A stretch of DNA of 64,000 nt from Anaeromyxobacter oryzae (GTDB taxonomy: Bacteria > Myxococcota > Myxococcia > Myxococcales > Anaeromyxobacteraceae), in contig NZ_AP025591.1 in assembly GCF_023169945.1 (NCBI RefSeq), forward strand, positions 434,001 through 498,000, given 5' to 3'. This document shows, piece after piece, positions 1 to 64,000 of this stretch (positions within the stretch are counted from its first letter, which is position 1; every line of letters starts with the position of its first letter). The notes beneath the pieces are model-generated. The model was given only the letters and a program-made list of their open reading frames with translations. It ran no database searches and was not told the origin of the DNA. A program made the translations under genes and the position numbers.

Positions 1-127
1 CGTCCTGGACCGCATCCTCGGCGAGCGTCAGGTGCCGGACGCCGAGGACGCGGACCAGGGACGAGACGATCCGCCCCGCCTCGTGGCGGAACAGGTGATC
101 GGCGAGGCGGAGGTCGGCGGCGCTCAC
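1..127 (-). CDS. ECF-family RNA polymerase sigma factor (N-terminal part, cut by window edge)
   Basis: Only the first 42 codons are present. They read as the start of an extracytoplasmic-function sigma factor: the stretch FRHEAGRIVSSLVRVLG followed by LTLAEDAVQD is typical of region 2 in the ECF group whose genes accompany YCII/DGPF proteins. The GTG start overlaps the stop of the upstream YCII-like gene by four bases (GTGA), so the two are probably translationally coupled. In that family the sigma factor is thought to be controlled together with the DGPF partner; the signal is unknown. The rest of the gene lies outside the window. Confidence 0.75.
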   Translation of the reverse strand, partial: MSAADLRLADHLFRHEAGRIVSSLVRVLGVRHLTLAEDAVQD

Positions 128-462
128 ATCACGCGGACGGGCCGCACCTCGACGGCGCCGCCCTTCTCGTAGGTGGGGCACCCGCGCGCGATCTCGACCG
201 CCGCCTCGAGGTTCGCCGCCTCGACGATCGCGTAGCCGCCGACCAGGTCCTTCGCCTCCGCGAACGGGCCGTCGGAGACGGTCTTCGCCGCGCCGCGGAC
301 CACCTTGCCGGACCGCTCGAGCGGCGCGCCGGCGCCGGAGTAGACGCCCGACCTGCGGAGCCCCTCGAACCAGGTGAACCACTTCTGCACGTGCTGCTGC
401 AGCTGCTCGGGGGAGTCGCCGCTCGAGTCGCCGCCGCGGAAGATGAGCATGAAGCTCGCCAT
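124..462 (-). CDS. YCII-related (DGPF domain) protein
   Basis: A 112-residue protein beginning MASFMLIFRGG and containing SDGPFAEAKDLVGGYAIVEA, the hallmark of the DGPF/YCII family. These small alpha-beta barrel-like proteins of unknown biochemical role are typically encoded next to ECF sigma factors, and that is the case here: its stop overlaps the GTG start of the sigma gene. The ATG at 462 is preceded by a GAGGT ribosome-binding site. A much longer reading frame continues upstream in the same frame but has no recognisable content, so the start at 462 is preferred. Confidence 0.85.
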   Translation of the reverse strand: MASFMLIFRGGDSSGDSPEQLQQHVQKWFTWFEGLRRSGVYSGAGAPLERSGKVVRGAAKTVSDGPFAEAKDLVGGYAIVEAANLEAAVEIARGCPTYEKGGAVEVRPVRVM

Positions 463-584
463 GTCGTACCTCGTGTGGTGCCGGTGGATTCCGGTCTCGC
501 CTTCTCGACGATCGAGGACCTCCGGACCGGACACGGTCGCGGCGGTCCCGGCCCACGCCCCGCGCAGGGCCCCGCCCGCCGCGG

Positions 585-956
585 TCAGCCGTCGACGGGC
601 AAGCTCCGGCCGTCGAATGACCGGATGGGCACGGCCGCGAGATCGATGCCGTCGAGGCACCGGACGTTCACGGCGATCATCTCCCGCCCGTCGGGGCCCC
701 GGCCACGCGAGAACGAGCGGATCCCGCACCGGTCGCAGAACAGGTGGTGGATGGCCTTCTTGCCGAACTGGTAGTCGGTCAGGTGATCCGCGCCGGCGAG
801 CAGGTCGAACCGCTCGGTGGGGACGAACGTCAGCGCGGTGCCGGTCTTCTGGCAGATCGAGCAGTTGCAGGCGAGGGCGCCGTCGAGGTCCGCCGTCACC
901 CGGTAACGGACGGCGCCGCAGTGGCAGCCGCCCGTGTACGTCTTCGCCTCGGCCAT
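585..956 (-). CDS. GFA-family (CENP-V/GFA fold) zinc protein
   Basis: A protein of 123 residues with the three cysteine groups of the GFA family: CHCGAVRY near the start, CNCSICQKTG around residue 30, and FCDRCG around residue 75. These bind structural and labile zinc. The family name comes from a formaldehyde-glutathione enzyme, but most members have no assigned substrate and none should be assumed here. I chose the ATG at 956 because GGAG lies six bases ahead; an in-frame GTG at 968 would add four residues. It appears to be a single gene between the DGPF pair and mdh. Confidence 0.8.
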   Translation of the reverse strand: MAEAKTYTGGCHCGAVRYRVTADLDGALACNCSICQKTGTALTFVPTERFDLLAGADHLTDYQFGKKAIHHLFCDRCGIRSFSRGRGPDGREMIAVNVRCLDGIDLAAVPIRSFDGRSLPVDG

Positions 957-1037
957 CGGTCGCTCCACGGTTCGGGGGAGGATGGGGTCCTAGCGTCGGC
1001 GGGCGCCTGGCGCAGCCCCGGCGAGCGGGCAAGCGAA

Positions 1038-1069
1038 GAGGGCGCCGCCCCTCTCGGAGCGGCGCCCTC
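1038..1069 (-). terminator. Hairpin downstream of mdh
   Basis: A perfect 11-bp inverted repeat (GAGGGCGCCGC at 1038-1048 and its complement at 1059-1069) with a 10-base loop lies 39 bases past the mdh stop. There is no strong T tract on the mdh side, so it may be a weak intrinsic terminator or an RNA-stabilising hairpin. Confidence 0.55.
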
Positions 1070-1107
1070 GGATGATGCCCTGCGCGCGGCGCGAGCCGCG
1101 CCGTCGG

Positions 1108-2097
<990 letters not shown>

Positions 2098-2101
2098 TCA
2101 C

Positions 2102-4835
<2,734 letters not shown>

Positions 4836-4958
4836 CTACATCCGCTTCATGCGGGCGTACCGGCGCAGGCTCGGCACGAACGGCAGCGCGACCAGCGCCA
4901 CCCCGGCCATCACCAGGCCCACCGTCACGACGCCCCGCGTCCGGCTCCGATTCCTCAT
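4836..4958 (-). CDS. 40-residue single-pass membrane protein of the hydrogenase operon (DUF6893-like)
   Basis: A basic N-terminus (MRNRSRTRG), one hydrophobic helix (about residues 10-28) and a basic tail RRYARMKRM. From memory this resembles the very short DUF6893 proteins with an RRYxR-M ending that accompany actinobacterial-type hydrogenases; I cannot check this. It overlaps the maturation protease stop by four bases (ATGA) and is the last gene of the operon. A role as membrane tether or small assembly factor is only a guess. It is short enough to be missed by gene finders. Confidence 0.7.
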   Translation of the reverse strand: MRNRSRTRGVVTVGLVMAGVALVALPFVPSLRRYARMKRM

Positions 4959-5455
4959 GACCGCGCCTCCTCCACCGGGGCGACGTCGCCCATCAGCGCC
5001 CGGTCCACGAGCTCCCGCACCAGCCGCACCGCGGGACCGACCGCCGCCTCGACGGCGTCGCCGAGCCCCATCCGCGCTTGGATCGCGCCGGGCTCGCACC
5101 CGACGATCAGGATCCGGGGGAGCTTCCCGCCCATCGCCCGCGCCGTGGCGAGGACCGCCCCGACGTCCATCGCGTGCGCGCCGCCGCCCGTCCCCTCCGG
5201 CGCCGCGTCGAGCGCCGGCTCGACGACGTACAGGGCGCCGGGCGCCCCGCCCCGGGGCAGCGCATCCACGATCACGGCGAGCCGCAGGGGGTCGAGCAGC
5301 CGGAGCGCGAGCTGCAGCCCGCCGATCCCGAAGTCCGTCACCTCCACGTCCGCCGGGAGCGCCTCCTCCGCGAGGCGCCGCACGACCTCGACGCCGAACC
5401 CGTCGTCCGCGAAGAAGACGTTCCCGACGCCCGCGATCAGCACCGGCGCGCTCAC
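4955..5455 (-). CDS. [NiFe]-hydrogenase maturation protease (HupD/HyaD family)
   Basis: A 166-residue protein that should remove the C-terminal tail of the hydrogenase large subunit once nickel is inserted. It begins VSAPVLIAGVGNVFFADDGF; GxGN followed by DDGFG is the family signature with the acidic nickel ligand, and VIVDALPRGG carries the second acidic ligand. The expected histidine may be in GGAHAMDVG. Its GTG start overlaps the stop of the 437-residue gene upstream (GTGA), and its stop overlaps the small membrane gene. The large subunit in this operon has a cleavable 22-residue tail, which supplies the substrate. Confidence 0.93.
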   Translation of the reverse strand: MSAPVLIAGVGNVFFADDGFGVEVVRRLAEEALPADVEVTDFGIGGLQLALRLLDPLRLAVIVDALPRGGAPGALYVVEPALDAAPEGTGGGAHAMDVGAVLATARAMGGKLPRILIVGCEPGAIQARMGLGDAVEAAVGPAVRLVRELVDRALMGDVAPVEEARS

Positions 5456-6765
5456 CGCCCGACCTCCGGCGCCGGGGCCGGCGCGAGCCGCTCGACCTCG
5501 TCGGTGAGGAAATGGTGGTAGCGGCCGTACCAGTCGTGCAGCTCGGCCGCGGGGTCGTCGTCGATCGTGACCGCGAGCCACTCCCGGTCGTCCACGTCCC
5601 GCCGGACGGAGCGGACGGTGGCGACGTGCCCCGCGTAGAGCAGGTCCTGGGCGTCGGTGCGGCGCGCCCCGGGGCGGAGGACGACGCGGTCGCCCGGGCG
5701 GAACGTCGCCGGCTCCGGCGCGGGCTCCGGCCGCGGGATCATCTCGGCGCCGTCGAGCGCGCGCGTCGCGCCGTGCAGCCGCTCCAGCAGCTCCGGAGGC
5801 AGCCCCTCGACGCGGTCGAGCAGCGCGGCGGCCCGCGGGTCGGTGGCGCGGACCTCCCGCTTCTCGGCCTCGGTGAGCGTCGACGTCCTGAGGGCGAGGA
5901 GCTCGTCGATCTCGGTCGCGTCGAAGAAGTCGCCCGGGCTCTCCGGCGCGAGGCGCGGGTGGTCGTAGAGGATGATGGGCGCGCAGAGCACGAGATCGCG
6001 CTCGCCCGCCTCTCCCGCCAGGACCGGCCAGGTGGCGACGCTCCGGCACGCGGCGGCGGCCGCCGCGGCCCACTCCGGCGGATCGAGCGGAGACACGAAC
6101 GCCCCGTCCTCGAGGGCGAGGACGAGGTGCGTCGAGAGGCAGGACGCCGGCAGGATCGCCTCGCGCCGCGCGCCGGGGTCGCCCCAGGGCGTGAGGTTCT
6201 CCACCCGGACCCGGACGCGGAGCAGCGGGCGATCCGCGTCGACCGGCTCGCACGCGACGCGCACCTCGCCGCGCACCGGCGAGCGGGTCCACGAGACGCG
6301 CCCGGCGGTTCCACCCGCCGCGTCCGCGACCGGCTCGACCTCGGTGTCGCCGCGGAGCTCGAAGCTCTCGACGCGCTCGGGGCCGCCCGCCGCCAGCGTC
6401 CCGTCGAGCGCGATCTCGCGGAGCTCGCCCTCGTCCCAGGGCACGAGCAGCCGCCCGCCGGCATCGAGCGCCTCGACGGCCCGGAACGCTCCCCCGCCGC
6501 CGGCGACGGCCTCCTCCACGAGACGCCGGCGCGCCTGCAGGAACCGGAGCCGGCCGGAGAGCCGCGGCGTCCCGGCGGGCTCGACGAGGCACCGTGCCTC
6601 GAGGAACCACGGCTCGCAGCCGCCCGCCTCGCTCCAGGCGCGCGGCGCGAGCACGCCGAACGAGAAGCGCCAGCGGTTCTTGGGCGCCGAGGCGCGGTAC
6701 GGGTACAGCACGTACCCCTCGAGCAGGACCGCGTCGGCGATCCGGCGTGCGCGATCGAGCCTCAT
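5452..6765 (-). CDS. Uncharacterised 437-residue protein of the hydrogenase operon
   Basis: I do not recognise a named family. The N-terminal ~360 residues look like a soluble mixed alpha/beta protein beginning MRLDRARRIADAVLLEGYVL; a region around ILYDHPRLAPESPGDFFDATEID stands out as conserved-looking. The last ~75 residues (FRPGDRVVLRPG to YHHFLTDEVERL) look like a small separate beta domain resembling an SH3-like fold. It is locked between the DUF5947-like gene and the maturation protease by ATGA and GTGA overlaps, so a function in hydrogenase assembly or electron transfer is likely. No signal peptide or membrane segment is visible. Similar unnamed proteins accompany group 1h hydrogenases in actinobacteria, as I recall. 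Confidence 0.85.
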   Translation of the reverse strand: MRLDRARRIADAVLLEGYVLYPYRASAPKNRWRFSFGVLAPRAWSEAGGCEPWFLEARCLVEPAGTPRLSGRLRFLQARRRLVEEAVAGGGGAFRAVEALDAGGRLLVPWDEGELREIALDGTLAAGGPERVESFELRGDTEVEPVADAAGGTAGRVSWTRSPVRGEVRVACEPVDADRPLLRVRVRVENLTPWGDPGARREAILPASCLSTHLVLALEDGAFVSPLDPPEWAAAAAAACRSVATWPVLAGEAGERDLVLCAPIILYDHPRLAPESPGDFFDATEIDELLALRTSTLTEAEKREVRATDPRAAALLDRVEGLPPELLERLHGATRALDGAEMIPRPEPAPEPATFRPGDRVVLRPGARRTDAQDLLYAGHVATVRSVRRDVDDREWLAVTIDDDPAAELHDWYGRYHHFLTDEVERLAPAPAPEVGR

Positions 6766-7442
6766 GACCGCCCTCCTCCCGTGCCGGGCGGCGCCACGAG
6801 CACCGGGCGGGCGCGGGCCGACAGCTCCGCGAAGGCCGCGTCGATCGCGCGACGCGCCTCCGGGCCGCCGTCGAAGCCCCGCCAGGCGCTCCGCAGCCGG
6901 CCGGCGAGCGCGTAGCAGCGATCGATGGGCACGAGCAGCATCTGGAGGCGCCCCGCGCCGGCCACGCCCGGCCCCGCCGCGGGCTCGCCGCGGACGAGCA
7001 GCGCCTCCACGTCCGGCTCGGCGCAGGACGCGAGGCGGCTCCGCGCCGCGATGCGGGACCACGCGTCGAGCGGAAGCGCGGACTCGATGGCGCCCGCCGG
7101 ACCGGGATAGACGGCGACCCAGCGCCCCATCGCCGTGCTGCGGAAGAGGAACGCGAGCCGCACCGGCACCTCGAGCGCCGCCCAGTCCGCCTCGGTGAGC
7201 TCGAAGCCGGGCTCGCTCAGGACGCGGGACGGGATCGTCCGGAACCGCGTCCCCGCGGCGGGCTGCACGAAGAGCCGCCCGCAGGTCGTGCAGGCGCACC
7301 GGATCGTGTGGCGGTCGAGGTCGACGACGTGCGGGTGGCCCGGGCCGGCCGGGGCGCTGCACAGCTCGCAGGCCTCCTCCTGCGGGTCCGGCGCGCGGGG
7401 GGGCGGCCGGGCGAAGCGCGCCAGCGCCGCGAGGGCGGTCAT
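6762..7442 (-). CDS. DUF5947-like zinc-type protein of the hydrogenase operon
   Basis: A 226-residue protein with a putative zinc site: CELC near residue 25 and CACTTC about 25 residues later, within CxLC-x(n)-HVVDLDRHTIRCACTTCG. This layout matches what I remember of DUF5947, a family found beside actinobacterial-type hydrogenases. Its role is unknown; the four-cysteine site could bind zinc or an iron-sulfur or rubredoxin-type iron. It starts at the ATG overlapping the NifU-like stop (ATGA) and ends overlapping the next gene in the same way, so it is made together with the hydrogenase. Confidence 0.8.
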   Translation of the reverse strand: MTALAALARFARPPPRAPDPQEEACELCSAPAGPGHPHVVDLDRHTIRCACTTCGRLFVQPAAGTRFRTIPSRVLSEPGFELTEADWAALEVPVRLAFLFRSTAMGRWVAVYPGPAGAIESALPLDAWSRIAARSRLASCAEPDVEALLVRGEPAAGPGVAGAGRLQMLLVPIDRCYALAGRLRSAWRGFDGGPEARRAIDAAFAELSARARPVLVAPPGTGGGRS

Positions 7443-7999
7443 GGCGACGCAGCCTCCCCGGACCCCGGCGGCCGGCCGAGCGTGACGAGCCGCTCGCGCT
7501 GCGGCTCCGCGATCGCCGCGCCCGCGAGCTCGACCCGCGCGACCTCGGGAGCGGCCTCGAGGAGGCTCTGCTCCACGGCGCGCGCCAGCGCGGCCCCGGA
7601 GGACGCGCACCCGCCCGGCGCGACGGCGAGCCGCAGCCGCACGACGCCGTCCGCGCCGACGCCGAGGAGGTCGAGCTGGACGTCCGCCCCGAGCTGGGCC
7701 CGCAGCGCCTCCACCGCTCGAGCGAGGCGCTCCTCGGTCGGGAGCGGGTGGAGCCCATGCAGCAGGAGGAGGCTCGAGACCAGCTCGTCGTCGCACAGGC
7801 GCGCGACGAGCGCCGGATCGAGCCGGCCGGAGTCGGCGGCGGCGAGCGCGAGCATGCGTCCGAGGCCCGCCCCGTACAGCCCGACCACCCGGCGCACGAG
7901 CTCCTCGATGCGCTGCCAGGTCGTGGGCCCCGCCATCCCTCGCAGCTCGTCGAGGAGCCGCGCGATCCGGTCGCCCTCGCCCTTCGGGTCCGGCGCCAT
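7439..7999 (-). CDS. NifU C-terminal-domain-like protein of the hydrogenase operon
   Basis: A 186-residue protein. The C-terminal half resembles the NifU scaffold domain: a strand-rich part (GADGVVRLRLAVAPGGCASSG) followed by a helix ALARAVEQSLLEAAPEV. The family normally carries CxxC at the glycine turn to hold a transient iron-sulfur cluster; here it reads CASS, so the second cysteine is a serine. The N-terminal ~100 residues are helical and contain the only other cysteine (LCDDE). It lies between the 82-residue protein and the DUF5947-like gene. It might deliver or sense clusters for the small subunit, but the lost cysteine makes a scaffold role doubtful. A TAGGGGA ribosome site precedes the ATG. 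Confidence 0.8.
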   Translation of the reverse strand: MAPDPKGEGDRIARLLDELRGMAGPTTWQRIEELVRRVVGLYGAGLGRMLALAAADSGRLDPALVARLCDDELVSSLLLLHGLHPLPTEERLARAVEALRAQLGADVQLDLLGVGADGVVRLRLAVAPGGCASSGAALARAVEQSLLEAAPEVARVELAGAAIAEPQRERLVTLGRPPGSGEAASP

Positions 8000-8007
8000 G
8001 GCGTCCC

Positions 8008-8256
8008 CTACGACGGCTGGAGGTTCGGCATGCGGGGATCGATCGGGTTCCGCGCGCGCGGGTTGATCCCGGTCGATCGCTCGGCGGTGGCGGTCGCGAA
8101 CCGGCGATCCCTGGGGTCCTGATGGATCCCGACCTCCCGCTCGATGCTGCCCGGCTGGTTGCCCTCCCGGATGCCGGGGACGTGCGAGGGCGCGGTCGGC
8201 GCGACGTCGCGCCTCCCCACCCGCAGGTTCGCGAACCACCTCGACTTGCGCGCCAT
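8008..8256 (-). CDS. 82-residue low-complexity protein next to the hydrogenase large subunit
   Basis: Not recognised as a named family. It has a basic start (MARKSRWFANLRVGRR), a charged and glycine/proline-rich middle, and a distinctive end: RSTGINPRARNPIDPRMP followed by NLQPS. It has no cysteines and no hydrophobic helix and looks largely disordered. The ribosome site GAGGTGA lies over the last codons of the large-subunit gene, and the ATG is four bases after its stop, so translation follows directly. Its position beside the large subunit suggests a small chaperone or a peptide that wraps the enzyme, but nothing in the sequence proves that. Confidence 0.75.
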   Translation of the reverse strand: MARKSRWFANLRVGRRDVAPTAPSHVPGIREGNQPGSIEREVGIHQDPRDRRFATATAERSTGINPRARNPIDPRMPNLQPS

Positions 8257-8260
8257 GGCG

Positions 8261-10045
8261 TCACCTCGCGCCGAGCCCGAGCATCGGCGAGTGCCGCTGC
8301 TCGAGGACCCGGCCCTTCCCCAGGTACATGTGGACGCCGCAGGGCAGGCACGGATCGAAGCTCCGCACCGTCCGCATGATGTCGATGCCCTTGAACGACT
8401 CCTGCCCGTTCTCCTCGAAGATGGGCAGCCCCTGCACGGCGTCCTCGTAGGGCCCCGGTGTCCCGTACTCGTCGCGCGGGCTCGCGTTCCAGGGGGTGGG
8501 CGGGTACGGGTGGTAGTTCGCGATCTTCCCGTCGCGGACGACGAGGTGGTGCGAGAGCACGCCGCGGACCGCCTCGTGGAACCCGCAGCCGATCCCGTCG
8601 TCCGGGACGGCGAAGTCCTCGAACACCTTCACGTCGCCCTGGCGGACGAGGTCCATCGCGCGCTCGAGGAAGTGCATCGCCATCGCCGCGGCGTACACGA
8701 TGAAGTACGCGCGGGCGCGCGTGCGCTCGAGCGTGTTCGCGCCCGCCTCCGGGATCCGCCACTCGTAGCGCCGCTCGGGGTAGTTCGCGCTCCGCGGCAG
8801 GTCGATGGTCACGCTCCGGCCGGTGGACTTCACGTACGGGGTGTCGACGAGGCCGGCGAGCGCCGTCGCCCAGAGCCGGGCGAGCGGCCCGCCGCCGGTG
8901 TCGAGCGCCAGGTGGTCCTTCCCGTCGAACCAGCGCGGGCTCATCACCCAGCTGTACGGCCCGTCCTCGAGGTTCCGCTTCTGCGGCTTCGGGAGCGTCG
9001 TCTGGTTCCAGGGGTGCCGCTTGTCGATGGCGTTCCCGAGCGGATCCTCCTGCACGAAGGTCTGCTCCTGCTCCCAGTCGTCGTAGTACGAGCTGCCGAG
9101 CAGGATCCGGAGCCCGAGGTTGATCTCGACGAGGTCGGTGGTGACCAGCTTCCCGTCGACGACGATCCCCGGGGTCACGTACATCGCGCGCCCCCACTTC
9201 GTCATCGTCCTGTACTTGTAGTCGCAGACGTCGGGGTTCTGGAACGAGCCCCAGCAGCCGAGCAGGGTCCGGCGGAGGCCGACCTTCTCGTACCCGGGGA
9301 GCGCCTCGTAGAAGAAGTCGATCAGGTCGTCGTTCAGCGGGACGAGCTTCTTCGCGAAGTCGAGGAACCTGAGCAGGCGGGACAGGTAGTCGGTGAACAC
9401 CTGCGGGGTCGCCACGGTGCCGACGCCGCCGGGGTACACGGTCGACGGGTGGACGTGGCGACCCTCCATCAGGCAGAACATCTCGCGCGTGAGGCGGCTC
9501 ATCTGCAGCGCCTCGCGGTACATCGCGCCCTGGAACGGGTTGTACGACCGCATGATGTCCGCGATCGTGCGGTGGCCGTGGACGTCCGCGTGCGGCGCCG
9601 GCGTGCGCTCCGCCTGCTCGAGCAGCTTCGGGTTCGTCTCCTTCACCATCCGCTCGCAGAAGTCCACGAACACCAGGTTGTCCTGGAAGATGGCGTGGTC
9701 GAACATGTACTCGGCGGCCTCGCCGAGGTTGACGATCAGCTCGGCGAGCGGCGGCATCTTGATGCCGTACGCCATGTTCTGCGCGTAGACGGAGCAGGTG
9801 GTGTGGTTGTCGCCGCAGATCCCGCAGATCCGGCTCGTGATGAAGCCGGCGTCGCGCGGGTCCTTCCCGCGCATGAACACGCTGTAGCCGCGGAAGAGCG
9901 ACGAGGTGCTCTTGCACTCCACCACCTCCCGGTTCGCGAAGTCGATCTTCGTGTAGATGCCCAGGTTGCCGATGATCCGGGTGATCGGGTCCCACGCCAT
10001 CTCGACGAGCTTGCGCTCGGGCTGCGCGCCGACGGTCGGTTCCAT
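8261..10045 (-). CDS. hhyL: [NiFe]-hydrogenase large subunit, group 1h (high-affinity, actinobacterial type)
   Basis: The catalytic subunit that splits H2 at a Ni-Fe(CN)2CO centre; 594 residues. The N-terminal nickel motif is RICGICGDNH (C74, C77) and the C-terminal one DPCLPCGVH (C566, C569, H572). A 22-residue tail follows the histidine and should be cut by the protease encoded in the same operon. Sequence such as WDPITRIIGNLGIYTKIDF is characteristic of the high-affinity group that oxidises trace H2 in soil bacteria. A GGGGAGGGGAG ribosome site sits immediately before the ATG. The small subunit gene lies 28 bases upstream. Confidence 0.95.
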   Translation of the reverse strand: MEPTVGAQPERKLVEMAWDPITRIIGNLGIYTKIDFANREVVECKSTSSLFRGYSVFMRGKDPRDAGFITSRICGICGDNHTTCSVYAQNMAYGIKMPPLAELIVNLGEAAEYMFDHAIFQDNLVFVDFCERMVKETNPKLLEQAERTPAPHADVHGHRTIADIMRSYNPFQGAMYREALQMSRLTREMFCLMEGRHVHPSTVYPGGVGTVATPQVFTDYLSRLLRFLDFAKKLVPLNDDLIDFFYEALPGYEKVGLRRTLLGCWGSFQNPDVCDYKYRTMTKWGRAMYVTPGIVVDGKLVTTDLVEINLGLRILLGSSYYDDWEQEQTFVQEDPLGNAIDKRHPWNQTTLPKPQKRNLEDGPYSWVMSPRWFDGKDHLALDTGGGPLARLWATALAGLVDTPYVKSTGRSVTIDLPRSANYPERRYEWRIPEAGANTLERTRARAYFIVYAAAMAMHFLERAMDLVRQGDVKVFEDFAVPDDGIGCGFHEAVRGVLSHHLVVRDGKIANYHPYPPTPWNASPRDEYGTPGPYEDAVQGLPIFEENGQESFKGIDIMRTVRSFDPCLPCGVHMYLGKGRVLEQRHSPMLGLGAR

Positions 10046-10073
10046 CTCCCCTCCCCTGGTCCGGGTGCTGCGT

Positions 10074-11201
10074 TCAGCGCGGCTCGGGGCCGCTCGCCGT
10101 CGCCGGGTGGCTGGCGTGGAGCTCCCGCTCGTGCTCCCGGTAGCTGCGCGCGCCGGCCCCGCCGGTCGACCAGCGCGGGTCGTAGCCGGTCGTCAGCTCG
10201 GCCCGGTCGTGCCGCCAGCGCGGCTCCTGGCTCACGGTGTCGTTCGTCATGCTCCGGAGCGTGCGGATGAGCCGGCCGTAGGTCCGGATGAGCCTGCTCG
10301 ACACGGCGGCCCCGGGCGGCTGGTCCATGAACGGCATGAACTTGTCGGGGAAGCCGGGCATCGTGCAGCCGATGCAGATGCCGCCCACGTTCGGGCAGCC
10401 GCCGACCCCGTTCATCCAGCCGCGCTTCGGGACGTTGCAGTTGACCACCGGCCCCCAGCAGCCGACCTTCACCTGGCACTTGGGCGAGTTGTAGTCGAGC
10501 GCGAAGTCGCCCTGCTCGTAGTAGCCGGCGCGGTCGCAGCCCTCGTGCACGGTCTTCCCGAAGAGCCACGTGGGCCGGAGCTGCTCGTCGAGCGGGATGA
10601 TCGGGTTCAGGCCGGCCGCCTGGTAGAGGAGCCAGGTCAGCGTCTCCATGAAGTTGTCCGGCTGGACGGGGCAGCCCGGCACGTTCACCACCGGGAGGCC
10701 GCCTGCGCTCCGGAAGTCCCAGCCCAGGTAGTCGGCGAGCCCCATGCAGCCGGTGGGGTTCCCGGCCATCGCGTGGATGCCGCCGTAGGTCGCGCAGGTG
10801 CCCACCGCCACGACGCCCCAGGCCTTCGGCGCGAGCTCGTCGATCCACTCGTTCAGCGTCTTCGGCTGGCCGTCCGGCCGGTTCCCGAACGACGTCCAGA
10901 AGCCGTCCCCGTTCACGTGCTCGTTCGGGATGGAGCCCTCGATCACGAGCACGAACGGGTGCTCGAGCTCGCCGCGAGCCGCCTTGCGGAACACCGCGAG
11001 GTAGTCCTCGCCGCCGAGCGAGTAGTCCAGCACCTTGTTGTGCAGGTGGACCTTCGGGAGCCCGGGGACGAGCCCGAGCACGACGTCCTCGATGGCCGGG
11101 TTGGTCGCCGCCGTGACGGAGACCGTGTCGCCGTCGCAGCTCATCCCCTCCGAGATCCACAGGATGTGGACCTCGTCCACGCCCGACCTCGTGCGCGCCA
11201 T
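10074..11201 (-). CDS. hhyS: [NiFe]-hydrogenase small subunit, group 1h
   Basis: The electron-transfer subunit with three iron-sulfur clusters; 375 residues. The N-terminus lacks a Tat signal, so the enzyme stays in the cytoplasm or on the inner face. The proximal-cluster motif is SCDGDTVSVTAATNPAIEDV: the usual second cysteine is an aspartate, a known trait of the oxygen-insensitive group 1h enzymes (three Cys plus one Asp). Further cluster ligands are in VGTCATYGG, NVPGCPVQPDN, VHEGCDRAGYYE, GCWGPVVNCNVPKRG and CIGCTMPGFPDKF. I take the ATG at 11201 with GGAGG ahead; an in-frame start at 11258 would add 19 residues. The C-terminal ~60 residues are an extension seen in this group. Confidence 0.94.
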   Translation of the reverse strand: MARTRSGVDEVHILWISEGMSCDGDTVSVTAATNPAIEDVVLGLVPGLPKVHLHNKVLDYSLGGEDYLAVFRKAARGELEHPFVLVIEGSIPNEHVNGDGFWTSFGNRPDGQPKTLNEWIDELAPKAWGVVAVGTCATYGGIHAMAGNPTGCMGLADYLGWDFRSAGGLPVVNVPGCPVQPDNFMETLTWLLYQAAGLNPIIPLDEQLRPTWLFGKTVHEGCDRAGYYEQGDFALDYNSPKCQVKVGCWGPVVNCNVPKRGWMNGVGGCPNVGGICIGCTMPGFPDKFMPFMDQPPGAAVSSRLIRTYGRLIRTLRSMTNDTVSQEPRWRHDRAELTTGYDPRWSTGGAGARSYREHERELHASHPATASGPEPR

Positions 11202-11285
11202 GCCCGGCCTCCCGCGGATGTCGCCCGGAAACGTGAGTACGTCGCCGTGGGGCCGCAACGCAGGGCGGTCCGGGCGCCCGCGGCG

Positions 11286-12086
11286 TCAGCGCCCGCTCGC
11301 CGCGCCGAGCCGCGTCCGCAGCCACGCCAGCCACGCGTCGAGGCCGTCGCCGCGCGTCGCCGAGATCGGGATCGCCTCCAGGCGCGGGTTCACCTGACGT
11401 GCGTTTGCGAGGCACCGCGCGACGTCGAACCCGACGTGCGGGACCAGGTCGACCTTGTTCAGCAGCATCAGGGCGCTCGCGCGGAACATGTGCGGGTACT
11501 TGAGCGGCTTCTCCTCGCCCTCCGGCGTGGACGCGATCACCACCTTCGCGCGCTCGCCGAGGTCGAAGAGCGCCGGGCAGACGAGGTTCCCGACGTTCTC
11601 GACGAAGAGCAGCGACCCCGCCGGCGGCGCGAGCCTCCGGAGCGCGTCCGCGATCATCGCCGCGTCGAGGTGGCACCCGCGCCCGGTGTTGATCTGGACG
11701 ACGGGGCAGCCGGTCGCACGGATCCGCTCGGCGTCGAGCGGCGTCTCCTGATCGCCCTCGACGACGGAGATCGGCACCTCGCCGGCGAGCGCGCGGAGCG
11801 TGCGTTCGAGGAGCGTCGTCTTCCCTGCGCCGGGGGAGCTCACGAGGTTCAGCGCCGTCACCCGCTTCGTGGCGAGCCACGCGCGGTTCTCCGCGGCGAT
11901 CCGGTCGTTCTTCCCGAGCACCTCCTGCTCGAGGCGGAGGAGCCGCGGGGAGGCCGCCGCCCGCCACGGCGCGCCGGGCGCGTGCTCGTGCCCGTGCGGG
12001 TGGACGTGCGGCGCGACGTGCGCGTGCTCGTCGCCGGCCCCGTGCTCCGCGCCCGCCGTCCCCGAGCAGCCACACGTCGCGCACAT
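11286..12086 (-). CDS. hypB: Hydrogenase nickel incorporation GTPase HypB
   Basis: A GTPase that supplies nickel to the large subunit; 266 residues. It begins MCATCGCSG (the high-affinity CxxCGC nickel site), followed by a short histidine-rich stretch HVAPHVHPHGHEH that can store nickel. The P-loop is NLVSSPGAGKTTLL, the switch region VVEGDQETPLDAERI, the metal site INTGRGCHLDA and the guanine motif LLNKVDL. It starts one base after the hypA stop. This gene is followed by the structural genes after an 84-base gap. Confidence 0.97.
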   Translation of the reverse strand: MCATCGCSGTAGAEHGAGDEHAHVAPHVHPHGHEHAPGAPWRAAASPRLLRLEQEVLGKNDRIAAENRAWLATKRVTALNLVSSPGAGKTTLLERTLRALAGEVPISVVEGDQETPLDAERIRATGCPVVQINTGRGCHLDAAMIADALRRLAPPAGSLLFVENVGNLVCPALFDLGERAKVVIASTPEGEEKPLKYPHMFRASALMLLNKVDLVPHVGFDVARCLANARQVNPRLEAIPISATRGDGLDAWLAWLRTRLGAASGR

Positions 12087-12087
12087 G

Positions 12088-12420
12088 TCAGGCGACCTCC
12101 ACCGCCTGCACGAGGAGGCGGTCGCCCGCGACGAGCTCGAGGTCCGCGCTCCCGCAGGCGCAGAGCGGCACGCGGGCGTCGACCTCGGCATCCCGCGCGC
12201 CGCACGTCCGGCACGTCGCGCGGGCGGAGACCTCGACGATCTCGAGCGCGGCGCCCTCCAGCGCGGTGCCGCGCGCGCAGGCCTCGAAGCAGAACCTCAG
12301 CGCGTCCGGTTCCACGCAGGTGAGCCGCCCTACCTCGACGAGGACGCGCGTCACGCGCGCGCCGCCCACCCGCTCTCCGACGGCATCGACCACGCTCTCC
12401 GCGATGGCGAGCTCGTGCAT
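12088..12420 (-). CDS. hypA: Hydrogenase nickel chaperone HypA
   Basis: A 110-residue partner of HypB. It begins MHELAIAESVV, where the conserved MHE binds nickel, and carries the zinc site CRTCG-x(n)-CACGS (residues ~70-90), with one cysteine in the second pair spaced as CAC. The first gene of the leftward hydrogenase operon; its start faces that of hypF across a 113-base divergent intergenic region which probably holds both promoters. Confidence 0.96.
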   Translation of the reverse strand: MHELAIAESVVDAVGERVGGARVTRVLVEVGRLTCVEPDALRFCFEACARGTALEGAALEIVEVSARATCRTCGARDAEVDARVPLCACGSADLELVAGDRLLVQAVEVA

Positions 12421-12533
12421 GCAAGGGAGACGTGGCCCCTCGGGCCGCCGCGGGCAAGGCCGCGGCCCGGCCGACCCGGGGGGTTCGCGGAGCGTCCGGC
12501 CCCGCGCAACCTTGAGGCAGGACCACGCGCACG

Positions 12534-14855
12534 ATGCGGGCGACGGAGCGAGAGGTCGGACCACGGACGGCCATGCGGCGCGGGATCCGCGTGCGGGGCG
12601 CGGTGCAGGGGGTCGGCTTCCGGCCGACGGTGTTCCGCCTCGCGCGCGACGCGGGGCTCGCCGGGCTCGTCCGGAACGACGACGACGGGGTGTGGATCGA
12701 GGTCGAGGGCGCGCCCGAGGCGCTCGAGGCCTTCCCCGGCCTGCTCCGGGCGCGGGCGCCGCCGCTCTGCCGCATCGACGCGGTGGAGGTCGCGCCGCTC
12801 GCGCCGCTCGGCGAGGCGGGGTTCCGCGTCGCCGCGAGCGCGACGGGGCTCGCGGCGCGCGCCGCGATCCCGTCCGACGCGGCCACTTGCGACGAATGCC
12901 TGCGCGAGCTCGGCGATCCGGGCGATCGGCGGCACCGCTACCCGTTCGTCAACTGCACCGACTGCGGGCCGCGCTACACCATCGTCCGCGACGTGCCGTA
13001 CGACCGCGCGCGCACCACGATGGACCGGTTCGCGCTGTGCCCGGCCTGCCGCGCCGAGTACGAGGACCCGGGGAGCCGGCGGTTCCACGCCGAGCCCAAC
13101 GCGTGCCCAGCCTGCGGCCCGCGGCTCGAGCTTCGCGCTCCGGGGCGGCCGGCCGCGACCGGAGACGCCGCGGTCTCCGCGGCCGTGGCCGTGCTCCGCG
13201 GAGGCGGTGTGGTCGCGGTGAAGGGGCTCGGCGGCTACCTGCTCGCCACCGACGCGCGCGACGAGGCCGCCGTGGCGCGGCTCCGGGTCGCGAAGCGCCG
13301 GCCGCACCGGCCGTTCGCGATCATGGCGCGCGACCTGGCGGAGGCCCGCGCGGTCGCCGAGGTCGACGAGGCCGGAGCGGCGCTCCTCGCCTCGCGGGCG
13401 CGGCCGATCGTGCTCCTCCCGGCGCGCCTCGGCGCCGGCGTCGCACCGTCGGTCGCGCCGGGCCTCCCCGAGCTCGGCCTCATGCTGCCGCCGACGCCCC
13501 TCCACCACCTGCTGCTCGCCGACGGCCCGCGGCTCCTCGTCATGACGAGCGGCAACGTCTCGGAGGAGCCCATCGCGCGGAGCGACGCCGAGGCGCTCGA
13601 GCGGCTCGCGCCGCTCGCCGACGCGGTCCTGCTGCACGACCGCGAGATCCACGCACGGGCGGACGACTCGGTGGTCCGGGTCGTCGACGGCCGGCCGCTG
13701 ATCCTCCGGCGCGCCCGCGGGTTCGTCCCGGAGCCCGTGCCGCTCCTCGACGCCGCGCCGCCGCTGCTCGCGGTCGGGGCGGAGCTCAAGGCGACCGTGT
13801 GCCTGGCGCGCGGCGGAGAGGCGGTGCTCTCGCCGCACCTCGGCGACCTCTCGAACGTCGAGACGCACCGCTTCTTCGCCGAGGTGATCGAGCGCCTGCC
13901 GCGCCTGCTCGGCGTCCGCCCCGAGGCGGTCGCCCACGACCTCCACCCGGACTACGCGTCCACGCGCTGGGCGCTCGCGAGCGGCCTCCCGCGCGTCCCG
14001 GTGCAGCACCACCACGCGCACGTCGCCGCCTGCCTCGCGGAGCACGGCCGCGGGGGGCCGGTCCTCGGGATCGCCTTCGACGGCACGGGCTGCGGCCCCG
14101 CCGGCGACCTCTGGGGCGGCGAGGTCCTGGCGGTGGATCTCCGCGGGTTCCGCCGCCTCGCCTGGCTCCGCCCCATCGCGCTCGCGGGCGGCGAGGCGGC
14201 CATCCGCGCGCCGTGGCGGCTCGCCTGCGCGGCGCTCCTCGACGCCGGCGAGCCGCTCGACCTGCTCGCGCGGATCCCGCCGCCGCGCCTCGCCGCGGTC
14301 TGCGACCTGCTCGCGCGCGGGGTCGCGTCGCCGCGCGCCACCGGCGCGGGACGCTGGTTCGACGCGGTCGCCGCGCTCTGCGCCGTCCGCGACGAGATCA
14401 GCTACGAGGGCCAGGCCGCCGTCGAGCTCGAGGGGGTCGCGGCGCCGGGCGAGGCGGCCCCCTACCCGTTCGCCCTCGCCCCTGGCCGGGCCGGCACGGA
14501 GGTCGACCTCCGACCCATGGTCCGGGCGCTCGCGGCCGAGCTGCGGGGCGGCGCGGGGGCTGCCTCCGCGTCCGCGCGCTTCCACGAGACGCTCGCGCGC
14601 GCCGTCGGCGCCGCCTGCGGGCGCGCCCGCGAGGAGACGAGGCTCGGCACGGTCGCCCTCTCCGGCGGCTGCTTCCAGAACCGGCGGCTCTCGGAGCGCT
14701 GCGCGGCGCTGCTCGCCGGCGCGGGGTTCGAGGTGCTGCGACACGGGAAGGTCCCGCCGAACGACGGCGGCATCGCGCTCGGGCAGGCCGCCATCGCGGC
14801 CCACCGCCTCGCGCGCGGAGGAGGGGCGGCGCATGTGCCTCGCGATCCCCGGTGA
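12534..14855 (+). CDS. hypF: Carbamoyltransferase HypF
   Basis: Makes thiocarbamate on HypE from carbamoyl phosphate, the source of the active-site cyanide; up to 773 residues. Domain order is complete: acylphosphatase (VRGAVQGVGFRP), two zinc fingers (CDECLRELGD to CTDCGPRYT, then CPACRAEYED to CPACGPRLEL), a YrdC-like domain (GGVVAVKGLGGYLLATDA), and a Kae1-like domain (HHHAHVAACLAEHG, then FDGTGCGPAGDLWGGE). The ATG at 12534 lacks a clear ribosome site, and an ATG at 12573 (MRRGIRVRG) is an alternative start. The last 23 bases overlap hypC. Confidence 0.95.
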   Translation: MRATEREVGPRTAMRRGIRVRGAVQGVGFRPTVFRLARDAGLAGLVRNDDDGVWIEVEGAPEALEAFPGLLRARAPPLCRIDAVEVAPLAPLGEAGFRVAASATGLAARAAIPSDAATCDECLRELGDPGDRRHRYPFVNCTDCGPRYTIVRDVPYDRARTTMDRFALCPACRAEYEDPGSRRFHAEPNACPACGPRLELRAPGRPAATGDAAVSAAVAVLRGGGVVAVKGLGGYLLATDARDEAAVARLRVAKRRPHRPFAIMARDLAEARAVAEVDEAGAALLASRARPIVLLPARLGAGVAPSVAPGLPELGLMLPPTPLHHLLLADGPRLLVMTSGNVSEEPIARSDAEALERLAPLADAVLLHDREIHARADDSVVRVVDGRPLILRRARGFVPEPVPLLDAAPPLLAVGAELKATVCLARGGEAVLSPHLGDLSNVETHRFFAEVIERLPRLLGVRPEAVAHDLHPDYASTRWALASGLPRVPVQHHHAHVAACLAEHGRGGPVLGIAFDGTGCGPAGDLWGGEVLAVDLRGFRRLAWLRPIALAGGEAAIRAPWRLACAALLDAGEPLDLLARIPPPRLAAVCDLLARGVASPRATGAGRWFDAVAALCAVRDEISYEGQAAVELEGVAAPGEAAPYPFALAPGRAGTEVDLRPMVRALAAELRGGAGAASASARFHETLARAVGAACGRAREETRLGTVALSGGCFQNRRLSERCAALLAGAGFEVLRHGKVPPNDGGIALGQAAIAAHRLARGGGAAHVPRDPR

Positions 14856-15102
14856 GGTGGTGAGCGTCCGGCGCGACGAAGGCGTGCGCATGGCCGACGT
14901 GCGCTTCGCGGGCATCTCCCGCGAGGTGTGCCTCGAGTGCCTGCCCGACGCCGACGTGGGCGACTTCGTGCTCGTGCACGTCGGCTTCGCGATCTCGAAG
15001 GTCGACCGCGAGGAGGCGCTGCGCGCCTACCGCGCCCTCGACGTGATGGGTCACACCGCCGAGCTCACGGCGGACCGGCCCGGACCGGAGCCCGGCTCAT
15101 GA
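14833..15102 (+). CDS. hypC: Hydrogenase assembly chaperone HypC
   Basis: An 89-residue chaperone that carries the Fe(CN)2CO unit with HypD to the large subunit. It starts [10 protein letters not shown] with the essential cysteine at position 2. It begins inside the end of hypF (23-base overlap) behind GGAGGAGGGG and ends with an ATGA overlap with hypD. Confidence 0.96.
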
Positions 15103-16217
15103 GGTACGTCGACGAGTACCGCGACCCCGCCCTCGCGGCGAAGCTCGCCGAGCGCATCGCGGAGACGGTCACGCGGCCGTGGGTGATCATGGAGGTCTGC
15201 GGCGGGCAGACCCACTCCATCGTCCGCTACGGCATCGACCGGGTGATCCCGCCCGCCGTCGAGCTCGTGCACGGCCCGGGCTGCCCGGTGTGCGTCACCT
15301 CGCTCGAGATGATCGATCGCGCCCACGCCATCGCCTCGCGCCCGGACGTCGTGTTCACCTCGTTCGGCGACATGCTGCGCGTGCCGGGCTCGCGCGGCGA
15401 CCTCCTCCACCTCCGCGGCCAGGGCGCGGACGTGCGGGTCGTCTACTCGCCGCTGGACGCGCTCCGGATCGCCAGGGAGAACCCGTCGCGGCGGGTCGTC
15501 TTCTTCGCGGTCGGGTTCGAGACCACCGCGCCGGCGAACGCCATGGCGGTGTGGCGCGCCCGGCGCGAGGGCGTGACGAACTTCTCCATGCTGGTCTCCC
15601 ACGTGCTGGTCCCGCCGGTCATCGCCACGATCCTCCAGTCCGCCGGCAACCGCGTGCAGGCGTTCCTCGGGCCGGGCCACGTCTGCGCGGTGATGGGGTT
15701 CCGCGAGTACGCGTCGCTCTCGGAGCGCTACCGCGTTCCGATGGTGATCACCGGGTTCGAGCCCCTCGACCTGCTCGAGGGGATCTGGATGACGGTGCGC
15801 CAGCTCGAGGCGGGCCGGGCCGAGCTCGAGAACCAGTACGTCCGCGCCGTGTCGGCGGAGGGCAACCGGCCCGCCCGCGACCTCGTCTTCGAGGTGTTCG
15901 AGGTGTCGGACCGCAAGTGGCGCGGGGTCGGCTCCATCCCGAAGTCCGGCCTCAAGCTCGCCCACGAGTATCGCGCGCACGACGCCGAGCGGCTGTTCGA
16001 GGTGGACGACATCGTGACGCGCGAGTCGCCCCTCTGCATCAGCGGCCAGATCCTCCGCGGCCTGAAGAAGCCGTGCGACTGCCCCGCCTTCGGCCGGCAG
16101 TGCACCCCCCAGACCCCGCTCGGCGCGACCATGGTGTCGTCCGAGGGGGCGTGCGCCGCCTACTACCAGTACGGGCGCTACCTCGAGTCCGAGGCGGCGC
16201 GAGAGGTCCCGGGATGA
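15099..16217 (+). CDS. hypD: Hydrogenase Fe-cyanide assembly protein HypD
   Basis: Builds the Fe(CN)2CO unit with HypC and HypE; 372 residues. Cysteines seen are in [19 protein letters not shown], and the C-terminal 4Fe-4S set [13 protein letters not shown] with [17 protein letters not shown] is a family marker. It starts at the ATG overlapping the hypC stop and ends with an ATGA overlap with the SIS-domain gene. Confidence 0.96.
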
Positions 16218-16795
16218 GGGACGCCATCCTCAGGAAGGCGCGCGAGAGCGCGGAGGTGAAGCTCCGGTTCTTCGAGGAGAGCGCCGGCGCCCTCGAGGCC
16301 TGCGTCCGCGCGCTCGCGGAGCGGTTCCGCGCCGGCGGGCGCCTCCTCGTGATGGGCAACGGCGGGTCCGCCGCCGACGCGGCCCACGTCGCGATCGAGT
16401 TCGTGCACCCCATCGTCGAGAAGCGGCGCGCGCTGCCGGCGCTGGCGCTCACCACGGACGGGACGACGCTCACCGCGATCGGCAACGACACCGACTTCTC
16501 CCGCGTCTTCGTCGATCAGCTCGAGCTGCTCGGCCGCCCGGGCGACGCCGCGCTGGGGATCTCGACGTCCGGCGCGTCCGCGAACGTGAACCGCGCGCTC
16601 AAGCGGGCGCGGGAGCTGGGCCTCCTCACCATCGGCTTCGCCGGCCGCGACGGCGGCCGCATGCCGGACGTCTGCGATCACTGCTTCGTGGTGAAGACGT
16701 GGTCGATCCACCGCGTCCAGGAGACGCACACGGTCCTCCTGCACCTGCTCTGGGACGAGGTGCACGTGGCCCTGGGAGAGGACGATGTCCTCTGA
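16214..16795 (+). CDS. SIS-domain protein, GmhA (phosphoheptose isomerase)-like, embedded in the hyp operon
   Basis: A 193-residue protein of the sedoheptulose-7-phosphate isomerase type. The SIS phosphosugar site is [16 protein letters not shown] (with the family's catalytic glutamate), [13 protein letters not shown] binds phosphate, and [13 protein letters not shown] holds the family histidine. In heptose synthesis GmhA makes a lipopolysaccharide precursor, but here the gene lies between hypD and hypE, overlapping the first by four bases and the second by eleven. I recall similar SIS genes in actinobacterial hydrogenase clusters, organisms without heptose LPS, so a hydrogenase-related sugar-phosphate step is possible. 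Its substrate is unknown. Confidence 0.9.
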
Positions 16796-17843
16796 CGCGA
16801 CGGCACCGTTCACCGACTGCCCGATCCCCATCGCCGACGCGAAGGAGATCCTGATGGGCCATGGGAGCGGCGGGAAGCTCACCGCCCGCCTGGTCGAGGA
16901 GCTGATCCTCCCCGCGTTCCGCAACCGGTTCCTCGAGCCGCTCGACGACCAGGCGCTCCTGCCGGTCGGCGGCGGCCGCGTCGCGTTCACCACCGACTCC
17001 TACGTCGTGACGCCCCTCTTCTTCCCCGGGGGCGACATCGGCGAGCTGGCGGTGAACGGCACCGTGAACGACCTCGCCGTGGGCGGGGCGCGGCCCCTCT
17101 TCCTGTCGCTCGCGTTCATCCTCGAGGAGGGGCTGCCCCTCGCGGAGCTGGAGCGCGTGATCGCGTCGGTGCGCCGCGCCGCGGAGGCGGCCGACGTGCT
17201 CGTGGTCACCGGCGACACCAAGGTCGTGAACCGCGGCAAGGGCGACAAGCTCTTCGTGAACACCGCCGGGATCGGCGTCCCGCTCCCGGGGGCGAGCCTG
17301 TCGTCGCGCCGCGTCGCGCCCGGAGACGCCGTCCTCCTGTCCGGTCCCATCGGCGACCACGGCGTCGCGATCCTCTCGCAGCGCGAGGGCATCGCGTTCG
17401 GCGGCGACGTCCGGAGCGACACCGCGCCGCTCCACCGGCTGATCGCCGCGGTGCTCGAGGCATTCCCGGACGTCCACGCCATGCGCGACCCCACCCGCGG
17501 AGGCGTCGCGGCGACGCTCGTCGAGATCGCCTCGCGCGCCCGCGTCGGGGTGGAGGTGGACGAGCGGGCGATCCCGGTGCGGGACGCGGTGCGCGGTGCG
17601 TGCGAGCTGCTCGGGCTCGACCCGCTGCTCGTCGCGAACGAGGGCAAGGTGGTCGCGTTCGTGCCGGAGGAGGGCGCCGCGCGCGCGCTCGACGCGATGC
17701 GTTCCGACCCGCTCGGCCGCGAGGCGGCGCGGATCGGGACGGTCACCGGGGAGCACCGGGGGATGGTCACGCTCCGGACGCCCATCGGCGGCCGGCGCAT
17801 CCTCGATCTCCCGTTCGGCGAGGCGTTGCCCAGGATCTGCTGA
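16785..17843 (+). CDS. hypE: Hydrogenase cyanide-ligand synthesis protein HypE
   Basis: Dehydrates a thiocarbamate on its C-terminal cysteine to a thiocyanate that donates CN to iron; 352 residues. It is an AIR-synthase-like fold: MGHGSGGKLTARLVEE near the start, TTDSYVVTPLFFPGGDIG in the middle, MRDPTRGGVAATLVEIA later. The essential C-terminal cysteine is present (PRIC, last residue). It starts within the SIS gene and ends the rightward hyp operon. Confidence 0.97.
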   Translation: MSSDATAPFTDCPIPIADAKEILMGHGSGGKLTARLVEELILPAFRNRFLEPLDDQALLPVGGGRVAFTTDSYVVTPLFFPGGDIGELAVNGTVNDLAVGGARPLFLSLAFILEEGLPLAELERVIASVRRAAEAADVLVVTGDTKVVNRGKGDKLFVNTAGIGVPLPGASLSSRRVAPGDAVLLSGPIGDHGVAILSQREGIAFGGDVRSDTAPLHRLIAAVLEAFPDVHAMRDPTRGGVAATLVEIASRARVGVEVDERAIPVRDAVRGACELLGLDPLLVANEGKVVAFVPEEGAARALDAMRSDPLGREAARIGTVTGEHRGMVTLRTPIGGRRILDLPFGEALPRIC

Positions 17844-18034
17844 GCCCGCGCGCCGGAACGCCGTTTGACCCCCAACGAGGCGGTTGAGCACGGTGCGCGT
17901 CGGCCCTACTCAATGGTTGTCGGTTGCCAGCGTTCCCGCCTCGGCCGACTGTGCAGGGCGCGAGCGACCGACCACCGCCGTACTCGACGTGCCCCCAAGG
18001 CGCGCCGGGCTCGCGGCGAACAGCCGACCGCCTC

Positions 18035-18062
18035 GGGCCCTGAAGCTTCGTTGTCAGGGCCC
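18035..18062. terminator. Hairpin between convergent hypE and thioredoxin genes
   Basis: A perfect 9-bp inverted repeat, GGGCCCTGA at 18035-18043 and TCAGGGCCC at 18054-18062, with a 10-base loop. It lies 30 bases past the thioredoxin stop and 190 bases past hypE. TTGGTGTCT follows on the plus side. A bidirectional terminator is the simplest reading. Confidence 0.55.
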
Positions 18063-18091
18063 TTGGTGTCTCTGGCCGCCGACGTCCGCGC

Positions 18092-18544
18092 TCACGCCGA
18101 GACGCTCGCCGCCGCAGCGACCGCGAACCGGCGAAGCTCCTCGAGCGGCAGCGCGCCCGAGACGCGCTCCACCTCGCGGCCATCGCGGAACACGACGAGC
18201 GTCGGGATCGCCTGGATCCCGAACCGCGCGCCGGCGGCGGGCTGCGCCTCCGTGTCGAGCTTGAGGACCACGAAGCGCCCTGCCTGCTCCCGCGCGAAGC
18301 GCTCGAGCACCGGTGCGAACGCGCGGCACGGCGCGCACCAGGGCGCCCAGAAGTCCACGATCACCGGCGCCGGGCTGGACGCTATGGCGCCCTCGAGGGC
18401 GGCGAGGTCGACGTGCTCGGGGGTGCCGGACGTGTCGAGGTCCGACTTGCACTTCCCGCACACCGCCTGGCGATCGGTGACGAGCAGCGTCATCCGGTTC
18501 ATGGCGCCGCAGCGCGGGCACCGGAAGATGAGGGGCGAGGGCAT
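18092..18544 (-). CDS. trxC: Thioredoxin with N-terminal zinc ribbon (TrxC/thioredoxin-2 type)
   Basis: A 150-residue disulfide reductase. The N-terminal zinc ribbon has CPRCGAMNRM and, about 15 residues later, CGKCKSD. The thioredoxin domain follows with FWAPWCAPCR (active-site WCAPC rather than the usual WCGPC), the cis-proline IPTLVVF and DTEAQPAAGARFGI. The ATG at 18544 is the start that gives the intact ribbon. It converges on hypE and appears to be monocistronic. Confidence 0.92.
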   Translation of the reverse strand: MPSPLIFRCPRCGAMNRMTLLVTDRQAVCGKCKSDLDTSGTPEHVDLAALEGAIASSPAPVIVDFWAPWCAPCRAFAPVLERFAREQAGRFVVLKLDTEAQPAAGARFGIQAIPTLVVFRDGREVERVSGALPLEELRRFAVAAAASVSA

Positions 18545-18781
18545 GGGCGACTCCCGTGGTGTCCACCTGAGATACCAGCTCCGGGGCCCGGCTCGCCGGT
18601 CGCGCGCGGGTGCCCCCGCAGAGCGAGCCCGGCGCTCGAGCGTGCTGCGCGCACGAGCGCTGGGCGGTCGCCCTTGTTCCGGCCGCGCCGCGCGGCGGCC
18701 CCCGCGGGAGCGCTCCGGCGCGCCCCGCACCCGCTAAGATGGCGGGGAGGCCGGAGCGGGCGATCCGGCGGAGGACTCGCC

Positions 18782-19684
18782 GTGGCGAAGGTCCTGGTCC
18801 TGGGCGGCGCCGCCTGGAACACGATGATCCGCCTGGACCGGTTCCCCGAGCCGCGCTCGCAGACCGTGTTCAGTCGCGGCTCCCACGAGGCCGTGGGCGC
18901 GACCGGCGCAGGCAAGGCCCTGAACCTCCGGGGGCTCGGCGTCGACGTGACGTTCCACGCCATGCTCGGCGACGACGTCCCGGGGGCGCGCGTGCGGGAG
19001 GCGCTCGCGCGCGCCGGGGTCACGCTCCTCTGGGATCCCGATCCGGCCGGCACCGAGCGCCACGTGAACCTCATGGACGCCGACGGAGGCCGGATCTCGA
19101 TCTACGTCGCGTACGCGACCCAGGAGCCCCGGTTCGACCAGGCGCGCCTCGAGCGGCTCTTCCCGTCCCAGGACGCGATCGCGCTGAACATCAACAACTA
19201 CTGCCGGCGCCTCGTCCCGGCCCTGCGCCGCGCCGGGAAGCCGATCTGGTGCGACGTCCACGACTGGAACGGGCGCGACGCGTACCACCGGGACTTCGTC
19301 GAGGCCGCCGACTACCTGTTCATGAGCTCCGACGCGCTGCCGGACCACCGGCCGTGGATGGAGCGGCTGATCGCGGCCGGGAAGCGGCTCGTGGTCTGCA
19401 CGCACGGGCGGGACGGCTCGACGGCGCTCACGTCGGACGGGACCTGGATCGAGACGCCCATCGCGCCGGGGTTCGAGCGGCGCGACACGAACGGCGCCGG
19501 GGACGCCTTCTTCTCGGGCGTGCTCCACGGGTGGCTCCTCGGACGCTCGTGGCCGGTCGCGCTGCGCCTCGGGACCATCGTGGCAGGCCTGTGCATCGCC
19601 TCCGACGAGCTGGCGCACCCGGAGCTGAGCGCGGTGCGCGTCCTCGCCGAGTACCGCAGGGTCCACGGCGCCGACCCGGGCTGA
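18782..19684 (+). CDS. PfkB-family carbohydrate kinase
   Basis: A 300-residue ribokinase-type kinase. The N-terminal substrate site contains AVGATGAGKALNLRGLG and the C-terminal signature is RRDTNGAGDAFFSGV, whose aspartate in GAGD is the catalytic base. A signature like NTMIRLDRFPEPRSQTVF is common in family members acting on sugars or nucleosides; the substrate cannot be told. The start is GTG. The glycosidase gene begins four bases after its stop, so the two are likely coupled and the kinase may act on the glucose or sugar released. Confidence 0.88.
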   Translation: MAKVLVLGGAAWNTMIRLDRFPEPRSQTVFSRGSHEAVGATGAGKALNLRGLGVDVTFHAMLGDDVPGARVREALARAGVTLLWDPDPAGTERHVNLMDADGGRISIYVAYATQEPRFDQARLERLFPSQDAIALNINNYCRRLVPALRRAGKPIWCDVHDWNGRDAYHRDFVEAADYLFMSSDALPDHRPWMERLIAAGKRLVVCTHGRDGSTALTSDGTWIETPIAPGFERRDTNGAGDAFFSGVLHGWLLGRSWPVALRLGTIVAGLCIASDELAHPELSAVRVLAEYRRVHGADPG

Positions 19685-19688
19685 GCCA

Positions 19689-21215
19689 GTGGACCTCGGA
19701 CCTCCGGCCTGGGTGCACGACGCGGTGTTCTACGCCGTGAACCCCGACCGGTTCGCGCGCGATCCCGAGCCGAGCCCGCACCCGTGGGACGACGGCGCGC
19801 TCGAGCCGTGGGACGCTCCGCCGGCGCACCGGGCCTACAAGGGCGGGACGCTGCGCGGTCTCGCGGCGCGCCTCGACCATCTGCTCGCGCTCGGCGTGGA
19901 CGCCCTGTACCTCACGCCGATCTGGCCGTCCACGACGCATCACCGGTACAAGCCGATCGACCACCTCCGCGTCGAGCCGCTGCTCGGCGGCGACGCGGCG
20001 TTCGACGCGCTGCTCGCGGCGGCGCACGCGCGCGGCCTGCGGGTCGTGCTCGACGGCGTGTTCAACCACGTCGGCCTCGGGTTCCCGCCCTTCCTCGACG
20101 TGCTGGAGTACGGCGAGCGGTCTCCGTGGCGCCGGTGGTTCCGGATCGCGGGCTGGCCGCTCTCGCCCTTCGATCCGTCGCGCCCCGCGAACTACGCCTG
20201 CTGGAACGGGAACCGCACCATGCCGGAGCTGGCGCACGACCACCCGCCGGTGCGCGAGCACGTCCTCTCGGTGGTCGAGCACTGGCTCCGGCGCGGCGTG
20301 GACGGATGGCGGTTCGACGCGCCCGCGGGCGTCGGCGACGTCGCGTTCTGGCGCGAGCTGCGCCGGCGCGCCCGTGCCGTCCGCGCGGACGCGTACCTCC
20401 TCGGCGAGTGCTGGACGGACGCCTCGGCGTGGCTCGACGGCACGCAGTGGGACGGCGCCACCAACTACCCGCTCATGGGCGCCATCCACCGCTTCGCGGC
20501 CGGCGCACGGATCCGGCCGGAGCACCTCGTCCCCGGCACCCCGCCCCAGGTCCCGCTCGACGCGGCGGGGTTCGCGCGCGAGGTGGAGGGGCTCGTCGCG
20601 CGCCATCCCTGGCCCATCCCGCTCGCGCAGCTCGACTTCCTCGGCACCCACGACACCGCGCGCTTCCTCACGGTCGCGGGCGGCGACCGCGCGAGCGTCG
20701 AGCTCGGGGCGCTGCTCCTCTTCACGCTGCCCGGGGCGCCGTGCCTGTACGCGGGCGACGAGGTCGGGATGCAGGGCGGCCTCCCGCCGGCGTCGCGCGG
20801 TGGCTACCCGTCGCACGAGCGCTGGGACCTCGCCCTCCTCGACCTGCACCGCCGCCTCGCCGCCGTGCGCCGCGCGAACGCCCCGCTCCGCCGCGGAACG
20901 CTTCGGCCCCTCCACGCGGCCGGCGACCTCCTCGTGTTCGAGCGCGTCGCCGGTGGCGAGACGGTGATCGTCGCCGTCAACGCCGGCACGGCGGCCGCTC
21001 GCGCGAGCGTGCCCCTCCCGCGGGCGGCGCCGCCGTGCCTGCTGGAGGTGGGCGCGGCGGGCGCGCGCGCATCGGGCGGAGCCGGCGCGCCGCTCGAGGT
21101 CGTCGTGCCCGGGCGGTCGGGCGTCGTGCTCGGGGCCTGCCGGCCCGCGAATCTCCACGGTGCCTTCGCCACGAGCTCGAGCTCCGCCGAGTCCACGTCG
21201 GAGACGAGGGCGTAG
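19689..21215 (+). CDS. GH13 alpha-amylase family glycosidase
   Basis: A 508-residue cytoplasmic enzyme (no signal peptide) acting on alpha-glucans such as maltodextrin or cyclodextrin. It opens with WVHDAVFYAVNPDRFARD, typical of the maltogenic/neopullulanase-like branch. Conserved regions are DGVFNH (residues 122-127), GWRFDAP with the nucleophile D210, LLGECW with the acid E240, and FLGTHDTARF with HD at 321-322. A C-terminal beta domain follows from about residue 420, ending in a serine-rich tail. It starts with GTG just after the PfkB kinase gene. Confidence 0.92.
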   Translation: MDLGPPAWVHDAVFYAVNPDRFARDPEPSPHPWDDGALEPWDAPPAHRAYKGGTLRGLAARLDHLLALGVDALYLTPIWPSTTHHRYKPIDHLRVEPLLGGDAAFDALLAAAHARGLRVVLDGVFNHVGLGFPPFLDVLEYGERSPWRRWFRIAGWPLSPFDPSRPANYACWNGNRTMPELAHDHPPVREHVLSVVEHWLRRGVDGWRFDAPAGVGDVAFWRELRRRARAVRADAYLLGECWTDASAWLDGTQWDGATNYPLMGAIHRFAAGARIRPEHLVPGTPPQVPLDAAGFAREVEGLVARHPWPIPLAQLDFLGTHDTARFLTVAGGDRASVELGALLLFTLPGAPCLYAGDEVGMQGGLPPASRGGYPSHERWDLALLDLHRRLAAVRRANAPLRRGTLRPLHAAGDLLVFERVAGGETVIVAVNAGTAAARASVPLPRAAPPCLLEVGAAGARASGGAGAPLEVVVPGRSGVVLGACRPANLHGAFATSSSSAESTSETRA

Positions 21216-21349
21216 CCGCACGCCGCCTCGCCAGGATCGAGTGGAGCCCGCGGGCGGCGGTTCCGGCGCGGTCCATCGGGGGCGCGCCGGAACCGTCGGC
21301 GCGGTTCGGCGTCCGCCACGTCGACGACCCGACGAAGGGAGACACGCAA

Positions 21350-21700
21350 ATGATCCCCACCCGAACCGCATCGAGGATCCGGACGCTGGCCGTGGCAGCC
21401 TGCGCCGGCCTCCTGATCGCCGCCGCCGGCGACGCCGGCCCCGGCCAGGCCTCGCCGCGCGAGGTCCGCATCTCCGCGCACCGCTACCTGCCCCAGACCG
21501 TCACCGTCCCGCGCGGCGCCACGGTGCGCTGGGTGAACGAGGACGACGATCCGCACACCGTCACGTCCGACGGCGGCGCGTTCGCCTCGCGCGGGATCGA
21601 CACGAGCGAGACGTACACCTTCACCTTCGACGCGCCGGGCTCGTTCCCGTACCACTGCGCGCTCCACCCGACGATGACCGGCACGGTCGTGGTGCAGTGA
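21350..21700 (+). CDS. Exported cupredoxin (plastocyanin/azurin-like)
   Basis: A small blue-copper protein of 116 residues. A signal peptide covers about the first 25-35 residues (TLAVAACAGLLIAAAG). The type-1 copper ligands are all visible: H69 in DDPHTV, then C103, H106 and M109 in YHCALHPTM. Proteins of this length carry electrons in the periplasm. A GAAGGGAG ribosome site precedes the ATG. The metallophosphoesterase gene follows after ten bases. Confidence 0.92.
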   Translation: MIPTRTASRIRTLAVAACAGLLIAAAGDAGPGQASPREVRISAHRYLPQTVTVPRGATVRWVNEDDDPHTVTSDGGAFASRGIDTSETYTFTFDAPGSFPYHCALHPTMTGTVVVQ

Positions 21701-21710
21701 GGAGGCGGCC

Positions 21711-22643
21711 ATGAGCGACGAGCGGGGTCACGGACGCAGGACGTTCCTCCGGTGCATGGCGTGGGCGGGGACGGGGGTCGTGTGGACGCTGGAGGGCGGC
21801 CTGCTCCGGTCGCGGGCCCTCGCGGACGAGCAGGCTCCCCCGCTCGCGCGCGATGCGTTCCGGTTCGTCCAGATCAGCGATACGCACGTGGGGTTCAAGG
21901 GGGAGGCCAACCCCGAGGCGATGGCGAGCTTCGGGCAGGCCATCGCGCGGATCCGGGAGGTGGCGCCCGCGCCGGCCCTCCTGCTGCACACCGGCGACCT
22001 CTCGCACGCGCAGAAGGCGGGGGCGTTCGACCTCGTCGCGGAGCGGCTCAAGGAGGTGCGCGCCGGCGAGACCTTCTTCACGCCCGGCGAGCACGATGTC
22101 TTCGTCGACGGCGGCAAGGAGTTCTTCGCGCGCTTCGGCCGGGGCACCACCGGCCAGGGCTGGCGCAGCTTCGACCTCGCCGGCGTGCACTTCGTCGGCC
22201 TCGTGAACGTGCTCTCGTACAAGGGCGAGGGGCTCGGGATCCTCGGCGCCGACCAGCTCGCCTGGCTGCGCGGCGACCTCGAGGGCGTCGCGGCGAGCAC
22301 GCCCGTGGTGGTGTACGCGCACGTGCCGCTCTGGTCGGTCTACCCCGCGTGGGGCTGGACCACCGCCGACGGGGAGCAGGCGCTCGCGCTCCTCCGGCGC
22401 TTCGGCTCGGTGACGGTCCTCAACGGTCACATCCACCAGATCCTCCAGAAGGTCGAGGGGCAGATCACGTTCCACACCGCGGCCTCCACGGCCTTTCCGC
22501 AGCCCGCGCCGGGCACGGCGCCCGCGCCCGGCCCGATGAAGGTCCCTGCCGAGCGGCTCGGGAAGGTGCTCGGCGTCCGGACGGTCACGTACGTGCCCCG
22601 GACCGGCCCGCTGGCCGTGGTCGATCACCCGCTGGTCCGGTAG
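21711..22643 (+). CDS. Tat-exported metallophosphoesterase
   Basis: A 310-residue calcineurin-like hydrolase. The N-terminus RRTFLRCMAWAGTG is a twin-arginine signal. Dimetal motifs in order: ISDTHVGF (DxH), HTGDLSHA (GD), PGEHDVF (in place of the usual GNHD), YAHVPLW and LNGHIHQ. The GEHD substitution removes the usual asparagine of the active site. Co-transcribed with the cupredoxin; the substrate is unknown. It converges on the IPT-domain gene. Confidence 0.88.
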   Translation: MSDERGHGRRTFLRCMAWAGTGVVWTLEGGLLRSRALADEQAPPLARDAFRFVQISDTHVGFKGEANPEAMASFGQAIARIREVAPAPALLLHTGDLSHAQKAGAFDLVAERLKEVRAGETFFTPGEHDVFVDGGKEFFARFGRGTTGQGWRSFDLAGVHFVGLVNVLSYKGEGLGILGADQLAWLRGDLEGVAASTPVVVYAHVPLWSVYPAWGWTTADGEQALALLRRFGSVTVLNGHIHQILQKVEGQITFHTAASTAFPQPAPGTAPAPGPMKVPAERLGKVLGVRTVTYVPRTGPLAVVDHPLVR

Positions 22644-22682
22644 GTCGCGCGTCGCCGCCGCGCCGTAGGACCGGTCCCACAC

Positions 22683-23066
22683 CTAGGGCGCGGCCGCCAC
22701 GTACCGGTAGCTCCAGCCCCTGGACCCGGTCCTGCCGTCCGGGTTGGTCACGGACACCAGGACGCGGCCCGGCGGGTGCGGGCCCGTCACCGCGACCAGC
22801 TTCCCGGGGCCCACCGCCTCGACGCCCGTCGCCGCGACGCCGCCGACCTTCACGATCGCGCCCGGGGCGAGGTTGAAGCCCGTGATGGTGATCCGGGTGC
22901 CGCCGGTCGAGGGACCCGACCGCGGCTCGACGCGCGAGATCATGGGCGACGGCGGCTCTGCGCCCGAGGGGTGCCCGTGTCCGCCCAGCGCGCGCGCCGG
23001 TGCGGCGAGGGCAAGGATGGCAGCGGCGGCGCTCGCGAACGAACGGACGGACCACGCGGTGGACAC
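22683..23066 (-). CDS. Small secreted IPT/TIG-domain protein
   Basis: A 127-residue protein with a signal peptide (about residues 1-27, SFASAAAAILALAAPARA) followed by one IPT/TIG immunoglobulin-like domain: SRVEPRSGPSTGGTRITITG is the classic beginning. A histidine-rich spot GGHGH lies just after the signal. It may be a surface or periplasmic binding module. The GTG at 23066 is preceded by GAGG. It runs opposite to the K+ channel gene, sharing a 98-base divergent region. Confidence 0.8.
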   Translation of the reverse strand: MSTAWSVRSFASAAAAILALAAPARALGGHGHPSGAEPPSPMISRVEPRSGPSTGGTRITITGFNLAPGAIVKVGGVAATGVEAVGPGKLVAVTGPHPPGRVLVSVTNPDGRTGSRGWSYRYVAAAP

Positions 23067-23164
23067 GGACCTCGTCTAGCTCCCGCCGGCCGCGGTCGCA
23101 CGCCGGCCGCGGCCCTCGACGGCGTGCGGCACGCCCGGCCGTGCACCCGCGCCGCCTGGCCGCC

Positions 23165-24076
23165 ATGACTCCGCCCATGCGCGTCTTCGACCATCGGGAG
23201 GTCTACCGGGCGGAGGGCTACGAGGTCCGCGTGGTCGGCGGTCCGCCCTTCAACCTCCGGGACCTGTACCACGGCCTGCTGCGCGTGCCGGGGTGGGCCG
23301 CGCTCGGCTTCATCGTCGTCGCGTACCTCGCGCTCAACACGCTCTTCGCCGGGCTGTACCTCGCGACGGGGGGCATCGCGAACGCCGCCCCCGGCTCGTT
23401 CCTCGACGCGTTCTTCTTCAGCATCCAGACCATGGGCACCATCGGGTACGGCGCGATGTACCCGGTCACGCGCGCGGCGAACGCGCTCGTCGTCGCCGAG
23501 TCGGTCGCCGGGCTCGTGGCGACCGCGCTCGCGACCGGGCTCGTGTTCGCGCGCTTCTCGCAGACGCGGGCGCGGGTCGCGTTCTCCTCCCGCGTGGCGT
23601 TCGGTCCGCTCGACGGGACGCCGACGGTGATGTTCCGCGTCGGCAACGAGCGGCGCGGCCGGATCGTCGACGTCGCCTTCCGGCTCACGCTCTCCCGCAC
23701 GACCCGCACGCCCGAGGGCGTCGCCATCTACCGCTACCTGGACCTGCCGCTCGTCCGGTCGCGGGCGCCGTCGCTCTCCCGGGCCTGGCTGGTCCTGCAC
23801 CGGGTCGGCCCGGGCAGCCCGCTCCTGGGGGAGACGCCGGCGTCGCTCGCGGCCGGCGAGGTCGAGCTCACGCTCGAGGTGAACGGGGTCGACGAGGTGT
23901 CCGGCCAGCACGTGCACGCGCAGCGGACGTGGCTGGCCCCGGCGATCGCCTGGGGCGCGCGCCTCGCGGACGTGCTGTCGGAGACCGAGGACGGGAACCT
24001 GCTGTTCGACCTCCGGCGGTTCCACGAGGTCACGCCCACGCAGCCGGCGCCGGGCTTCCCGTACGGCGAGGCGTGA
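23165..24076 (+). CDS. Inward-rectifier K+ channel (KirBac type)
   Basis: A 303-residue two-transmembrane potassium channel. Helix 1 is about residues 40-62 (WAALGFIVVAYLALNTLF), the pore loop ends in the selectivity filter TMGTIGYG, helix 2 is about residues 100-125, and the rest is the cytoplasmic immunoglobulin-like domain (MFRVGNERRGRIVDVAF). The order and length match KirBac. A second ATG ten bases downstream is out-competed by the first on length only; either gives the same domains. Confidence 0.93.
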   Translation: MTPPMRVFDHREVYRAEGYEVRVVGGPPFNLRDLYHGLLRVPGWAALGFIVVAYLALNTLFAGLYLATGGIANAAPGSFLDAFFFSIQTMGTIGYGAMYPVTRAANALVVAESVAGLVATALATGLVFARFSQTRARVAFSSRVAFGPLDGTPTVMFRVGNERRGRIVDVAFRLTLSRTTRTPEGVAIYRYLDLPLVRSRAPSLSRAWLVLHRVGPGSPLLGETPASLAAGEVELTLEVNGVDEVSGQHVHAQRTWLAPAIAWGARLADVLSETEDGNLLFDLRRFHEVTPTQPAPGFPYGEA

Positions 24077-24246
24077 GCCGGGTCCTGGGGCGGCGTCAAA
24101 CATCGCTGACCCCCGTGCCGGCCCCATCACGCTCCGTGACGGTCGCGTGTGTTCGAGTCACTCCGCAAGGCCTCGCCTCCAGGGCCTCGCGCGTCGATGA
24201 CCATGTGCGCAACTGGATCGTCGCCAGCTCACGCAGGAGTCGAGTC

Positions 24247-26319
24247 ATGCAGCGTCGGCAATTCCTGAAATGGACGGTGCTCGGCGGGGCCGCGGTCGCG
24301 GTCTTCCCCAGGTTCGCCTGGGCGTACTCGCAGAGCCCGCGGAACCTCCGCAAGTTCATCCAGGCGCTGCCCGGGCTCGGGCCGGCCGGGATCCCCGTCG
24401 CGACGCCGGACACGACGACGTTCCCGGGCGCCGACCATTACCGGCTCGAGGCGGCCGAGTTCGAGCAGTCGTTCCATCCCGACCTGCCGCCCTCGCGCCT
24501 GTGGGGCTATGCGGACGTCACCGCTGGCCAGTCCCCCAACCACCGTTATCTCGGCGGCGTCATCGTCGCGAAGCAGGGTCGGCCGGTCCGCCTGACCCTG
24601 TTCAATCGCCTCCCCAGCGGGCATCCGCTCCCGGTCGACACGACCATCCCCGGGGCGGAGGGACCGAAGAACCGGATCACCGCGCACCTGCACGGCGGGT
24701 TCGTGCCCTGGACGAGCGACGGCGGGCCGTTCTCGTGGTTCACGCCCGAGGGCGCGCACGGCGAGAGCTTCCTGAACGCCGGGCCGGTCCCGGGCTCCGC
24801 GGCCTATTACTACCCGAACGATCAGAGCGCGCGGCTCGTCTGGTACCACGACCATGCCCTGGGCACGACCCGGCTCAACGCCTACGCCGGCCTCGCCAGC
24901 GCGTACATCCTGCGGGACGACGTCGAGCTCGGACTGATCGACGCGAGCTTCATTCCCTCGCGGGAGATCCCGCTCATCATCCAGGAGAAGTCGTTCGTCG
25001 ACGGGAGCGATCCCAACTACGTCTTCGGCCGACGCGGAGATCTCTGGTACCCATACCGCTACGAGAAGGCCTCCGATCCGACCGGACGGTGGGATTACGG
25101 CCCCGACGACGACCCACCGGGCGCCGTCAGCGGGCCCCTACCCATCCCGTCGGTGGTGCCCGAGTTCTTCGGCGACACGAGCATGGTCAATGGCGCGGCC
25201 TACCCGTACCTCGAGGTGGAGCCGAGACACTACCGGTTCCGGATCCTGAACGGCTCGAACGCGCGCTTCCTGAACCTGCAGCTCTATTACTCGGACGCGA
25301 GCGGGAGCGAGGCCGATCTCTCGAGGGCAGGGCCGGCCTTCGTGCAGATCGGCACCGAGGGCGGCTTCCTGCCTTTCCCGGTCCTCCTGAACGATCCTCC
25401 CCAGCAGATCACCTTCGACGAGAACGGGAACGCGAACCGGTACACGCTGCTCCTCGGGCCCGCCGAGCGCGCGGACGTCATCATCGACTTCTCCGACGTC
25501 CCGCTCGGCGCGAAGCTTATCCTCTACTCCGACGCGCCGGCGCCCTTCCCGTCCGGAGATCCGCGCAACGACTACTTCACCGGCGACGCGGACCAGACCG
25601 CCATCGGAGGCGCCCCGAGCACGCCGCTCGGACAGGGCCCCAACACGCGCACGCTCCTGCAGTTCCGGGTGGTGCCGCGGGTCGGGAGCGCCGACCCGAG
25701 GACGCTCGATGTCCTCCGCGCCAACGCGATGCGCGGCGCGTCGGAGGACCACAGCCGCGGCGGAGGATCGATCTTGCCGCGCATCGAGAAGCTCTCCCCG
25801 CGCGGCGCCCGGGTCCGCAACCTGACGCTGAACGAGGACTTCGACGACCTCGGCCGGCTGATCCAGCGGCTCGGCACGGCCGAGCAGGCAGGGCTCGACA
25901 CCCAGGGCCTCCCGACGTGGGGCCGGAACTACTCCGCCCCTGCCACGGAGAACCCGACGGCGGGCTCCGTCGAGGTCTGGAACGTCTTCAACCTCACCGG
26001 CGACACGCACCCCATCCACTTCCACCTCGTCAACGTGCAGATCCTCTCGCGTCGCCCGTTCGATCCGGAGCTCTGGGACGGCACCCCGACCTTCACCGGC
26101 CCGGCGCGCGGTCCGGACGCGAACGAGCGCGGCTTCAAGGAGACCGTGCGGATGAACCCGGGCGAGTGCACCACCGTGATCATGCGATTCGATCTCCCGG
26201 ACGTCCCCTTCTCGGTGCCCCCGAGCCCGCGCACCGGGGGCCACGAGTACGTGTGGCACTGCCACATCCTCGAGCACGAGGAGCACGACATGATGCGGCC
26301 GCTCATCGTCGAGTCGTGA
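24247..26319 (+). CDS. Tat-exported multicopper oxidase
   Basis: A three-cupredoxin oxidase of 690 residues. RRQFLKWTVLGG is a Tat signal, ending near FAWA. The four copper clusters' histidines are in HLHGG (about residue 146), WYHDHALG (about 199), THPIHFH (about 588) and [18 protein letters not shown] (about 670), the last with the type-1 Cys and Met. This layout matches the CotA/bilirubin-oxidase-like group that includes manganese and phenol oxidases and the Geobacter OmpB type. It is a paralogue of the larger oxidase at 34165-37968. It appears to be transcribed alone; the 170 bases ahead hold no clear promoter. Confidence 0.93.
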   Translation: MQRRQFLKWTVLGGAAVAVFPRFAWAYSQSPRNLRKFIQALPGLGPAGIPVATPDTTTFPGADHYRLEAAEFEQSFHPDLPPSRLWGYADVTAGQSPNHRYLGGVIVAKQGRPVRLTLFNRLPSGHPLPVDTTIPGAEGPKNRITAHLHGGFVPWTSDGGPFSWFTPEGAHGESFLNAGPVPGSAAYYYPNDQSARLVWYHDHALGTTRLNAYAGLASAYILRDDVELGLIDASFIPSREIPLIIQEKSFVDGSDPNYVFGRRGDLWYPYRYEKASDPTGRWDYGPDDDPPGAVSGPLPIPSVVPEFFGDTSMVNGAAYPYLEVEPRHYRFRILNGSNARFLNLQLYYSDASGSEADLSRAGPAFVQIGTEGGFLPFPVLLNDPPQQITFDENGNANRYTLLLGPAERADVIIDFSDVPLGAKLILYSDAPAPFPSGDPRNDYFTGDADQTAIGGAPSTPLGQGPNTRTLLQFRVVPRVGSADPRTLDVLRANAMRGASEDHSRGGGSILPRIEKLSPRGARVRNLTLNEDFDDLGRLIQRLGTAEQAGLDTQGLPTWGRNYSAPATENPTAGSVEVWNVFNLTGDTHPIHFHLVNVQILSRRPFDPELWDGTPTFTGPARGPDANERGFKETVRMNPGECTTVIMRFDLPDVPFSVPPSPRTGGHEYVWHCHILEHEEHDMMRPLIVES

Positions 26320-26403
26320 TCGCGCGCCCCCGCGGTGCGAGCCCCCCTCGAGCGCTTTTCGTGGCGGGCGCCGGCCGCGGCGGGCATTCGACTCCCGACG
26401 CGC

Positions 26404-27954
26404 ATGCCCGATCTGTTCGTCTCGAACGGCGCCCGCGCGGGGACGGTGTTCTTCCTCGAGCACGACCCGACGATCGTCGGGCGCGCGGAGACCTGCGACG
26501 CGGCCATCCCGGACTCGTGGATCTCCAGCCGGCACTGCCGGTTCGAGCGGCGCGGGGCCGAGTGGTGGATCGTCGACCTCGGTAGCCGGAACGGGACGTA
26601 CCTGGATGGCCGGCGGATCAGCGAGGCGCCCGTCCGGGACGGATCGCGCGTCTGTCTGGGCCAGACCGAGGCGGTGATCCGGAACGCGGCGCAGGAAGGC
26701 CGCGCGCGCGGCGGCGTCCCCCGGAACGCCACCGCGGTCCGCTTCCTCGCGGACGTCGCGCGGGAGATCGGCGGCAAGGCGGCCACCGCGGCTGCCGGGT
26801 CGGCGCGACGCCAGGTCGCCGTGCTGAACGCCATCGGCAGGGCGCTCGTGGAGGCCTCGTCCCTCGAGGACAGCCTCTCCCATCTGCTCCGGGCGGTGGC
26901 GTCGGAGGCGCGCGCCGAGCGCTCGACGCTCCTGCTCATGGACGAGACCGGCGCCATGGTGCCCCGGGCGCACGAGCCGCCGGGTGCGCCGCCGCGGCTG
27001 TCGACCACGATCGTCTCCGCCGCGGTCCGGGCGCGCGCCGGCCTGCTGGTGCTCGACGCGCAGCAGGACGAGCGGTTCGCGACGAGCCAGTCGGTCGTCT
27101 TCGCCGGGATCCGCTCCTGCGCGTGCGTGCCGATCTGGGCCGAGAACCGGATCCTCGGCGCCCTCGTGCTCGACCGCGCGGTCGTCGAGCCGTTCACCGC
27201 GGACGACCTCGAGCTCGTGACGGTCGCCGCGTACCAGGCGGCGCTCGCCATCGAGCGGGCGCGGAACCTGGAGCGCGCCCGCGCCGCGGATCTCCAGCGC
27301 TCGAAGCTGCTCCGGCACTTCTCTCCCGCCGTCGCCGAAGCGATCCTCGCCCACGAGGGGCAGGAGGACGATCCGCTCGGCTCGTCCGTCCGCGAGGAGG
27401 TGACCGTGCTGTTCTCGGACATCCGCGGCTTCACCGAGCTCACGGAGCGGCTGCCGGTGCCGGAGCTGACCGAGCTGCTCCGGGCGTACTTCCGGGAGAT
27501 GACGCGCGCGGTGTTCGCGGAGAGGGGCACGCTCGACAAGTTCATCGGGGACGGCCTGATGGCGATCTTCGGCGCGCCGGTGCCGGACCCGGAGGGCGCG
27601 GACCACGCCGTCCGCTGCGCGTGCCGCATGCTCGAGCGCCTCGCGGACCTGAACACCCGGCTCTCCCCGGATCGACGCCTCGCGATCCGCATCGGGGTGA
27701 ACACGGGGCGCGTCGCCGCCGGCACGTTCGGCTCTCCCGAGCGGATGGAGTACACGGTCCTCGGAGACACCGTGAACGTCGCCTCGCGGCTCGAGAGCAT
27801 CGCGGAACCCGGGACGGTGTACGTCGGCCCCACCACGTTCGAGCGCACGCGCGGGTCGTTCGGCTATTGCGCGCTCGGGGCGCGAGCGCTCCGCGGGAGG
27901 GCCTCGCCGGTGGAGGTGTATCGCCTCGAGTGGTCGCCGGACGCCGCGCGCTGA
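26404..27954 (+). CDS. FHA-GAF-class III adenylate cyclase
   Basis: A 516-residue signalling enzyme. Residues 1-90 form an FHA phosphothreonine-binding domain (SSRHCRF and GSRNGTYLDG). A GAF sensor domain follows at about 140-300. The cyclase domain starts at VTVLFSDIRGFTELTE: metal-binding aspartates are in FSDIRG and IGDG, the adenine-specifying lysine in LDKFIGDG and the partner aspartate in LGDTVNVASRLE, so cAMP is the expected product. A patatin phospholipase with a cyclic-nucleotide domain lies tail to tail with it. I chose the ATG at 26404; the frame is open 23 codons further up. Confidence 0.92.
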   Translation: MPDLFVSNGARAGTVFFLEHDPTIVGRAETCDAAIPDSWISSRHCRFERRGAEWWIVDLGSRNGTYLDGRRISEAPVRDGSRVCLGQTEAVIRNAAQEGRARGGVPRNATAVRFLADVAREIGGKAATAAAGSARRQVAVLNAIGRALVEASSLEDSLSHLLRAVASEARAERSTLLLMDETGAMVPRAHEPPGAPPRLSTTIVSAAVRARAGLLVLDAQQDERFATSQSVVFAGIRSCACVPIWAENRILGALVLDRAVVEPFTADDLELVTVAAYQAALAIERARNLERARAADLQRSKLLRHFSPAVAEAILAHEGQEDDPLGSSVREEVTVLFSDIRGFTELTERLPVPELTELLRAYFREMTRAVFAERGTLDKFIGDGLMAIFGAPVPDPEGADHAVRCACRMLERLADLNTRLSPDRRLAIRIGVNTGRVAAGTFGSPERMEYTVLGDTVNVASRLESIAEPGTVYVGPTTFERTRGSFGYCALGARALRGRASPVEVYRLEWSPDAAR

Positions 27955-27975
27955 GAGCGGCGCCGCACGCTCTCA
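27952..27975. terminator. Hairpin formed by the two convergent stop codons
   Basis: TGAGAGC at 27952-27958 and GCTCTCA at 27969-27975 form a perfect 7-bp stem with a 10-base loop. Each arm contains the stop codon of one of the converging genes. It may act as a weak two-way terminator. Confidence 0.4.
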
Positions 27976-29886
27976 TGGGCGCAGAGGGCGAGCGTCCTCC
28001 CGCCACCGCCCGACGTCGCGGCGCGCCAGCTCCTGCCTGGCGTAGCGGTAGCCCAGCTCGATACCGCGATCGAGCGCCTTCCAGTCGAGGAACCCGATCT
28101 CGGCGGGCTCCGGCGCGAGGTAGAGATCGACGCCGGGCCGGAGCTCGCGGGCGCGCTGCGTGCTCGACATCATCGCGGACTTCACGAGGATGGCCGCGAG
28201 GCCCGGCGCGCGCGGGTGGCTCCCGTCCGGGCGCAGCCGCTCCTTCAGCACGTCGACGAGCGACGGCAGCTTCCCGCCGGAGAGCCGGGCGCCCTCGTTG
28301 CTCACCGAGAGGTCCACGGCGACGATCCGGCCCGCGCCGCTCCCGCGCATCGGCTCGATGGGCAGGTTGTCCAGGAGGGAGCCGTCGACGTGCAGGTGCT
28401 CCCCCATGACCACCGGCGGGAGGATGCCGGGCAGCGAGACGCTGGCCCGGAGCGCTCTCCAGACCGGGCCCCTCCGGTGGATCGCGGGCTCCGCGAGCGT
28501 GAGGTTCGCCGAGACGCAGAAGAACGAGCGCCAGGCGTCCTCGATCTCGACCGCGCCGAAGCAGCGCTGGAGCGCCGCGTCGAGGCGCCTGCCCTTCACG
28601 AGCGCGAGGTGCGGGATCAGCGCCCAGTCCCCGATGGGGTTGCGGCGCGTGAAGCCCTGCCGGTGCACCTCCTCGATGGTCGCGTCGTCCCAGTCCATCG
28701 CGACGGTCGCCGCCGCGATGGCCCCCTGGCTCGTGCCGCCCACCGCGTCGATCGGGATCCCCTCCTCCCGGAGCGCCCGGATCACGCCGAGGTGCGCGAA
28801 CCCGCGAGCGCCGCCGCCGCCGAGCACGAGGCCGATGGCGTCGCCGGTGAGGAACCGCGCCAGCCGCCGGACGTCGTCGTCGCGGTCCCGCCGGACGTGG
28901 TGATGGCGCGCCACCCGCCTCGGCGCGAGCCACCGCGCGGTCCCGACCGGCGGGGCCGCGCAAGCGGGATGGATCAGGACGAGCTCGCGGCGCGGTCCGT
29001 CGCCGTCGCCGCGCGCGAGCCGGCGCTCGTCCTCGTCGACGTCGGGCGACTCTCCGAAGGGCGCCAGGAGGAGCACGACGTCCGCCTGGCGAAGGCAACG
29101 CTCCGTCCAGGGATCGGCGATCCGCTCCGTCTCGAACACGAGCGCCTCGTGGCGGAGCTCCTGCTCGTCGAGCCAGCTCGACAGTACGAGGTTGCGCGCG
29201 TCGTCGCTGCTCGCCGGCGAGATCCCGCGCGCCGACAGCGCGGCGTCGGCGCGCGCGCGATCGACGACGAGCGTCGGGCCGCGGCGCTCCAGCGCGCGCC
29301 GGAGGCGCTCCACGAACTCCGCGCAGCCGGCGGCCGGCCGGAGCGGCACGACGACGATGCTCCTTGCCCGCTCGACGGCCGCGGCGCCGCCGATGAGCTC
29401 CGTCGTCCGGCGGATGACGAGGCGCGCCGTGCCGGCGACGAGCTGGGGATGCCTGGCGACGACGCGCTGGAACGCTCCCTCGGAGATCCGGACCACCGCG
29501 CTGTCGCGCGACGCCCGCACCGTGGCGGTCCTGGGCTGCTGCGCCAGCAGGCCCATCTCGCCGACGCTCTCGCCGGCCCGGATCTGGCCCACCACCCGCC
29601 GCCGGCCCGAGCGATCCTCCCGCACGGCGACCAGCCGGCCGGTGACGACGAGGTACATGCTGTCGCCCGGCTCCCCCTGCCGGAAGAGACACTCTCCGCC
29701 CGGCACCCGCCTCCACTCCCCGAGCGCGAGCAGGTCGTCGGCGATCGACGGGTCCTCGGCCCCGAGCAGCGCGACGAGGTTCGCGGCGAGCCGCTCCCGC
29801 CGCAGCGCGCTCAGGAGATCGGAGCGCCCGCCCCCACCGCCGAGCTCGGCGGTTCCCGGGGCGGCGCTGTCGGGCGGCGGGCTCAC
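27973..29886 (-). CDS. Patatin-like phospholipase with cyclic-nucleotide-binding domain (NTE-like)
   Basis: A lipid hydrolase of about 637 residues with the order cNMP-binding domain, linker, patatin domain, as in neuropathy-target-esterase homologues. The phosphate cassette is GESVGEMGLLAQQPRTATVR. The patatin domain has the oxyanion loop LVLGGGGARGFAHLG, the serine elbow GGTSQG and the catalytic aspartate in DGSLLDNLP. A GTG at 29886 (VSPPPDS) is my start; an in-frame GTG at 30036 would add a proline/arginine-rich 50 residues with no features. Neither has a good ribosome site. Confidence 0.88.
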   Translation of the reverse strand: MSPPPDSAAPGTAELGGGGGRSDLLSALRRERLAANLVALLGAEDPSIADDLLALGEWRRVPGGECLFRQGEPGDSMYLVVTGRLVAVREDRSGRRRVVGQIRAGESVGEMGLLAQQPRTATVRASRDSAVVRISEGAFQRVVARHPQLVAGTARLVIRRTTELIGGAAAVERARSIVVVPLRPAAGCAEFVERLRRALERRGPTLVVDRARADAALSARGISPASSDDARNLVLSSWLDEQELRHEALVFETERIADPWTERCLRQADVVLLLAPFGESPDVDEDERRLARGDGDGPRRELVLIHPACAAPPVGTARWLAPRRVARHHHVRRDRDDDVRRLARFLTGDAIGLVLGGGGARGFAHLGVIRALREEGIPIDAVGGTSQGAIAAATVAMDWDDATIEEVHRQGFTRRNPIGDWALIPHLALVKGRRLDAALQRCFGAVEIEDAWRSFFCVSANLTLAEPAIHRRGPVWRALRASVSLPGILPPVVMGEHLHVDGSLLDNLPIEPMRGSGAGRIVAVDLSVSNEGARLSGGKLPSLVDVLKERLRPDGSHPRAPGLAAILVKSAMMSSTQRARELRPGVDLYLAPEPAEIGFLDWKALDRGIELGYRYARQELARRDVGRWREDARPLRP

Positions 29887-30067
29887 GCCGCATGCGATAG
29901 GCGCGCCCGCGCGGAGGATCGCCGTCCGATGAGGGCACCGCGATCGGACCTCACGTGGAGCCGGCCTCGCGGCGGCCCGGGCGCCGGCCCCTCCGCCGGG
30001 CGACCGGCCGCCGGGATCGGCGGCGCGGGTGAACACCGTCCCGCGCGCGGGAGACCTCGCCGGCGCT

Positions 30068-30916
30068 TCACCTCCGCAGCGTGACCGCGATCCCCGCGAG
30101 GATCGCCACCGCGGCGACGCCGACGCGGGCCGTGAGCTGCTCGCCGAGGAACACCGTCGCGCCGGCGCCTGCGAGCACCGGGACGGCGAGCTGCACCGCC
30201 GCCGCCCGGGTCGCCCCCAGCGCGGGCACGACCGCGTACCACAGGCTGTAGCCCCCGCCCGACGCGAGGGCCCCCGAGGCGACCGCGAGCGCGACGCCCG
30301 CCGGGCTCGCGGAGGCGCCGCGCGCGTACGCGACCCCGAGGGCGACGGCGAGCGGCACGGACAGGAGGAAGTTGTGCGCGGTCGTCGCGAGCGGGTCGCC
30401 CGCCGCGCGGCCGCGGAGCGAGTACACGCCCCACGCGGCGCCCGCCGCGAGCATGAGCGCGGCGCCGCGCGGGTCCGGTGCGCTCGCGCCGGGCGCGGCC
30501 AGCCACGTCAGCCCGGCGAGCGCCACCCCGACGCCGAGGACCTGCAGCGGCCGGGGCCGCACGCCGCGGACCGCGGACCAGCCGAGCATCGTGACCTGCA
30601 CGGCCGCGAACAGCAGCAGCGCGCCGACGCCGGCGCCGATGCGGACGTACGCGAGCGAGAACGCGGCGGCGTAGACGAAGAGCGCCAGCGCCGAGCCGAG
30701 CGTCCCGCCGGCGGGTCGCGCGCGGCGCGCGGCGAGCACGAGCGCCAGGACCACGGCGCCCGACGCGATGCGCACGAGCGTGAACGTCGCCGGGTCGGCG
30801 CGACGGGGCCCGAGCGCCGCGCGGCAGAGGAGCGAGTTGGCCGCGAAGCAGGCCAGGGTCGCCGCGGTCAGGAGGGCGATCCGGAGCAGGGACGGGCGAG
30901 CGCGCGACGGACTCAT
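30068..30916 (-). CDS. EamA-family (drug/metabolite) transporter
   Basis: A 282-residue membrane protein with about ten hydrophobic helices and a repeated five-helix layout, as in the DMT superfamily. The ends of both halves read FVYAAAFSLAYVRIGAGVG and LWYAVVPALGATRAAAVQL, typical of EamA. The substrate is not deducible. It starts 11 bases after the esterase gene stop and may belong to the leftward envelope operon. Confidence 0.88.
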   Translation of the reverse strand: MSPSRARPSLLRIALLTAATLACFAANSLLCRAALGPRRADPATFTLVRIASGAVVLALVLAARRARPAGGTLGSALALFVYAAAFSLAYVRIGAGVGALLLFAAVQVTMLGWSAVRGVRPRPLQVLGVGVALAGLTWLAAPGASAPDPRGAALMLAAGAAWGVYSLRGRAAGDPLATTAHNFLLSVPLAVALGVAYARGASASPAGVALAVASGALASGGGYSLWYAVVPALGATRAAAVQLAVPVLAGAGATVFLGEQLTARVGVAAVAILAGIAVTLRR

Positions 30917-30927
30917 GAGCCGCGACG

Positions 30928-32217
30928 TTACGTCGGCCCGGAGCGCCGCCGCGAGCTCGTCGGCGCGCACCGGGCGGGGTGGGTCCGCGGCCGGCGCGCG
31001 GCGCCGGAGCCCGAGGAGCCCCTCGCGCCCGGGGCGAGCGCGGCGCGGAGCCGGGCGTACACCCCGGCGTCTCCGAGCAGGTCCAGGTGACCGACGCCCT
31101 GCGCGACCCACCGCTGCGCCTCGTCGAGCGCCAGGGCGCGGCGGGGATCGCGGTGGCGGCCGAGGGCGCCGTCCACCGTCACGAGGCCGTCGCCGAGCAC
31201 CGCGCCGGCGCGGCGCATGCGCCCGGCGATGGCGAGGCACGACACGCCGGGCGGGAGCGGGACGGCCGCCGGCCGCCGGCCGAGCGCGAACCGGTCGCGA
31301 CCCTGCCAGTCCTCGTCGAGCAGGCTCGCGTGGCGGAGATCCGTCACGCCCGCGCTGCGGATCCGGCCGAGGAGCGCGAGGGGAGCGGTGTACCGGCTCA
31401 CGCCGAGGATCGCGTGCAGCCACTGGCCGCCCACCTCGAGCGGCGCGCCGTGGTGCGGCGTGCCCAGGAAGACCAGGGCGCCGAGCCGCCGGAGCCAGGC
31501 GAGGCCGGCGGCGGCCTGGTGACACGCGCTCCGCGCCACGAGGCCGCCCATGCTGTGCCCGACGATCGCGAGCGCCTCGACCGGCACCGGCCACGCGCGG
31601 ACCAGCTCCTCGAGCAGCGCTGCGAGGCTGCGCCCGTTCGTGGAGACGTGCAGGCCGGAGTTGTAGCGGACGTACACCGGCGTGCAGCCCAGGTCTCGCG
31701 CGAGCGCGGCCCCGTGGTCGTGTCCCCCGCGCGCCCAGCTCCGGTCGTCCATGCAGAAGCCGTGGACGAGGACGACGACCCGCCGGCTCGCCCCGGGGAT
31801 CGCCCCGGTCAGGACGCGCCGCTCGAGGACGAGCGGCCGCCCGTCCCGCCGGAGCTGCATCGGGATCGCGAGCGGGTTGCCGGTGGCGGCGAGGTGGTCA
31901 CCGACGATGCCGTTGAGGGCCGCGACGACGGCCTCCGCGCGCGGCGTCGGGTTCCCCTCCGCCGGCCAGCGGTCCGCGAGCGCGAGCCCGGCCTCGCAGG
32001 CGAGCCCGGCGAGGCGCGTACCGCCCCGGATGCTCCGGTACACGAGGCCCGTGATCCCCCGGGTCCGCCCCCCGGGCCGCCTCCCCGGCAGGAACGGAGG
32101 ATGGGCGATCTCGGCGTGCATGGCCTCGACGACGCGCGCGAGGCCGAGCGTCGCGTCGACCGCGAGCCGCCCCCACCCGCAGAGGCCGACGACATCGATG
32201 GTCCGCGGCGCGGTCAC
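30928..32217 (-). CDS. Alpha/beta-hydrolase, lipase/esterase (PGAP1/LipA-like)
   Basis: A soluble alpha/beta hydrolase of about 429 residues. VLVHGFCMDDRSW gives the oxyanion loop and IVGHSMGGLVARS the nucleophilic serine (GHSMG); LGTPHHGAPLE is a common PGAP1-type helix, and GLVTVDGALG and GVGHLDLL are candidates for the acid and histidine. No signal peptide was seen. I take the GTG at 32217 (VTAPRTIDVVG); the frame is open upstream for 92 codons that lack a fold. The start is uncertain. Confidence 0.82.
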   Translation of the reverse strand: MTAPRTIDVVGLCGWGRLAVDATLGLARVVEAMHAEIAHPPFLPGRRPGGRTRGITGLVYRSIRGGTRLAGLACEAGLALADRWPAEGNPTPRAEAVVAALNGIVGDHLAATGNPLAIPMQLRRDGRPLVLERRVLTGAIPGASRRVVVLVHGFCMDDRSWARGGHDHGAALARDLGCTPVYVRYNSGLHVSTNGRSLAALLEELVRAWPVPVEALAIVGHSMGGLVARSACHQAAAGLAWLRRLGALVFLGTPHHGAPLEVGGQWLHAILGVSRYTAPLALLGRIRSAGVTDLRHASLLDEDWQGRDRFALGRRPAAVPLPPGVSCLAIAGRMRRAGAVLGDGLVTVDGALGRHRDPRRALALDEAQRWVAQGVGHLDLLGDAGVYARLRAALAPGARGSSGSGAARRPRTHPARCAPTSSRRRSGPT

Positions 32218-32282
32218 GCCGGCTCGACATATCCTCGCCGCGCGCGCCGCGCCCGCTCCCGAAAGCAGGCGAGCGACGCCCG

Positions 32283-32666
32283 TCAGCGCACCGCCGCCGG
32301 GGCCGCGGCGACGCGGGCGGCCCGCTCGAGGCACGCCTGGACGAAGGACGCCATCTCCGGCTGGTGACCGCACCGGAGCTGGCACTCCTCGCGCTCGCGG
32401 GACTGCTGCATGACGCGCGTGTTCGTCTTGGAGTCGATCATGCAGGCCTGGAGGCACTTCCGGACGAACAGCAGGTCGGCGCGCTGCGAGCACGCGTGGA
32501 GCGCGGCCGGCTGGACCGCGGCGGGGCTCGGCGGCGACGCCGCGGGCGCGGCCGCCGCCGCCTGCTTCTGCTCCCCGGCGGACGCGGCGCCGGCGAGGGA
32601 GGTCAGCAGGGCGAGCGCGACGACGAACCGTGCGGCGGTGGAGCTCTTCCGGGCGTGTCTGGACAT
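32283..32666 (-). CDS. Small secreted protein with a twin CX3C motif
   Basis: A 127-residue protein, not recognised. A signal peptide covers residues 1-30 (VVALALLTSLAGAASA), then an alanine/proline linker, then a helical domain with six cysteines: C59-x11-C71-x3-C75-x19-C95-x3-C99-x12-C112. The paired CX3C spacing with symmetric flanking cysteines suggests a helical hairpin stapled by three disulfides, oxidised in the periplasm. It has a strong ribosome site (GGAGGAG) and sits in the leftward run below the FKBP isomerase. A DSB-dependent envelope role is a guess. Confidence 0.75.
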   Translation of the reverse strand: MSRHARKSSTAARFVVALALLTSLAGAASAGEQKQAAAAAPAASPPSPAAVQPAALHACSQRADLLFVRKCLQACMIDSKTNTRVMQQSREREECQLRCGHQPEMASFVQACLERAARVAAAPAAVR

Positions 32667-32700
32667 GGATCTCCTCCTCGAGTCGGGTGGACGGGACGGT

Positions 32701-33378
32701 TCAGAGCTTCACGGCGAGCGGCAGCTGGATCCGGCTCCCGGGCCGGGCGACCTGCACCGGGATCTCGTGCCCGAGGAGCACGCCCCGCGCACACGCGAGG
32801 GCGTCCTCGGTCGCGGCGCCGCGTGCCTGGACCGGCGCCTCGACGATGCGCACCCGGTGATCGAGGGTCTCGAGGTCCAGCATGAACACGGCCTGCCCGG
32901 CCGGCGCGGCTGCGGACCCCGGCGCCGGGCCCCGGTGCTCCCGCGCGCACTCCGCGACGCTCGCCTGGAGCGCGGCGAGCCCGGCGAAGAGCTCGACCGG
33001 CGCGGGCGAGCCGCGCGGGAGGCGGTGGGGCGCGGCGCGCGGGATCACCCCCGGGACGCGTTCGGGCGCGGGCGGCGGCGGCCGGGTGGCCGGGACCGGG
33101 CGCGGCACCGCCGCCGGCGGCGGGGTCGGGACCTCCGGCGCGGCGAGGGCGAGCGGCGCCGGATCGCGTCCCGGAGCTGCGGGCGCGCCCGGTCGGACGG
33201 CCGGGGCCGAGCCGGGCTCGCGGGAGAGGATCGCCACCGCGCCGCCGAACAGCAGCGCGATCGCGACCGCGCCGCCGGCCAAGACCCGGCGGGCGCGCCT
33301 CACCTCGGCGCCGTCTGCAGCGGCCCCGGCGACTCGCGCGGCAGGGCTCTTCCGCCCCTGGATCGTTCGGCTCGTCAT
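32701..33378 (-). CDS. Single-pass inner-membrane protein with proline-rich periplasmic region
   Basis: A 225-residue protein of unknown function. About 30 basic residues, one transmembrane helix (VLAGGAVAIALLFGGAVAIL, about residues 32-51), then ~70 residues rich in proline and alanine, and a small C-terminal domain (SVAECAREHRGP to IQLPLAVKL) that looks like the periplasmic domains found at the ends of AgmX/TonB-type proteins. Two cysteines (ECARE and ALACARG) could form a disulfide. It lies between the FKBP isomerase and the CX3C protein genes. Confidence 0.72.
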   Translation of the reverse strand: MTSRTIQGRKSPAARVAGAAADGAEVRRARRVLAGGAVAIALLFGGAVAILSREPGSAPAVRPGAPAAPGRDPAPLALAAPEVPTPPPAAVPRPVPATRPPPPAPERVPGVIPRAAPHRLPRGSPAPVELFAGLAALQASVAECAREHRGPAPGSAAAPAGQAVFMLDLETLDHRVRIVEAPVQARGAATEDALACARGVLLGHEIPVQVARPGSRIQLPLAVKL

Positions 33379-33435
33379 GTGCCGCTCCTCCGGCGCGGCC
33401 GCGTCGCGGCGCCCGCGCCCGTTCGGGTGGGCCGC

Positions 33436-34098
33436 TCAGCGCACCGCCAGGACCTCGAGCTCGAACACCAGGGTCGCGTTCGGGCCGACCCGGCCCTCGC
33501 CGCGCTCGCCGTAGGCGAGGTGCGGCGGGACGAAGAGCTCCCACCGCGAACCCTCCGGCATGAGCCGCAGCACCTCGCGCCACGCCGCGATGACGTCGCC
33601 GTCGAGCTTCACGGTGGTCGGGCCGCCGCGGCGGTACGAGCTGTCGAGCTCGGTCCCGTCGACGAGGCGCTCGCGCCAGTGGCACGCGACGGCCGCGCCG
33701 TCCCTCGCGACGGGGCCGTCGCCCGGCTTCACGACCCTGTACTGCAGGCCGCTCGGCAGCGTCACGACGCCGTCCTTCTTGCGGTTCTCGGCGAGGAACC
33801 TCTCGCCCACCGCCGCGGCGAGCCTCGCCGCCTGCCGTGCCTTCAGCTCCGCCTGCATCGCCTCGAGCGCGGCGCGGACGTCCTCGTCCGCGAGGACGGG
33901 CGTCCGGCCGGCGAGCACGTCCTCGACGCCGCTCGCGACCAGGGCCGGCTCGACCTCGAGCGGCATCGCGCGCAGCCGCCGGCCGAGATCCACGCCGAGC
34001 GCGTAGCTGAGCCGCTCGCGCTCGGTCTTCGGGGGCGCCGCCCGCGCGCCGGCGGCGGCGAGGACGGCGGCGGTCACCATCGGCAGCCAGGTGCTCAT
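33436..34098 (-). CDS. Periplasmic FKBP-type peptidyl-prolyl isomerase (Mip/FkpA-like)
   Basis: A 220-residue exported isomerase. After a short signal (AAVLAAAGARA) comes a helical dimerisation region ending LAENRKKDGVVTLPSGLQY, the family junction. The FKBP domain has VACHWRERLVDGTELDSSY, WREVLRLMPEGSRWELFVP, LAYGERG and VFELEVLAV, the expected active-site aromatic and hydrophobic residues. Typical members help fold outer-membrane or secreted proteins. It lies downstream of the large multicopper oxidase and might assist its folding. Confidence 0.9.
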   Translation of the reverse strand: MSTWLPMVTAAVLAAAGARAAPPKTERERLSYALGVDLGRRLRAMPLEVEPALVASGVEDVLAGRTPVLADEDVRAALEAMQAELKARQAARLAAAVGERFLAENRKKDGVVTLPSGLQYRVVKPGDGPVARDGAAVACHWRERLVDGTELDSSYRRGGPTTVKLDGDVIAAWREVLRLMPEGSRWELFVPPHLAYGERGEGRVGPNATLVFELEVLAVR

Positions 34099-34118
34099 CT
34101 TCGCTCCCCGGGAGGAGC

Positions 34119-34155
34119 CGCCGGGGGAGGGAGCGCGGAGCGCCCTCCCCCGGCG
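34119..34155 (-). terminator. Strong hairpin after the large multicopper oxidase gene
   Basis: A perfect 13-bp inverted repeat: CGCCGGGGGAGGG at 34119-34131 pairs with 34143-34155 across an 11-base loop. It begins ten bases past the oxidase stop and precedes the FKBP gene. No T tract follows, so it may attenuate rather than fully stop the transcript. Confidence 0.6.
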
Positions 34156-34164
34156 ACCGGTCCG

Positions 34165-37100
34165 TCACTGCGTGACGACGCTCACCGCGGGCGACGGCGC
34201 CGAGTCCGCCGCGACGTTCGGGTAGCCCGACGCGGGGGACGCGTAGGCGCGCGTGTAGCCGACCACGTCGTTCGCGACGACGCGGTACCAGTACGTCGTC
34301 CTCTTCGCGACCGTGGCGTCCGTGAACGTGGTCACGTCCGGCGCGACGCTGCCGACGCTCGTCCACGGGCCGGTGGCGGCCGGGGCGCGCTGGACCGTGA
34401 ACCCCGTCTCGTTCGCCGAGTTGTCGGCCCAGGTCACGACCACCTTCTGCGACTTCGACGTGCCGGTGACCGTCGCGGCCGCGGCGGACGGGGCCGCCGG
34501 CGGCACGACGAAGGCCATCGCCCGCATCATGTCGTTCTCCTCGTGGCCGAGGATGTGGCAGTGCCACACGTACTCGTACCCGAAGTTCGTCGTGTCGTTC
34601 ACGACCGCCGCCGGCTGGTTCGAGGGATCGACGTTGGTGAAGGCCATCGTCGAGGTCGTGCCGACCGGCTGCGTGACGTCGAGCGGGCGCACGCTGTTCG
34701 GGAGCTGCCACGGGAGGGTCTGCTTCACCGGGTGCAGGGCGACGACGATGTCCTCGAGCGGGTTCATCCGCACCGTGTCCTTCCACGAGAGCTCGTTCGC
34801 GTCCGGCGGCTTCACGGCGCCGTCCCAGCCCACGCGGTTCAGGACCTGGACCGTGAAGAGGTGGAAGTGGAGGAAGTGCGTGTCGACGCCGTTGTGCGTG
34901 ATCTTCCAGAACTGGGTCTCGCCGTCCTTGAAGATCTCCGTGGGCGGATCCACGAAACCGTAAGGGATCGTCGTCTGCGTGAGGAAGTTCGTGAACGGCA
35001 GCTCGACCCCGAGCGTCGCGTTCATCCGGCCGTAGTCGAGGGTGAAGAGCTCCTGGATCGTCTTCGGCAGGATCGCGAACGTGGGGGTGTTCGCCGTCGC
35101 GGCGGCGCCGGTGCCGTCACCCGTGAACGTGACCGTCGGGGCGGAGGTGTACCCGGTCCCGCCGCTCGTGAGCGTCACGCCCGCGACCGCCGCGGGGGCG
35201 AGCGTCGCCGTCGCGGCCGCGCCGGTGCCGCCGCCCCTCGAGAACGCCACGGTGGGCGCCGACGAGTAGCCCGAGCCGCCGTTCGTCACGGTGAGCGCGC
35301 CGACGGAGGTCGGGGTGAGCGCGGCGGTCGCCGCCGCGCCGGCGCCGCCGCCGCCGGTGATGATGACGACCGGCGCCGAGGTGTACCCGGTGCCCTTGTT
35401 CGTGATCGTGATGGTCGAGACGCTCTTGGCCTTGAGCGTCGCGACCGCGGTCGCGCCGCTCCCGCCGCCGCCGGACAGCGTGACTGCGGGCGCCGAGGTG
35501 TACCCGGAGCCGCCGCTCGTGACCGCCACGGACGCGACGGTCGTGCCGGTGAGGGTGGCGGTCGCGGTCGCGCCGGTGCCGCCGCCGCCGGTGAGGGTGA
35601 CGAGCGGCGCGGAGGTGTAGCCGCTGCCGCCGGTCGTGAGCGCGAGGCTCGCCACCGGGCGGACGGCGAGGGTCGCCGTGGCGGTCGCGCCGGTGCCGCC
35701 GCCGCCGGAGATGGTGACGGCCGGCGCGGTGGAGTAGCCGCTCCCGCCGCTGGTGAGCGTGAGCCCGGGCACCGGGCCGCCGTTCCAGTACGAGATGGAC
35801 GTGTCCTGGATCCGGACGTAGCCGTCGGCGGACGCGCCGCCGTTCGCGGCCGGGTACGCCGTCTCGGGGACGATGATCTTGTCCTGGGTCGCGACGAAGG
35901 CCGCCGGCTGGGCCGCCTGGAGGGCGGCGAGCGAGAACGGCATCGCGTTCGTCGACGTGCCGTTCACCTGGATCTGCATGACGGTGCGGGTGTTCGGGCC
36001 CAGTCCCGGCTGCGTCGTGGGCGCGCCGCCGGTGGAGGTCTGATCGGGGTCGCCCGTGTAGTAGTCGAACCGGGTGTCGAAGGCGGGGACCGGCGCCGGC
36101 GCGTCGTTGTAGAGGATGAGCGCCGAGCCCGCGGGCACCGAGGAGAGGTCCACCACGACGTCCGCCCGCTCGGCCGGGCCGATGAGGAGGCCGTGGAAGA
36201 AGATGTTCAGGACCGTGATGCTCCGCCGGTTGTACTCGTAGCCGACCGGGGTCGAGGGGATCACGACGGGCGCCGGGAGCAGGCCGCCCTCGGTGCCGAG
36301 CTGGACGATCGCCGGGCCGGCGGTGGTCGGATCCGGCACCCCGCCGTCACGCCCGTCGGTGGGCCACGTGCTCGGCCAGCAGCCCGCGGGCAGGCCCGTG
36401 CCGTTCACCGGCGCGCCGCCGGTCGTGTCGGCGAGGGCGAGCCCCGCGCCGCTCGTGGCCGTCGGCGTGGCGCACGCCGGCAGCGCCGACGTCGAGGTCG
36501 GCGGGACGGCCGGCACCATCGACACCTCGGTGCACGTGCCGAGGTCGGCGACCGCGCCGCCCTTGCAGACGACGCCCGCGGCGGTCGCGGCGTAGTACAG
36601 GCCGAGGTTGAGCGTGCGGTCGTTGCCCGCGCTCAGGATCTGGAAGCGGTACGCGGCGGGCTCGAGCTGGACGGACGGGTACGCCGTGCCGTTCACGAGC
36701 ATCGTGTCCATGAACGCCTCGGGCGTGCCCGAGGGGTTCGGGGTGCCGGGGCAGGTGATCGACTGGCCGGGGTACGCGGTGCTCGTGCAGGAGACCGGCG
36801 GAGAGAGCAGCGTCGCGGGGTTCTGCGGCGGCCAGAACCACGGGCCGTAGTCCCAGCGTCCCACCGGGTTCGCGCCGCTCGCGTCGTACGGGTTCTGGTT
36901 CGGCACGTAGACGTGGGGGAACCAGAGGCTCCCGAGGGCGCCGTACTTCGTCGCGTCCCACGTCGGATCCGTGGCGGCGAGCGTCGTCGCATCCGGGACG
37001 AACGTCTTGTCCTGGATGACGAGGGGGACGAGGTGCGCGTAGTCGGGGGCGCCGGTGATCGTGCCGGGGACCGTCGCGGCGGCGAGCGCGCTCTCCTGCG

Positions 37101-37968
37101 CGGGATCGACGAGCAGGTAGCCCGCGGCCTCGCCGGAGTACACGTTGAGCCGCGTCAGCCCGTACGCATGGTCGTGGTAGAACATGAGCCGGCCGCTCTG
37201 CTGGTTCGTCCAGTAGTACGTCTGCTCGCCGTCGCCGGTGGCCGGCATGTCCGGGACGTCGCGGGCGCTGACGCCCTTCTTGTAGAACGTGCTCTCGCCG
37301 GCCGGCGCGGTCCACTGGTGCGGGGTGCCGTCGCTGATCCACGGCGTGTTGCCGCCGTGCAGGTGGAGCGTGGCGCGGTTCTGCGTGTACCGGGCGCGGA
37401 CGCAGGTGGAGGTCGGCGTCGCCGGCGTGCCATCGGCGCAGAGCGGACCGTCACCGGCGCCCATGTACGTCGTGTCCGTCGGGATGAAGAGGTCGCCGGC
37501 GGAGCCGGTCGGGAGGAGGTTCCGGAACCGGATCCGGACCGGCCGATCCCGCGTCGCGAGGATGAGGGGCCCGAGGTACTGGTTCGCGCCGGGAGGCGCG
37601 TTGCCGGACGCGTCGAGCTGCACGTACCCGCGGAGCCTGGTCGCGGGCAGGTCGGCGTGGAGCTGCCGCGCGTACTCGGTGAGGCCGATCTGGTAGTAGT
37701 CGCTGCCGGGGTACGAGCTCGTGTCCGGCGTGGCGACCGGGATGCACTGACCGAGCTCGTTCGCGCCGCCCGTGCCCCACGGCGAGATCCCGCAGAGCCC
37801 CGGCAGCGTGTTCACGAACTTGTGGATCGGCGGGCTGTTCGCCCAGTTCGCGGCGCCGAAGTAGTCCGGCGCGGGCATCGTGGACTGCGCGCGTGCGCTT
37901 CCGACCGCGCACGCCAGGGCGACCGCGATCAGCGTCGCTCGCCTCGCGAGACTGCGTCTCCAGTTCAT
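34165..37968 (-). CDS. Large exported multicopper oxidase with internal repeats and fibronectin type III domain
   Basis: A 1267-residue three-cupredoxin oxidase with insertions. The signal peptide is residues 1-28. Copper motifs are HLHGGNTPW (about 202), FYHDHAYG (about 261), THFLHFH (about 1031) and [17 protein letters not shown] (about 1136). Six tandem 39-residue repeats lie at about 736-959, between the second and third cupredoxin domains, and a fibronectin type III domain occupies about 1157-1250. It is a paralogue of the shorter oxidase at 24247 and resembles the Geobacter OmpB type linked to metal oxidation or reduction. ATG start at 37968 with GGAGGT ahead. Confidence 0.93.
35090..35763 (-). 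repeat. Six in-frame 117-bp repeats within the oxidase gene
   Basis: The protein repeats the 39-residue unit [19 protein letters not shown] then [13 protein letters not shown] with a short variable link. The signature GGSGY or GTGY occurs six times at constant spacing; the last unit is truncated after the alanine-rich part. The unit looks like a two-to-three stranded beta element rich in glycine. Units differ enough that recombination did not homogenise them recently. Confidence 0.9.
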
Positions 37969-38480
37969 GGTGACCTCCCGTCGCGCCGTGCCCGCCCAGC
38001 GCGGTTGCGCTGGTTCGGTGCGAGGTCGCGGTGTCGCTGCTCTTGGACGCTCGCCGGGGGCTCCCTTCCCGGCCAAGCGCTCAGGCGCTGACGGTGGTCA
38101 ACGGTGTCGCAGCCAACGAGTCGGTGGATGTGGGTACAAGCAGTGAATCCTCATCCGGCGTACGCCTGAACGGGTGCGTACGCGGCGGCAGGTCCTCACC
38201 GCCACCTGCATGCGCGCTCGTGCGCGTCGATCCGTCGAACCGACCGACATTACGAGCATGTTGCCTTCATCGAGCCGGTTGACTCTGGGTCCGCGCACGT
38301 CGTTCGGACCCCCTCGGACCGACCCGGCCGGTCTCCCCCATCCACGACGCAACCTGTCCGTTTACGCCCCATCTGATACACGGTCCCGCGTTCACTGACA
38401 GGAATACGCCGTCCGAGCTGCCACCTGCGCGAGCGCCTGCCCGTCGAGTGAGCAGCACCGGCAGTGCGAGCGCAGCGCCC
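37969..38480. other. Intergenic region before the large multicopper oxidase
   Basis: About 510 bases without a convincing gene, between the oxidase start and the porin stop. It carries lower-GC patches around 38245-38275 and 38365-38400 where a promoter could lie. A short tandem GTCCGA pair occurs near 38308-38325. No clear operator or terminator was seen. Confidence 0.55.
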
Positions 38481-39827
38481 TCAGAACGCGACGTGCACGC
38501 GCGCGGTGAGCACGTGGATCGGGCCGCGGTCGGCGTTGAACGCGGGGTTCACGATGGGCTGGTAGGTCACGCCGGCGGAGACCTCCCGCGTCACCGCCGC
38601 CCGGTACCAGACCTCGGTGAGGACCTCCGGCGCGTAGCGGAGCGCGCCGTCCCCCAGGATGAACCCGCGGCCACCGGCGGCCAGGTACCGGCGGTGGAGG
38701 TCGGACAGGCCGCTCACCACGACCCCGAGGCCGGCCTCGTCGTCCGGCCGCCCCCAGCGCGCCCCGGACTGCACCACGCCGAGCGCGGCCGAGCGATCGA
38801 TCTCCGTGAACGCCCAGGTCTCCGTCGCGCCGTCGTCGGCGCTCAACCGCGCGAAGGCGGCGAGCCCGCCGCCGACGTCGCAGTTCGCGCTCGCCGCGAA
38901 CCCGGCCTTCGTCCGCCCGGGCGCGCGCGTCGCGGTGACGTCGGGCGGCGCCGCCGCGAGCGCGTCGCGATAGCTCCCCATGTCCGCGCGGTTCAGGTAG
39001 GCGAGCGCGCGCGCCGCCGCGGGCCGGCCCGCGAGCTCGAACCGCGCCTCGACCTCGCCGACGAGCCCGCGCGCCCGGCCGACGTTCCACTCCAGCTCCA
39101 TCCCGTTCGCGACCTTCGGCTCGAGGAACGCGCCCGCCCGCGCCGACCAGCGGCGGATGGTGAGCTCCGCCGCGACGCCCCACGTATAGCCGCGCGTGTC
39201 CGCCGGGTAGTCGTACGCGCCCGACGCGAAGAGGCCCCAGCTCATGAAGCGCGTGTGCGGATCGTTCGACGTCGGGACCGCGTCCACGAAGTCCGTCGTG
39301 GCCACCTTGCCGACCGTGAGCGTGAGCGCGTCGCGGTCGCGGGCGCCGGCGAGCTGGTTCGGGCCCCCCGGGACGGAGACGGCCCCGCCGCCGAGCCCGA
39401 TCACCTGGCGCAGGAAGGCCCGGCCGACGATCACCGAGGGCGTCGGGTTCCCGACGCGGTAGACCTCGCCGCTCGGGAACGCGGCGACGCCGAGCGTCGA
39501 GCTGAGCCCGCGCCCACCGCTCAGCTCCGGCTGCAGGTACACCTCCGCGCCGCGCCAGAGGCGCGCGCCGAGGAAGAGGTCCGCCACGACCGACGTGGCG
39601 GACTCCGGCGCGGGCTGCATGCTGTTCGGGCCCGAGTAGGGCGCGGGGAAGCGGGGGTGCCACTGGGTGGCGACGGTGGCCTGGTAGTGGAGCGAGAGCC
39701 GCTCCGCCTCGCTCGCCGCCGCGTCCGCGCCCGGTGCGGCGTCGCCGGGACCGTCCGGGCCCGCGGCGAGCGCGGCGCGCGCGAGCACGACGACCAGGAC
39801 GGCCGCGAGCCGGGCGACCGCTCGCAT
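38481..39827 (-). CDS. Carbohydrate-selective outer-membrane porin (OprB family)
   Basis: A 448-residue outer-membrane barrel with a signal peptide (VARLAAVLVVVLARAALA). The N-terminal part has LHYQATVATQWHPRFPAPYSG and NSMQPAPESATSVVADLF, and later GRAFLRQVIGLGG and MSWGLFASGAYDYPADTRG, typical of the OprB/carbohydrate porin family. The final residue is phenylalanine (RVHVAF), the usual signal for outer-membrane insertion. The substrate is unknown. I place the start at the ATG at 39827; the frame is open upstream. Confidence 0.88.
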   Translation of the reverse strand: MRAVARLAAVLVVVLARAALAAGPDGPGDAAPGADAAASEAERLSLHYQATVATQWHPRFPAPYSGPNSMQPAPESATSVVADLFLGARLWRGAEVYLQPELSGGRGLSSTLGVAAFPSGEVYRVGNPTPSVIVGRAFLRQVIGLGGGAVSVPGGPNQLAGARDRDALTLTVGKVATTDFVDAVPTSNDPHTRFMSWGLFASGAYDYPADTRGYTWGVAAELTIRRWSARAGAFLEPKVANGMELEWNVGRARGLVGEVEARFELAGRPAAARALAYLNRADMGSYRDALAAAPPDVTATRAPGRTKAGFAASANCDVGGGLAAFARLSADDGATETWAFTEIDRSAALGVVQSGARWGRPDDEAGLGVVVSGLSDLHRRYLAAGGRGFILGDGALRYAPEVLTEVWYRAAVTREVSAGVTYQPIVNPAFNADRGPIHVLTARVHVAF

Positions 39828-40092
39828 CCCGATTTCACCGCCGCGTTCGATGGAACGACACGAGCGCATCCACCCTCGTCCGGCGCGAGTGTAGCGGCGA
39901 ACGGGGGCGTGTGGTTCCCGCCGTTCACGACCCGCCCCCTCACGGCCTGCGCGGGTATCCGACGGCGGCCCCGGAACAGGCAACTCCGAAACGCTCGCCC
40001 GATGAGCACGCTCTCGAGCGGGCGCGCGGTCCATGGGCGCCCGGGCTGGCGCGCGGCCGCCGCGCGGCGCGCCCGCCCAGGAGGTCCTGCCG

Positions 40093-42258
40093 ATGTCTCC
40101 AGCTCGCGTCTCCCGCGCCGCGCTCGCGGCCGCCGCGCTCGCGGCCCTGTCCGCCCCGCAGCCCGCGCACCCGGCGAACTGCAACCCCGCACTCGCCGGG
40201 GGGCCTCGACACCCGATGCCCATCCTCGGCGCCGCGCGCGCGGCGCCCCCGCAGGCGCATCTCCAGTACTTCGGCGGCCGGGTCATCTCGAACGTCCAGG
40301 TCGTGATGGTGCTCTGGGGTCCCGGGGAGTACGCGCCGTTCGTGGCCGGCGACGGGGCCGAGTCGCTCCCGTCGTTCCTCGCGGGCGTGACGGGCAGCGC
40401 CTACCTCGACGGGCTCTCGCAGTACGACACGACGCGCACCGCCTCCGGCGGCGGCCCCGGCACGGACCAGCACATCGGGCGAGGCAGGCTCGTCGGCCGC
40501 GTCGGGATCGTGCCGGCCCCGGCGAGCGCCGGCGCCAGGATCGACGACACCGACATCGTCGAGGAGCTCGCGGCGCAGCTCGACGCCGGCACCCTGCCCG
40601 CCCCGGAGGTCGACGCCGCCGGGAACGTCGACACCCTGTACATGCTCTACTTCCCCGCCGGGAAGACGATCACGCTCGGGGACCAGGTCGGCTGCCGGAC
40701 GCTGTGCGCGTACCACGGGTCGTTCCGGTGGAGCGGCCGCGACGTGTACTACGCGGTCATGCCCGACATGTCCGCCGGCTCCGGCTGCGACCTCGGCTGC
40801 GGGGACGACACGCCGTTCCGCAACGCGACGTCGGTGGCGTCGCACGAGCTCGCGGAGGCGATCACCGATCCCGCGGTCGGGCTCGCGGCCACGGTGGGGC
40901 CGCCCCTCGGCTGGTACGATCCCGTGAACGGCGAGATCGGCGACATCTGCGCCGGGCTGAACGGGACCATCGCCGGCGCGGGCGGGGTGGAGTACGCGGT
41001 GCAGCAGCTCTGGTCCAACGCGGACGGCGCCTGCGTCGTCACGCGAACGGCCGCCGTGGCAGCCCGCGAGCCGGCGAGGCCCGCCGCGCCGGTGCCGCCC
41101 CGACCGGCGGCCGGCACGTCCTCGCCGGCCCCCACCGTGACGCGGGCGCGGCTCCTCGCGATCCCTCCGGCGGAGGCGGCGGCGACGACCCTCACGGCCT
41201 CGGTGACGCCGGCGGCCGATGGCCTCGCCCGGGCCCGCCACCCGGACCTGCACGTCCTGGAGAGCGAGCCCACCTGGACGCCCGAGGGCGGCGGGTCGCG
41301 CTTCACCATCGAGGAGGAGAACGACGCCCTCGCGCTCGGGCCGCGCCCCACCGACGCCCAGTACACGCAGGGGCTCCGCGTCTCCACGCGCTGGGAGTCG
41401 CCGGCGCCGCTCTCCAGCCGCGGCCGCGAGCGGCTCGGCTTCGCGGTGGGCCAGAACATCTACACGCCGTCGGACATCCGGACCGTGGATCTCGAGGCGC
41501 TGCGCCACGACCGGCCCTACGCCGGCTGGCTCTACGCGGCGTTCCTGTGGGAGCTCGCGCTCGACCGGTCTCCGCTCTCGCTCCGGGCCGGCGAGGACGC
41601 GCGCGGCGACGGGGCGAGCGCCGTCGGCGTCGACGTCGCGTTCGGCACGACCGGCCCGAGATCCGGCGCGAGCGCGGTCCAGACCAGCTTCCACCAGCTC
41701 CTGCGAGACCTGTCCGGCGACGCGGCCAGCCCCCCTGCCCCCGCCGGCTGGTCGGTCTACCAGACGCGGAACCGCCTCACGGCCGACGTCGCGGTCCGAT
41801 ACCAGCTCGACCTCGTCCAGGCGAGCGTCGCGCTCGGGGGCCTGACGCCGTGGTCGGGCTCGCTGCTCGCGTTCCGGCTCTCGCCGCGCGCCCGGGTCGA
41901 CGCCGGCTCGATGTTCGACGCCGCGTCGCTCGGGCTCGAGCTCCGGACGGGCCTCATGGCCGCGGCGCGCCGGACGACCCGCCCCGCGGTCGGCCTCGAG
42001 CTGTACGGGTTCGCGCGCGCGGACGGCCGCTGGGTGGCGTACGACGGCTTCATCCAGGGGGCGCTCCGGGACGGCGTGACGCCGCTCGTCTCCATCGCGC
42101 ACCGGGTCGGCGAGCTCGACGTCGGGCTCGTCGCGCGGCTCGGCGGCCTCGAGCTCGGGTACGCGAACCTGCTGCGCACGAGCGAGCTCGAGCCCGCTCC
42201 CGCGGGCGCGAGGAGCGTCCACCGCGTCGGGCAGCTCCGGATGTCGTTCGTGTACTGA
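40093..42258 (+). CDS. Fusion of an EXORDIUM-like secreted domain to an LpxR-like lipid A 3-O-deacylase barrel
   Basis: A 721-residue exported protein. After a signal peptide (residues ~1-33), residues ~50-325 form an EXORDIUM-like domain: VVMVLWGPGEYAPF, SHELAEAITDP (an HExxE metal-type motif) and GWYDPVNGEIGDIC. A proline/alanine linker covers ~325-395. From ~398 to the end lies an LpxR/DUF2219 barrel: TIEEENDALALGPRPTDAQY with the N-D pair, YTQGLRV, GQNIYTPSDI and DRPYAGWLY, then VQTSFHQLL with a catalytic-type histidine. It ends in Y, fitting outer-membrane insertion. LpxR removes an acyl chain from lipid A. A GGAGG ribosome site precedes the ATG. The fusion looks unusual. Confidence 0.85.
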   Translation: MSPARVSRAALAAAALAALSAPQPAHPANCNPALAGGPRHPMPILGAARAAPPQAHLQYFGGRVISNVQVVMVLWGPGEYAPFVAGDGAESLPSFLAGVTGSAYLDGLSQYDTTRTASGGGPGTDQHIGRGRLVGRVGIVPAPASAGARIDDTDIVEELAAQLDAGTLPAPEVDAAGNVDTLYMLYFPAGKTITLGDQVGCRTLCAYHGSFRWSGRDVYYAVMPDMSAGSGCDLGCGDDTPFRNATSVASHELAEAITDPAVGLAATVGPPLGWYDPVNGEIGDICAGLNGTIAGAGGVEYAVQQLWSNADGACVVTRTAAVAAREPARPAAPVPPRPAAGTSSPAPTVTRARLLAIPPAEAAATTLTASVTPAADGLARARHPDLHVLESEPTWTPEGGGSRFTIEEENDALALGPRPTDAQYTQGLRVSTRWESPAPLSSRGRERLGFAVGQNIYTPSDIRTVDLEALRHDRPYAGWLYAAFLWELALDRSPLSLRAGEDARGDGASAVGVDVAFGTTGPRSGASAVQTSFHQLLRDLSGDAASPPAPAGWSVYQTRNRLTADVAVRYQLDLVQASVALGGLTPWSGSLLAFRLSPRARVDAGSMFDAASLGLELRTGLMAAARRTTRPAVGLELYGFARADGRWVAYDGFIQGALRDGVTPLVSIAHRVGELDVGLVARLGGLELGYANLLRTSELEPAPAGARSVHRVGQLRMSFVY

Positions 42259-42363
42259 GCGTCACCCGCCGCGGCGCCGCGCCGGCATACCCATCACGGG
42301 CTCCTCGATCCCGCGGACGGGCTTCGCCGTGGACGATAGACCCGGGGTGACCCTGGAGGACGC

Positions 42364-42783
42364 GTGAACGATCCCGGTCTGGTGTCGCGGTGGCGCGCGT
42401 GGTCGCCGTACCTGCTCAGCGTCCTGAGGATCGTCACCGCCTTCCTGTTCATGCAGTACGGCACGGCCAAGCTGTTCGCGTTCCCGGGGGCGATCATGCC
42501 GAACGGCGCCACAGTGCCGGTGGCGTCGCTGCCCGGCGTGGCCGGGGTCCTCGAGACCTTCGGAGGAGCGCTGGTGCTCGTCGGCCTGTTCACGCGACCG
42601 GTCGCGTTCCTGCTCTCGGGCGAGATGGCGGTGGCGTACTTCATCGGGCACGCGCCGCACGGGTTCTGGCCGGTGCTCAACCAGGGCGCACCGGCGGCGC
42701 TCTACTCGTTCGTCTTCCTGTACCTCTCCGCCGAGGGGGGCGGCCCCTGGAGCCTCGACGCGCTTCGCGGCCGCAGCCGCTAG
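42364..42783 (+). CDS. DoxX-family membrane protein
   Basis: A 139-residue protein with four hydrophobic helices. SVLRIVTAFLFMQYGTAKLF and GVLETFGGALVLVGLFTRP are the DoxX signature. These are quinone- or redox-linked inner-membrane proteins, often stress-related; the exact role is unknown. The GTG start is preceded by GGAGG (CCTGGAGGACGC). Its TAG stop overlaps the stop of the opposite-strand transporter at the CTAG at 42780-42783. Confidence 0.88.
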   Translation: MNDPGLVSRWRAWSPYLLSVLRIVTAFLFMQYGTAKLFAFPGAIMPNGATVPVASLPGVAGVLETFGGALVLVGLFTRPVAFLLSGEMAVAYFIGHAPHGFWPVLNQGAPAALYSFVFLYLSAEGGGPWSLDALRGRSR

Positions 42784-43559
42784 CCGAACTTCCGGACGAA
42801 GAACACGGCGCTGACGGTGAACCCGACCACGATGACGAGCCGGCTCACCACCTTCCGCCCGAGCTTCCGCGCGATCCCCGCCGCCCCGTAGCCGCCGATG
42901 AGCGCACCGGCCGCCATCGCGAGGACGAAGGGCCAGTACACGAGCTTGGCGGCGACGAAGACCACGATGGCGACGCCGTTCACGCAGAACGAGAAGAGGC
43001 TCGTGAGCGCGTTCATCTCGAGGATGTCGCTCATCCCGACGATGCCGAGCATCGAGAGCATCATGATGCTCATCCCCGCGCCGAAGTAGCCGCCGTAGAC
43101 GCCGACGGCGAGCGTGGCGAGCACCGCGCCGGTCAGCCACGCGCGGCTGCGGTGCTCCACCCCGGACTTCGTCCGGAGCCAGTCCTGGATCGCGCCGCGG
43201 ACCGCGAAGAGCACGGACGCGAACAGCACGAGGAACGGGACGATCCGGTCGAACGTCGCGGAGGAGGTCCGCCGCAGCAGGAGCGCCCCGGCGGCCCCGC
43301 CGATGAAGCAGGGGATCGCGAGCCACCGCATCACCGGCTCCGACCGCGCGAGCTCGCGGCGGAACCCCCAGATGCTCCCCAGGGTGCCGGGCCAGATCCC
43401 GATGGTGCTCGTCGCGTTCGCGACGACGGACGGGAGGCCGAGGGCGACGAGGACGGGGAACGAGATGAGCGTCCCCCCGCCCGCGACGGAGTTGATGGCG
43501 GCCGCGAACAGGGCGGCGAGGAACGCTGCTGCGACGCGGCCGAGCTCGGCGGAGGTCAC
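42780..43559 (-). CDS. TSUP-family (TauE/SafE) anion permease
   Basis: A 259-residue membrane protein with eight or so helices. The repeated half-motif AAAINSVAGGGTLISFPVLV near the start and AVGVYGGYFGAGMSIMMLS in the middle are the TSUP signatures. Family members move sulfite, sulfoacetate or related anions; the substrate cannot be told here. Start GTG at 43559 with GGAGG just ahead. It converges on DoxX with overlapping stops. Confidence 0.9.
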   Translation of the reverse strand: MTSAELGRVAAAFLAALFAAAINSVAGGGTLISFPVLVALGLPSVVANATSTIGIWPGTLGSIWGFRRELARSEPVMRWLAIPCFIGGAAGALLLRRTSSATFDRIVPFLVLFASVLFAVRGAIQDWLRTKSGVEHRSRAWLTGAVLATLAVGVYGGYFGAGMSIMMLSMLGIVGMSDILEMNALTSLFSFCVNGVAIVVFVAAKLVYWPFVLAMAAGALIGGYGAAGIARKLGRKVVSRLVIVVGFTVSAVFFVRKFG

Positions 43560-43944
43560 GGCGGCAGCATCGCATCGCGGCGGCGGTCCCGGGAAGGGGC
43601 CGAGCGGCAGGATCCCGCGAGGTCGGCGGGCGGTGACCCCGCGCGCTCAGGATTCGTCACTTCTCGGCGCGAACCCTGTCGATGACTGTTCGTTGCCGTG
43701 CTGGTGGGGCGGTCTGCTGGGCAGGCGGTGAATGGGCAATGAACGAGTGGGGACGGCCGAAGCGGCACCACGGGGACGGGGCGTGGCCGCGAGGATCGGC
43801 TCCGAAGACGCGTGCGCCGAGGCGAGGCCGATCCGCCGCCCGGCGGCCGGCCCAAGGTGAGGCACGCCCGGGCGCGCCCGCGCGTCGAGGAGCGGCGGCG
43901 CGCCGTTCTCGCTGGGCCATGTTCGCGTCCGGGAGGGGCCTACT
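43560..43944. other. Intergenic region between the TSUP permease and the HNH endonuclease
   Basis: About 385 bases. I see no gene, repeat or terminator that I can defend. Confidence 0.5.
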
Positions 43945-45012
43945 TCAGCCGGTGTCGGCCGGGAGCGAGGCCTTGCCCGGAGCGTACCGATCCATCCAAT
44001 CGTCTCCGAAGACCCTCCGCGCCGAGATGATGTTGTGCCGCCGACAGGTGATCCGGACGTTGTCGACGGTCGACGCGCCGCCGAGCGCGACCGGCTCGAT
44101 GTGATCGAACTCCAGCTGGTGCGTGGAGCCACAGATCTCGCCGGAGGGGAGCCGGAACTGGCAGCGGCCGCCGTCCCGCTCCCACACGGCCCGCTTCACG
44201 TGCGCCGGGATGTGATCGGCCTTCGCCGGCGGCGGGGTCTTCCGCGGCTTCGAGACGAGGCCCTTCCGCTTCGCGGCCTTCTCGAGGAGGAGGTCGAGGC
44301 CGGCCTCGAGGAGCTCCTCCTCCGTCGCTCCCGGGCGCGCGTGGGCGAGCGCATCCCTCGCCGCCTGGAGCTTCTTGAGGAAGCGATCGGAGACGGTGAG
44401 GTGGAACCGGCGCAGGTCCGCGGTGAGGGGGACGACCTCGGCGGGCCTGTGCGTGGGGGCAGACGTGTTGACTTCACGATCAGTGAGTTCGCTTGACGAA
44501 CCGGGTGTGCAGTTCCCCGCCGGCCCGACCTCGAGCGGAAGGGCTGGGAGTGCGAAGGCGGGGCCGGCGGCGACCTCGGAGGGCGCGGTCCGCACCGGAG
44601 AGACGATGGTCCGGGTCGGCGGCGCGGGGTGCGGCTGGAGCTCCGCGACGACCTTCATCGCCTCTCGCCGGGAGAGCCCGAAGAACTTGGGCAGCACGGT
44701 CTCCCAGTTCTCGGCGGTGACCACCCGAGCAACCTCGACGATGGAGGTCAAGCAGAGCCTGCCCTCGCCGAGCGCCTCGCCCACCGCGGCCACCTCCTGG
44801 ATCAGCTCCGCGGCGACCTTGCGGTACTGGGCCGCCGCCTTGGAGAGCCGCAGCTCGCGGTGGAGGTACGCGAAGAGCGAGGCGTGCCCGAGCGTCATCC
44901 ACGCCCGGCGCCGGTCGAAGTCAGCGAGCGCCACGAGGAACGCGCCGAGGGCGGAGTGCTCGCGCCGGAGGAGAGAGGCGAGGTTCGCGGAGAGTGCGCG
45001 TGCGGTGTCCAT
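43945..45012 (-). CDS. HNH endonuclease (DUF222-like/helical N-terminal domain)
   Basis: A 355-residue protein. The first ~150 residues are helical with ADFDRRRAWMTLGHASLFAY and LSKAAAQYRKVAAELI, as in the myxobacterial HNH family that resembles DUF222. The C-terminal nuclease has KRAVWERDGGRCQF, then CGSTHQLEFDHIEPVALGG and DNVRITCRRHN with the HNH histidines and the zinc-type cysteines. Such genes occur in many copies in myxobacterial genomes and may be selfish or defence-related; no transposon ends were seen. Confidence 0.9.
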   Translation of the reverse strand: MDTARALSANLASLLRREHSALGAFLVALADFDRRRAWMTLGHASLFAYLHRELRLSKAAAQYRKVAAELIQEVAAVGEALGEGRLCLTSIVEVARVVTAENWETVLPKFFGLSRREAMKVVAELQPHPAPPTRTIVSPVRTAPSEVAAGPAFALPALPLEVGPAGNCTPGSSSELTDREVNTSAPTHRPAEVVPLTADLRRFHLTVSDRFLKKLQAARDALAHARPGATEEELLEAGLDLLLEKAAKRKGLVSKPRKTPPPAKADHIPAHVKRAVWERDGGRCQFRLPSGEICGSTHQLEFDHIEPVALGGASTVDNVRITCRRHNIISARRVFGDDWMDRYAPGKASLPADTG

Positions 45013-45795
45013 GAAGAGCACTCTCGCACGCGTGTTCGAGGCCTCCTGGAACGCACGGAAACGGCCCGCTGACGAGCGAACGCGGAGGGGCGCCGCGCGG
45101 ACCCCTCGGCGACGTCCAGCGCAGCACGCCGCCGAGCCATCGCTCCAGCAGCGCCGTTCCCGCGTGAGCGCGGGCGCGAACGCCGGTTTTCGCCGCCCCC
45201 ACGTCAAGCGCAGAGTGCAGTTCCCGTTGGGTGCGGCCGGGATTCATCCGCGCTGCTCCGCGGCCTTGCGGATGGGCATTCACTGAGAGTGGTTCCTCTG
45301 TGAACCGGTGTTCGTCGGGCAAAGGCTGGGCACACGGGCCCTCGTCGCATCGTTCGAATCGAGCCGGTCCCCGCGGAGCTGTTCCCCGCGCGCGGCCCGC
45401 GGCTCGAGCCGGCTCGACCCCGGATGGCTGGCGCCGCAGCACAGGCTTCTTGGAAGCCGATCCACGCTGCGACGTCCCGTCGACGCGGCTCCGCCTCGGC
45501 CGTCCCCCTCTTCTCGAGCCCCTTCCCCGCTCACCTGCCGGCCGCGAAGGTTCCCGCGGTCACGATCGCCGACGCGCCGGGCCTCGCGGAGACATGTGAT
45601 GAATCGCCAGCCCGGGCATCTTCCTCCAGCAGAAGGTATCGCATCACGTTCCCATGAGCAGGTTCCACTCCGAGGGCGTCGGGGGCCTCGGCAAACCGGT
45701 GTTCCTGATGCATCCCCTCATCTCAGGCCGAGGATCTTCCAGGCGACGGAGACTCCGGAGCCGCTGACTCTGCCGGCTCCCCTGCCGACGGGGCG
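45013..45795. other. Long non-coding stretch between HNH endonuclease and GNAT genes
   Basis: About 780 bases without a gene I can support. An 11-base word AACCGGTGTTC occurs twice, about 390 bases apart (near 45303 and 45694). A 60-codon leftward frame at 45531-45713 could be the end of a decayed gene but has no recognisable motif. Codon bias is not clearly coding on either strand. Confidence 0.45.
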
Positions 45796-46335
45796 CTACG
45801 GAACCGCTCGGGTATCGAGATCTTCCAACCATTGCTCGCGCGTCAGCTCGTACTTACGGTCGGTTCCGCCGTAGGGGCCCGTGCAGAGGCCAACATCGCG
45901 CATTCCGGCCTTGAGGAGCACGCGGCCAGAGGCCAGGTTGCGCACATCGGCGAAGGCATGGACCAGCGGGAGCCGCAACGTCCCGAGCGCGTGCGCGAGC
46001 AGGCAGCGCGCCGCCTCGGTGGCGACGCCGCGCCCCCATGCGGCTGGAGCCAGCGCGAACCCTATCTCGACGGGCAAGCCCGGCTCACGCACCATGAGCG
46101 CCGCGCTTCCCAGCCGCTCGCCACCCTCGCCGGCGCGCACAATCCAATGGCCGAAGCCGAGCGCCTCCCCTTGCGCAAGGTGCCGGTCGAGTCTCTTCCG
46201 AGACTCCTCGTGCGAGCGGCCCGCGCCAGAGATGTAGCGCATCACCTCGACGTCGCCGTAGAGCTCGAACAGCCAGGGGTAGTCGTCGCGCGTCAACGGC
46301 TCGAGGGAGAGGTGCTCGGTCTGGAGTCGCAGCAT
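45796..46335 (-). CDS. GNAT-family N-acetyltransferase (RimJ/RimL type)
   Basis: A 179-residue acetyl-CoA-dependent transferase. It begins MLRLQTEHLSLEPLTRDDYP, has the family GDVEVMRYISGAG and the acetyl-CoA loop region AAWGRGVATEAARCLLAHA, and ends after SGRVLLKAGMRDVG. Such enzymes often act on protein N-termini or small amines; the substrate is unknown. It follows the isochorismatase-like gene after 29 bases. Confidence 0.9.
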   Translation of the reverse strand: MLRLQTEHLSLEPLTRDDYPWLFELYGDVEVMRYISGAGRSHEESRKRLDRHLAQGEALGFGHWIVRAGEGGERLGSAALMVREPGLPVEIGFALAPAAWGRGVATEAARCLLAHALGTLRLPLVHAFADVRNLASGRVLLKAGMRDVGLCTGPYGGTDRKYELTREQWLEDLDTRAVP

Positions 46336-46364
46336 CAGGTGGCCTCGGTTGGCGCGGCGAGCGG

Positions 46365-46958
46365 TCAGCGGGCGGGCCGCAGCGCGGCGACGACCTCCGC
46401 GGTGCTCCGGATGCGGCCGATCCGCGGGAAGATGCGGGTGACGCTGTGCGCGTGCTCCTCCGCGGAGCGCGCCGCCATGGCGTCCTCGACGAACACCTGA
46501 TCGTAGCCGCGCTCGTAGGCGTCGCGCGCCGTGCTCTCCACGCCGACGTTCGTGGAGATCCCGCAGAGGACGATCGTGCGGACGCCGCGTCGCCGGAGCT
46601 GGAGGTCGAGCTCCGTGCCGTAGAACGCGCCCCACTGCCGCTTCGTGAGCACGAGGTCGTCCGCGTGGCCCGCCAGCGCCGGCACGAGCTCGGCCCAGTC
46701 CGGCGCGCGCGCCGCGGCCGGCTGCTGCGAGTCGGGGTCGAGCGTCGGCCGGAGCGCGTCCTTCCCGTCCGCGCGCGCCGAGACGCGGACCAGGACGACG
46801 AGCCCGCCCACTCCGCGCAGCGCGTCGGCGAGGCGCGCGGCGTTCGCGACCACGTCGTCGACGGCGTGCGGAGCGGTGGGCGACGCCACGATCCCGCGCT
46901 GCAGGTCGATGACGACGAGCGCGCAGGCCGCGGGATCGAGGATGAGCGTCCGGTCCAT
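46365..46958 (-). CDS. Isochorismatase-family cysteine hydrolase
   Basis: A 197-residue hydrolase of the nicotinamidase/isochorismatase fold. The catalytic triad is visible: D18 in VVIDLQRG, K106 in LVLTKRQWG and C132 in VLCGISTNVGVESTARDA, with the GIxT-x-GV pattern. The substrate (amide or vinyl ether) is not deducible. It lies immediately upstream of the GNAT gene on the same strand. Confidence 0.92.
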   Translation of the reverse strand: MDRTLILDPAACALVVIDLQRGIVASPTAPHAVDDVVANAARLADALRGVGGLVVLVRVSARADGKDALRPTLDPDSQQPAAARAPDWAELVPALAGHADDLVLTKRQWGAFYGTELDLQLRRRGVRTIVLCGISTNVGVESTARDAYERGYDQVFVEDAMAARSAEEHAHSVTRIFPRIGRIRSTAEVVAALRPAR

Positions 46959-47058
46959 CGCCCAAGGATGGGGCGGCGGAGCGCGCGGCACAAGCACTGC
47001 CGCGAAGCTCCGCCGCCCCGGGGTCCCGGCCGCGCGCCCGGCCTGGCGTCGAGTCCGG

Positions 47059-47946
47059 CTACGGCGCGGCGGCGACCGACGTCACGAGGAACGGCGCGGC
47101 GGTCACCTGGCCCGACGAGACCGTCACGGTCGCGGGCACGGCCGGCGACGTCGCGAACGTGACGCCGCTCGGCCCGGAGAAGGTGAGCGTGTACGCGCCG
47201 GGGAGCAGGTACTTGAACGTGACGCCGTACACGCCGGACGCGTCCGCGGCGAGCGGCACGGTCGTGCCATCCCCGCCGGCGCCGGGCGTCAGCACCGCCT
47301 CGAAGTCCGCGAGCGTCTTCCCGGCGGGCAGGGTCACCCCGGGCGCGAGGGCGAGCGTGGTGGCGACGTCGCCGGTGAGCTGCAGTTCGGTGGCCTGGAC
47401 GACGGGGTGCATGACCCAGGCGCCGGAGGCGCCCGCGTCCTGCCCGAAGCTCTGCGACACGTCGAAGTCGACGAGCACCACCTTCGCCGCCGTCCCGACG
47501 GTCGCGGCGCCGGCCGGCAGGTCGATCTTCAGCCCCGACTCGGCGAAGCTCGGCATGCGCAGGGTTCCGCCGACGACGGCGCCCTCCGGCAGCCCCTCGT
47601 ACGTCGGCGAGGAGGCGTAGAGGACGCCGCCGACCTCGACGTAGCCGCCGGTGATGACGAACCGGAGCTGCGAGTACGTGCCCACCGGCACGACGGCGCC
47701 GTCGACCAGCAGGGCGGTGTCGTTCGCCAGCTTCAGCAGGTCGGTCGTGGTCTTCGTCGTGCTGAGGACGGTCGTTCCGCCCGAGCCGACGAGGTCGACC
47801 TCGGTGATCGTGACGACGGCGGCCGAGAACGCGGCCGGCGCGTCCTTCAGCAGGACCGAGATCTTGCCCGTCTGGGCGCTGCCGCCGCAGCCACCGAGCG
47901 CGGCCAGCGCCAGCGCGGCGCCCACCAGGATGCGATTGCGATTCAT
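47059..47946 (-). CDS. Lipoprotein with DUF4382 domain
   Basis: A 295-residue exported lipoprotein. The lipobox is LGGC at residue 20. The domain opens with GKISVLLKDAPAAFSAAVVTITEVDL, the DUF4382 hallmark, and continues with a carboxypeptidase-regulatory-like beta sandwich near the end (LPGAYTLTFSGPSGVTF). The function is unknown; it may be a surface protein. A GAGGAG ribosome site precedes the ATG. Confidence 0.85.
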   Translation of the reverse strand: MNRNRILVGAALALAALGGCGGSAQTGKISVLLKDAPAAFSAAVVTITEVDLVGSGGTTVLSTTKTTTDLLKLANDTALLVDGAVVPVGTYSQLRFVITGGYVEVGGVLYASSPTYEGLPEGAVVGGTLRMPSFAESGLKIDLPAGAATVGTAAKVVLVDFDVSQSFGQDAGASGAWVMHPVVQATELQLTGDVATTLALAPGVTLPAGKTLADFEAVLTPGAGGDGTTVPLAADASGVYGVTFKYLLPGAYTLTFSGPSGVTFATSPAVPATVTVSSGQVTAAPFLVTSVAAAP

Positions 47947-48063
47947 GAGACTCCTCTCGAGTTGAAGCCGGGGGTCGTGTCCGACGGATCACGGCGGTGC
48001 AACCGCCGTTCCCCCGTGAGGAGGCCGGAACATCGGGCGATCGAGGTGCCGCCCGCGGAGAGG

Positions 48064-48103
48064 GTGTACGGTTCGGGACACCGGAGCGTCCCGAACCGTT
48101 CAC
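48064..48103. promoter_or_regulatory. Long dyad symmetry in a divergent intergenic region
   Basis: ACGGTTCGGGAC at 48068-48079 is repeated as its exact complement at 48088-48099 across an 8-base loop; the symmetry extends to 48064 and 48103 with one mismatch. It lies between the divergently transcribed DUF4382 lipoprotein and the DUF2277 gene, upstream of both, so it could be an operator or an RNA hairpin. Confidence 0.6.
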
Positions 48104-48240
48104 TCGCGCGCGGCCGGCCCGGTCCGAGGCACGGCCGGCATGCGCCTCACCAGCGCGTGCCTCACTGCGCGCGGTGCAGGTGCAGGCGGGAGGAGCCGCC
48201 GCGTGTGGACGCGCCGCCCCCCGGCGGCTAATGAACCCGC

Positions 48241-48543
48241 ATGTGCCGGAACATCCGCGTGCTCTACAACTTCGACCCACCCACGACGGACGAGGAGGTC
48301 CGCGCCGCGGCGCTGCAGTACGTCCGCAAGGTGAGCGGGCTGCGCCAGCCGCCAGCCGTCGACGCAGCCGCGTTCGAGGCGGCCGTCGACGAGGTCGCGG
48401 CGACGACCCGGCGCCTCCTCGCCTCGCTCCACGCGCGCACCGCCGTGCGGACGCGCGAGCACGAGCGGGAGAAGGCGCGCGCCCGCGGGGCGACGCGCGA
48501 GGCGAGCCGATCGCGCGCGCCGCAGCCGTCGAAGGCTTCGTGA
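48241..48543 (+). CDS. DUF2277-family protein
   Basis: A 100-residue protein beginning MCRNIRVLYNFDPPTTDEEVRA, the very conserved start of the DUF2277 family. It continues with ALQYVRKVSGLRQPP and a helical region and ends in a basic disordered tail. The function is unknown. The stop lies 13 bases from the convergent stop of the next gene. Confidence 0.88.
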   Translation: MCRNIRVLYNFDPPTTDEEVRAAALQYVRKVSGLRQPPAVDAAAFEAAVDEVAATTRRLLASLHARTAVRTREHEREKARARGATREASRSRAPQPSKAS

Positions 48544-48555
48544 CCTCCCCGGCGG

Positions 48556-49581
48556 CTACTCCAGCCGAGCCGAGCCCAGGAGTCGCTCCAGGGCGGGGGC
48601 GTCCTCCGGGACGTACCGGATCTTCGAGAGGTGCACCTCTCCCGCGAAGTCCTCGCGCAGCAGGTATCCGTGGACGTGGCGCTGGCGGACCTCGGCGGCC
48701 TCGACCCGCGGGACGAGGTAGCCGACGACGGCCATGTCGCCGCGCGACGAGAGCTGCACGTCCTTCTTCTCGAGCGGCGAGCGCGACGCGCCCTCCGTCC
48801 AGCGCCGCTGCCGGACCTCCTCGGGCCGGGTGAGCCCCGTCGTCCGCTCGACCGTGAGCGTGACCGCGAAGCCGCCCGGCAGCGTCCCCATCACCATCGC
48901 GCCCCCGCCGCCCGGGCGAGCGCCGACGCGGAGCACGTCGAGGCCGGGCAGCTCCGCCGCGAGCGTCCTGCGGCCGGCCGCGACGCGGATCGCGTTCGGC
49001 CCGGTGCCCGCGGGAAGGTGGCGCGCGCTCGCGAGCAGCTCGAGGGCGCGGGCGCGGGCGGGCGCGTCCTTCGAGCTCCCCAGCACCGTGAAGACGAGGA
49101 GCAGGTCTCCGGTCGCGGCGGCGCCCTGGGTGACGTGACGCCACTCGCCCTCCGGCGGCTCGCGGTCCTGCCACCGCTTGTCCGTCGCCGAGACGAAGGC
49201 GAGGTGCGCCGCGGGGCCGGACCGCTCCTCGACGGGGAGCTTCTCCTCCGCCGCGCCCCCCTGGAGGTCGCGCGCATTCCGCTCGGCGCCCGCGCGGAGC
49301 GCGTCGACCGTCGTGGGCCCGTTCGGCGGAACCATCACGGTGACGAGGACGCGGAGCTCCGGTCCGTCGACGGGCGCGAGCCGCATCGTGAGCCCACCGG
49401 GCTCCTCGATCCGGCGCGCCTCGACCTGCCAGCCCTCCGGGATCGCGAGCTGGAGCCGCCCATGCCCGGGGATGCCGAAGGGCAGGACCGTGTCCGCCGC
49501 GAAGACCCGTGGGGCGGCGAGGGCGAGCGCGGCAGCGAGCGTGGCGCATACCGCGGCGCGGGCGAGGCGGAAGACGGGCAT
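48556..49581 (-). CDS. Secreted protein of unknown function
   Basis: A 341-residue protein with a signal peptide (residues 1-28, LARAAVCATLAAALALA). The mature part is beta-rich with no known motif. It begins LPFGIPGHGRLQLAIPEGWQVE, a pattern seen in DUF1795/PsbP-like proteins, but this is only a hint. It holds no cysteines after the signal. It converges on DUF2277. A GGGAG ribosome site precedes the ATG. Confidence 0.75.
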   Translation of the reverse strand: MPVFRLARAAVCATLAAALALAAPRVFAADTVLPFGIPGHGRLQLAIPEGWQVEARRIEEPGGLTMRLAPVDGPELRVLVTVMVPPNGPTTVDALRAGAERNARDLQGGAAEEKLPVEERSGPAAHLAFVSATDKRWQDREPPEGEWRHVTQGAAATGDLLLVFTVLGSSKDAPARARALELLASARHLPAGTGPNAIRVAAGRRTLAAELPGLDVLRVGARPGGGGAMVMGTLPGGFAVTLTVERTTGLTRPEEVRQRRWTEGASRSPLEKKDVQLSSRGDMAVVGYLVPRVEAAEVRQRHVHGYLLREDFAGEVHLSKIRYVPEDAPALERLLGSARLE

Positions 49582-49770
49582 GTGGGCTCCCCCTGGGACT
49601 CCCGACAGGAGAGCACGTTCCGGAAGCCGGTGCCACCGGACATCGCACGCTGGGCGGTGCGGCGCGGCGACGAGGGGCTCGCACCCACCGTCACGGCCGC
49701 GCGACGGCCGGCACGAGCTCGACGCGGGCACCAGCCACCACATGACCGCGACGCGCCGGACCGGCGCCGC

Positions 49771-50346
49771 TCAGTCCCGGAAGCGCGACTCGATGCGACG
49801 GTCGGGGACGAGCCACATCAGCGCCACGGCGACGTAGAGCGCGTCCGCGATCCACTCGCGGACGAACGCGAGCGGGATCGCGACGGCGTAGATGACCGGC
49901 GAGATCTTGCCCTTCAGGTCCCTCCCGATGGCGATCGCGAGCTTCGATCGCGGTCCCTCGTCCGCGATGATCGCGGCCTGCAGCAGCACGTACGCGATCC
50001 CCGCGGCGAGCAGGACCGCGCCGTACACCGCCGTGGGCGTCGCCGCGAAGTGGTTCTCCCCCATCCAGCCGGTCACGAAGGGCACGAGCGAGAGCCAGAA
50101 CAGGAGGTGCAGGTTCGCCCACAGGATCCGGCCGTCGATGCGGGTCGCGGCGTGCAGCAGGTGGTGGTGGTTGGTCCAGTAGATGCCGAGGTAGACGTAG
50201 CTCAGCACGTACGTGAGGAAGATCGGCGCGAGCGGCGCGAGCGCGTGCACGTCCGCCGCGTGCGGGATCTTGAGCTCCAGGACCATGATGGTGATGAGGA
50301 TCGCCATCACGCCGTCGCTGAAGGCCTCGAGTCGTCCCTTGTTCAT
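49771..50346 (-). CDS. TMEM175/DUF1211-family potassium channel
   Basis: A 191-residue membrane protein with about six helices. RLEAFSDGVMAILITIMVLE is the family signature (FSDG-x-x-AI), which lines the pore in the characterised bacterial homologues. Only one six-helix unit is present, as usual in bacteria. It is the second predicted potassium channel in this window. Confidence 0.9.
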   Translation of the reverse strand: MNKGRLEAFSDGVMAILITIMVLELKIPHAADVHALAPLAPIFLTYVLSYVYLGIYWTNHHHLLHAATRIDGRILWANLHLLFWLSLVPFVTGWMGENHFAATPTAVYGAVLLAAGIAYVLLQAAIIADEGPRSKLAIAIGRDLKGKISPVIYAVAIPLAFVREWIADALYVAVALMWLVPDRRIESRFRD

Positions 50347-50514
50347 CGCTCCGCGGACCGCGTGAGACAGCTTGGATGGTCGAGCACGCGCTCGGCCGCA
50401 CCACCGCGGGCGCGTCCCGGGTGGGTCCGAGTCTCCGGCAGCCGCGCCCTCCCGCGGACGCCGGGCGAGGGACTCCTGCTTCACGCGCCGCCCGGGAACG
50501 GGCAGAGTGGGCCG

Positions 50515-51117
50515 GTGCTCCAGAGCTCCGTCGCGTTTGCAGTCATGGTCCTCGTGCTGATCGGCGCCCGCGCGCTGTGGCGTCGCCGTCCGCTCCCGGT
50601 GCCCGGGCCCGTCCCGCTCGTCGACGGGCAGCTCGTCTTGCGCCCCCCGCGCCAGTACGCGCTGCTGCTCGGCGTCGGCACGCTCTTCCCGACCGGACTC
50701 ATCGCGAGCGTGACGGCGCGCTCCTGGATGCTGGGGCGCATGGGCGCGGCCTCGCTCGCAGGTGGCGCCGTCGTCACGGTGCTGGCGCTCTCCGTGAGCG
50801 TGCACCAGTTCCTCTCCGCGTTCCGGTCGCGCCTCGTCGCCGACGACACTGGGCTGGAGCGGGTCGGCGTGCTGATGCGACGCCGCGTCGGCTGGCGGGA
50901 CGTCGCGCGCGTCGTCTACAACCCCGTCCAGCGGTGGTTCTACGTCACGACGACGCGTGGCACGCGCTTCTGGATCCCGGAGGACCTGCCGGGCATGGCG
51001 CAGCTCGCCGACCTGGCGCTCCGGCGGCTGCCCACGTCGGTGCTCGGCGCCGATCCGGACGCCCGCGAGGTCCTCGAGGACCTCGCGGGCCCCGCGCGTG
51101 AATCCCTGCGCAGCTAG
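50515..51117 (+). CDS. Membrane protein with two helices and a PH-like domain
   Basis: A protein of about 200 residues. Hydrophobic segments at about 5-17, 46-63 and 74-92 are followed by a compact domain, DDTGLERVGVLMRRRVGWRDVARVVYNP then RFWIPEDLPGM, which resembles bacterial PH-domain (YdbT/DUF304) proteins. The GTG at 50515 gives the longest protein; an ATG at 50545 is an alternative. Its TAG stop is shared with the convergent gene. Confidence 0.75.
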   Translation: MLQSSVAFAVMVLVLIGARALWRRRPLPVPGPVPLVDGQLVLRPPRQYALLLGVGTLFPTGLIASVTARSWMLGRMGAASLAGGAVVTVLALSVSVHQFLSAFRSRLVADDTGLERVGVLMRRRVGWRDVARVVYNPVQRWFYVTTTRGTRFWIPEDLPGMAQLADLALRRLPTSVLGADPDAREVLEDLAGPARESLRS

Positions 51118-52589
51118 GCCGCCAGGTCGCCCCGCGAGGTCGCGGCGCTCATCTCGGCGAGCACGCCGATCATCCCGCTCATGGCCTTCGCCGGGTCGGA
51201 GGTCCCGGCGACCGCCTCGTACACCCCCGCCGCGACCGCGTGGGCGGCGTAGGCACCCTCGGCGTACCTGCCCGCGCCGCCGCTCCCCTCCCCCTCCTTC
51301 AGCGCCCGCCGCAGGTCGGCGACGATCGCCTCGTCCGCATCGCGCCAGTCCTGGATGTCGCCGAGCGCCCGTCCTTCGAGCGCTCCGAGCCGGGTCCGGA
51401 CGATCGCCCGCGCGACCACGGCCGCCGACGCCTTCGCGACGCCCGCCGTGACGGCGAGGTCCCCGAGGCGGATCCGCCCGAGGTCCCGATCCGCCTCCGC
51501 GACCAGCCGGTCCGCCCACCTCGCCGCCCCCTTGAACGACAGGAGCCGCACCGTCTCCGCCGCGAGGTAGGCGCGCGCGATGTCCGCCGGGTGCGGGTCC
51601 TCCGGCGAGCCCACGTTCCGGAGCGACGGCGTCCCGTTCCACGCACCGTTCAGCGCCCGGAAGTAGCCGACGAGCCCCACCGCCGCCGCGGGGCCCATGT
51701 TCAGCACTCCGAGGACGTCCGCCGCCGTCTCGTCGATCCGGTCCGCCCAGTAGTCCGCGAGGGACGGGTCCATCCTCTCGGCGAGGAGGCCGTCCCGCAC
51801 GGCGCCTGCGAGCTCGTCCCGGAGCCCGTCGTCGGCCTCGAGGATGTCGTGCCCCGCCGTCTCGTGGGCGAGCGCCGGCCACGCGAGCAGCCCGCCCGAT
51901 GCGTTCGCCGCCGGCAGGCTCACGATCGGCGCGCCCACCTCCAGCGACGCGGTGGCAGTCGCGGACCACGTGTACGGCCCGTCCTCGGCGCTCCCCCAGC
52001 GGACGAGCGGCGGGAGCACGCCGCGATCCGGCGGCTTCACGCCGCGCCGGTCCTCCGCGGACAGGAACCCCTCGTAGAGATCGCTCACGACCTCCTGGAA
52101 CGCGGAGGTCGCGCGAGCCTGGTAGCCCTCTCCGTGCTGCAGCACCGCCTGCGCGACGTCGAGCAGGAGCGCCGCGTCGCCCTCGCGCTCCGGATCCTCG
52201 GCGAGCACCCGCGCGAACCCGCGGGGGCCGAGGCCGTCGAGCGTCCGCAGCAGGGGGTCCACGACGGCTCGCTGGTACTCCGGCGGGAGCTTCGCGCGCG
52301 CCTTCTCGAGCCGCGCCCGGAGCGCGGCGAACGTCGCCGGATCCGGAGGGCCGTCCGCGGGCGAGAGGGCCGCCGCGCGGGCGTCGCCGACGCAGGCGGC
52401 GAGCCCCGCGAGCGATACCGGGTCCGAGGGCGGGCGCGACGCGACGGCGGAGAGCGGCGCGGCGTGGACCCCCGGCTCGAGCCGATCGGCTGCGCGCGCC
52501 TCTGCGCGGCGGATGGGGCCGGACCCGGGGAGATCGGGAGTCGGATCCGGTGGTGCGACTGCAGCGGCGGAGACGGTTCTCGGGAACAT
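51114..52589 (-). CDS. Protein of unknown function with a putative metal motif HETAGH
   Basis: A 491-residue protein without a named family. The N-terminal ~80 residues are proline/alanine-rich. The rest is helical with ALAHETAGHDILEADDGL near residue 245 and WADRIDETAADVLGVLN about 40 residues on, together reminiscent of a zinc peptidase (H-E and a distal E in DETAADVLG). The motif spacing is HExxxH, not the canonical HExxH. No signal peptide was seen. GGAGG precedes the ATG. Its stop overlaps the opposite gene's stop at CTAG 51114-51117. Confidence 0.7.
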   Translation of the reverse strand: MFPRTVSAAAVAPPDPTPDLPGSGPIRRAEARAADRLEPGVHAAPLSAVASRPPSDPVSLAGLAACVGDARAAALSPADGPPDPATFAALRARLEKARAKLPPEYQRAVVDPLLRTLDGLGPRGFARVLAEDPEREGDAALLLDVAQAVLQHGEGYQARATSAFQEVVSDLYEGFLSAEDRRGVKPPDRGVLPPLVRWGSAEDGPYTWSATATASLEVGAPIVSLPAANASGGLLAWPALAHETAGHDILEADDGLRDELAGAVRDGLLAERMDPSLADYWADRIDETAADVLGVLNMGPAAAVGLVGYFRALNGAWNGTPSLRNVGSPEDPHPADIARAYLAAETVRLLSFKGAARWADRLVAEADRDLGRIRLGDLAVTAGVAKASAAVVARAIVRTRLGALEGRALGDIQDWRDADEAIVADLRRALKEGEGSGGAGRYAEGAYAAHAVAAGVYEAVAGTSDPAKAMSGMIGVLAEMSAATSRGDLAA

Positions 52590-52775
52590 GTGCGCCCCTC
52601 CTTGGATGGGATGGGGCGCAGGTGCGACGACCGTGCCGCTCGGGAAGCACGCGCGGAACCGCGAAAGCCCTAGAGTCTCGCGGAAGGCGTCTCCTCCCGC
52701 GGCGCGTCCCCCGGCTCCGCCGCGGCCGCGGTGGTCGCGCCGCGGACGGAGAGGGGACGCGGGTGCAGAGCGGCG

Positions 52776-53837
52776 CTACGCGTGCGGCTGCAGCATGATC
52801 TTCACGCCCTTGCCGGAGAGCAGCTCGTCGAGTCCCTTCTGGAACTCGACCAGCGGCAGGTGCGTGGTGACCACGTGCTCGTGCTGCACGATGCCCTTGT
52901 ACAGATAGTCGATCGCCTTCGGGTAGCAGTAGGGCCCGAGGTGCGCGCCGTGGATGTTCAGCTCCTTGCGGTCGCCGATGATGGACCAGTCCGCCGTGGT
53001 CTTGTCCCCGAACACGCCGAACGCGACGAAGGTGCCGAGCTTGCGGAGCAGGTCGAGGCCCTGCACCACCGCCGGCGCGTAGCCGGTGGCCTCGATGAAT
53101 ACGTCCGCACCGTAGCCGTCGGTGAGCGACTTCACCTTGGCGGCGGGGTCGGTCTCCTTCACGTTGATCGTCACGTGCGCGCCGAGGGCCTTGGCCTTCT
53201 CGAGCCGCTCGGGCTTCGCGTCGGTGACGATGATCTGCCCGGGGTTCTTGAGCTTGATGATTTGGAGCATCAGGAGGCCCAGGGTCCCGGCGCCGGCCAG
53301 CACCACCGTGTCGCCGAGCTGGATCTCGCCCCGCTCCACGGCGTGGATCGCGCAGGCGAGGGGCTCGACCAGGACTCCGGCGTCGCGCTTGATGTCCTTC
53401 GGCATCTTGTGGATGCGCGAGCGGGGGCCGAGCTTCATGAACTCCGCCCAGGCGCCGTTGCAGTGCTTCTGGAATCCATACATGTCGTGCACTTCGCACA
53501 TCCAGTACTGCCCGCGCTGGCAGAACCGGCACTTGTCGCAGGGGTAGATCTGCTCGGCGATGATCTTGTCGCCGCTCTGGATTCCCCACTTCTCCGCGGC
53601 GCCTTCCCCGAGCTCCACCACGGTCCCGAAGAACTCGTGGCCGGGCACCACGGGGGCCTTCACCCACGAGTTCCAGAACGACTCGGCGCCGATGAAGGTC
53701 TTGCCGTCGCTGCCGCAGATCCCGGCGGCGTCGATGCTGATGATGACCTCGCCGGGGCCGGCGGTGGGACGGGGGATCTTCTCCACCCTGAAGTCCCTCG
53801 GGGCGTAATTCCGTACCGCAACCATCGTGTCGCTCAT
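52776..53837 (-). CDS. Zinc-dependent alcohol/polyol dehydrogenase, EltD-like (copy 1)
   Basis: A 353-residue medium-chain dehydrogenase. Catalytic zinc ligands are in GICGSDG, PGHEFFG; structural zinc cysteines are CDKCRFCQRGQYWMC. The NAD fold has VVLAGAGTLGLLML, and TDAKPERLEKAKALGA suggests NAD. The sequence resembles the erythritol/L-threitol dehydrogenase EltD from the mycobacterial tetritol pathway. It sits downstream of DhaK-like and DhaL-like genes, and a second copy about three-quarters identical by eye lies at 57704. Probable product is a ketose such as L-erythrulose. GGAG precedes the ATG. Confidence 0.9.
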   Translation of the reverse strand: MSDTMVAVRNYAPRDFRVEKIPRPTAGPGEVIISIDAAGICGSDGKTFIGAESFWNSWVKAPVVPGHEFFGTVVELGEGAAEKWGIQSGDKIIAEQIYPCDKCRFCQRGQYWMCEVHDMYGFQKHCNGAWAEFMKLGPRSRIHKMPKDIKRDAGVLVEPLACAIHAVERGEIQLGDTVVLAGAGTLGLLMLQIIKLKNPGQIIVTDAKPERLEKAKALGAHVTINVKETDPAAKVKSLTDGYGADVFIEATGYAPAVVQGLDLLRKLGTFVAFGVFGDKTTADWSIIGDRKELNIHGAHLGPYCYPKAIDYLYKGIVQHEHVVTTHLPLVEFQKGLDELLSGKGVKIMLQPHA

Positions 53838-53904
53838 GGGGTGCTCCTTTCACGTCCTGCTCGAAGCCCGGCTCCTCGACCGGTCCGTCCCACTCGATCT
53901 GCAC

Positions 53905-54543
53905 CTACAGCTGGCTCTTCAGGGATCTGGCCATCGATCCCAGGATCAGCGCGCACGACGTCGCCCCCGCGTCGAGGACGCCCTTCGAGCGCTCCCCGAG
54001 CCTGCTGGCGCGCCCGACGCGGGCCACCAGGTCTCGCGTCGACTCCTTGCCCTTCTCGGCGGCTGCCGCCATCGCGTCCAGCGCGTCGGAGAACGACCGC
54101 CCGGCCGCCAGCGCGGCGGCGAACGCGTCACGCGCGGGGACGAGGGCATCGAGGAGCGTCTTGTCCCCGACCTTCGCGCCGCCGATCTCCTGGATCGCCG
54201 CCAGGCCGGCGTCCAGCATCGCCGCGAAGGTCGGCGCGTCGACGACGTCGCGCTTCCCGACGGCCTCGGCCATCGCCCCGAAGAAGTTGCCGTAGAGCGG
54301 CCCCATCGAGCCGCCGACGCCCTCGATCAGCGTTTCACCGAGCGTCGCCAGCGCCTGCGAGAGCCCGGCCGGCGCCCCGGCCAGCCGCTCGCCCGCCGCG
54401 CCGAAGCCCTTGCTCATGTTGATGCCGTGATCGCCGTCTCCGATGGCGCCGTCGATCTCGGAGAGGTAGGCCCGGTTGGCCTTCATCACCGCGACGAGGT
54501 CCGTGACGACGAAACCCGCGGCGTCGTTCCTGACCTGGTCCAC
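53905..54543 (-). CDS. DhaL-like kinase subunit (ATP-binding domain)
   Basis: A 212-residue subunit with the nucleotide site of the dihydroxyacetone kinase family: IDGAIGDGDHGINMSKGF carries the conserved aspartates, and GGSMGPLYGNFFGAMAEA follows. It should phosphorylate a ketose (dihydroxyacetone or erythrulose) together with the DhaK-like protein upstream. No DhaM gene was seen, so ATP may be the phosphate donor directly. GTG start three bases after the DhaK-like stop. Confidence 0.93.
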   Translation of the reverse strand: MDQVRNDAAGFVVTDLVAVMKANRAYLSEIDGAIGDGDHGINMSKGFGAAGERLAGAPAGLSQALATLGETLIEGVGGSMGPLYGNFFGAMAEAVGKRDVVDAPTFAAMLDAGLAAIQEIGGAKVGDKTLLDALVPARDAFAAALAAGRSFSDALDAMAAAAEKGKESTRDLVARVGRASRLGERSKGVLDAGATSCALILGSMARSLKSQL

Positions 54544-54546
54544 CGT

Positions 54547-55548
54547 TCACCCCTCGACCGTCATGCCGACCGAGCGGCAGGGGTACGCGAGGCACGCCTT
54601 CAGCTCGTCGTCCAGCTTCATCACCGTGAGCGTCACTCCCATCATGTCCAGGGAGGTGAAGTAGTTCCCCACGAAATGGCGGCTGATCTGGATGCCCCTC
54701 GACGCGAGGATCTCGGCCACCCGGGCCTGGAGGATGTAGAGCTCCATGATCGGCGTCGCGCCGAGCCCCGACAGCAGCACCGCGACCTCCATCCCCGCCT
54801 CGAAGGGCAGATCGGGCAGGACCGTCTCGAGCATGAGGTCGGCCATCGCGTTCGCCGAGGTCGTCTTCACGACCTTGATGCCCGGCTCGCCGTGATGGCC
54901 GATGCCGACCTCCATCTCGCCGTCCTTGATCTCGAAGTTCGGCTTGCCGACCGCCGGGATGGTGCAGGCGGAGAGGCCGATTCCGATGGAACGGCAGCTG
55001 TCGATGGCCTTCTGGGCGGCGGTGATCACCTCGTCGAGGCTGCCGCCCATGGCCGCCCTGGCGCCCCCCACCTTCCACATGAGGATCTCGCCGGCCACCC
55101 CGCGCCGCTTCTCGCGGTCGCTCCTCGGTGCCGACGGCACGTCGTCGTTGGCGACGACGGTCCTGACGCGGATGCCCTCCTTCTCGGCCATCTTCATGGC
55201 CATCTTCACGTTCATGTTGTCGCCGGCGTAGTTGCCGTAGAGGCAGGCCACGCCCTTCCCGGCGTCGGCGGCCTTGAACGCGTCGAAGAAGCTCTTGGCG
55301 GTGGGCGAGGAGAAGATCTCCCCGACCGCGACGGCGTCGACCAGGCCGTCTCCGACGTAGCCCAGGAAGGCCGGCTCGTGACCCGAGCCGCCTCCGGTGA
55401 CGACGCCGACCTTGCCGGCGATGGGCGCCCGGACGTGCCTCACGACGCGGCGGTTCTCGGCCGCGGCGACGAGGTCCGAGTGCACCTGCAGCCAGCCCCG
55501 CAGCATGTCCTCCACCACGAGGTCGGGGTCGTTGAAGATCCGGTTCAT
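54547..55548 (-). CDS. DhaK-like ketose kinase subunit
   Basis: A 333-residue subunit that binds the ketose covalently at a histidine. VVTGGGSGHEPAFLGYVGDG is the N-terminal fold signature, LYGNYAGDNMNVKMAM follows, and the substrate histidine lies in GIGHHGEPGIKV. It is of the size and type used for dihydroxyacetone and, in tetritol pathways, erythrulose. GGGAGG precedes the ATG. First gene of the leftward arm of the island. Confidence 0.94.
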   Translation of the reverse strand: MNRIFNDPDLVVEDMLRGWLQVHSDLVAAAENRRVVRHVRAPIAGKVGVVTGGGSGHEPAFLGYVGDGLVDAVAVGEIFSSPTAKSFFDAFKAADAGKGVACLYGNYAGDNMNVKMAMKMAEKEGIRVRTVVANDDVPSAPRSDREKRRGVAGEILMWKVGGARAAMGGSLDEVITAAQKAIDSCRSIGIGLSACTIPAVGKPNFEIKDGEMEVGIGHHGEPGIKVVKTTSANAMADLMLETVLPDLPFEAGMEVAVLLSGLGATPIMELYILQARVAEILASRGIQISRHFVGNYFTSLDMMGVTLTVMKLDDELKACLAYPCRSVGMTVEG

Positions 55549-55696
55549 GCCGCCTCCCTCCGCGCGTCGTCGCGCGCGCTGGATCGTCTACCCGCCGTCG
55601 GTGGACCCGGGACTCGAGCTCCGTCTCGACTCGTGGTCACGGGCGCCTCCCGAGGTGGGGCCGGAGCGAGCGCTCGCACTCGCGAGGCGCTCGCGA

Positions 55697-55710
55697 TCGA
55701 AACGATTCAA
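55697..55710. promoter_or_regulatory. LacI-type operator in front of the dhaK-like arm
   Basis: TCGAAACGATTCAA, the LacI-family consensus TGAAACG-TTCA with one mismatch. It shares the 12-base core GAAACGATTCAA with the site at 56537. It sits inside the 373-base region between the dhaK-like and rpiB starts, 149 bases before the former. A minus-strand TTGACA-like box (TGTCAA at 55742-55747) lies upstream so that the operator would fall on the start point, the right place for repression. Confidence 0.7.
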
Positions 55711-55718
55711 TCGCGTGA

Positions 55719-55747
55719 ACGTGAACCTCTGGCGAGCGACCTGTCAA
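55719..55747 (-). promoter_or_regulatory. Candidate sigma-70 promoter of the dhaK-like operon
   Basis: A perfect TTGACA (minus strand, 55747-55742) followed about 17 bases on by a poor -10 (TCACGT). The LacI operator lies just downstream. Confidence 0.35.
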
Positions 55748-55823
55748 CGTGTCTCCCGGGACGTGTCTTCGCCATTCCCGCCCTGCGGGGCAGACGGGCG
55801 AGGGCCTCGCGAGCGCGGTCGAC

Positions 55824-55829
55824 TTGACA
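55824..55829 (+). promoter_or_regulatory. Candidate -35 element upstream of rpiB
   Basis: TTGACA matches the consensus and lies 93 bases before the rpiB start. No good -10 box sits at normal spacing (AAGGGT at 55847-55852), so this is only a suggestion. Confidence 0.25.
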
Positions 55830-55921
55830 CCGCCGCTTGGGACACAAAGGGTAGCCGGCGGGTGCTCGCCGCAGCGCCACGCGCGCACCGCTGGATGACA
55901 CCGCGCGTCGGAGGATCAGGG

Positions 55922-56377
55922 ATGAAGATCGCCATCGGTTGCGACGAGGCGGCCTATGACCTGAAGGAACTGGTGAAGAAGTACCTCGTGGAGCTGGATC
56001 ACACCGTCGAGGACTTCGGCACGTTCGACAATCGCCCGGTGCAGTACCCGGACATCGCCTTCGCCGTCGCCGAGAAGGTGGCCGCCGGGCAGTTCCCGCG
56101 GGCGATCCTCATGTGCGGCACCGGGATCGGGATGGCCATCTGCGCCAACAAGGTGCCCGGCGTCCGGGCTGCGCAGGCGCACGACACGTACTCCGCCGAG
56201 CGCGCCCGCAAGAGCAACGACGCCCAGATCCTCGCGATCGGGGCGCGCGTCGTGGGGCCCGAGCTGGCCAAGAGCATCGTGAAGGCCTGGCTCGACTCCG
56301 AGTTCGAGCCCGCCCGCTCCGGGCCGAAGGTCGAGCGCATCCGGGAGTACGAGCGGCGCACGGCGACCCGCGGCTGA
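55922..56377 (+). CDS. rpiB: RpiB/LacAB-family sugar-phosphate isomerase
   Basis: A 151-residue isomerase. The start MKIAIGCDEAAYDLKELVKK gives the family GxDHAA-like motif with E in place of H (GCDEAA), and LMCGTGIGMAICANKVPGVRAAQA is the phosphate/catalytic loop with the nucleophilic cysteine. Alternative substrates of the family are ribose-5-phosphate, allose-6-phosphate or erythrulose/erythrose 4-phosphate. The D-E change near the ring-opening site may shift specificity. It leads the rightward arm. Confidence 0.93.
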   Translation: MKIAIGCDEAAYDLKELVKKYLVELDHTVEDFGTFDNRPVQYPDIAFAVAEKVAAGQFPRAILMCGTGIGMAICANKVPGVRAAQAHDTYSAERARKSNDAQILAIGARVVGPELAKSIVKAWLDSEFEPARSGPKVERIREYERRTATRG

Positions 56378-56536
56378 TCCCGTTCGAACGGGGGACGGAC
56401 CGCGCCTCTCCCGGCGCGTGCGTGGGCGCTCGCGGGGAGGGACCCGGAGCGGGCGTACGGCCGCCGCCTCCGGGAGGTGCTCCGGACGGAGGTGTTGCAG
56501 CACGTCGAAAGAAGTGGAAGCCTGCCGCCGTTCGCG

Positions 56537-56550
56537 TTGAAACGATTCAA
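56537..56550. promoter_or_regulatory. LacI-type operator in front of the lacI gene
   Basis: TTGAAACGATTCAA: TTGAA and TTCAA are inverted repeats around a CG centre, a near-perfect LacI-family operator. It lies 31 bases before the LacI start, implying autoregulation. Confidence 0.75.
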
Positions 56551-56580
56551 GGCGTCGGCGCAGGCAGCTCGGGCGAACCG

Positions 56581-57933
56581 ATGAGCGCCAGGGTCACGAT
56601 CAAGGACGTAGCGAGGGTGGCCGGCGTCGCCGTCGGCACCGTCTCGAATCACTTGAACGGCTCGTTCCGCGTCTCGCCGAAGACCGCCCGCAAGATCGAC
56701 AAGGCCATCACGGTCCTGGGCTACCGCATCCATCTCGGCGCGCGCAGCCTCCGCTCGCGCCGGACGCAGAGCGTGGGGCTGGTGGTCCCCAACATCTCGA
56801 ACCCGTTCTACGCGGAGATCGCGCGCGCGGTGGAGCACGCGCTCTGGGAGAAGGGCTTCCAGACGCTGCTCTGCGACTCCTCCCAGGACCCCGAGCGCGA
56901 GCGGCAGCACCTCGACAACCTGGAGAACCGGCAGGTCGACGGCATCCTGCTCATCCACGCCGACCGGCCGCCGCGCGACCGGTTCGAGCGGCTCGTGGTG
57001 CCGCTGGTCTGCATCGACCGCGGCGTCGAGGGCCAGCGCTCCGTGACCACCGACAACCGGCTCGGCGGGCGGCTCGCGGCCCGTCACCTCGCCGCCCTGG
57101 GGCATCGTCGCTACGCGATCCTGGCGGGGCAGCCGTCCGACACGAACGTCCGCGAGCGGATCCTGGGCTTCACCGCGGTGCTGGACGAGCTCCGGCGGGC
57201 GGGCCAGGTGATCGAGCCGGTCCGGAAGCTGACCGGGCCGCAGGCGATCGAGCTCGGCTACGAGGTGGGGCGGCTGATGGAGGGCGACGCCCCGCCGCCG
57301 ACCGCGATCTTCGCCACCAACGACATCGTGGCCGTCGGTGCCTGGCGGAGCCTGCTCGAGCTCGGGATCCGCATCCCCCAGGACATGTCCCTGGTGGGCT
57401 TCGACGACATCGAGATGAGCCGCCTGTGCATCCCCCCGCTCACCACGGTGCAGCAGGACAAGAAGACCATGGCGCGCGAGGCGACGGCGCTCCTGTTGCG
57501 GCTGCTCGAGGGGACCCGGGCCGAGCCCACCACCGTCCGGGTGCTGCCACGCCTGATCGTCCGGGGCTCCACGGCGCCGCCGCGCATCGAGCTCCATGGA
57601 GGCAAGGGGAAGCGGCGAAGGTCGGAGGCGAAGAGAACCGGCGTCGCGTCGCGCCGCGAGGCGTGGCCGACCGTCGGGAGATCCACGAGAGGAGAGCGGA
57701 GCCGTGAACGACACGATGCTGGCGGTGCGGAACTACGGTCCGAAGGACTACCGGCTCGAGACGCTCCCGAGACCCGCGGCCGGTCCGGGCGAGGCGATCG
57801 TCCGGATCGACGCCACGGGGATCTGTGGCAGCGACGGAAAGTGCTACACCGGCGCCGAGATGTTCCAGGGCTGGCTCAAGCCGCCCGTCACGCCGGGGCA
57901 CGAGTTCTTCGGCACGGTCGTCGAGCTGGGTGA
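56581..57933 (+). CDS. LacI-family transcriptional regulator (abnormally long 3' end)
   Basis: A sugar-responsive repressor. The helix-turn-helix is TIKDVARVAGVAVGTVSNHL and the hinge region SLRSRRTQSVGLVVPNISNP; the periplasmic-binding-like domain runs to about residue 335 (LPRLIVRGSTAPPR). Family members are ~340 residues, yet this frame stays open to residue 450 and overlaps the dehydrogenase start by 230 bases. The extra arginine-rich tail has no fold. A stop (TGA at 57705-57707) exists in another frame, overlapping the dehydrogenase GTG, which hints that a frameshift removed the proper end. It likely controls the two operators nearby. Confidence 0.88.
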   Translation: MSARVTIKDVARVAGVAVGTVSNHLNGSFRVSPKTARKIDKAITVLGYRIHLGARSLRSRRTQSVGLVVPNISNPFYAEIARAVEHALWEKGFQTLLCDSSQDPERERQHLDNLENRQVDGILLIHADRPPRDRFERLVVPLVCIDRGVEGQRSVTTDNRLGGRLAARHLAALGHRRYAILAGQPSDTNVRERILGFTAVLDELRRAGQVIEPVRKLTGPQAIELGYEVGRLMEGDAPPPTAIFATNDIVAVGAWRSLLELGIRIPQDMSLVGFDDIEMSRLCIPPLTTVQQDKKTMAREATALLLRLLEGTRAEPTTVRVLPRLIVRGSTAPPRIELHGGKGKRRRSEAKRTGVASRREAWPTVGRSTRGERSRERHDAGGAELRSEGLPARDAPETRGRSGRGDRPDRRHGDLWQRRKVLHRRRDVPGLAQAARHAGARVLRHGRRAG

Positions 57934-58759
57934 GGGCGCCGCCGAGAAGTGGGGCGTGAAGGTCGGTGACAAGGCCATCGCCGAGCAGATCTACCCCTGC
58001 GATCGGTGCCGGTACTGCGCGCGGGGCCAGTACTGGATGTGCGAGAAGCACGACATCTACGGCTTCCAGCGGGAGGTCGCCGAGGGCTCCTGGGCGGAGT
58101 ACATGCGATTCGGGCCGCACGCCCGGGTGCACAGGATGCCGGGCGACATCCGCCGGGAGGCCGGCGTCCTGGTGGAGCCCCTCGCCTGCGCGATGCACGC
58201 CGTGGAGCGCGGCGAGATCCAGCTCGGCGACACGGTGGTGCTCGCCGGCGCGGGGACCCTGGGCCTGCTGATGCTCCAGGTGATGAAGCTCAAGCACCCC
58301 GGGCAGATCATCGTCACCGACGTGAAGGCGGAGCGGCTCGAGAAGGCAAAGGCTCTCGGCGCGGACGTCACCATCAACGTGAAGGAGTCCGATCCGGTCG
58401 CTCGCGTGAAGTCGCTCACGGGCGGGTACGGCGCTGACGTCTTCATCGAGGCCTCCGGCTACGCGCCCGCGGTGGTGCAGGGCCTGGACATGCTCCGCAA
58501 GCTCGGCACGTTCGTGGCCTTCGGCGTGTTCGGCGAGAAGACCGTCGCGGACTGGTCGATCATCGGCGACCGCAAGGAGCTGAACATCCACGGCGCCCAC
58601 CTCGGGCCGTACTGCTACCCGCGGTCCATCGACTACCTGTACCGGGGCGTGGTGAAGCCGGACGCCATCGTGACGACGCGCCTGCCGCTGAGCGCGTTCC
58701 AGGAAGGCATCGACCAGCTGCTGGCCGGCAAGGGCATCAAGATCATGCTCGAGCCCTGA
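57704..58759 (+). CDS. Zinc-dependent polyol dehydrogenase, EltD-like (copy 2)
   Basis: A 351-residue paralogue of the dehydrogenase at 52776-53837. It keeps the catalytic zinc set (GICGSDG, PGHEFFG), the four structural cysteines (CDRCRYCARGQYWMC) and the NAD fold (VVLAGAGTLGLLML). The region GAGTLGLLML, HGAHLGPYCYP and others are identical to copy 1. Changes cluster near the substrate side (KCYTGAEMFQ against KTFIGAESFW), so the two may take different polyols. Starts with GTG, preceded by GGAGAG; it follows the LacI gene and precedes the FGGY kinase. Confidence 0.9.
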   Translation: MNDTMLAVRNYGPKDYRLETLPRPAAGPGEAIVRIDATGICGSDGKCYTGAEMFQGWLKPPVTPGHEFFGTVVELGEGAAEKWGVKVGDKAIAEQIYPCDRCRYCARGQYWMCEKHDIYGFQREVAEGSWAEYMRFGPHARVHRMPGDIRREAGVLVEPLACAMHAVERGEIQLGDTVVLAGAGTLGLLMLQVMKLKHPGQIIVTDVKAERLEKAKALGADVTINVKESDPVARVKSLTGGYGADVFIEASGYAPAVVQGLDMLRKLGTFVAFGVFGEKTVADWSIIGDRKELNIHGAHLGPYCYPRSIDYLYRGVVKPDAIVTTRLPLSAFQEGIDQLLAGKGIKIMLEP

Positions 58760-58798
58760 GTACCCTGCGCGACACGGAACCCGATCGAGGGGAGCACC

Positions 58799-60370
58799 GT
58801 GGCCGAGACGACCTATCTGCTGGGCGTGGATGCCGGTACGACCGGAGCGAAGGCGGTCCTGACCACCGCGTCGGGGAAGATCGTCGCGCAGCACGCCACG
58901 GAGTACGGGTTCCTGTCGCCGCGGCCGCTGTGGGCCGAGCAGTGGCCTCAGGTCTGGCTGGAGGGGCTCTCCGGGGCGGTCCGCGGGGCGGTGCAGCGGT
59001 CGGGGATCTCCCCTCGGCAGGTGCTGGGGATGACGGTGAGCAGCCTGTACGGCGGCTCGGGGATCCCGGTCGACCCGCGCATCGAGCCGTTGCGGCCGTG
59101 CCTGATCTGGCTCGACCGGCGCGCCCAGGCCGAGGCGGACTGGGTCCGGACGGCGCTGCCGCTCGACGAGCTGTACGCGGTCACCGGCAACGGCGTCGAC
59201 TCGTACTACGGGTTCACGAAGATCCTCTGGATCAAGAACCACGAGCCGGAGCTCTGGCACCGGACCCGGTACCTGCTCCCGCCGAACGCGTTCCTCATCC
59301 ACCGGCTGACGGGCGACATCGCCGTGGACTTCTCGTCCGCCGGCAACATCGGCGGCGTCTTCGACCTCCGCCAGCGCCGCTGGTCGGACACCACCACGCA
59401 GGCGCTGGGCATCCCGCGCGACAAGCTCCCCGACCGGCTGGTCGCGTCCAGCGACGTGGTCGGCAAGCTCCACCGTACCGGCGCGGAGCTGACCGGGCTC
59501 CTCGAGGGGACGCCGGTGTGCGCGGGCGGCGTCGACGCGGCCGTCGCGACCCTGAGCGCCGGCGTGTTCCGCGGCGGGCAGCACGTCGCGATGATGGGGA
59601 CCTCGATGTGCTGGGGGTTCATCCACGAGCAGGCTCCTCGCGAGCCCGGCTTCGTGAGCATGCCGTACGTGCTGCACCCCGAGCGCTCCACGTACACCTT
59701 CGGCGGCGCCTCCACCGCCGGCGCGGTCGCGAAGTGGTTCCGCGACGAGCTGGGCCAGGGCGAACGGGCGATCGAGGAGTGGACCCGGGGTGGCGCAGGC
59801 CTCACCGCCTACGGCGTCCTGGACGCCGCGGCCACCAAGGTGCCCGCGGGATCCGACGGCCTCGTCGTGCTGCCGTACTTCATGGGCGAGCGCAGCCCGA
59901 TCTGGGACGCCAGGGCTCGGGGGACGGTGGTGGGGCTGACGCTGTTCCACACCCGCGCCCATCTCTACCGGGCGTTCCTCGAGGGCGTGGCCTACGCGCT
60001 GCGCCACAACGTCGAGGCGGGCCAGCGCGCCGGATACGCGCTCGACCCGGACCTGGCGGTCGTGGGCGGCGGCGCGAGGTCCGAGCTGTGGAGCCGCATC
60101 ATGGCGAGCGTGACCGGGCGAACGGTCCTCGCCGCCGCGGCCGGGGGCGAGGCTGCGCTGGGCGACGCCATGCTCGCCGCGGTGGGCCTCGGGGTGGTGA
60201 AGGAGGAGCAGCTGGTGGACTGGGTGGGCACGAGCGACCTGTACCGCCGCTACCCTCCGAGCCCGGCCGAGGCCGCCGTCTACGATCGCTACTACGAGCA
60301 GTACCTCGGGCTGTACGCCGATCTGAAGACCCGCTTCGCCGCGCTCGTGGCGCTCGCGAATCCGACGTGA
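58799..60370 (+). CDS. FGGY-family carbohydrate kinase
   Basis: A 523-residue sugar or polyol kinase. The N-terminal phosphate loop is LLGVDAGTTGAKAVL; DSYYGFTKILWIKNHEPELW and GNIGGVFDLRQRRW follow, and MGTSMCWGF and VVGGGARSELW mark the C-terminal ATPase half. It belongs to the XylB/YgcE-like branch. A substrate such as a ketose from the dehydrogenases is likely. GTG start with GGGGAG ahead. Confidence 0.92.
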   Translation: MAETTYLLGVDAGTTGAKAVLTTASGKIVAQHATEYGFLSPRPLWAEQWPQVWLEGLSGAVRGAVQRSGISPRQVLGMTVSSLYGGSGIPVDPRIEPLRPCLIWLDRRAQAEADWVRTALPLDELYAVTGNGVDSYYGFTKILWIKNHEPELWHRTRYLLPPNAFLIHRLTGDIAVDFSSAGNIGGVFDLRQRRWSDTTTQALGIPRDKLPDRLVASSDVVGKLHRTGAELTGLLEGTPVCAGGVDAAVATLSAGVFRGGQHVAMMGTSMCWGFIHEQAPREPGFVSMPYVLHPERSTYTFGGASTAGAVAKWFRDELGQGERAIEEWTRGGAGLTAYGVLDAAATKVPAGSDGLVVLPYFMGERSPIWDARARGTVVGLTLFHTRAHLYRAFLEGVAYALRHNVEAGQRAGYALDPDLAVVGGGARSELWSRIMASVTGRTVLAAAAGGEAALGDAMLAAVGLGVVKEEQLVDWVGTSDLYRRYPPSPAEAAVYDRYYEQYLGLYADLKTRFAALVALANPT

Positions 60371-60554
60371 GGCGGACGCCCATGCACGGAGCGCGGCATC
60401 AGGAGGAGAGAGAACACCGGCAGCTCATCCAGACCCGTCCTCTTCACGTCCGACCCCATGGGAGTTGCCGAGCGGTACGCAGCAGCAGTGGTGCAGCTCG
60501 ATGGCAGCCAAACGCAGCACGACGCAGGGTCATGCAGGACGACGGGGAGGCTTC

Positions 60555-61988
60555 ATGTCGAACCGGAAGAAGGATCTGATCAAGGCGTACTACGAGAAGA
60601 AGATGGGCCGCCGGGAGCTCTTCGAGCGGATGGCCAAGCTCGGCATCGGCGCGGTGGCCACGAGCGTGCTCCTCAACTCGTTCGCGACGGACGCGCTCGC
60701 CGCAGGAGGCCCGGACTTCAAGAAGTTCAAGGGCAAGAGCCTCAAGCTGCTCCTGAACAAGCACCCCTACGTCGACGCGATGCTGAAGAACCTCGAGAAC
60801 TTCAAGACGCTGACCGGCCTCAACGTCACCTACGACATCTTCCCGGAGGACGTGTACTTCGACAAGGTCACGACCGCGCTGGCCGGCCGGTCCACGCAGT
60901 ACGACGCGCTGATGACCGGCGCGTACCAGACCTGGAAGTACGGTCCGGCCCGGCAGATCGTCGACATGAACGAGTACCTCAAGGACCCGAAGTACACGTC
61001 GGACACCTACAACTGGAACGACGTCACGGAGAACTTGCGGAAGTCCACCGCCTGGGACGGCAAGGCCGGGTCCGAGCTGGGCGGCCCTGGCTCGAAGCAG
61101 TGGGCCATCCCGTGGGGGTTCGAGATCAACAACGTCGCCTACAACAAGACGGTGTTCGATCAGCTGAAGATGACCCCGCCGACGAACCTCCCGGACATGA
61201 TCGAGAAGGCCGCGAAGATCAGCCAGGGCGGCAAGATGTACGGCGTCGGCGTCCGCGGCAGCCGCAGCTGGGCCACCATCCACCCCGGGTTCCTCTCGGC
61301 CTACACCAACTACGGCCAGAAGGACTTCGTGGTGAAGAACGGCAAGCTCACCCCGGCGATGAACACGCCGGAGAGCAAGACGTTCCACAAGATGTGGGTC
61401 GACATGATCCGCAAGGGCGGCCCGAAGAACTGGCCCACGTACACCTGGTACGAGGTCGGGAACGACCTCGGCGCCGGGAACTCCGCGATGATCTTCGACG
61501 CGGACATCCTCGGGTACTTCCAGAACAGCGGCACCAAGGAGGCCGGCCACCTGGCGTACCTGCCGTTCACGCCCAACCCGGCCGCCAGCGCGCCGACCCC
61601 CAACGTGTGGATCTGGTCCCTCGCGATGAGCGCGTTCTCCAAGAACAAGGAGGCCGCCTGGTACTTCATCCAGTGGGCGTCCGGGACCGAGAACACCACC
61701 TTCGGCGCGGTGAACGCGGACCTCGTCGACCCGGTCCGCGACTCGGTCTGGAAGGTCCCCAAGTTCGAGGCGCGGCTCGAGAAGAGCTATCCCGGGTACC
61801 TGAACCAGTTCCAGAAGTCGATCGGCCAGTCGCGCATCTACTTCACGCCGCAGCAGCTCTTCCCCGAGTTCACCACCGACTGGGCGGCCATGCTGCAGCA
61901 GATGTACGCGAACCAGATCCCGGTCGACGAAGGCCTCGACAAGCTCGCGCAGTCGCTCCAGGGCAAGCTGCGCGAGGTGGGCATCTAA
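60555..61988 (+). CDS. ABC sugar importer, extracellular solute-binding protein (CUT1)
   Basis: A 477-residue periplasmic binding protein. A signal with twin arginines, RRELFERMAKLGIGAVA, suggests Tat export and is unusual for this family. The mature protein shows SLKLLLNKHPYVDAML, TTALAGRSTQYDALMTGAY and typical family sequence WSLAMSAFSKNKEAAWYFIQW. GGGGAGG precedes the ATG. First gene of the importer; the sugar or polyol bound is not known. Confidence 0.92.
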   Translation: MSNRKKDLIKAYYEKKMGRRELFERMAKLGIGAVATSVLLNSFATDALAAGGPDFKKFKGKSLKLLLNKHPYVDAMLKNLENFKTLTGLNVTYDIFPEDVYFDKVTTALAGRSTQYDALMTGAYQTWKYGPARQIVDMNEYLKDPKYTSDTYNWNDVTENLRKSTAWDGKAGSELGGPGSKQWAIPWGFEINNVAYNKTVFDQLKMTPPTNLPDMIEKAAKISQGGKMYGVGVRGSRSWATIHPGFLSAYTNYGQKDFVVKNGKLTPAMNTPESKTFHKMWVDMIRKGGPKNWPTYTWYEVGNDLGAGNSAMIFDADILGYFQNSGTKEAGHLAYLPFTPNPAASAPTPNVWIWSLAMSAFSKNKEAAWYFIQWASGTENTTFGAVNADLVDPVRDSVWKVPKFEARLEKSYPGYLNQFQKSIGQSRIYFTPQQLFPEFTTDWAAMLQQMYANQIPVDEGLDKLAQSLQGKLREVGI

Positions 61989-62049
61989 CTCGGACGGGCG
62001 CCGGTGGTGACACCGGCGCCCCAGCCGTCCGCCCCACGTGGAGTGACCA

Positions 62050-62979
62050 GTGGCTGAACTTCCTCTCGCGAGTCGCGCCAGCGTGGAGCGCAAGCGGATC
62101 ACCCTGACGCGGGTCCTGCCTTACCTCCTGAGCCTGCCGGCCCTGCTGGTGTGCATCGGGATCCTCATCCCGTTCTTCACCGCGATCCTGTACTCGCTGC
62201 AGCGGTACAACCTGGCCTTCCCCGACGCGCGCGGCTTCATCTGGTTCCAGAACTATCTCAGCCTGTTCGTCTCCGGCTCGTTCTGGAACACGGTCCGGGT
62301 CTCGCTCGAGTACACCGTGTTCACGGTGGGCGTACAGCTCGTCCTGGGGCTCGGGATCGCGCTCCTGCTCCGGGAGCGCAACTGGATCAACGACGCGATG
62401 AGCGTGCTCCTGATCCTTCCACTCATGGTCGCGCCCGCCATCGCCGCGCTGATGTGGAAGCTCATGACGAACCCGAACTTCGGCGTCATGAGCTACCTCG
62501 TCAGCGTCCTCGGCGTGCACGACTTCAAGTGGGCGTCCTCGCCCCGCTCGGCGCTGTTCACGGTCGTCCTGGTGGACACGTGGGTGTACACGCCGTTCAT
62601 CACGATCCTGCTGCTGGCCGGCCTTCGCGCGCTCCCGAAGCAGCCGTTCGAGGCCGCCGAGCTGGACGGCGTGCCGCCCACCTTCGTGTTCTTCCGGATC
62701 ACCCTGCCGATGCTCACGCCGTACATCCTCACGGCGTCGCTGTTCCGCATGCTCGACAGCATGCAGCAGTTCGACATCATCTACTCGATGACGCAGGGCG
62801 GTCCGGGCGACACGCTCACCGTGTTCCAGGTGCAGGCGTACCTCGAGGCGTTCTCCTTCGGCAGCATCGGGAAGTCCGCGGCGCTGGTCATCGTCCTGTG
62901 GGCGATCACCTACGCGCTGTCGACCGTCTTCATCAAGAACTGGCTCAAGCTGCGCGCGAAGGCGCGCGGGCAGACCTAG
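62050..62979 (+). CDS. ABC sugar importer permease 1 (MalF/UgpA type)
   Basis: A 309-residue inner-membrane permease with six helices. The EAA loop is FEAAELDGVPPTFVFFRITL, the contact site for the ATPase. A GTG start; the stop lies 17 bases before the next permease. Confidence 0.93.
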   Translation: MAELPLASRASVERKRITLTRVLPYLLSLPALLVCIGILIPFFTAILYSLQRYNLAFPDARGFIWFQNYLSLFVSGSFWNTVRVSLEYTVFTVGVQLVLGLGIALLLRERNWINDAMSVLLILPLMVAPAIAALMWKLMTNPNFGVMSYLVSVLGVHDFKWASSPRSALFTVVLVDTWVYTPFITILLLAGLRALPKQPFEAAELDGVPPTFVFFRITLPMLTPYILTASLFRMLDSMQQFDIIYSMTQGGPGDTLTVFQVQAYLEAFSFGSIGKSAALVIVLWAITYALSTVFIKNWLKLRAKARGQT

Positions 62980-62996
62980 GCGCTGCGAGGGACCGC

Positions 62997-63851
62997 ATGG
63001 ACAAGAACGTGCTGCGGAAGATCGTGCGGGGCGTGCTGCTGCTGGTGGTGGCGCTCTTCTTCCTGTTCCCGATCGTCTGGGTCTTCCTGATGTCGTTCCA
63101 GACGAACGAGTACATCCTGCGGACCCCGCCGAGCCTGTTCTTCAAGCCGACGCTGGCGAACTACGCGTCCCTCATCTCCGGTGAGATCCAGACGTCGGTC
63201 GGCACGCTGACCACCGACTACATGCACAACCTCTGGAACAGCTTCCTCCTCAGCGCCTGCTCGGTGGCGCTCTCGCTCGTGCTCGGGGTGCCGGCGGCGT
63301 ACGCCTTCGCGCGCTTCAAGTTCCGGCTGGGCGAGGACATCGCCTTCACCCTGCTGTCGTTCCGCTTCGCGCCGCCCATCCTGATCCTCCTGCCGCTCCA
63401 GCTGTACTTCCAGGACATCGGGCTCTACGACACCTACTTCGGCCTGGTCTGGGTGTACCAGCTCATCACGCTGCCCCTCATCCTCTGGATCGTCCGCGGC
63501 TACTTCGAGGACATCAGCCCCGACATCGAGCACGCGTACCGGCTCGACGGCCACCCCTGGTGGAAGAGCCTCGCCCGGATCGCGATCCCGCTGGCGCGTC
63601 CGGGCATCGCAGCGGCCGCGCTCCTGGCCTTCATCTTCGCGTGGAACAACTTCATCTTCGCGCTGATCCTCGGCTCGAGCGAGGTCCAGCCGGTGACGGT
63701 CGGCGCGCTCGCGTTCATCACGGCGTCGGGCATCCAGTACGGCACGATCGCCGCCGCCCTGGTGCTGTCGATCATCCCCACGCTCGTGCTGGCGCTCTAC
63801 GCGCAGCGCTACCTGGTCGAGGGGCTCAGCCTCGGCGCGGTCAAGGGGTGA
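62997..63851 (+). CDS. ABC sugar importer permease 2 (MalG/UgpE type)
   Basis: A 284-residue inner-membrane permease with six helices. The EAA-like loop is DIEHAYRLDGHPWWKSLARI and the protein ends VEGLSLGAVKG. It pairs with the previous permease and is followed after six bases by the ATPase gene. Confidence 0.93.
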   Translation: MDKNVLRKIVRGVLLLVVALFFLFPIVWVFLMSFQTNEYILRTPPSLFFKPTLANYASLISGEIQTSVGTLTTDYMHNLWNSFLLSACSVALSLVLGVPAAYAFARFKFRLGEDIAFTLLSFRFAPPILILLPLQLYFQDIGLYDTYFGLVWVYQLITLPLILWIVRGYFEDISPDIEHAYRLDGHPWWKSLARIAIPLARPGIAAAALLAFIFAWNNFIFALILGSSEVQPVTVGALAFITASGIQYGTIAAALVLSIIPTLVLALYAQRYLVEGLSLGAVKG

Positions 63852-63857
63852 GCGGTC

Positions 63858-64000
63858 ATGGCCTACCTGGAAGCCCGTGGCATCTCGAAGGCGTTCGGCA
63901 AGAAGCGGGTCCTGGAGGACCTCTCACTCGAGGTCGGGCGCGGCGAGTGCGTGGTGCTGTTCGGACCCTCCGGCGTCGGCAAGACGATCCTGCTCCGCAT
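63858..64000 (+). CDS. ABC sugar importer ATPase (partial, cut by window end)
   Basis: The first 47 codons read as an ABC ATPase: MAYLEARGISKAFGKKRVLE, then the Walker A motif FGPSGVGKT. The rest lies beyond the window. Confidence 0.9.
   Translation, partial: MAYLEARGISKAFGKKRVLEDLSLEVGRGECVVLFGPSGVGKTILLR

Follow-up and report, generated by a model that had tools for sequence, protein, structure and literature searches.

The open reading frame at position 40093 of the window (the whole stretch of 64,000 nucleotides of Anaeromyxobacter oryzae DNA that was analysed) raises the question of whether an EXORDIUM-like domain and an LpxR-type outer-membrane barrel are truly joined in one protein, and if so, what the two halves are and on which side of the outer membrane each may act. 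The features discussed are in Table 1.

Table 1. Features of the fusion gene and its product, with positions in the window.
Feature	Position	Strand	Basis
Fusion gene, 721 codons + TGA	40093..42258	+	open frame; full-length homolog in second species
Ribosome-binding site AGGAGGT, directly 5′ of the ATG at 40093	40079..40085	+	G004 homolog has AGGAGGT directly 5′ of a GTG start
Signal peptide, residues 1 to ~29, without lipobox	40093..40179	+	sequence and hydrophobicity; cleavage position approximate
EXORDIUM-like domain, residues ~50-316	40240..41040	+	17-sequence family alignment; Phi_1 link via L023-L025
Invariant His208 (CAYH)	40714..40716	+	17/17
HELAEAITD, residues 251-259; invariant H251, E252, E255, T258, D259	40843..40869	+	17-sequence alignment A2
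GEIGD, residues 280-284; invariant E281, D284	40930..40944	+	17-sequence alignment A2
Pro/Ala-rich linker, residues ~317-400, without second signal peptide and without ATG	41041..41292	+	48% identity to homolog vs 62%/65% for the domains
LpxR-family outer-membrane barrel, residues 401-719	41293..42249	+	Pfam PF09982, E 2.4e-39; profile match to 3FID
N410-D411, counterpart of LpxR N9-D10 (Ca2+ site)	41320..41325	+	by motif; END invariant in A3; 3FID alignment starts later
T425, counterpart of LpxR T34	41365..41367	+	by motif; YT-G invariant in A3
H534, counterpart of catalytic LpxR His122	41692..41694	+	aligned to H122 of 3FID; invariant in A3
C-terminal strand VGQLRMSFVY with aromatic end, typical outer-membrane barrel signal	42226..42255	+	sequence

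One frame in two species

The initial annotation proposed a fusion encoded by a single gene, and this is borne out: one frame of 721 aa runs through both halves with no stop or frameshift between them, and a full-length copy is present in a second genome, G004. The motifs on which the proposal was based are all in the translated sequence, i.e., SHELAEAITDP (residues 250-260), GWYDPVNGEIGDIC (273-286), EEEND (407-411), YTQG (424-427), GQNIYTPSDI (453-462) and DRPYAG (473-478). The genome is a single contig of 6.72 Mb; the fusion frame is open there, and no other copy of the fusion protein is found in it. A G+C content of 73%, together with the MYXO-CTERM tails of relatives from the same order, points to Myxococcota.

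Third-position GC is 0.88-1.0 in each block of 60 codons, linker included, which is the pattern expected of continuous coding. Hydrophobicity reaches its maximum of 2.06 at residue 9, within the signal peptide, as against a peak of 1.0 in the linker. The linker contains four GTG codons. The barrel half lacks a separate signal peptide and therefore relies on the N-terminal one to be exported.

G004 is a genome of the same genus. It encodes the entire fusion without stops and is 60% identical to the window protein over residues 6-721. Pairwise identity is 62% in the N-domain, 48% in the linker and 65% in the barrel, and both proteins end in SFVY. In a DNA-level alignment of the window with 19.9 kb around the G004 copy, the fusion gene alone aligns. 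It is flanked by genes for an OprB porin and DoxX in the window and by genes for an AI-2E transporter and an alcohol dehydrogenase in G004. Thus the fusion has been maintained as a unit in two different settings. The dN/dS values between the two fusion genes are 0.48-0.55 for the domains and 0.76 for the linker, but as the extreme third-position GC restrains synonymous change, these values are not taken as proof.

A merger of two adjacent genes through sequencing or assembly error would agree with the rarity of the fusion, which is missing from seven of the nine genomes of the genus. It is, however, refuted for practical purposes by the presence of the same fusion in a second species at a distance of 60% identity, and it is also at odds with the unbroken coding composition across the linker, the missing second signal peptide and the lack of an ATG in the linker. 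The chance that such an error produced this frame is negligible, and assembly error was rejected on the grounds that the second species carries the fusion. The join of the two domains is real, conserved with a second species, and rare.

Two neighbouring genes may be mentioned. The gene of the OprB-type carbohydrate porin (window 38481 to ~39800, minus strand) is divergent from the fusion gene. Further along the minus strand, the frame at 34165-38076 encodes a multicopper oxidase of 1303 aa (Cu-oxidase_2), which contains a series of similar glycine-rich repeats (GGSGYTSAP...) and has a fibronectin-like C-terminus.

The two halves of the protein

The N-terminal domain had been called EXORDIUM-like. 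This stands at the level of the superfamily, by way of intermediate sequences; it does not stand as a direct assignment, as the domain is not itself a match to the Pfam Phi_1 family. Pfam and NCBIfam searches with the N-domain gave weak or chance matches only, e.g., Phage_tail_C over 12 residues. Phi_1 (PF04674) matches neither the window protein nor, even at E 10, member 1 of the N-domain family alignment (A2), and no match to it is found in the genome. Alignment A2 comprises 17 sequences and leaves out one truncated relative, L008, in which HD replaces HE; relatives of the domain are ~28-60% identical and are found in other genera and in another phylum.

The link to EXORDIUM is through three frames. 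Against PF04674, with its cut-off of 25, L023 scores 25.9 bits, L024 scores 30 bits with its neighbours in frame, and L025 scores 17.7, which is below the cut-off. The A2 profile matches the same L023, L024 and L025 at 1.8e-8, 4.1e-44 and 1.7e-12, respectively. Because the A2 profile and Phi_1 meet in these three frames, the N-domain is placed within a wider EXORDIUM superfamily.

The presence of an HExxE-type motif, also claimed at the outset, was confirmed by the family alignment, where H-E-x-x-E-x-x-T-D and E-x-x-D are invariant. HExxE does not belong to the classical zinc motifs, and the N-domain carries no HExxH. Judged from the invariant His, Glu and Asp residues, the domain is possibly a metal-binding hydrolase with a putative site formed by these residues; that the site would consist of H208, H251, E252, E255, D259, E281 and D284 is a guess from conservation. 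A PDB profile search with the N-domain revealed no relative, and AlphaFold models had a pLDDT of ~35, both for the whole protein modeled without an alignment and for the N-domain modeled with three sequences only.

The conserved cysteines and signal peptides of the family are compatible with an extracytoplasmic domain. One N-domain relative, L020 (G024:C7), has no evident signal peptide and has lost the cysteines, as if it were cytoplasmic.

The C-terminal half was described as an LpxR-like deacylase, and here the assignment is direct. The match to PF09982 exceeds chance by far: it scores 135.6 bits, where the cut-off is 26, has an E of 2.4e-39 and covers profile positions 20-321 of 323. A profile from three barrel sequences matches Salmonella LpxR (3FID) with an E of 7.6e-9, the match beginning at residue 49 of 3FID. 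The equivalent of His122 is therefore found by alignment and those of N9, D10 and T34 by motif; conservation was assessed in A3, an alignment of two fused barrels and one free-standing barrel. In simulations that build on the crystal structure of LpxR, N9, D10 and T34 hold a calcium ion, H122 of extracellular loop L3 activates water, and in the Salmonella protein D11 binds a second cation (PMC6260217). The position of D11 is occupied by Ala412 in the fusion barrel.

Given these residues, the deacylase half is probably active toward lipid A. The fusion barrel is the sole LpxR match in the window genome. LpxC was found in the same genome, and lipid A is thus presumably made.

Distribution of the fusion and of its parts

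The window protein was searched for in the genus (9 genomes), in relatives (41), in the class (58) and in the phylum (68), altogether ~127 distinct genomes. The complete fusion is present in two of them, and elsewhere the halves are separate. Matches to the N-domain only number, for example, six each in G029 and G024 and four in G075; many family f4 genomes, as well as G090, have matches to the barrel only, at 29-35% identity. Among the genomes searched, the fusion is thus rare, not common.

The genomes G029, G024 and G075 have 4-6 EXORDIUM-like paralogs each, with varied C-terminal parts, which points to an undescribed family of secreted proteins that has expanded in this order.

Short peptide patterns were also used to scan 84,980 species genomes, a method that detects close relatives only; this added one more relative, from Acidobacteriaceae, in which the N-domain is combined with Ig-like repeats. 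Scans of viral sequences turned up a single relative of the N-domain, with no LpxR among the sequences scanned, and a plasmid scan gave one free-standing LpxR, in Marinobacter. A viral-classed contig (IMGVR_UViG_3300031730_000149; L029:210-1106) encodes a stand-alone EXORDIUM-like secreted protein of 298 aa, the gene of which adjoins that of an apparent terminase large subunit (1960-3573); it may be prophage cargo.

In the open-licence literature that was searched, no account of an EXORDIUM and LpxR combination was found, in agreement with the initial annotation, which had considered the architecture undescribed. The combination is genuine, rare and undescribed in that literature. Within the reach of these searches, this would be the first LpxR described with a large added domain.

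Probable placement of the halves and comparison with known proteins

LpxR-type barrels have 12 strands, an even number, so that both ends are periplasmic. The N-domain is attached to the N-terminus of such a barrel and thus, by analogy, most likely lies beneath the outer membrane and not on the cell surface. The fusion had been proposed as a new combination for remodelling the cell surface; the combination is indeed undescribed, but the placing at the surface finds no support, as barrels of the LpxR type have their N-terminus in the periplasm.

The reading that we favour, somewhat above even chance, is that of one bipartite outer-membrane protein in which an LpxR barrel deacylase anchors a periplasmic EXORDIUM-like domain. 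We infer deacylase activity, periplasmic location, metal binding and any cooperation of the halves along the following lines. The signal peptide would carry the protein across the inner membrane, and the usual barrel machinery would insert the C-terminal barrel into the outer membrane. His534, with Asn410, Asp411 and Thr425 holding a calcium ion, would face the outer leaflet, where an ester-linked acyl group would be cut from lipid A. The flexible linker of ~80 residues would tie the EXORDIUM-like domain to the periplasmic N-terminus of the barrel and so anchor it beneath the outer membrane, where it may bind or hydrolyse some envelope target, possibly via the His/Glu/Asp metal site. The barrel would then stand in for the surface repeats or MYXO-CTERM tails of the relatives. 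By analogy with those tails and repeats, which may do the tethering in the relatives, the barrel may combine anchoring with catalysis, or serve for anchoring alone.

The last of these, in which a former LpxR has lost deacylation and serves to keep the EXORDIUM-like domain attached to the outer membrane, is rather unlikely. In the relatives the N-domain is joined to many different C-terminal parts, sorting tails among them, which suggests a module in need of a tether, and the D11 of Salmonella is replaced by Ala in the fusion barrel. However, the catalytic His, END and YT-G are invariant in the two fused barrels and the free-standing one, and between the two species the barrel is conserved at least as well as the N-domain (65% vs 62%). 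A different placement, with the N-domain carried through the outer membrane and displayed outside the cell, where it would act on surface or external material, is improbable. It would fit the surface-protein repeats and MYXO-CTERM tails of the N-domain relatives, MYXO-CTERM proteins being described in one report as sorted to the cell surface (PMC11980579), but a 12-strand LpxR-type barrel has periplasmic ends, and a translocating part is not apparent in the fusion, which also lacks a sorting tail. Beyond the bipartite protein favoured here, the N-domain might be an undescribed EXORDIUM-superfamily hydrolase that requires a metal and acts on the envelope. The fusion would then be a two-sided enzyme for remodelling the outer membrane, in which the work of the hydrolase on the periplasmic side is linked to deacylation of lipid A in the outer leaflet; we regard this as quite improbable.

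EXORDIUM-type proteins influence plant growth. Their bacterial relatives have an invariant set of His, Glu and Asp residues, and one of them is joined to an enzyme whose reaction and location are known, which offers a handle on the function of the EXORDIUM-type domain. In 2009 a single bacterial EXO-like protein was known, from Solibacter usitatus, and the family was unlike any protein of known function (PMC2661892).

With EXORDIUM/PHI-1 (PF04674, Phi_1) the fusion protein shares a secreted domain of nearly 300 residues, and the A2 profile matches bacterial proteins that score with Phi_1. The plant EXORDIUM members consist almost of the conserved region alone, unlike the fusion protein. Closer in sequence are secreted proteins of Myxococcota and Acidobacteriota (L003, L005-L009, L011-L022), in the best cases 40-52% identical over the domain, in which the invariant residues are shared. 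Their C-termini are Ig-like, PKD, ASH, Cys-rich or Gly/Ser-rich stretches, or MYXO-CTERM tails, and no LpxR was seen among them; TIGR03382 is above cut-off in L012 and L018, and TIGR03901 is above cut-off in L018 and just below it in L014.

With Salmonella LpxR, a lipid A 3'-O-deacylase (3FID; PF09982), the fusion protein has in common a barrel that spans nearly the full profile, the catalytic His, the END and YT-G motifs and the aromatic C-terminal strand. It differs in the ~316-residue domain and linker that precede the barrel and in the change of D11 to Ala. To a free-standing LpxR of the same order, the fusion barrel is only ~30% identical.
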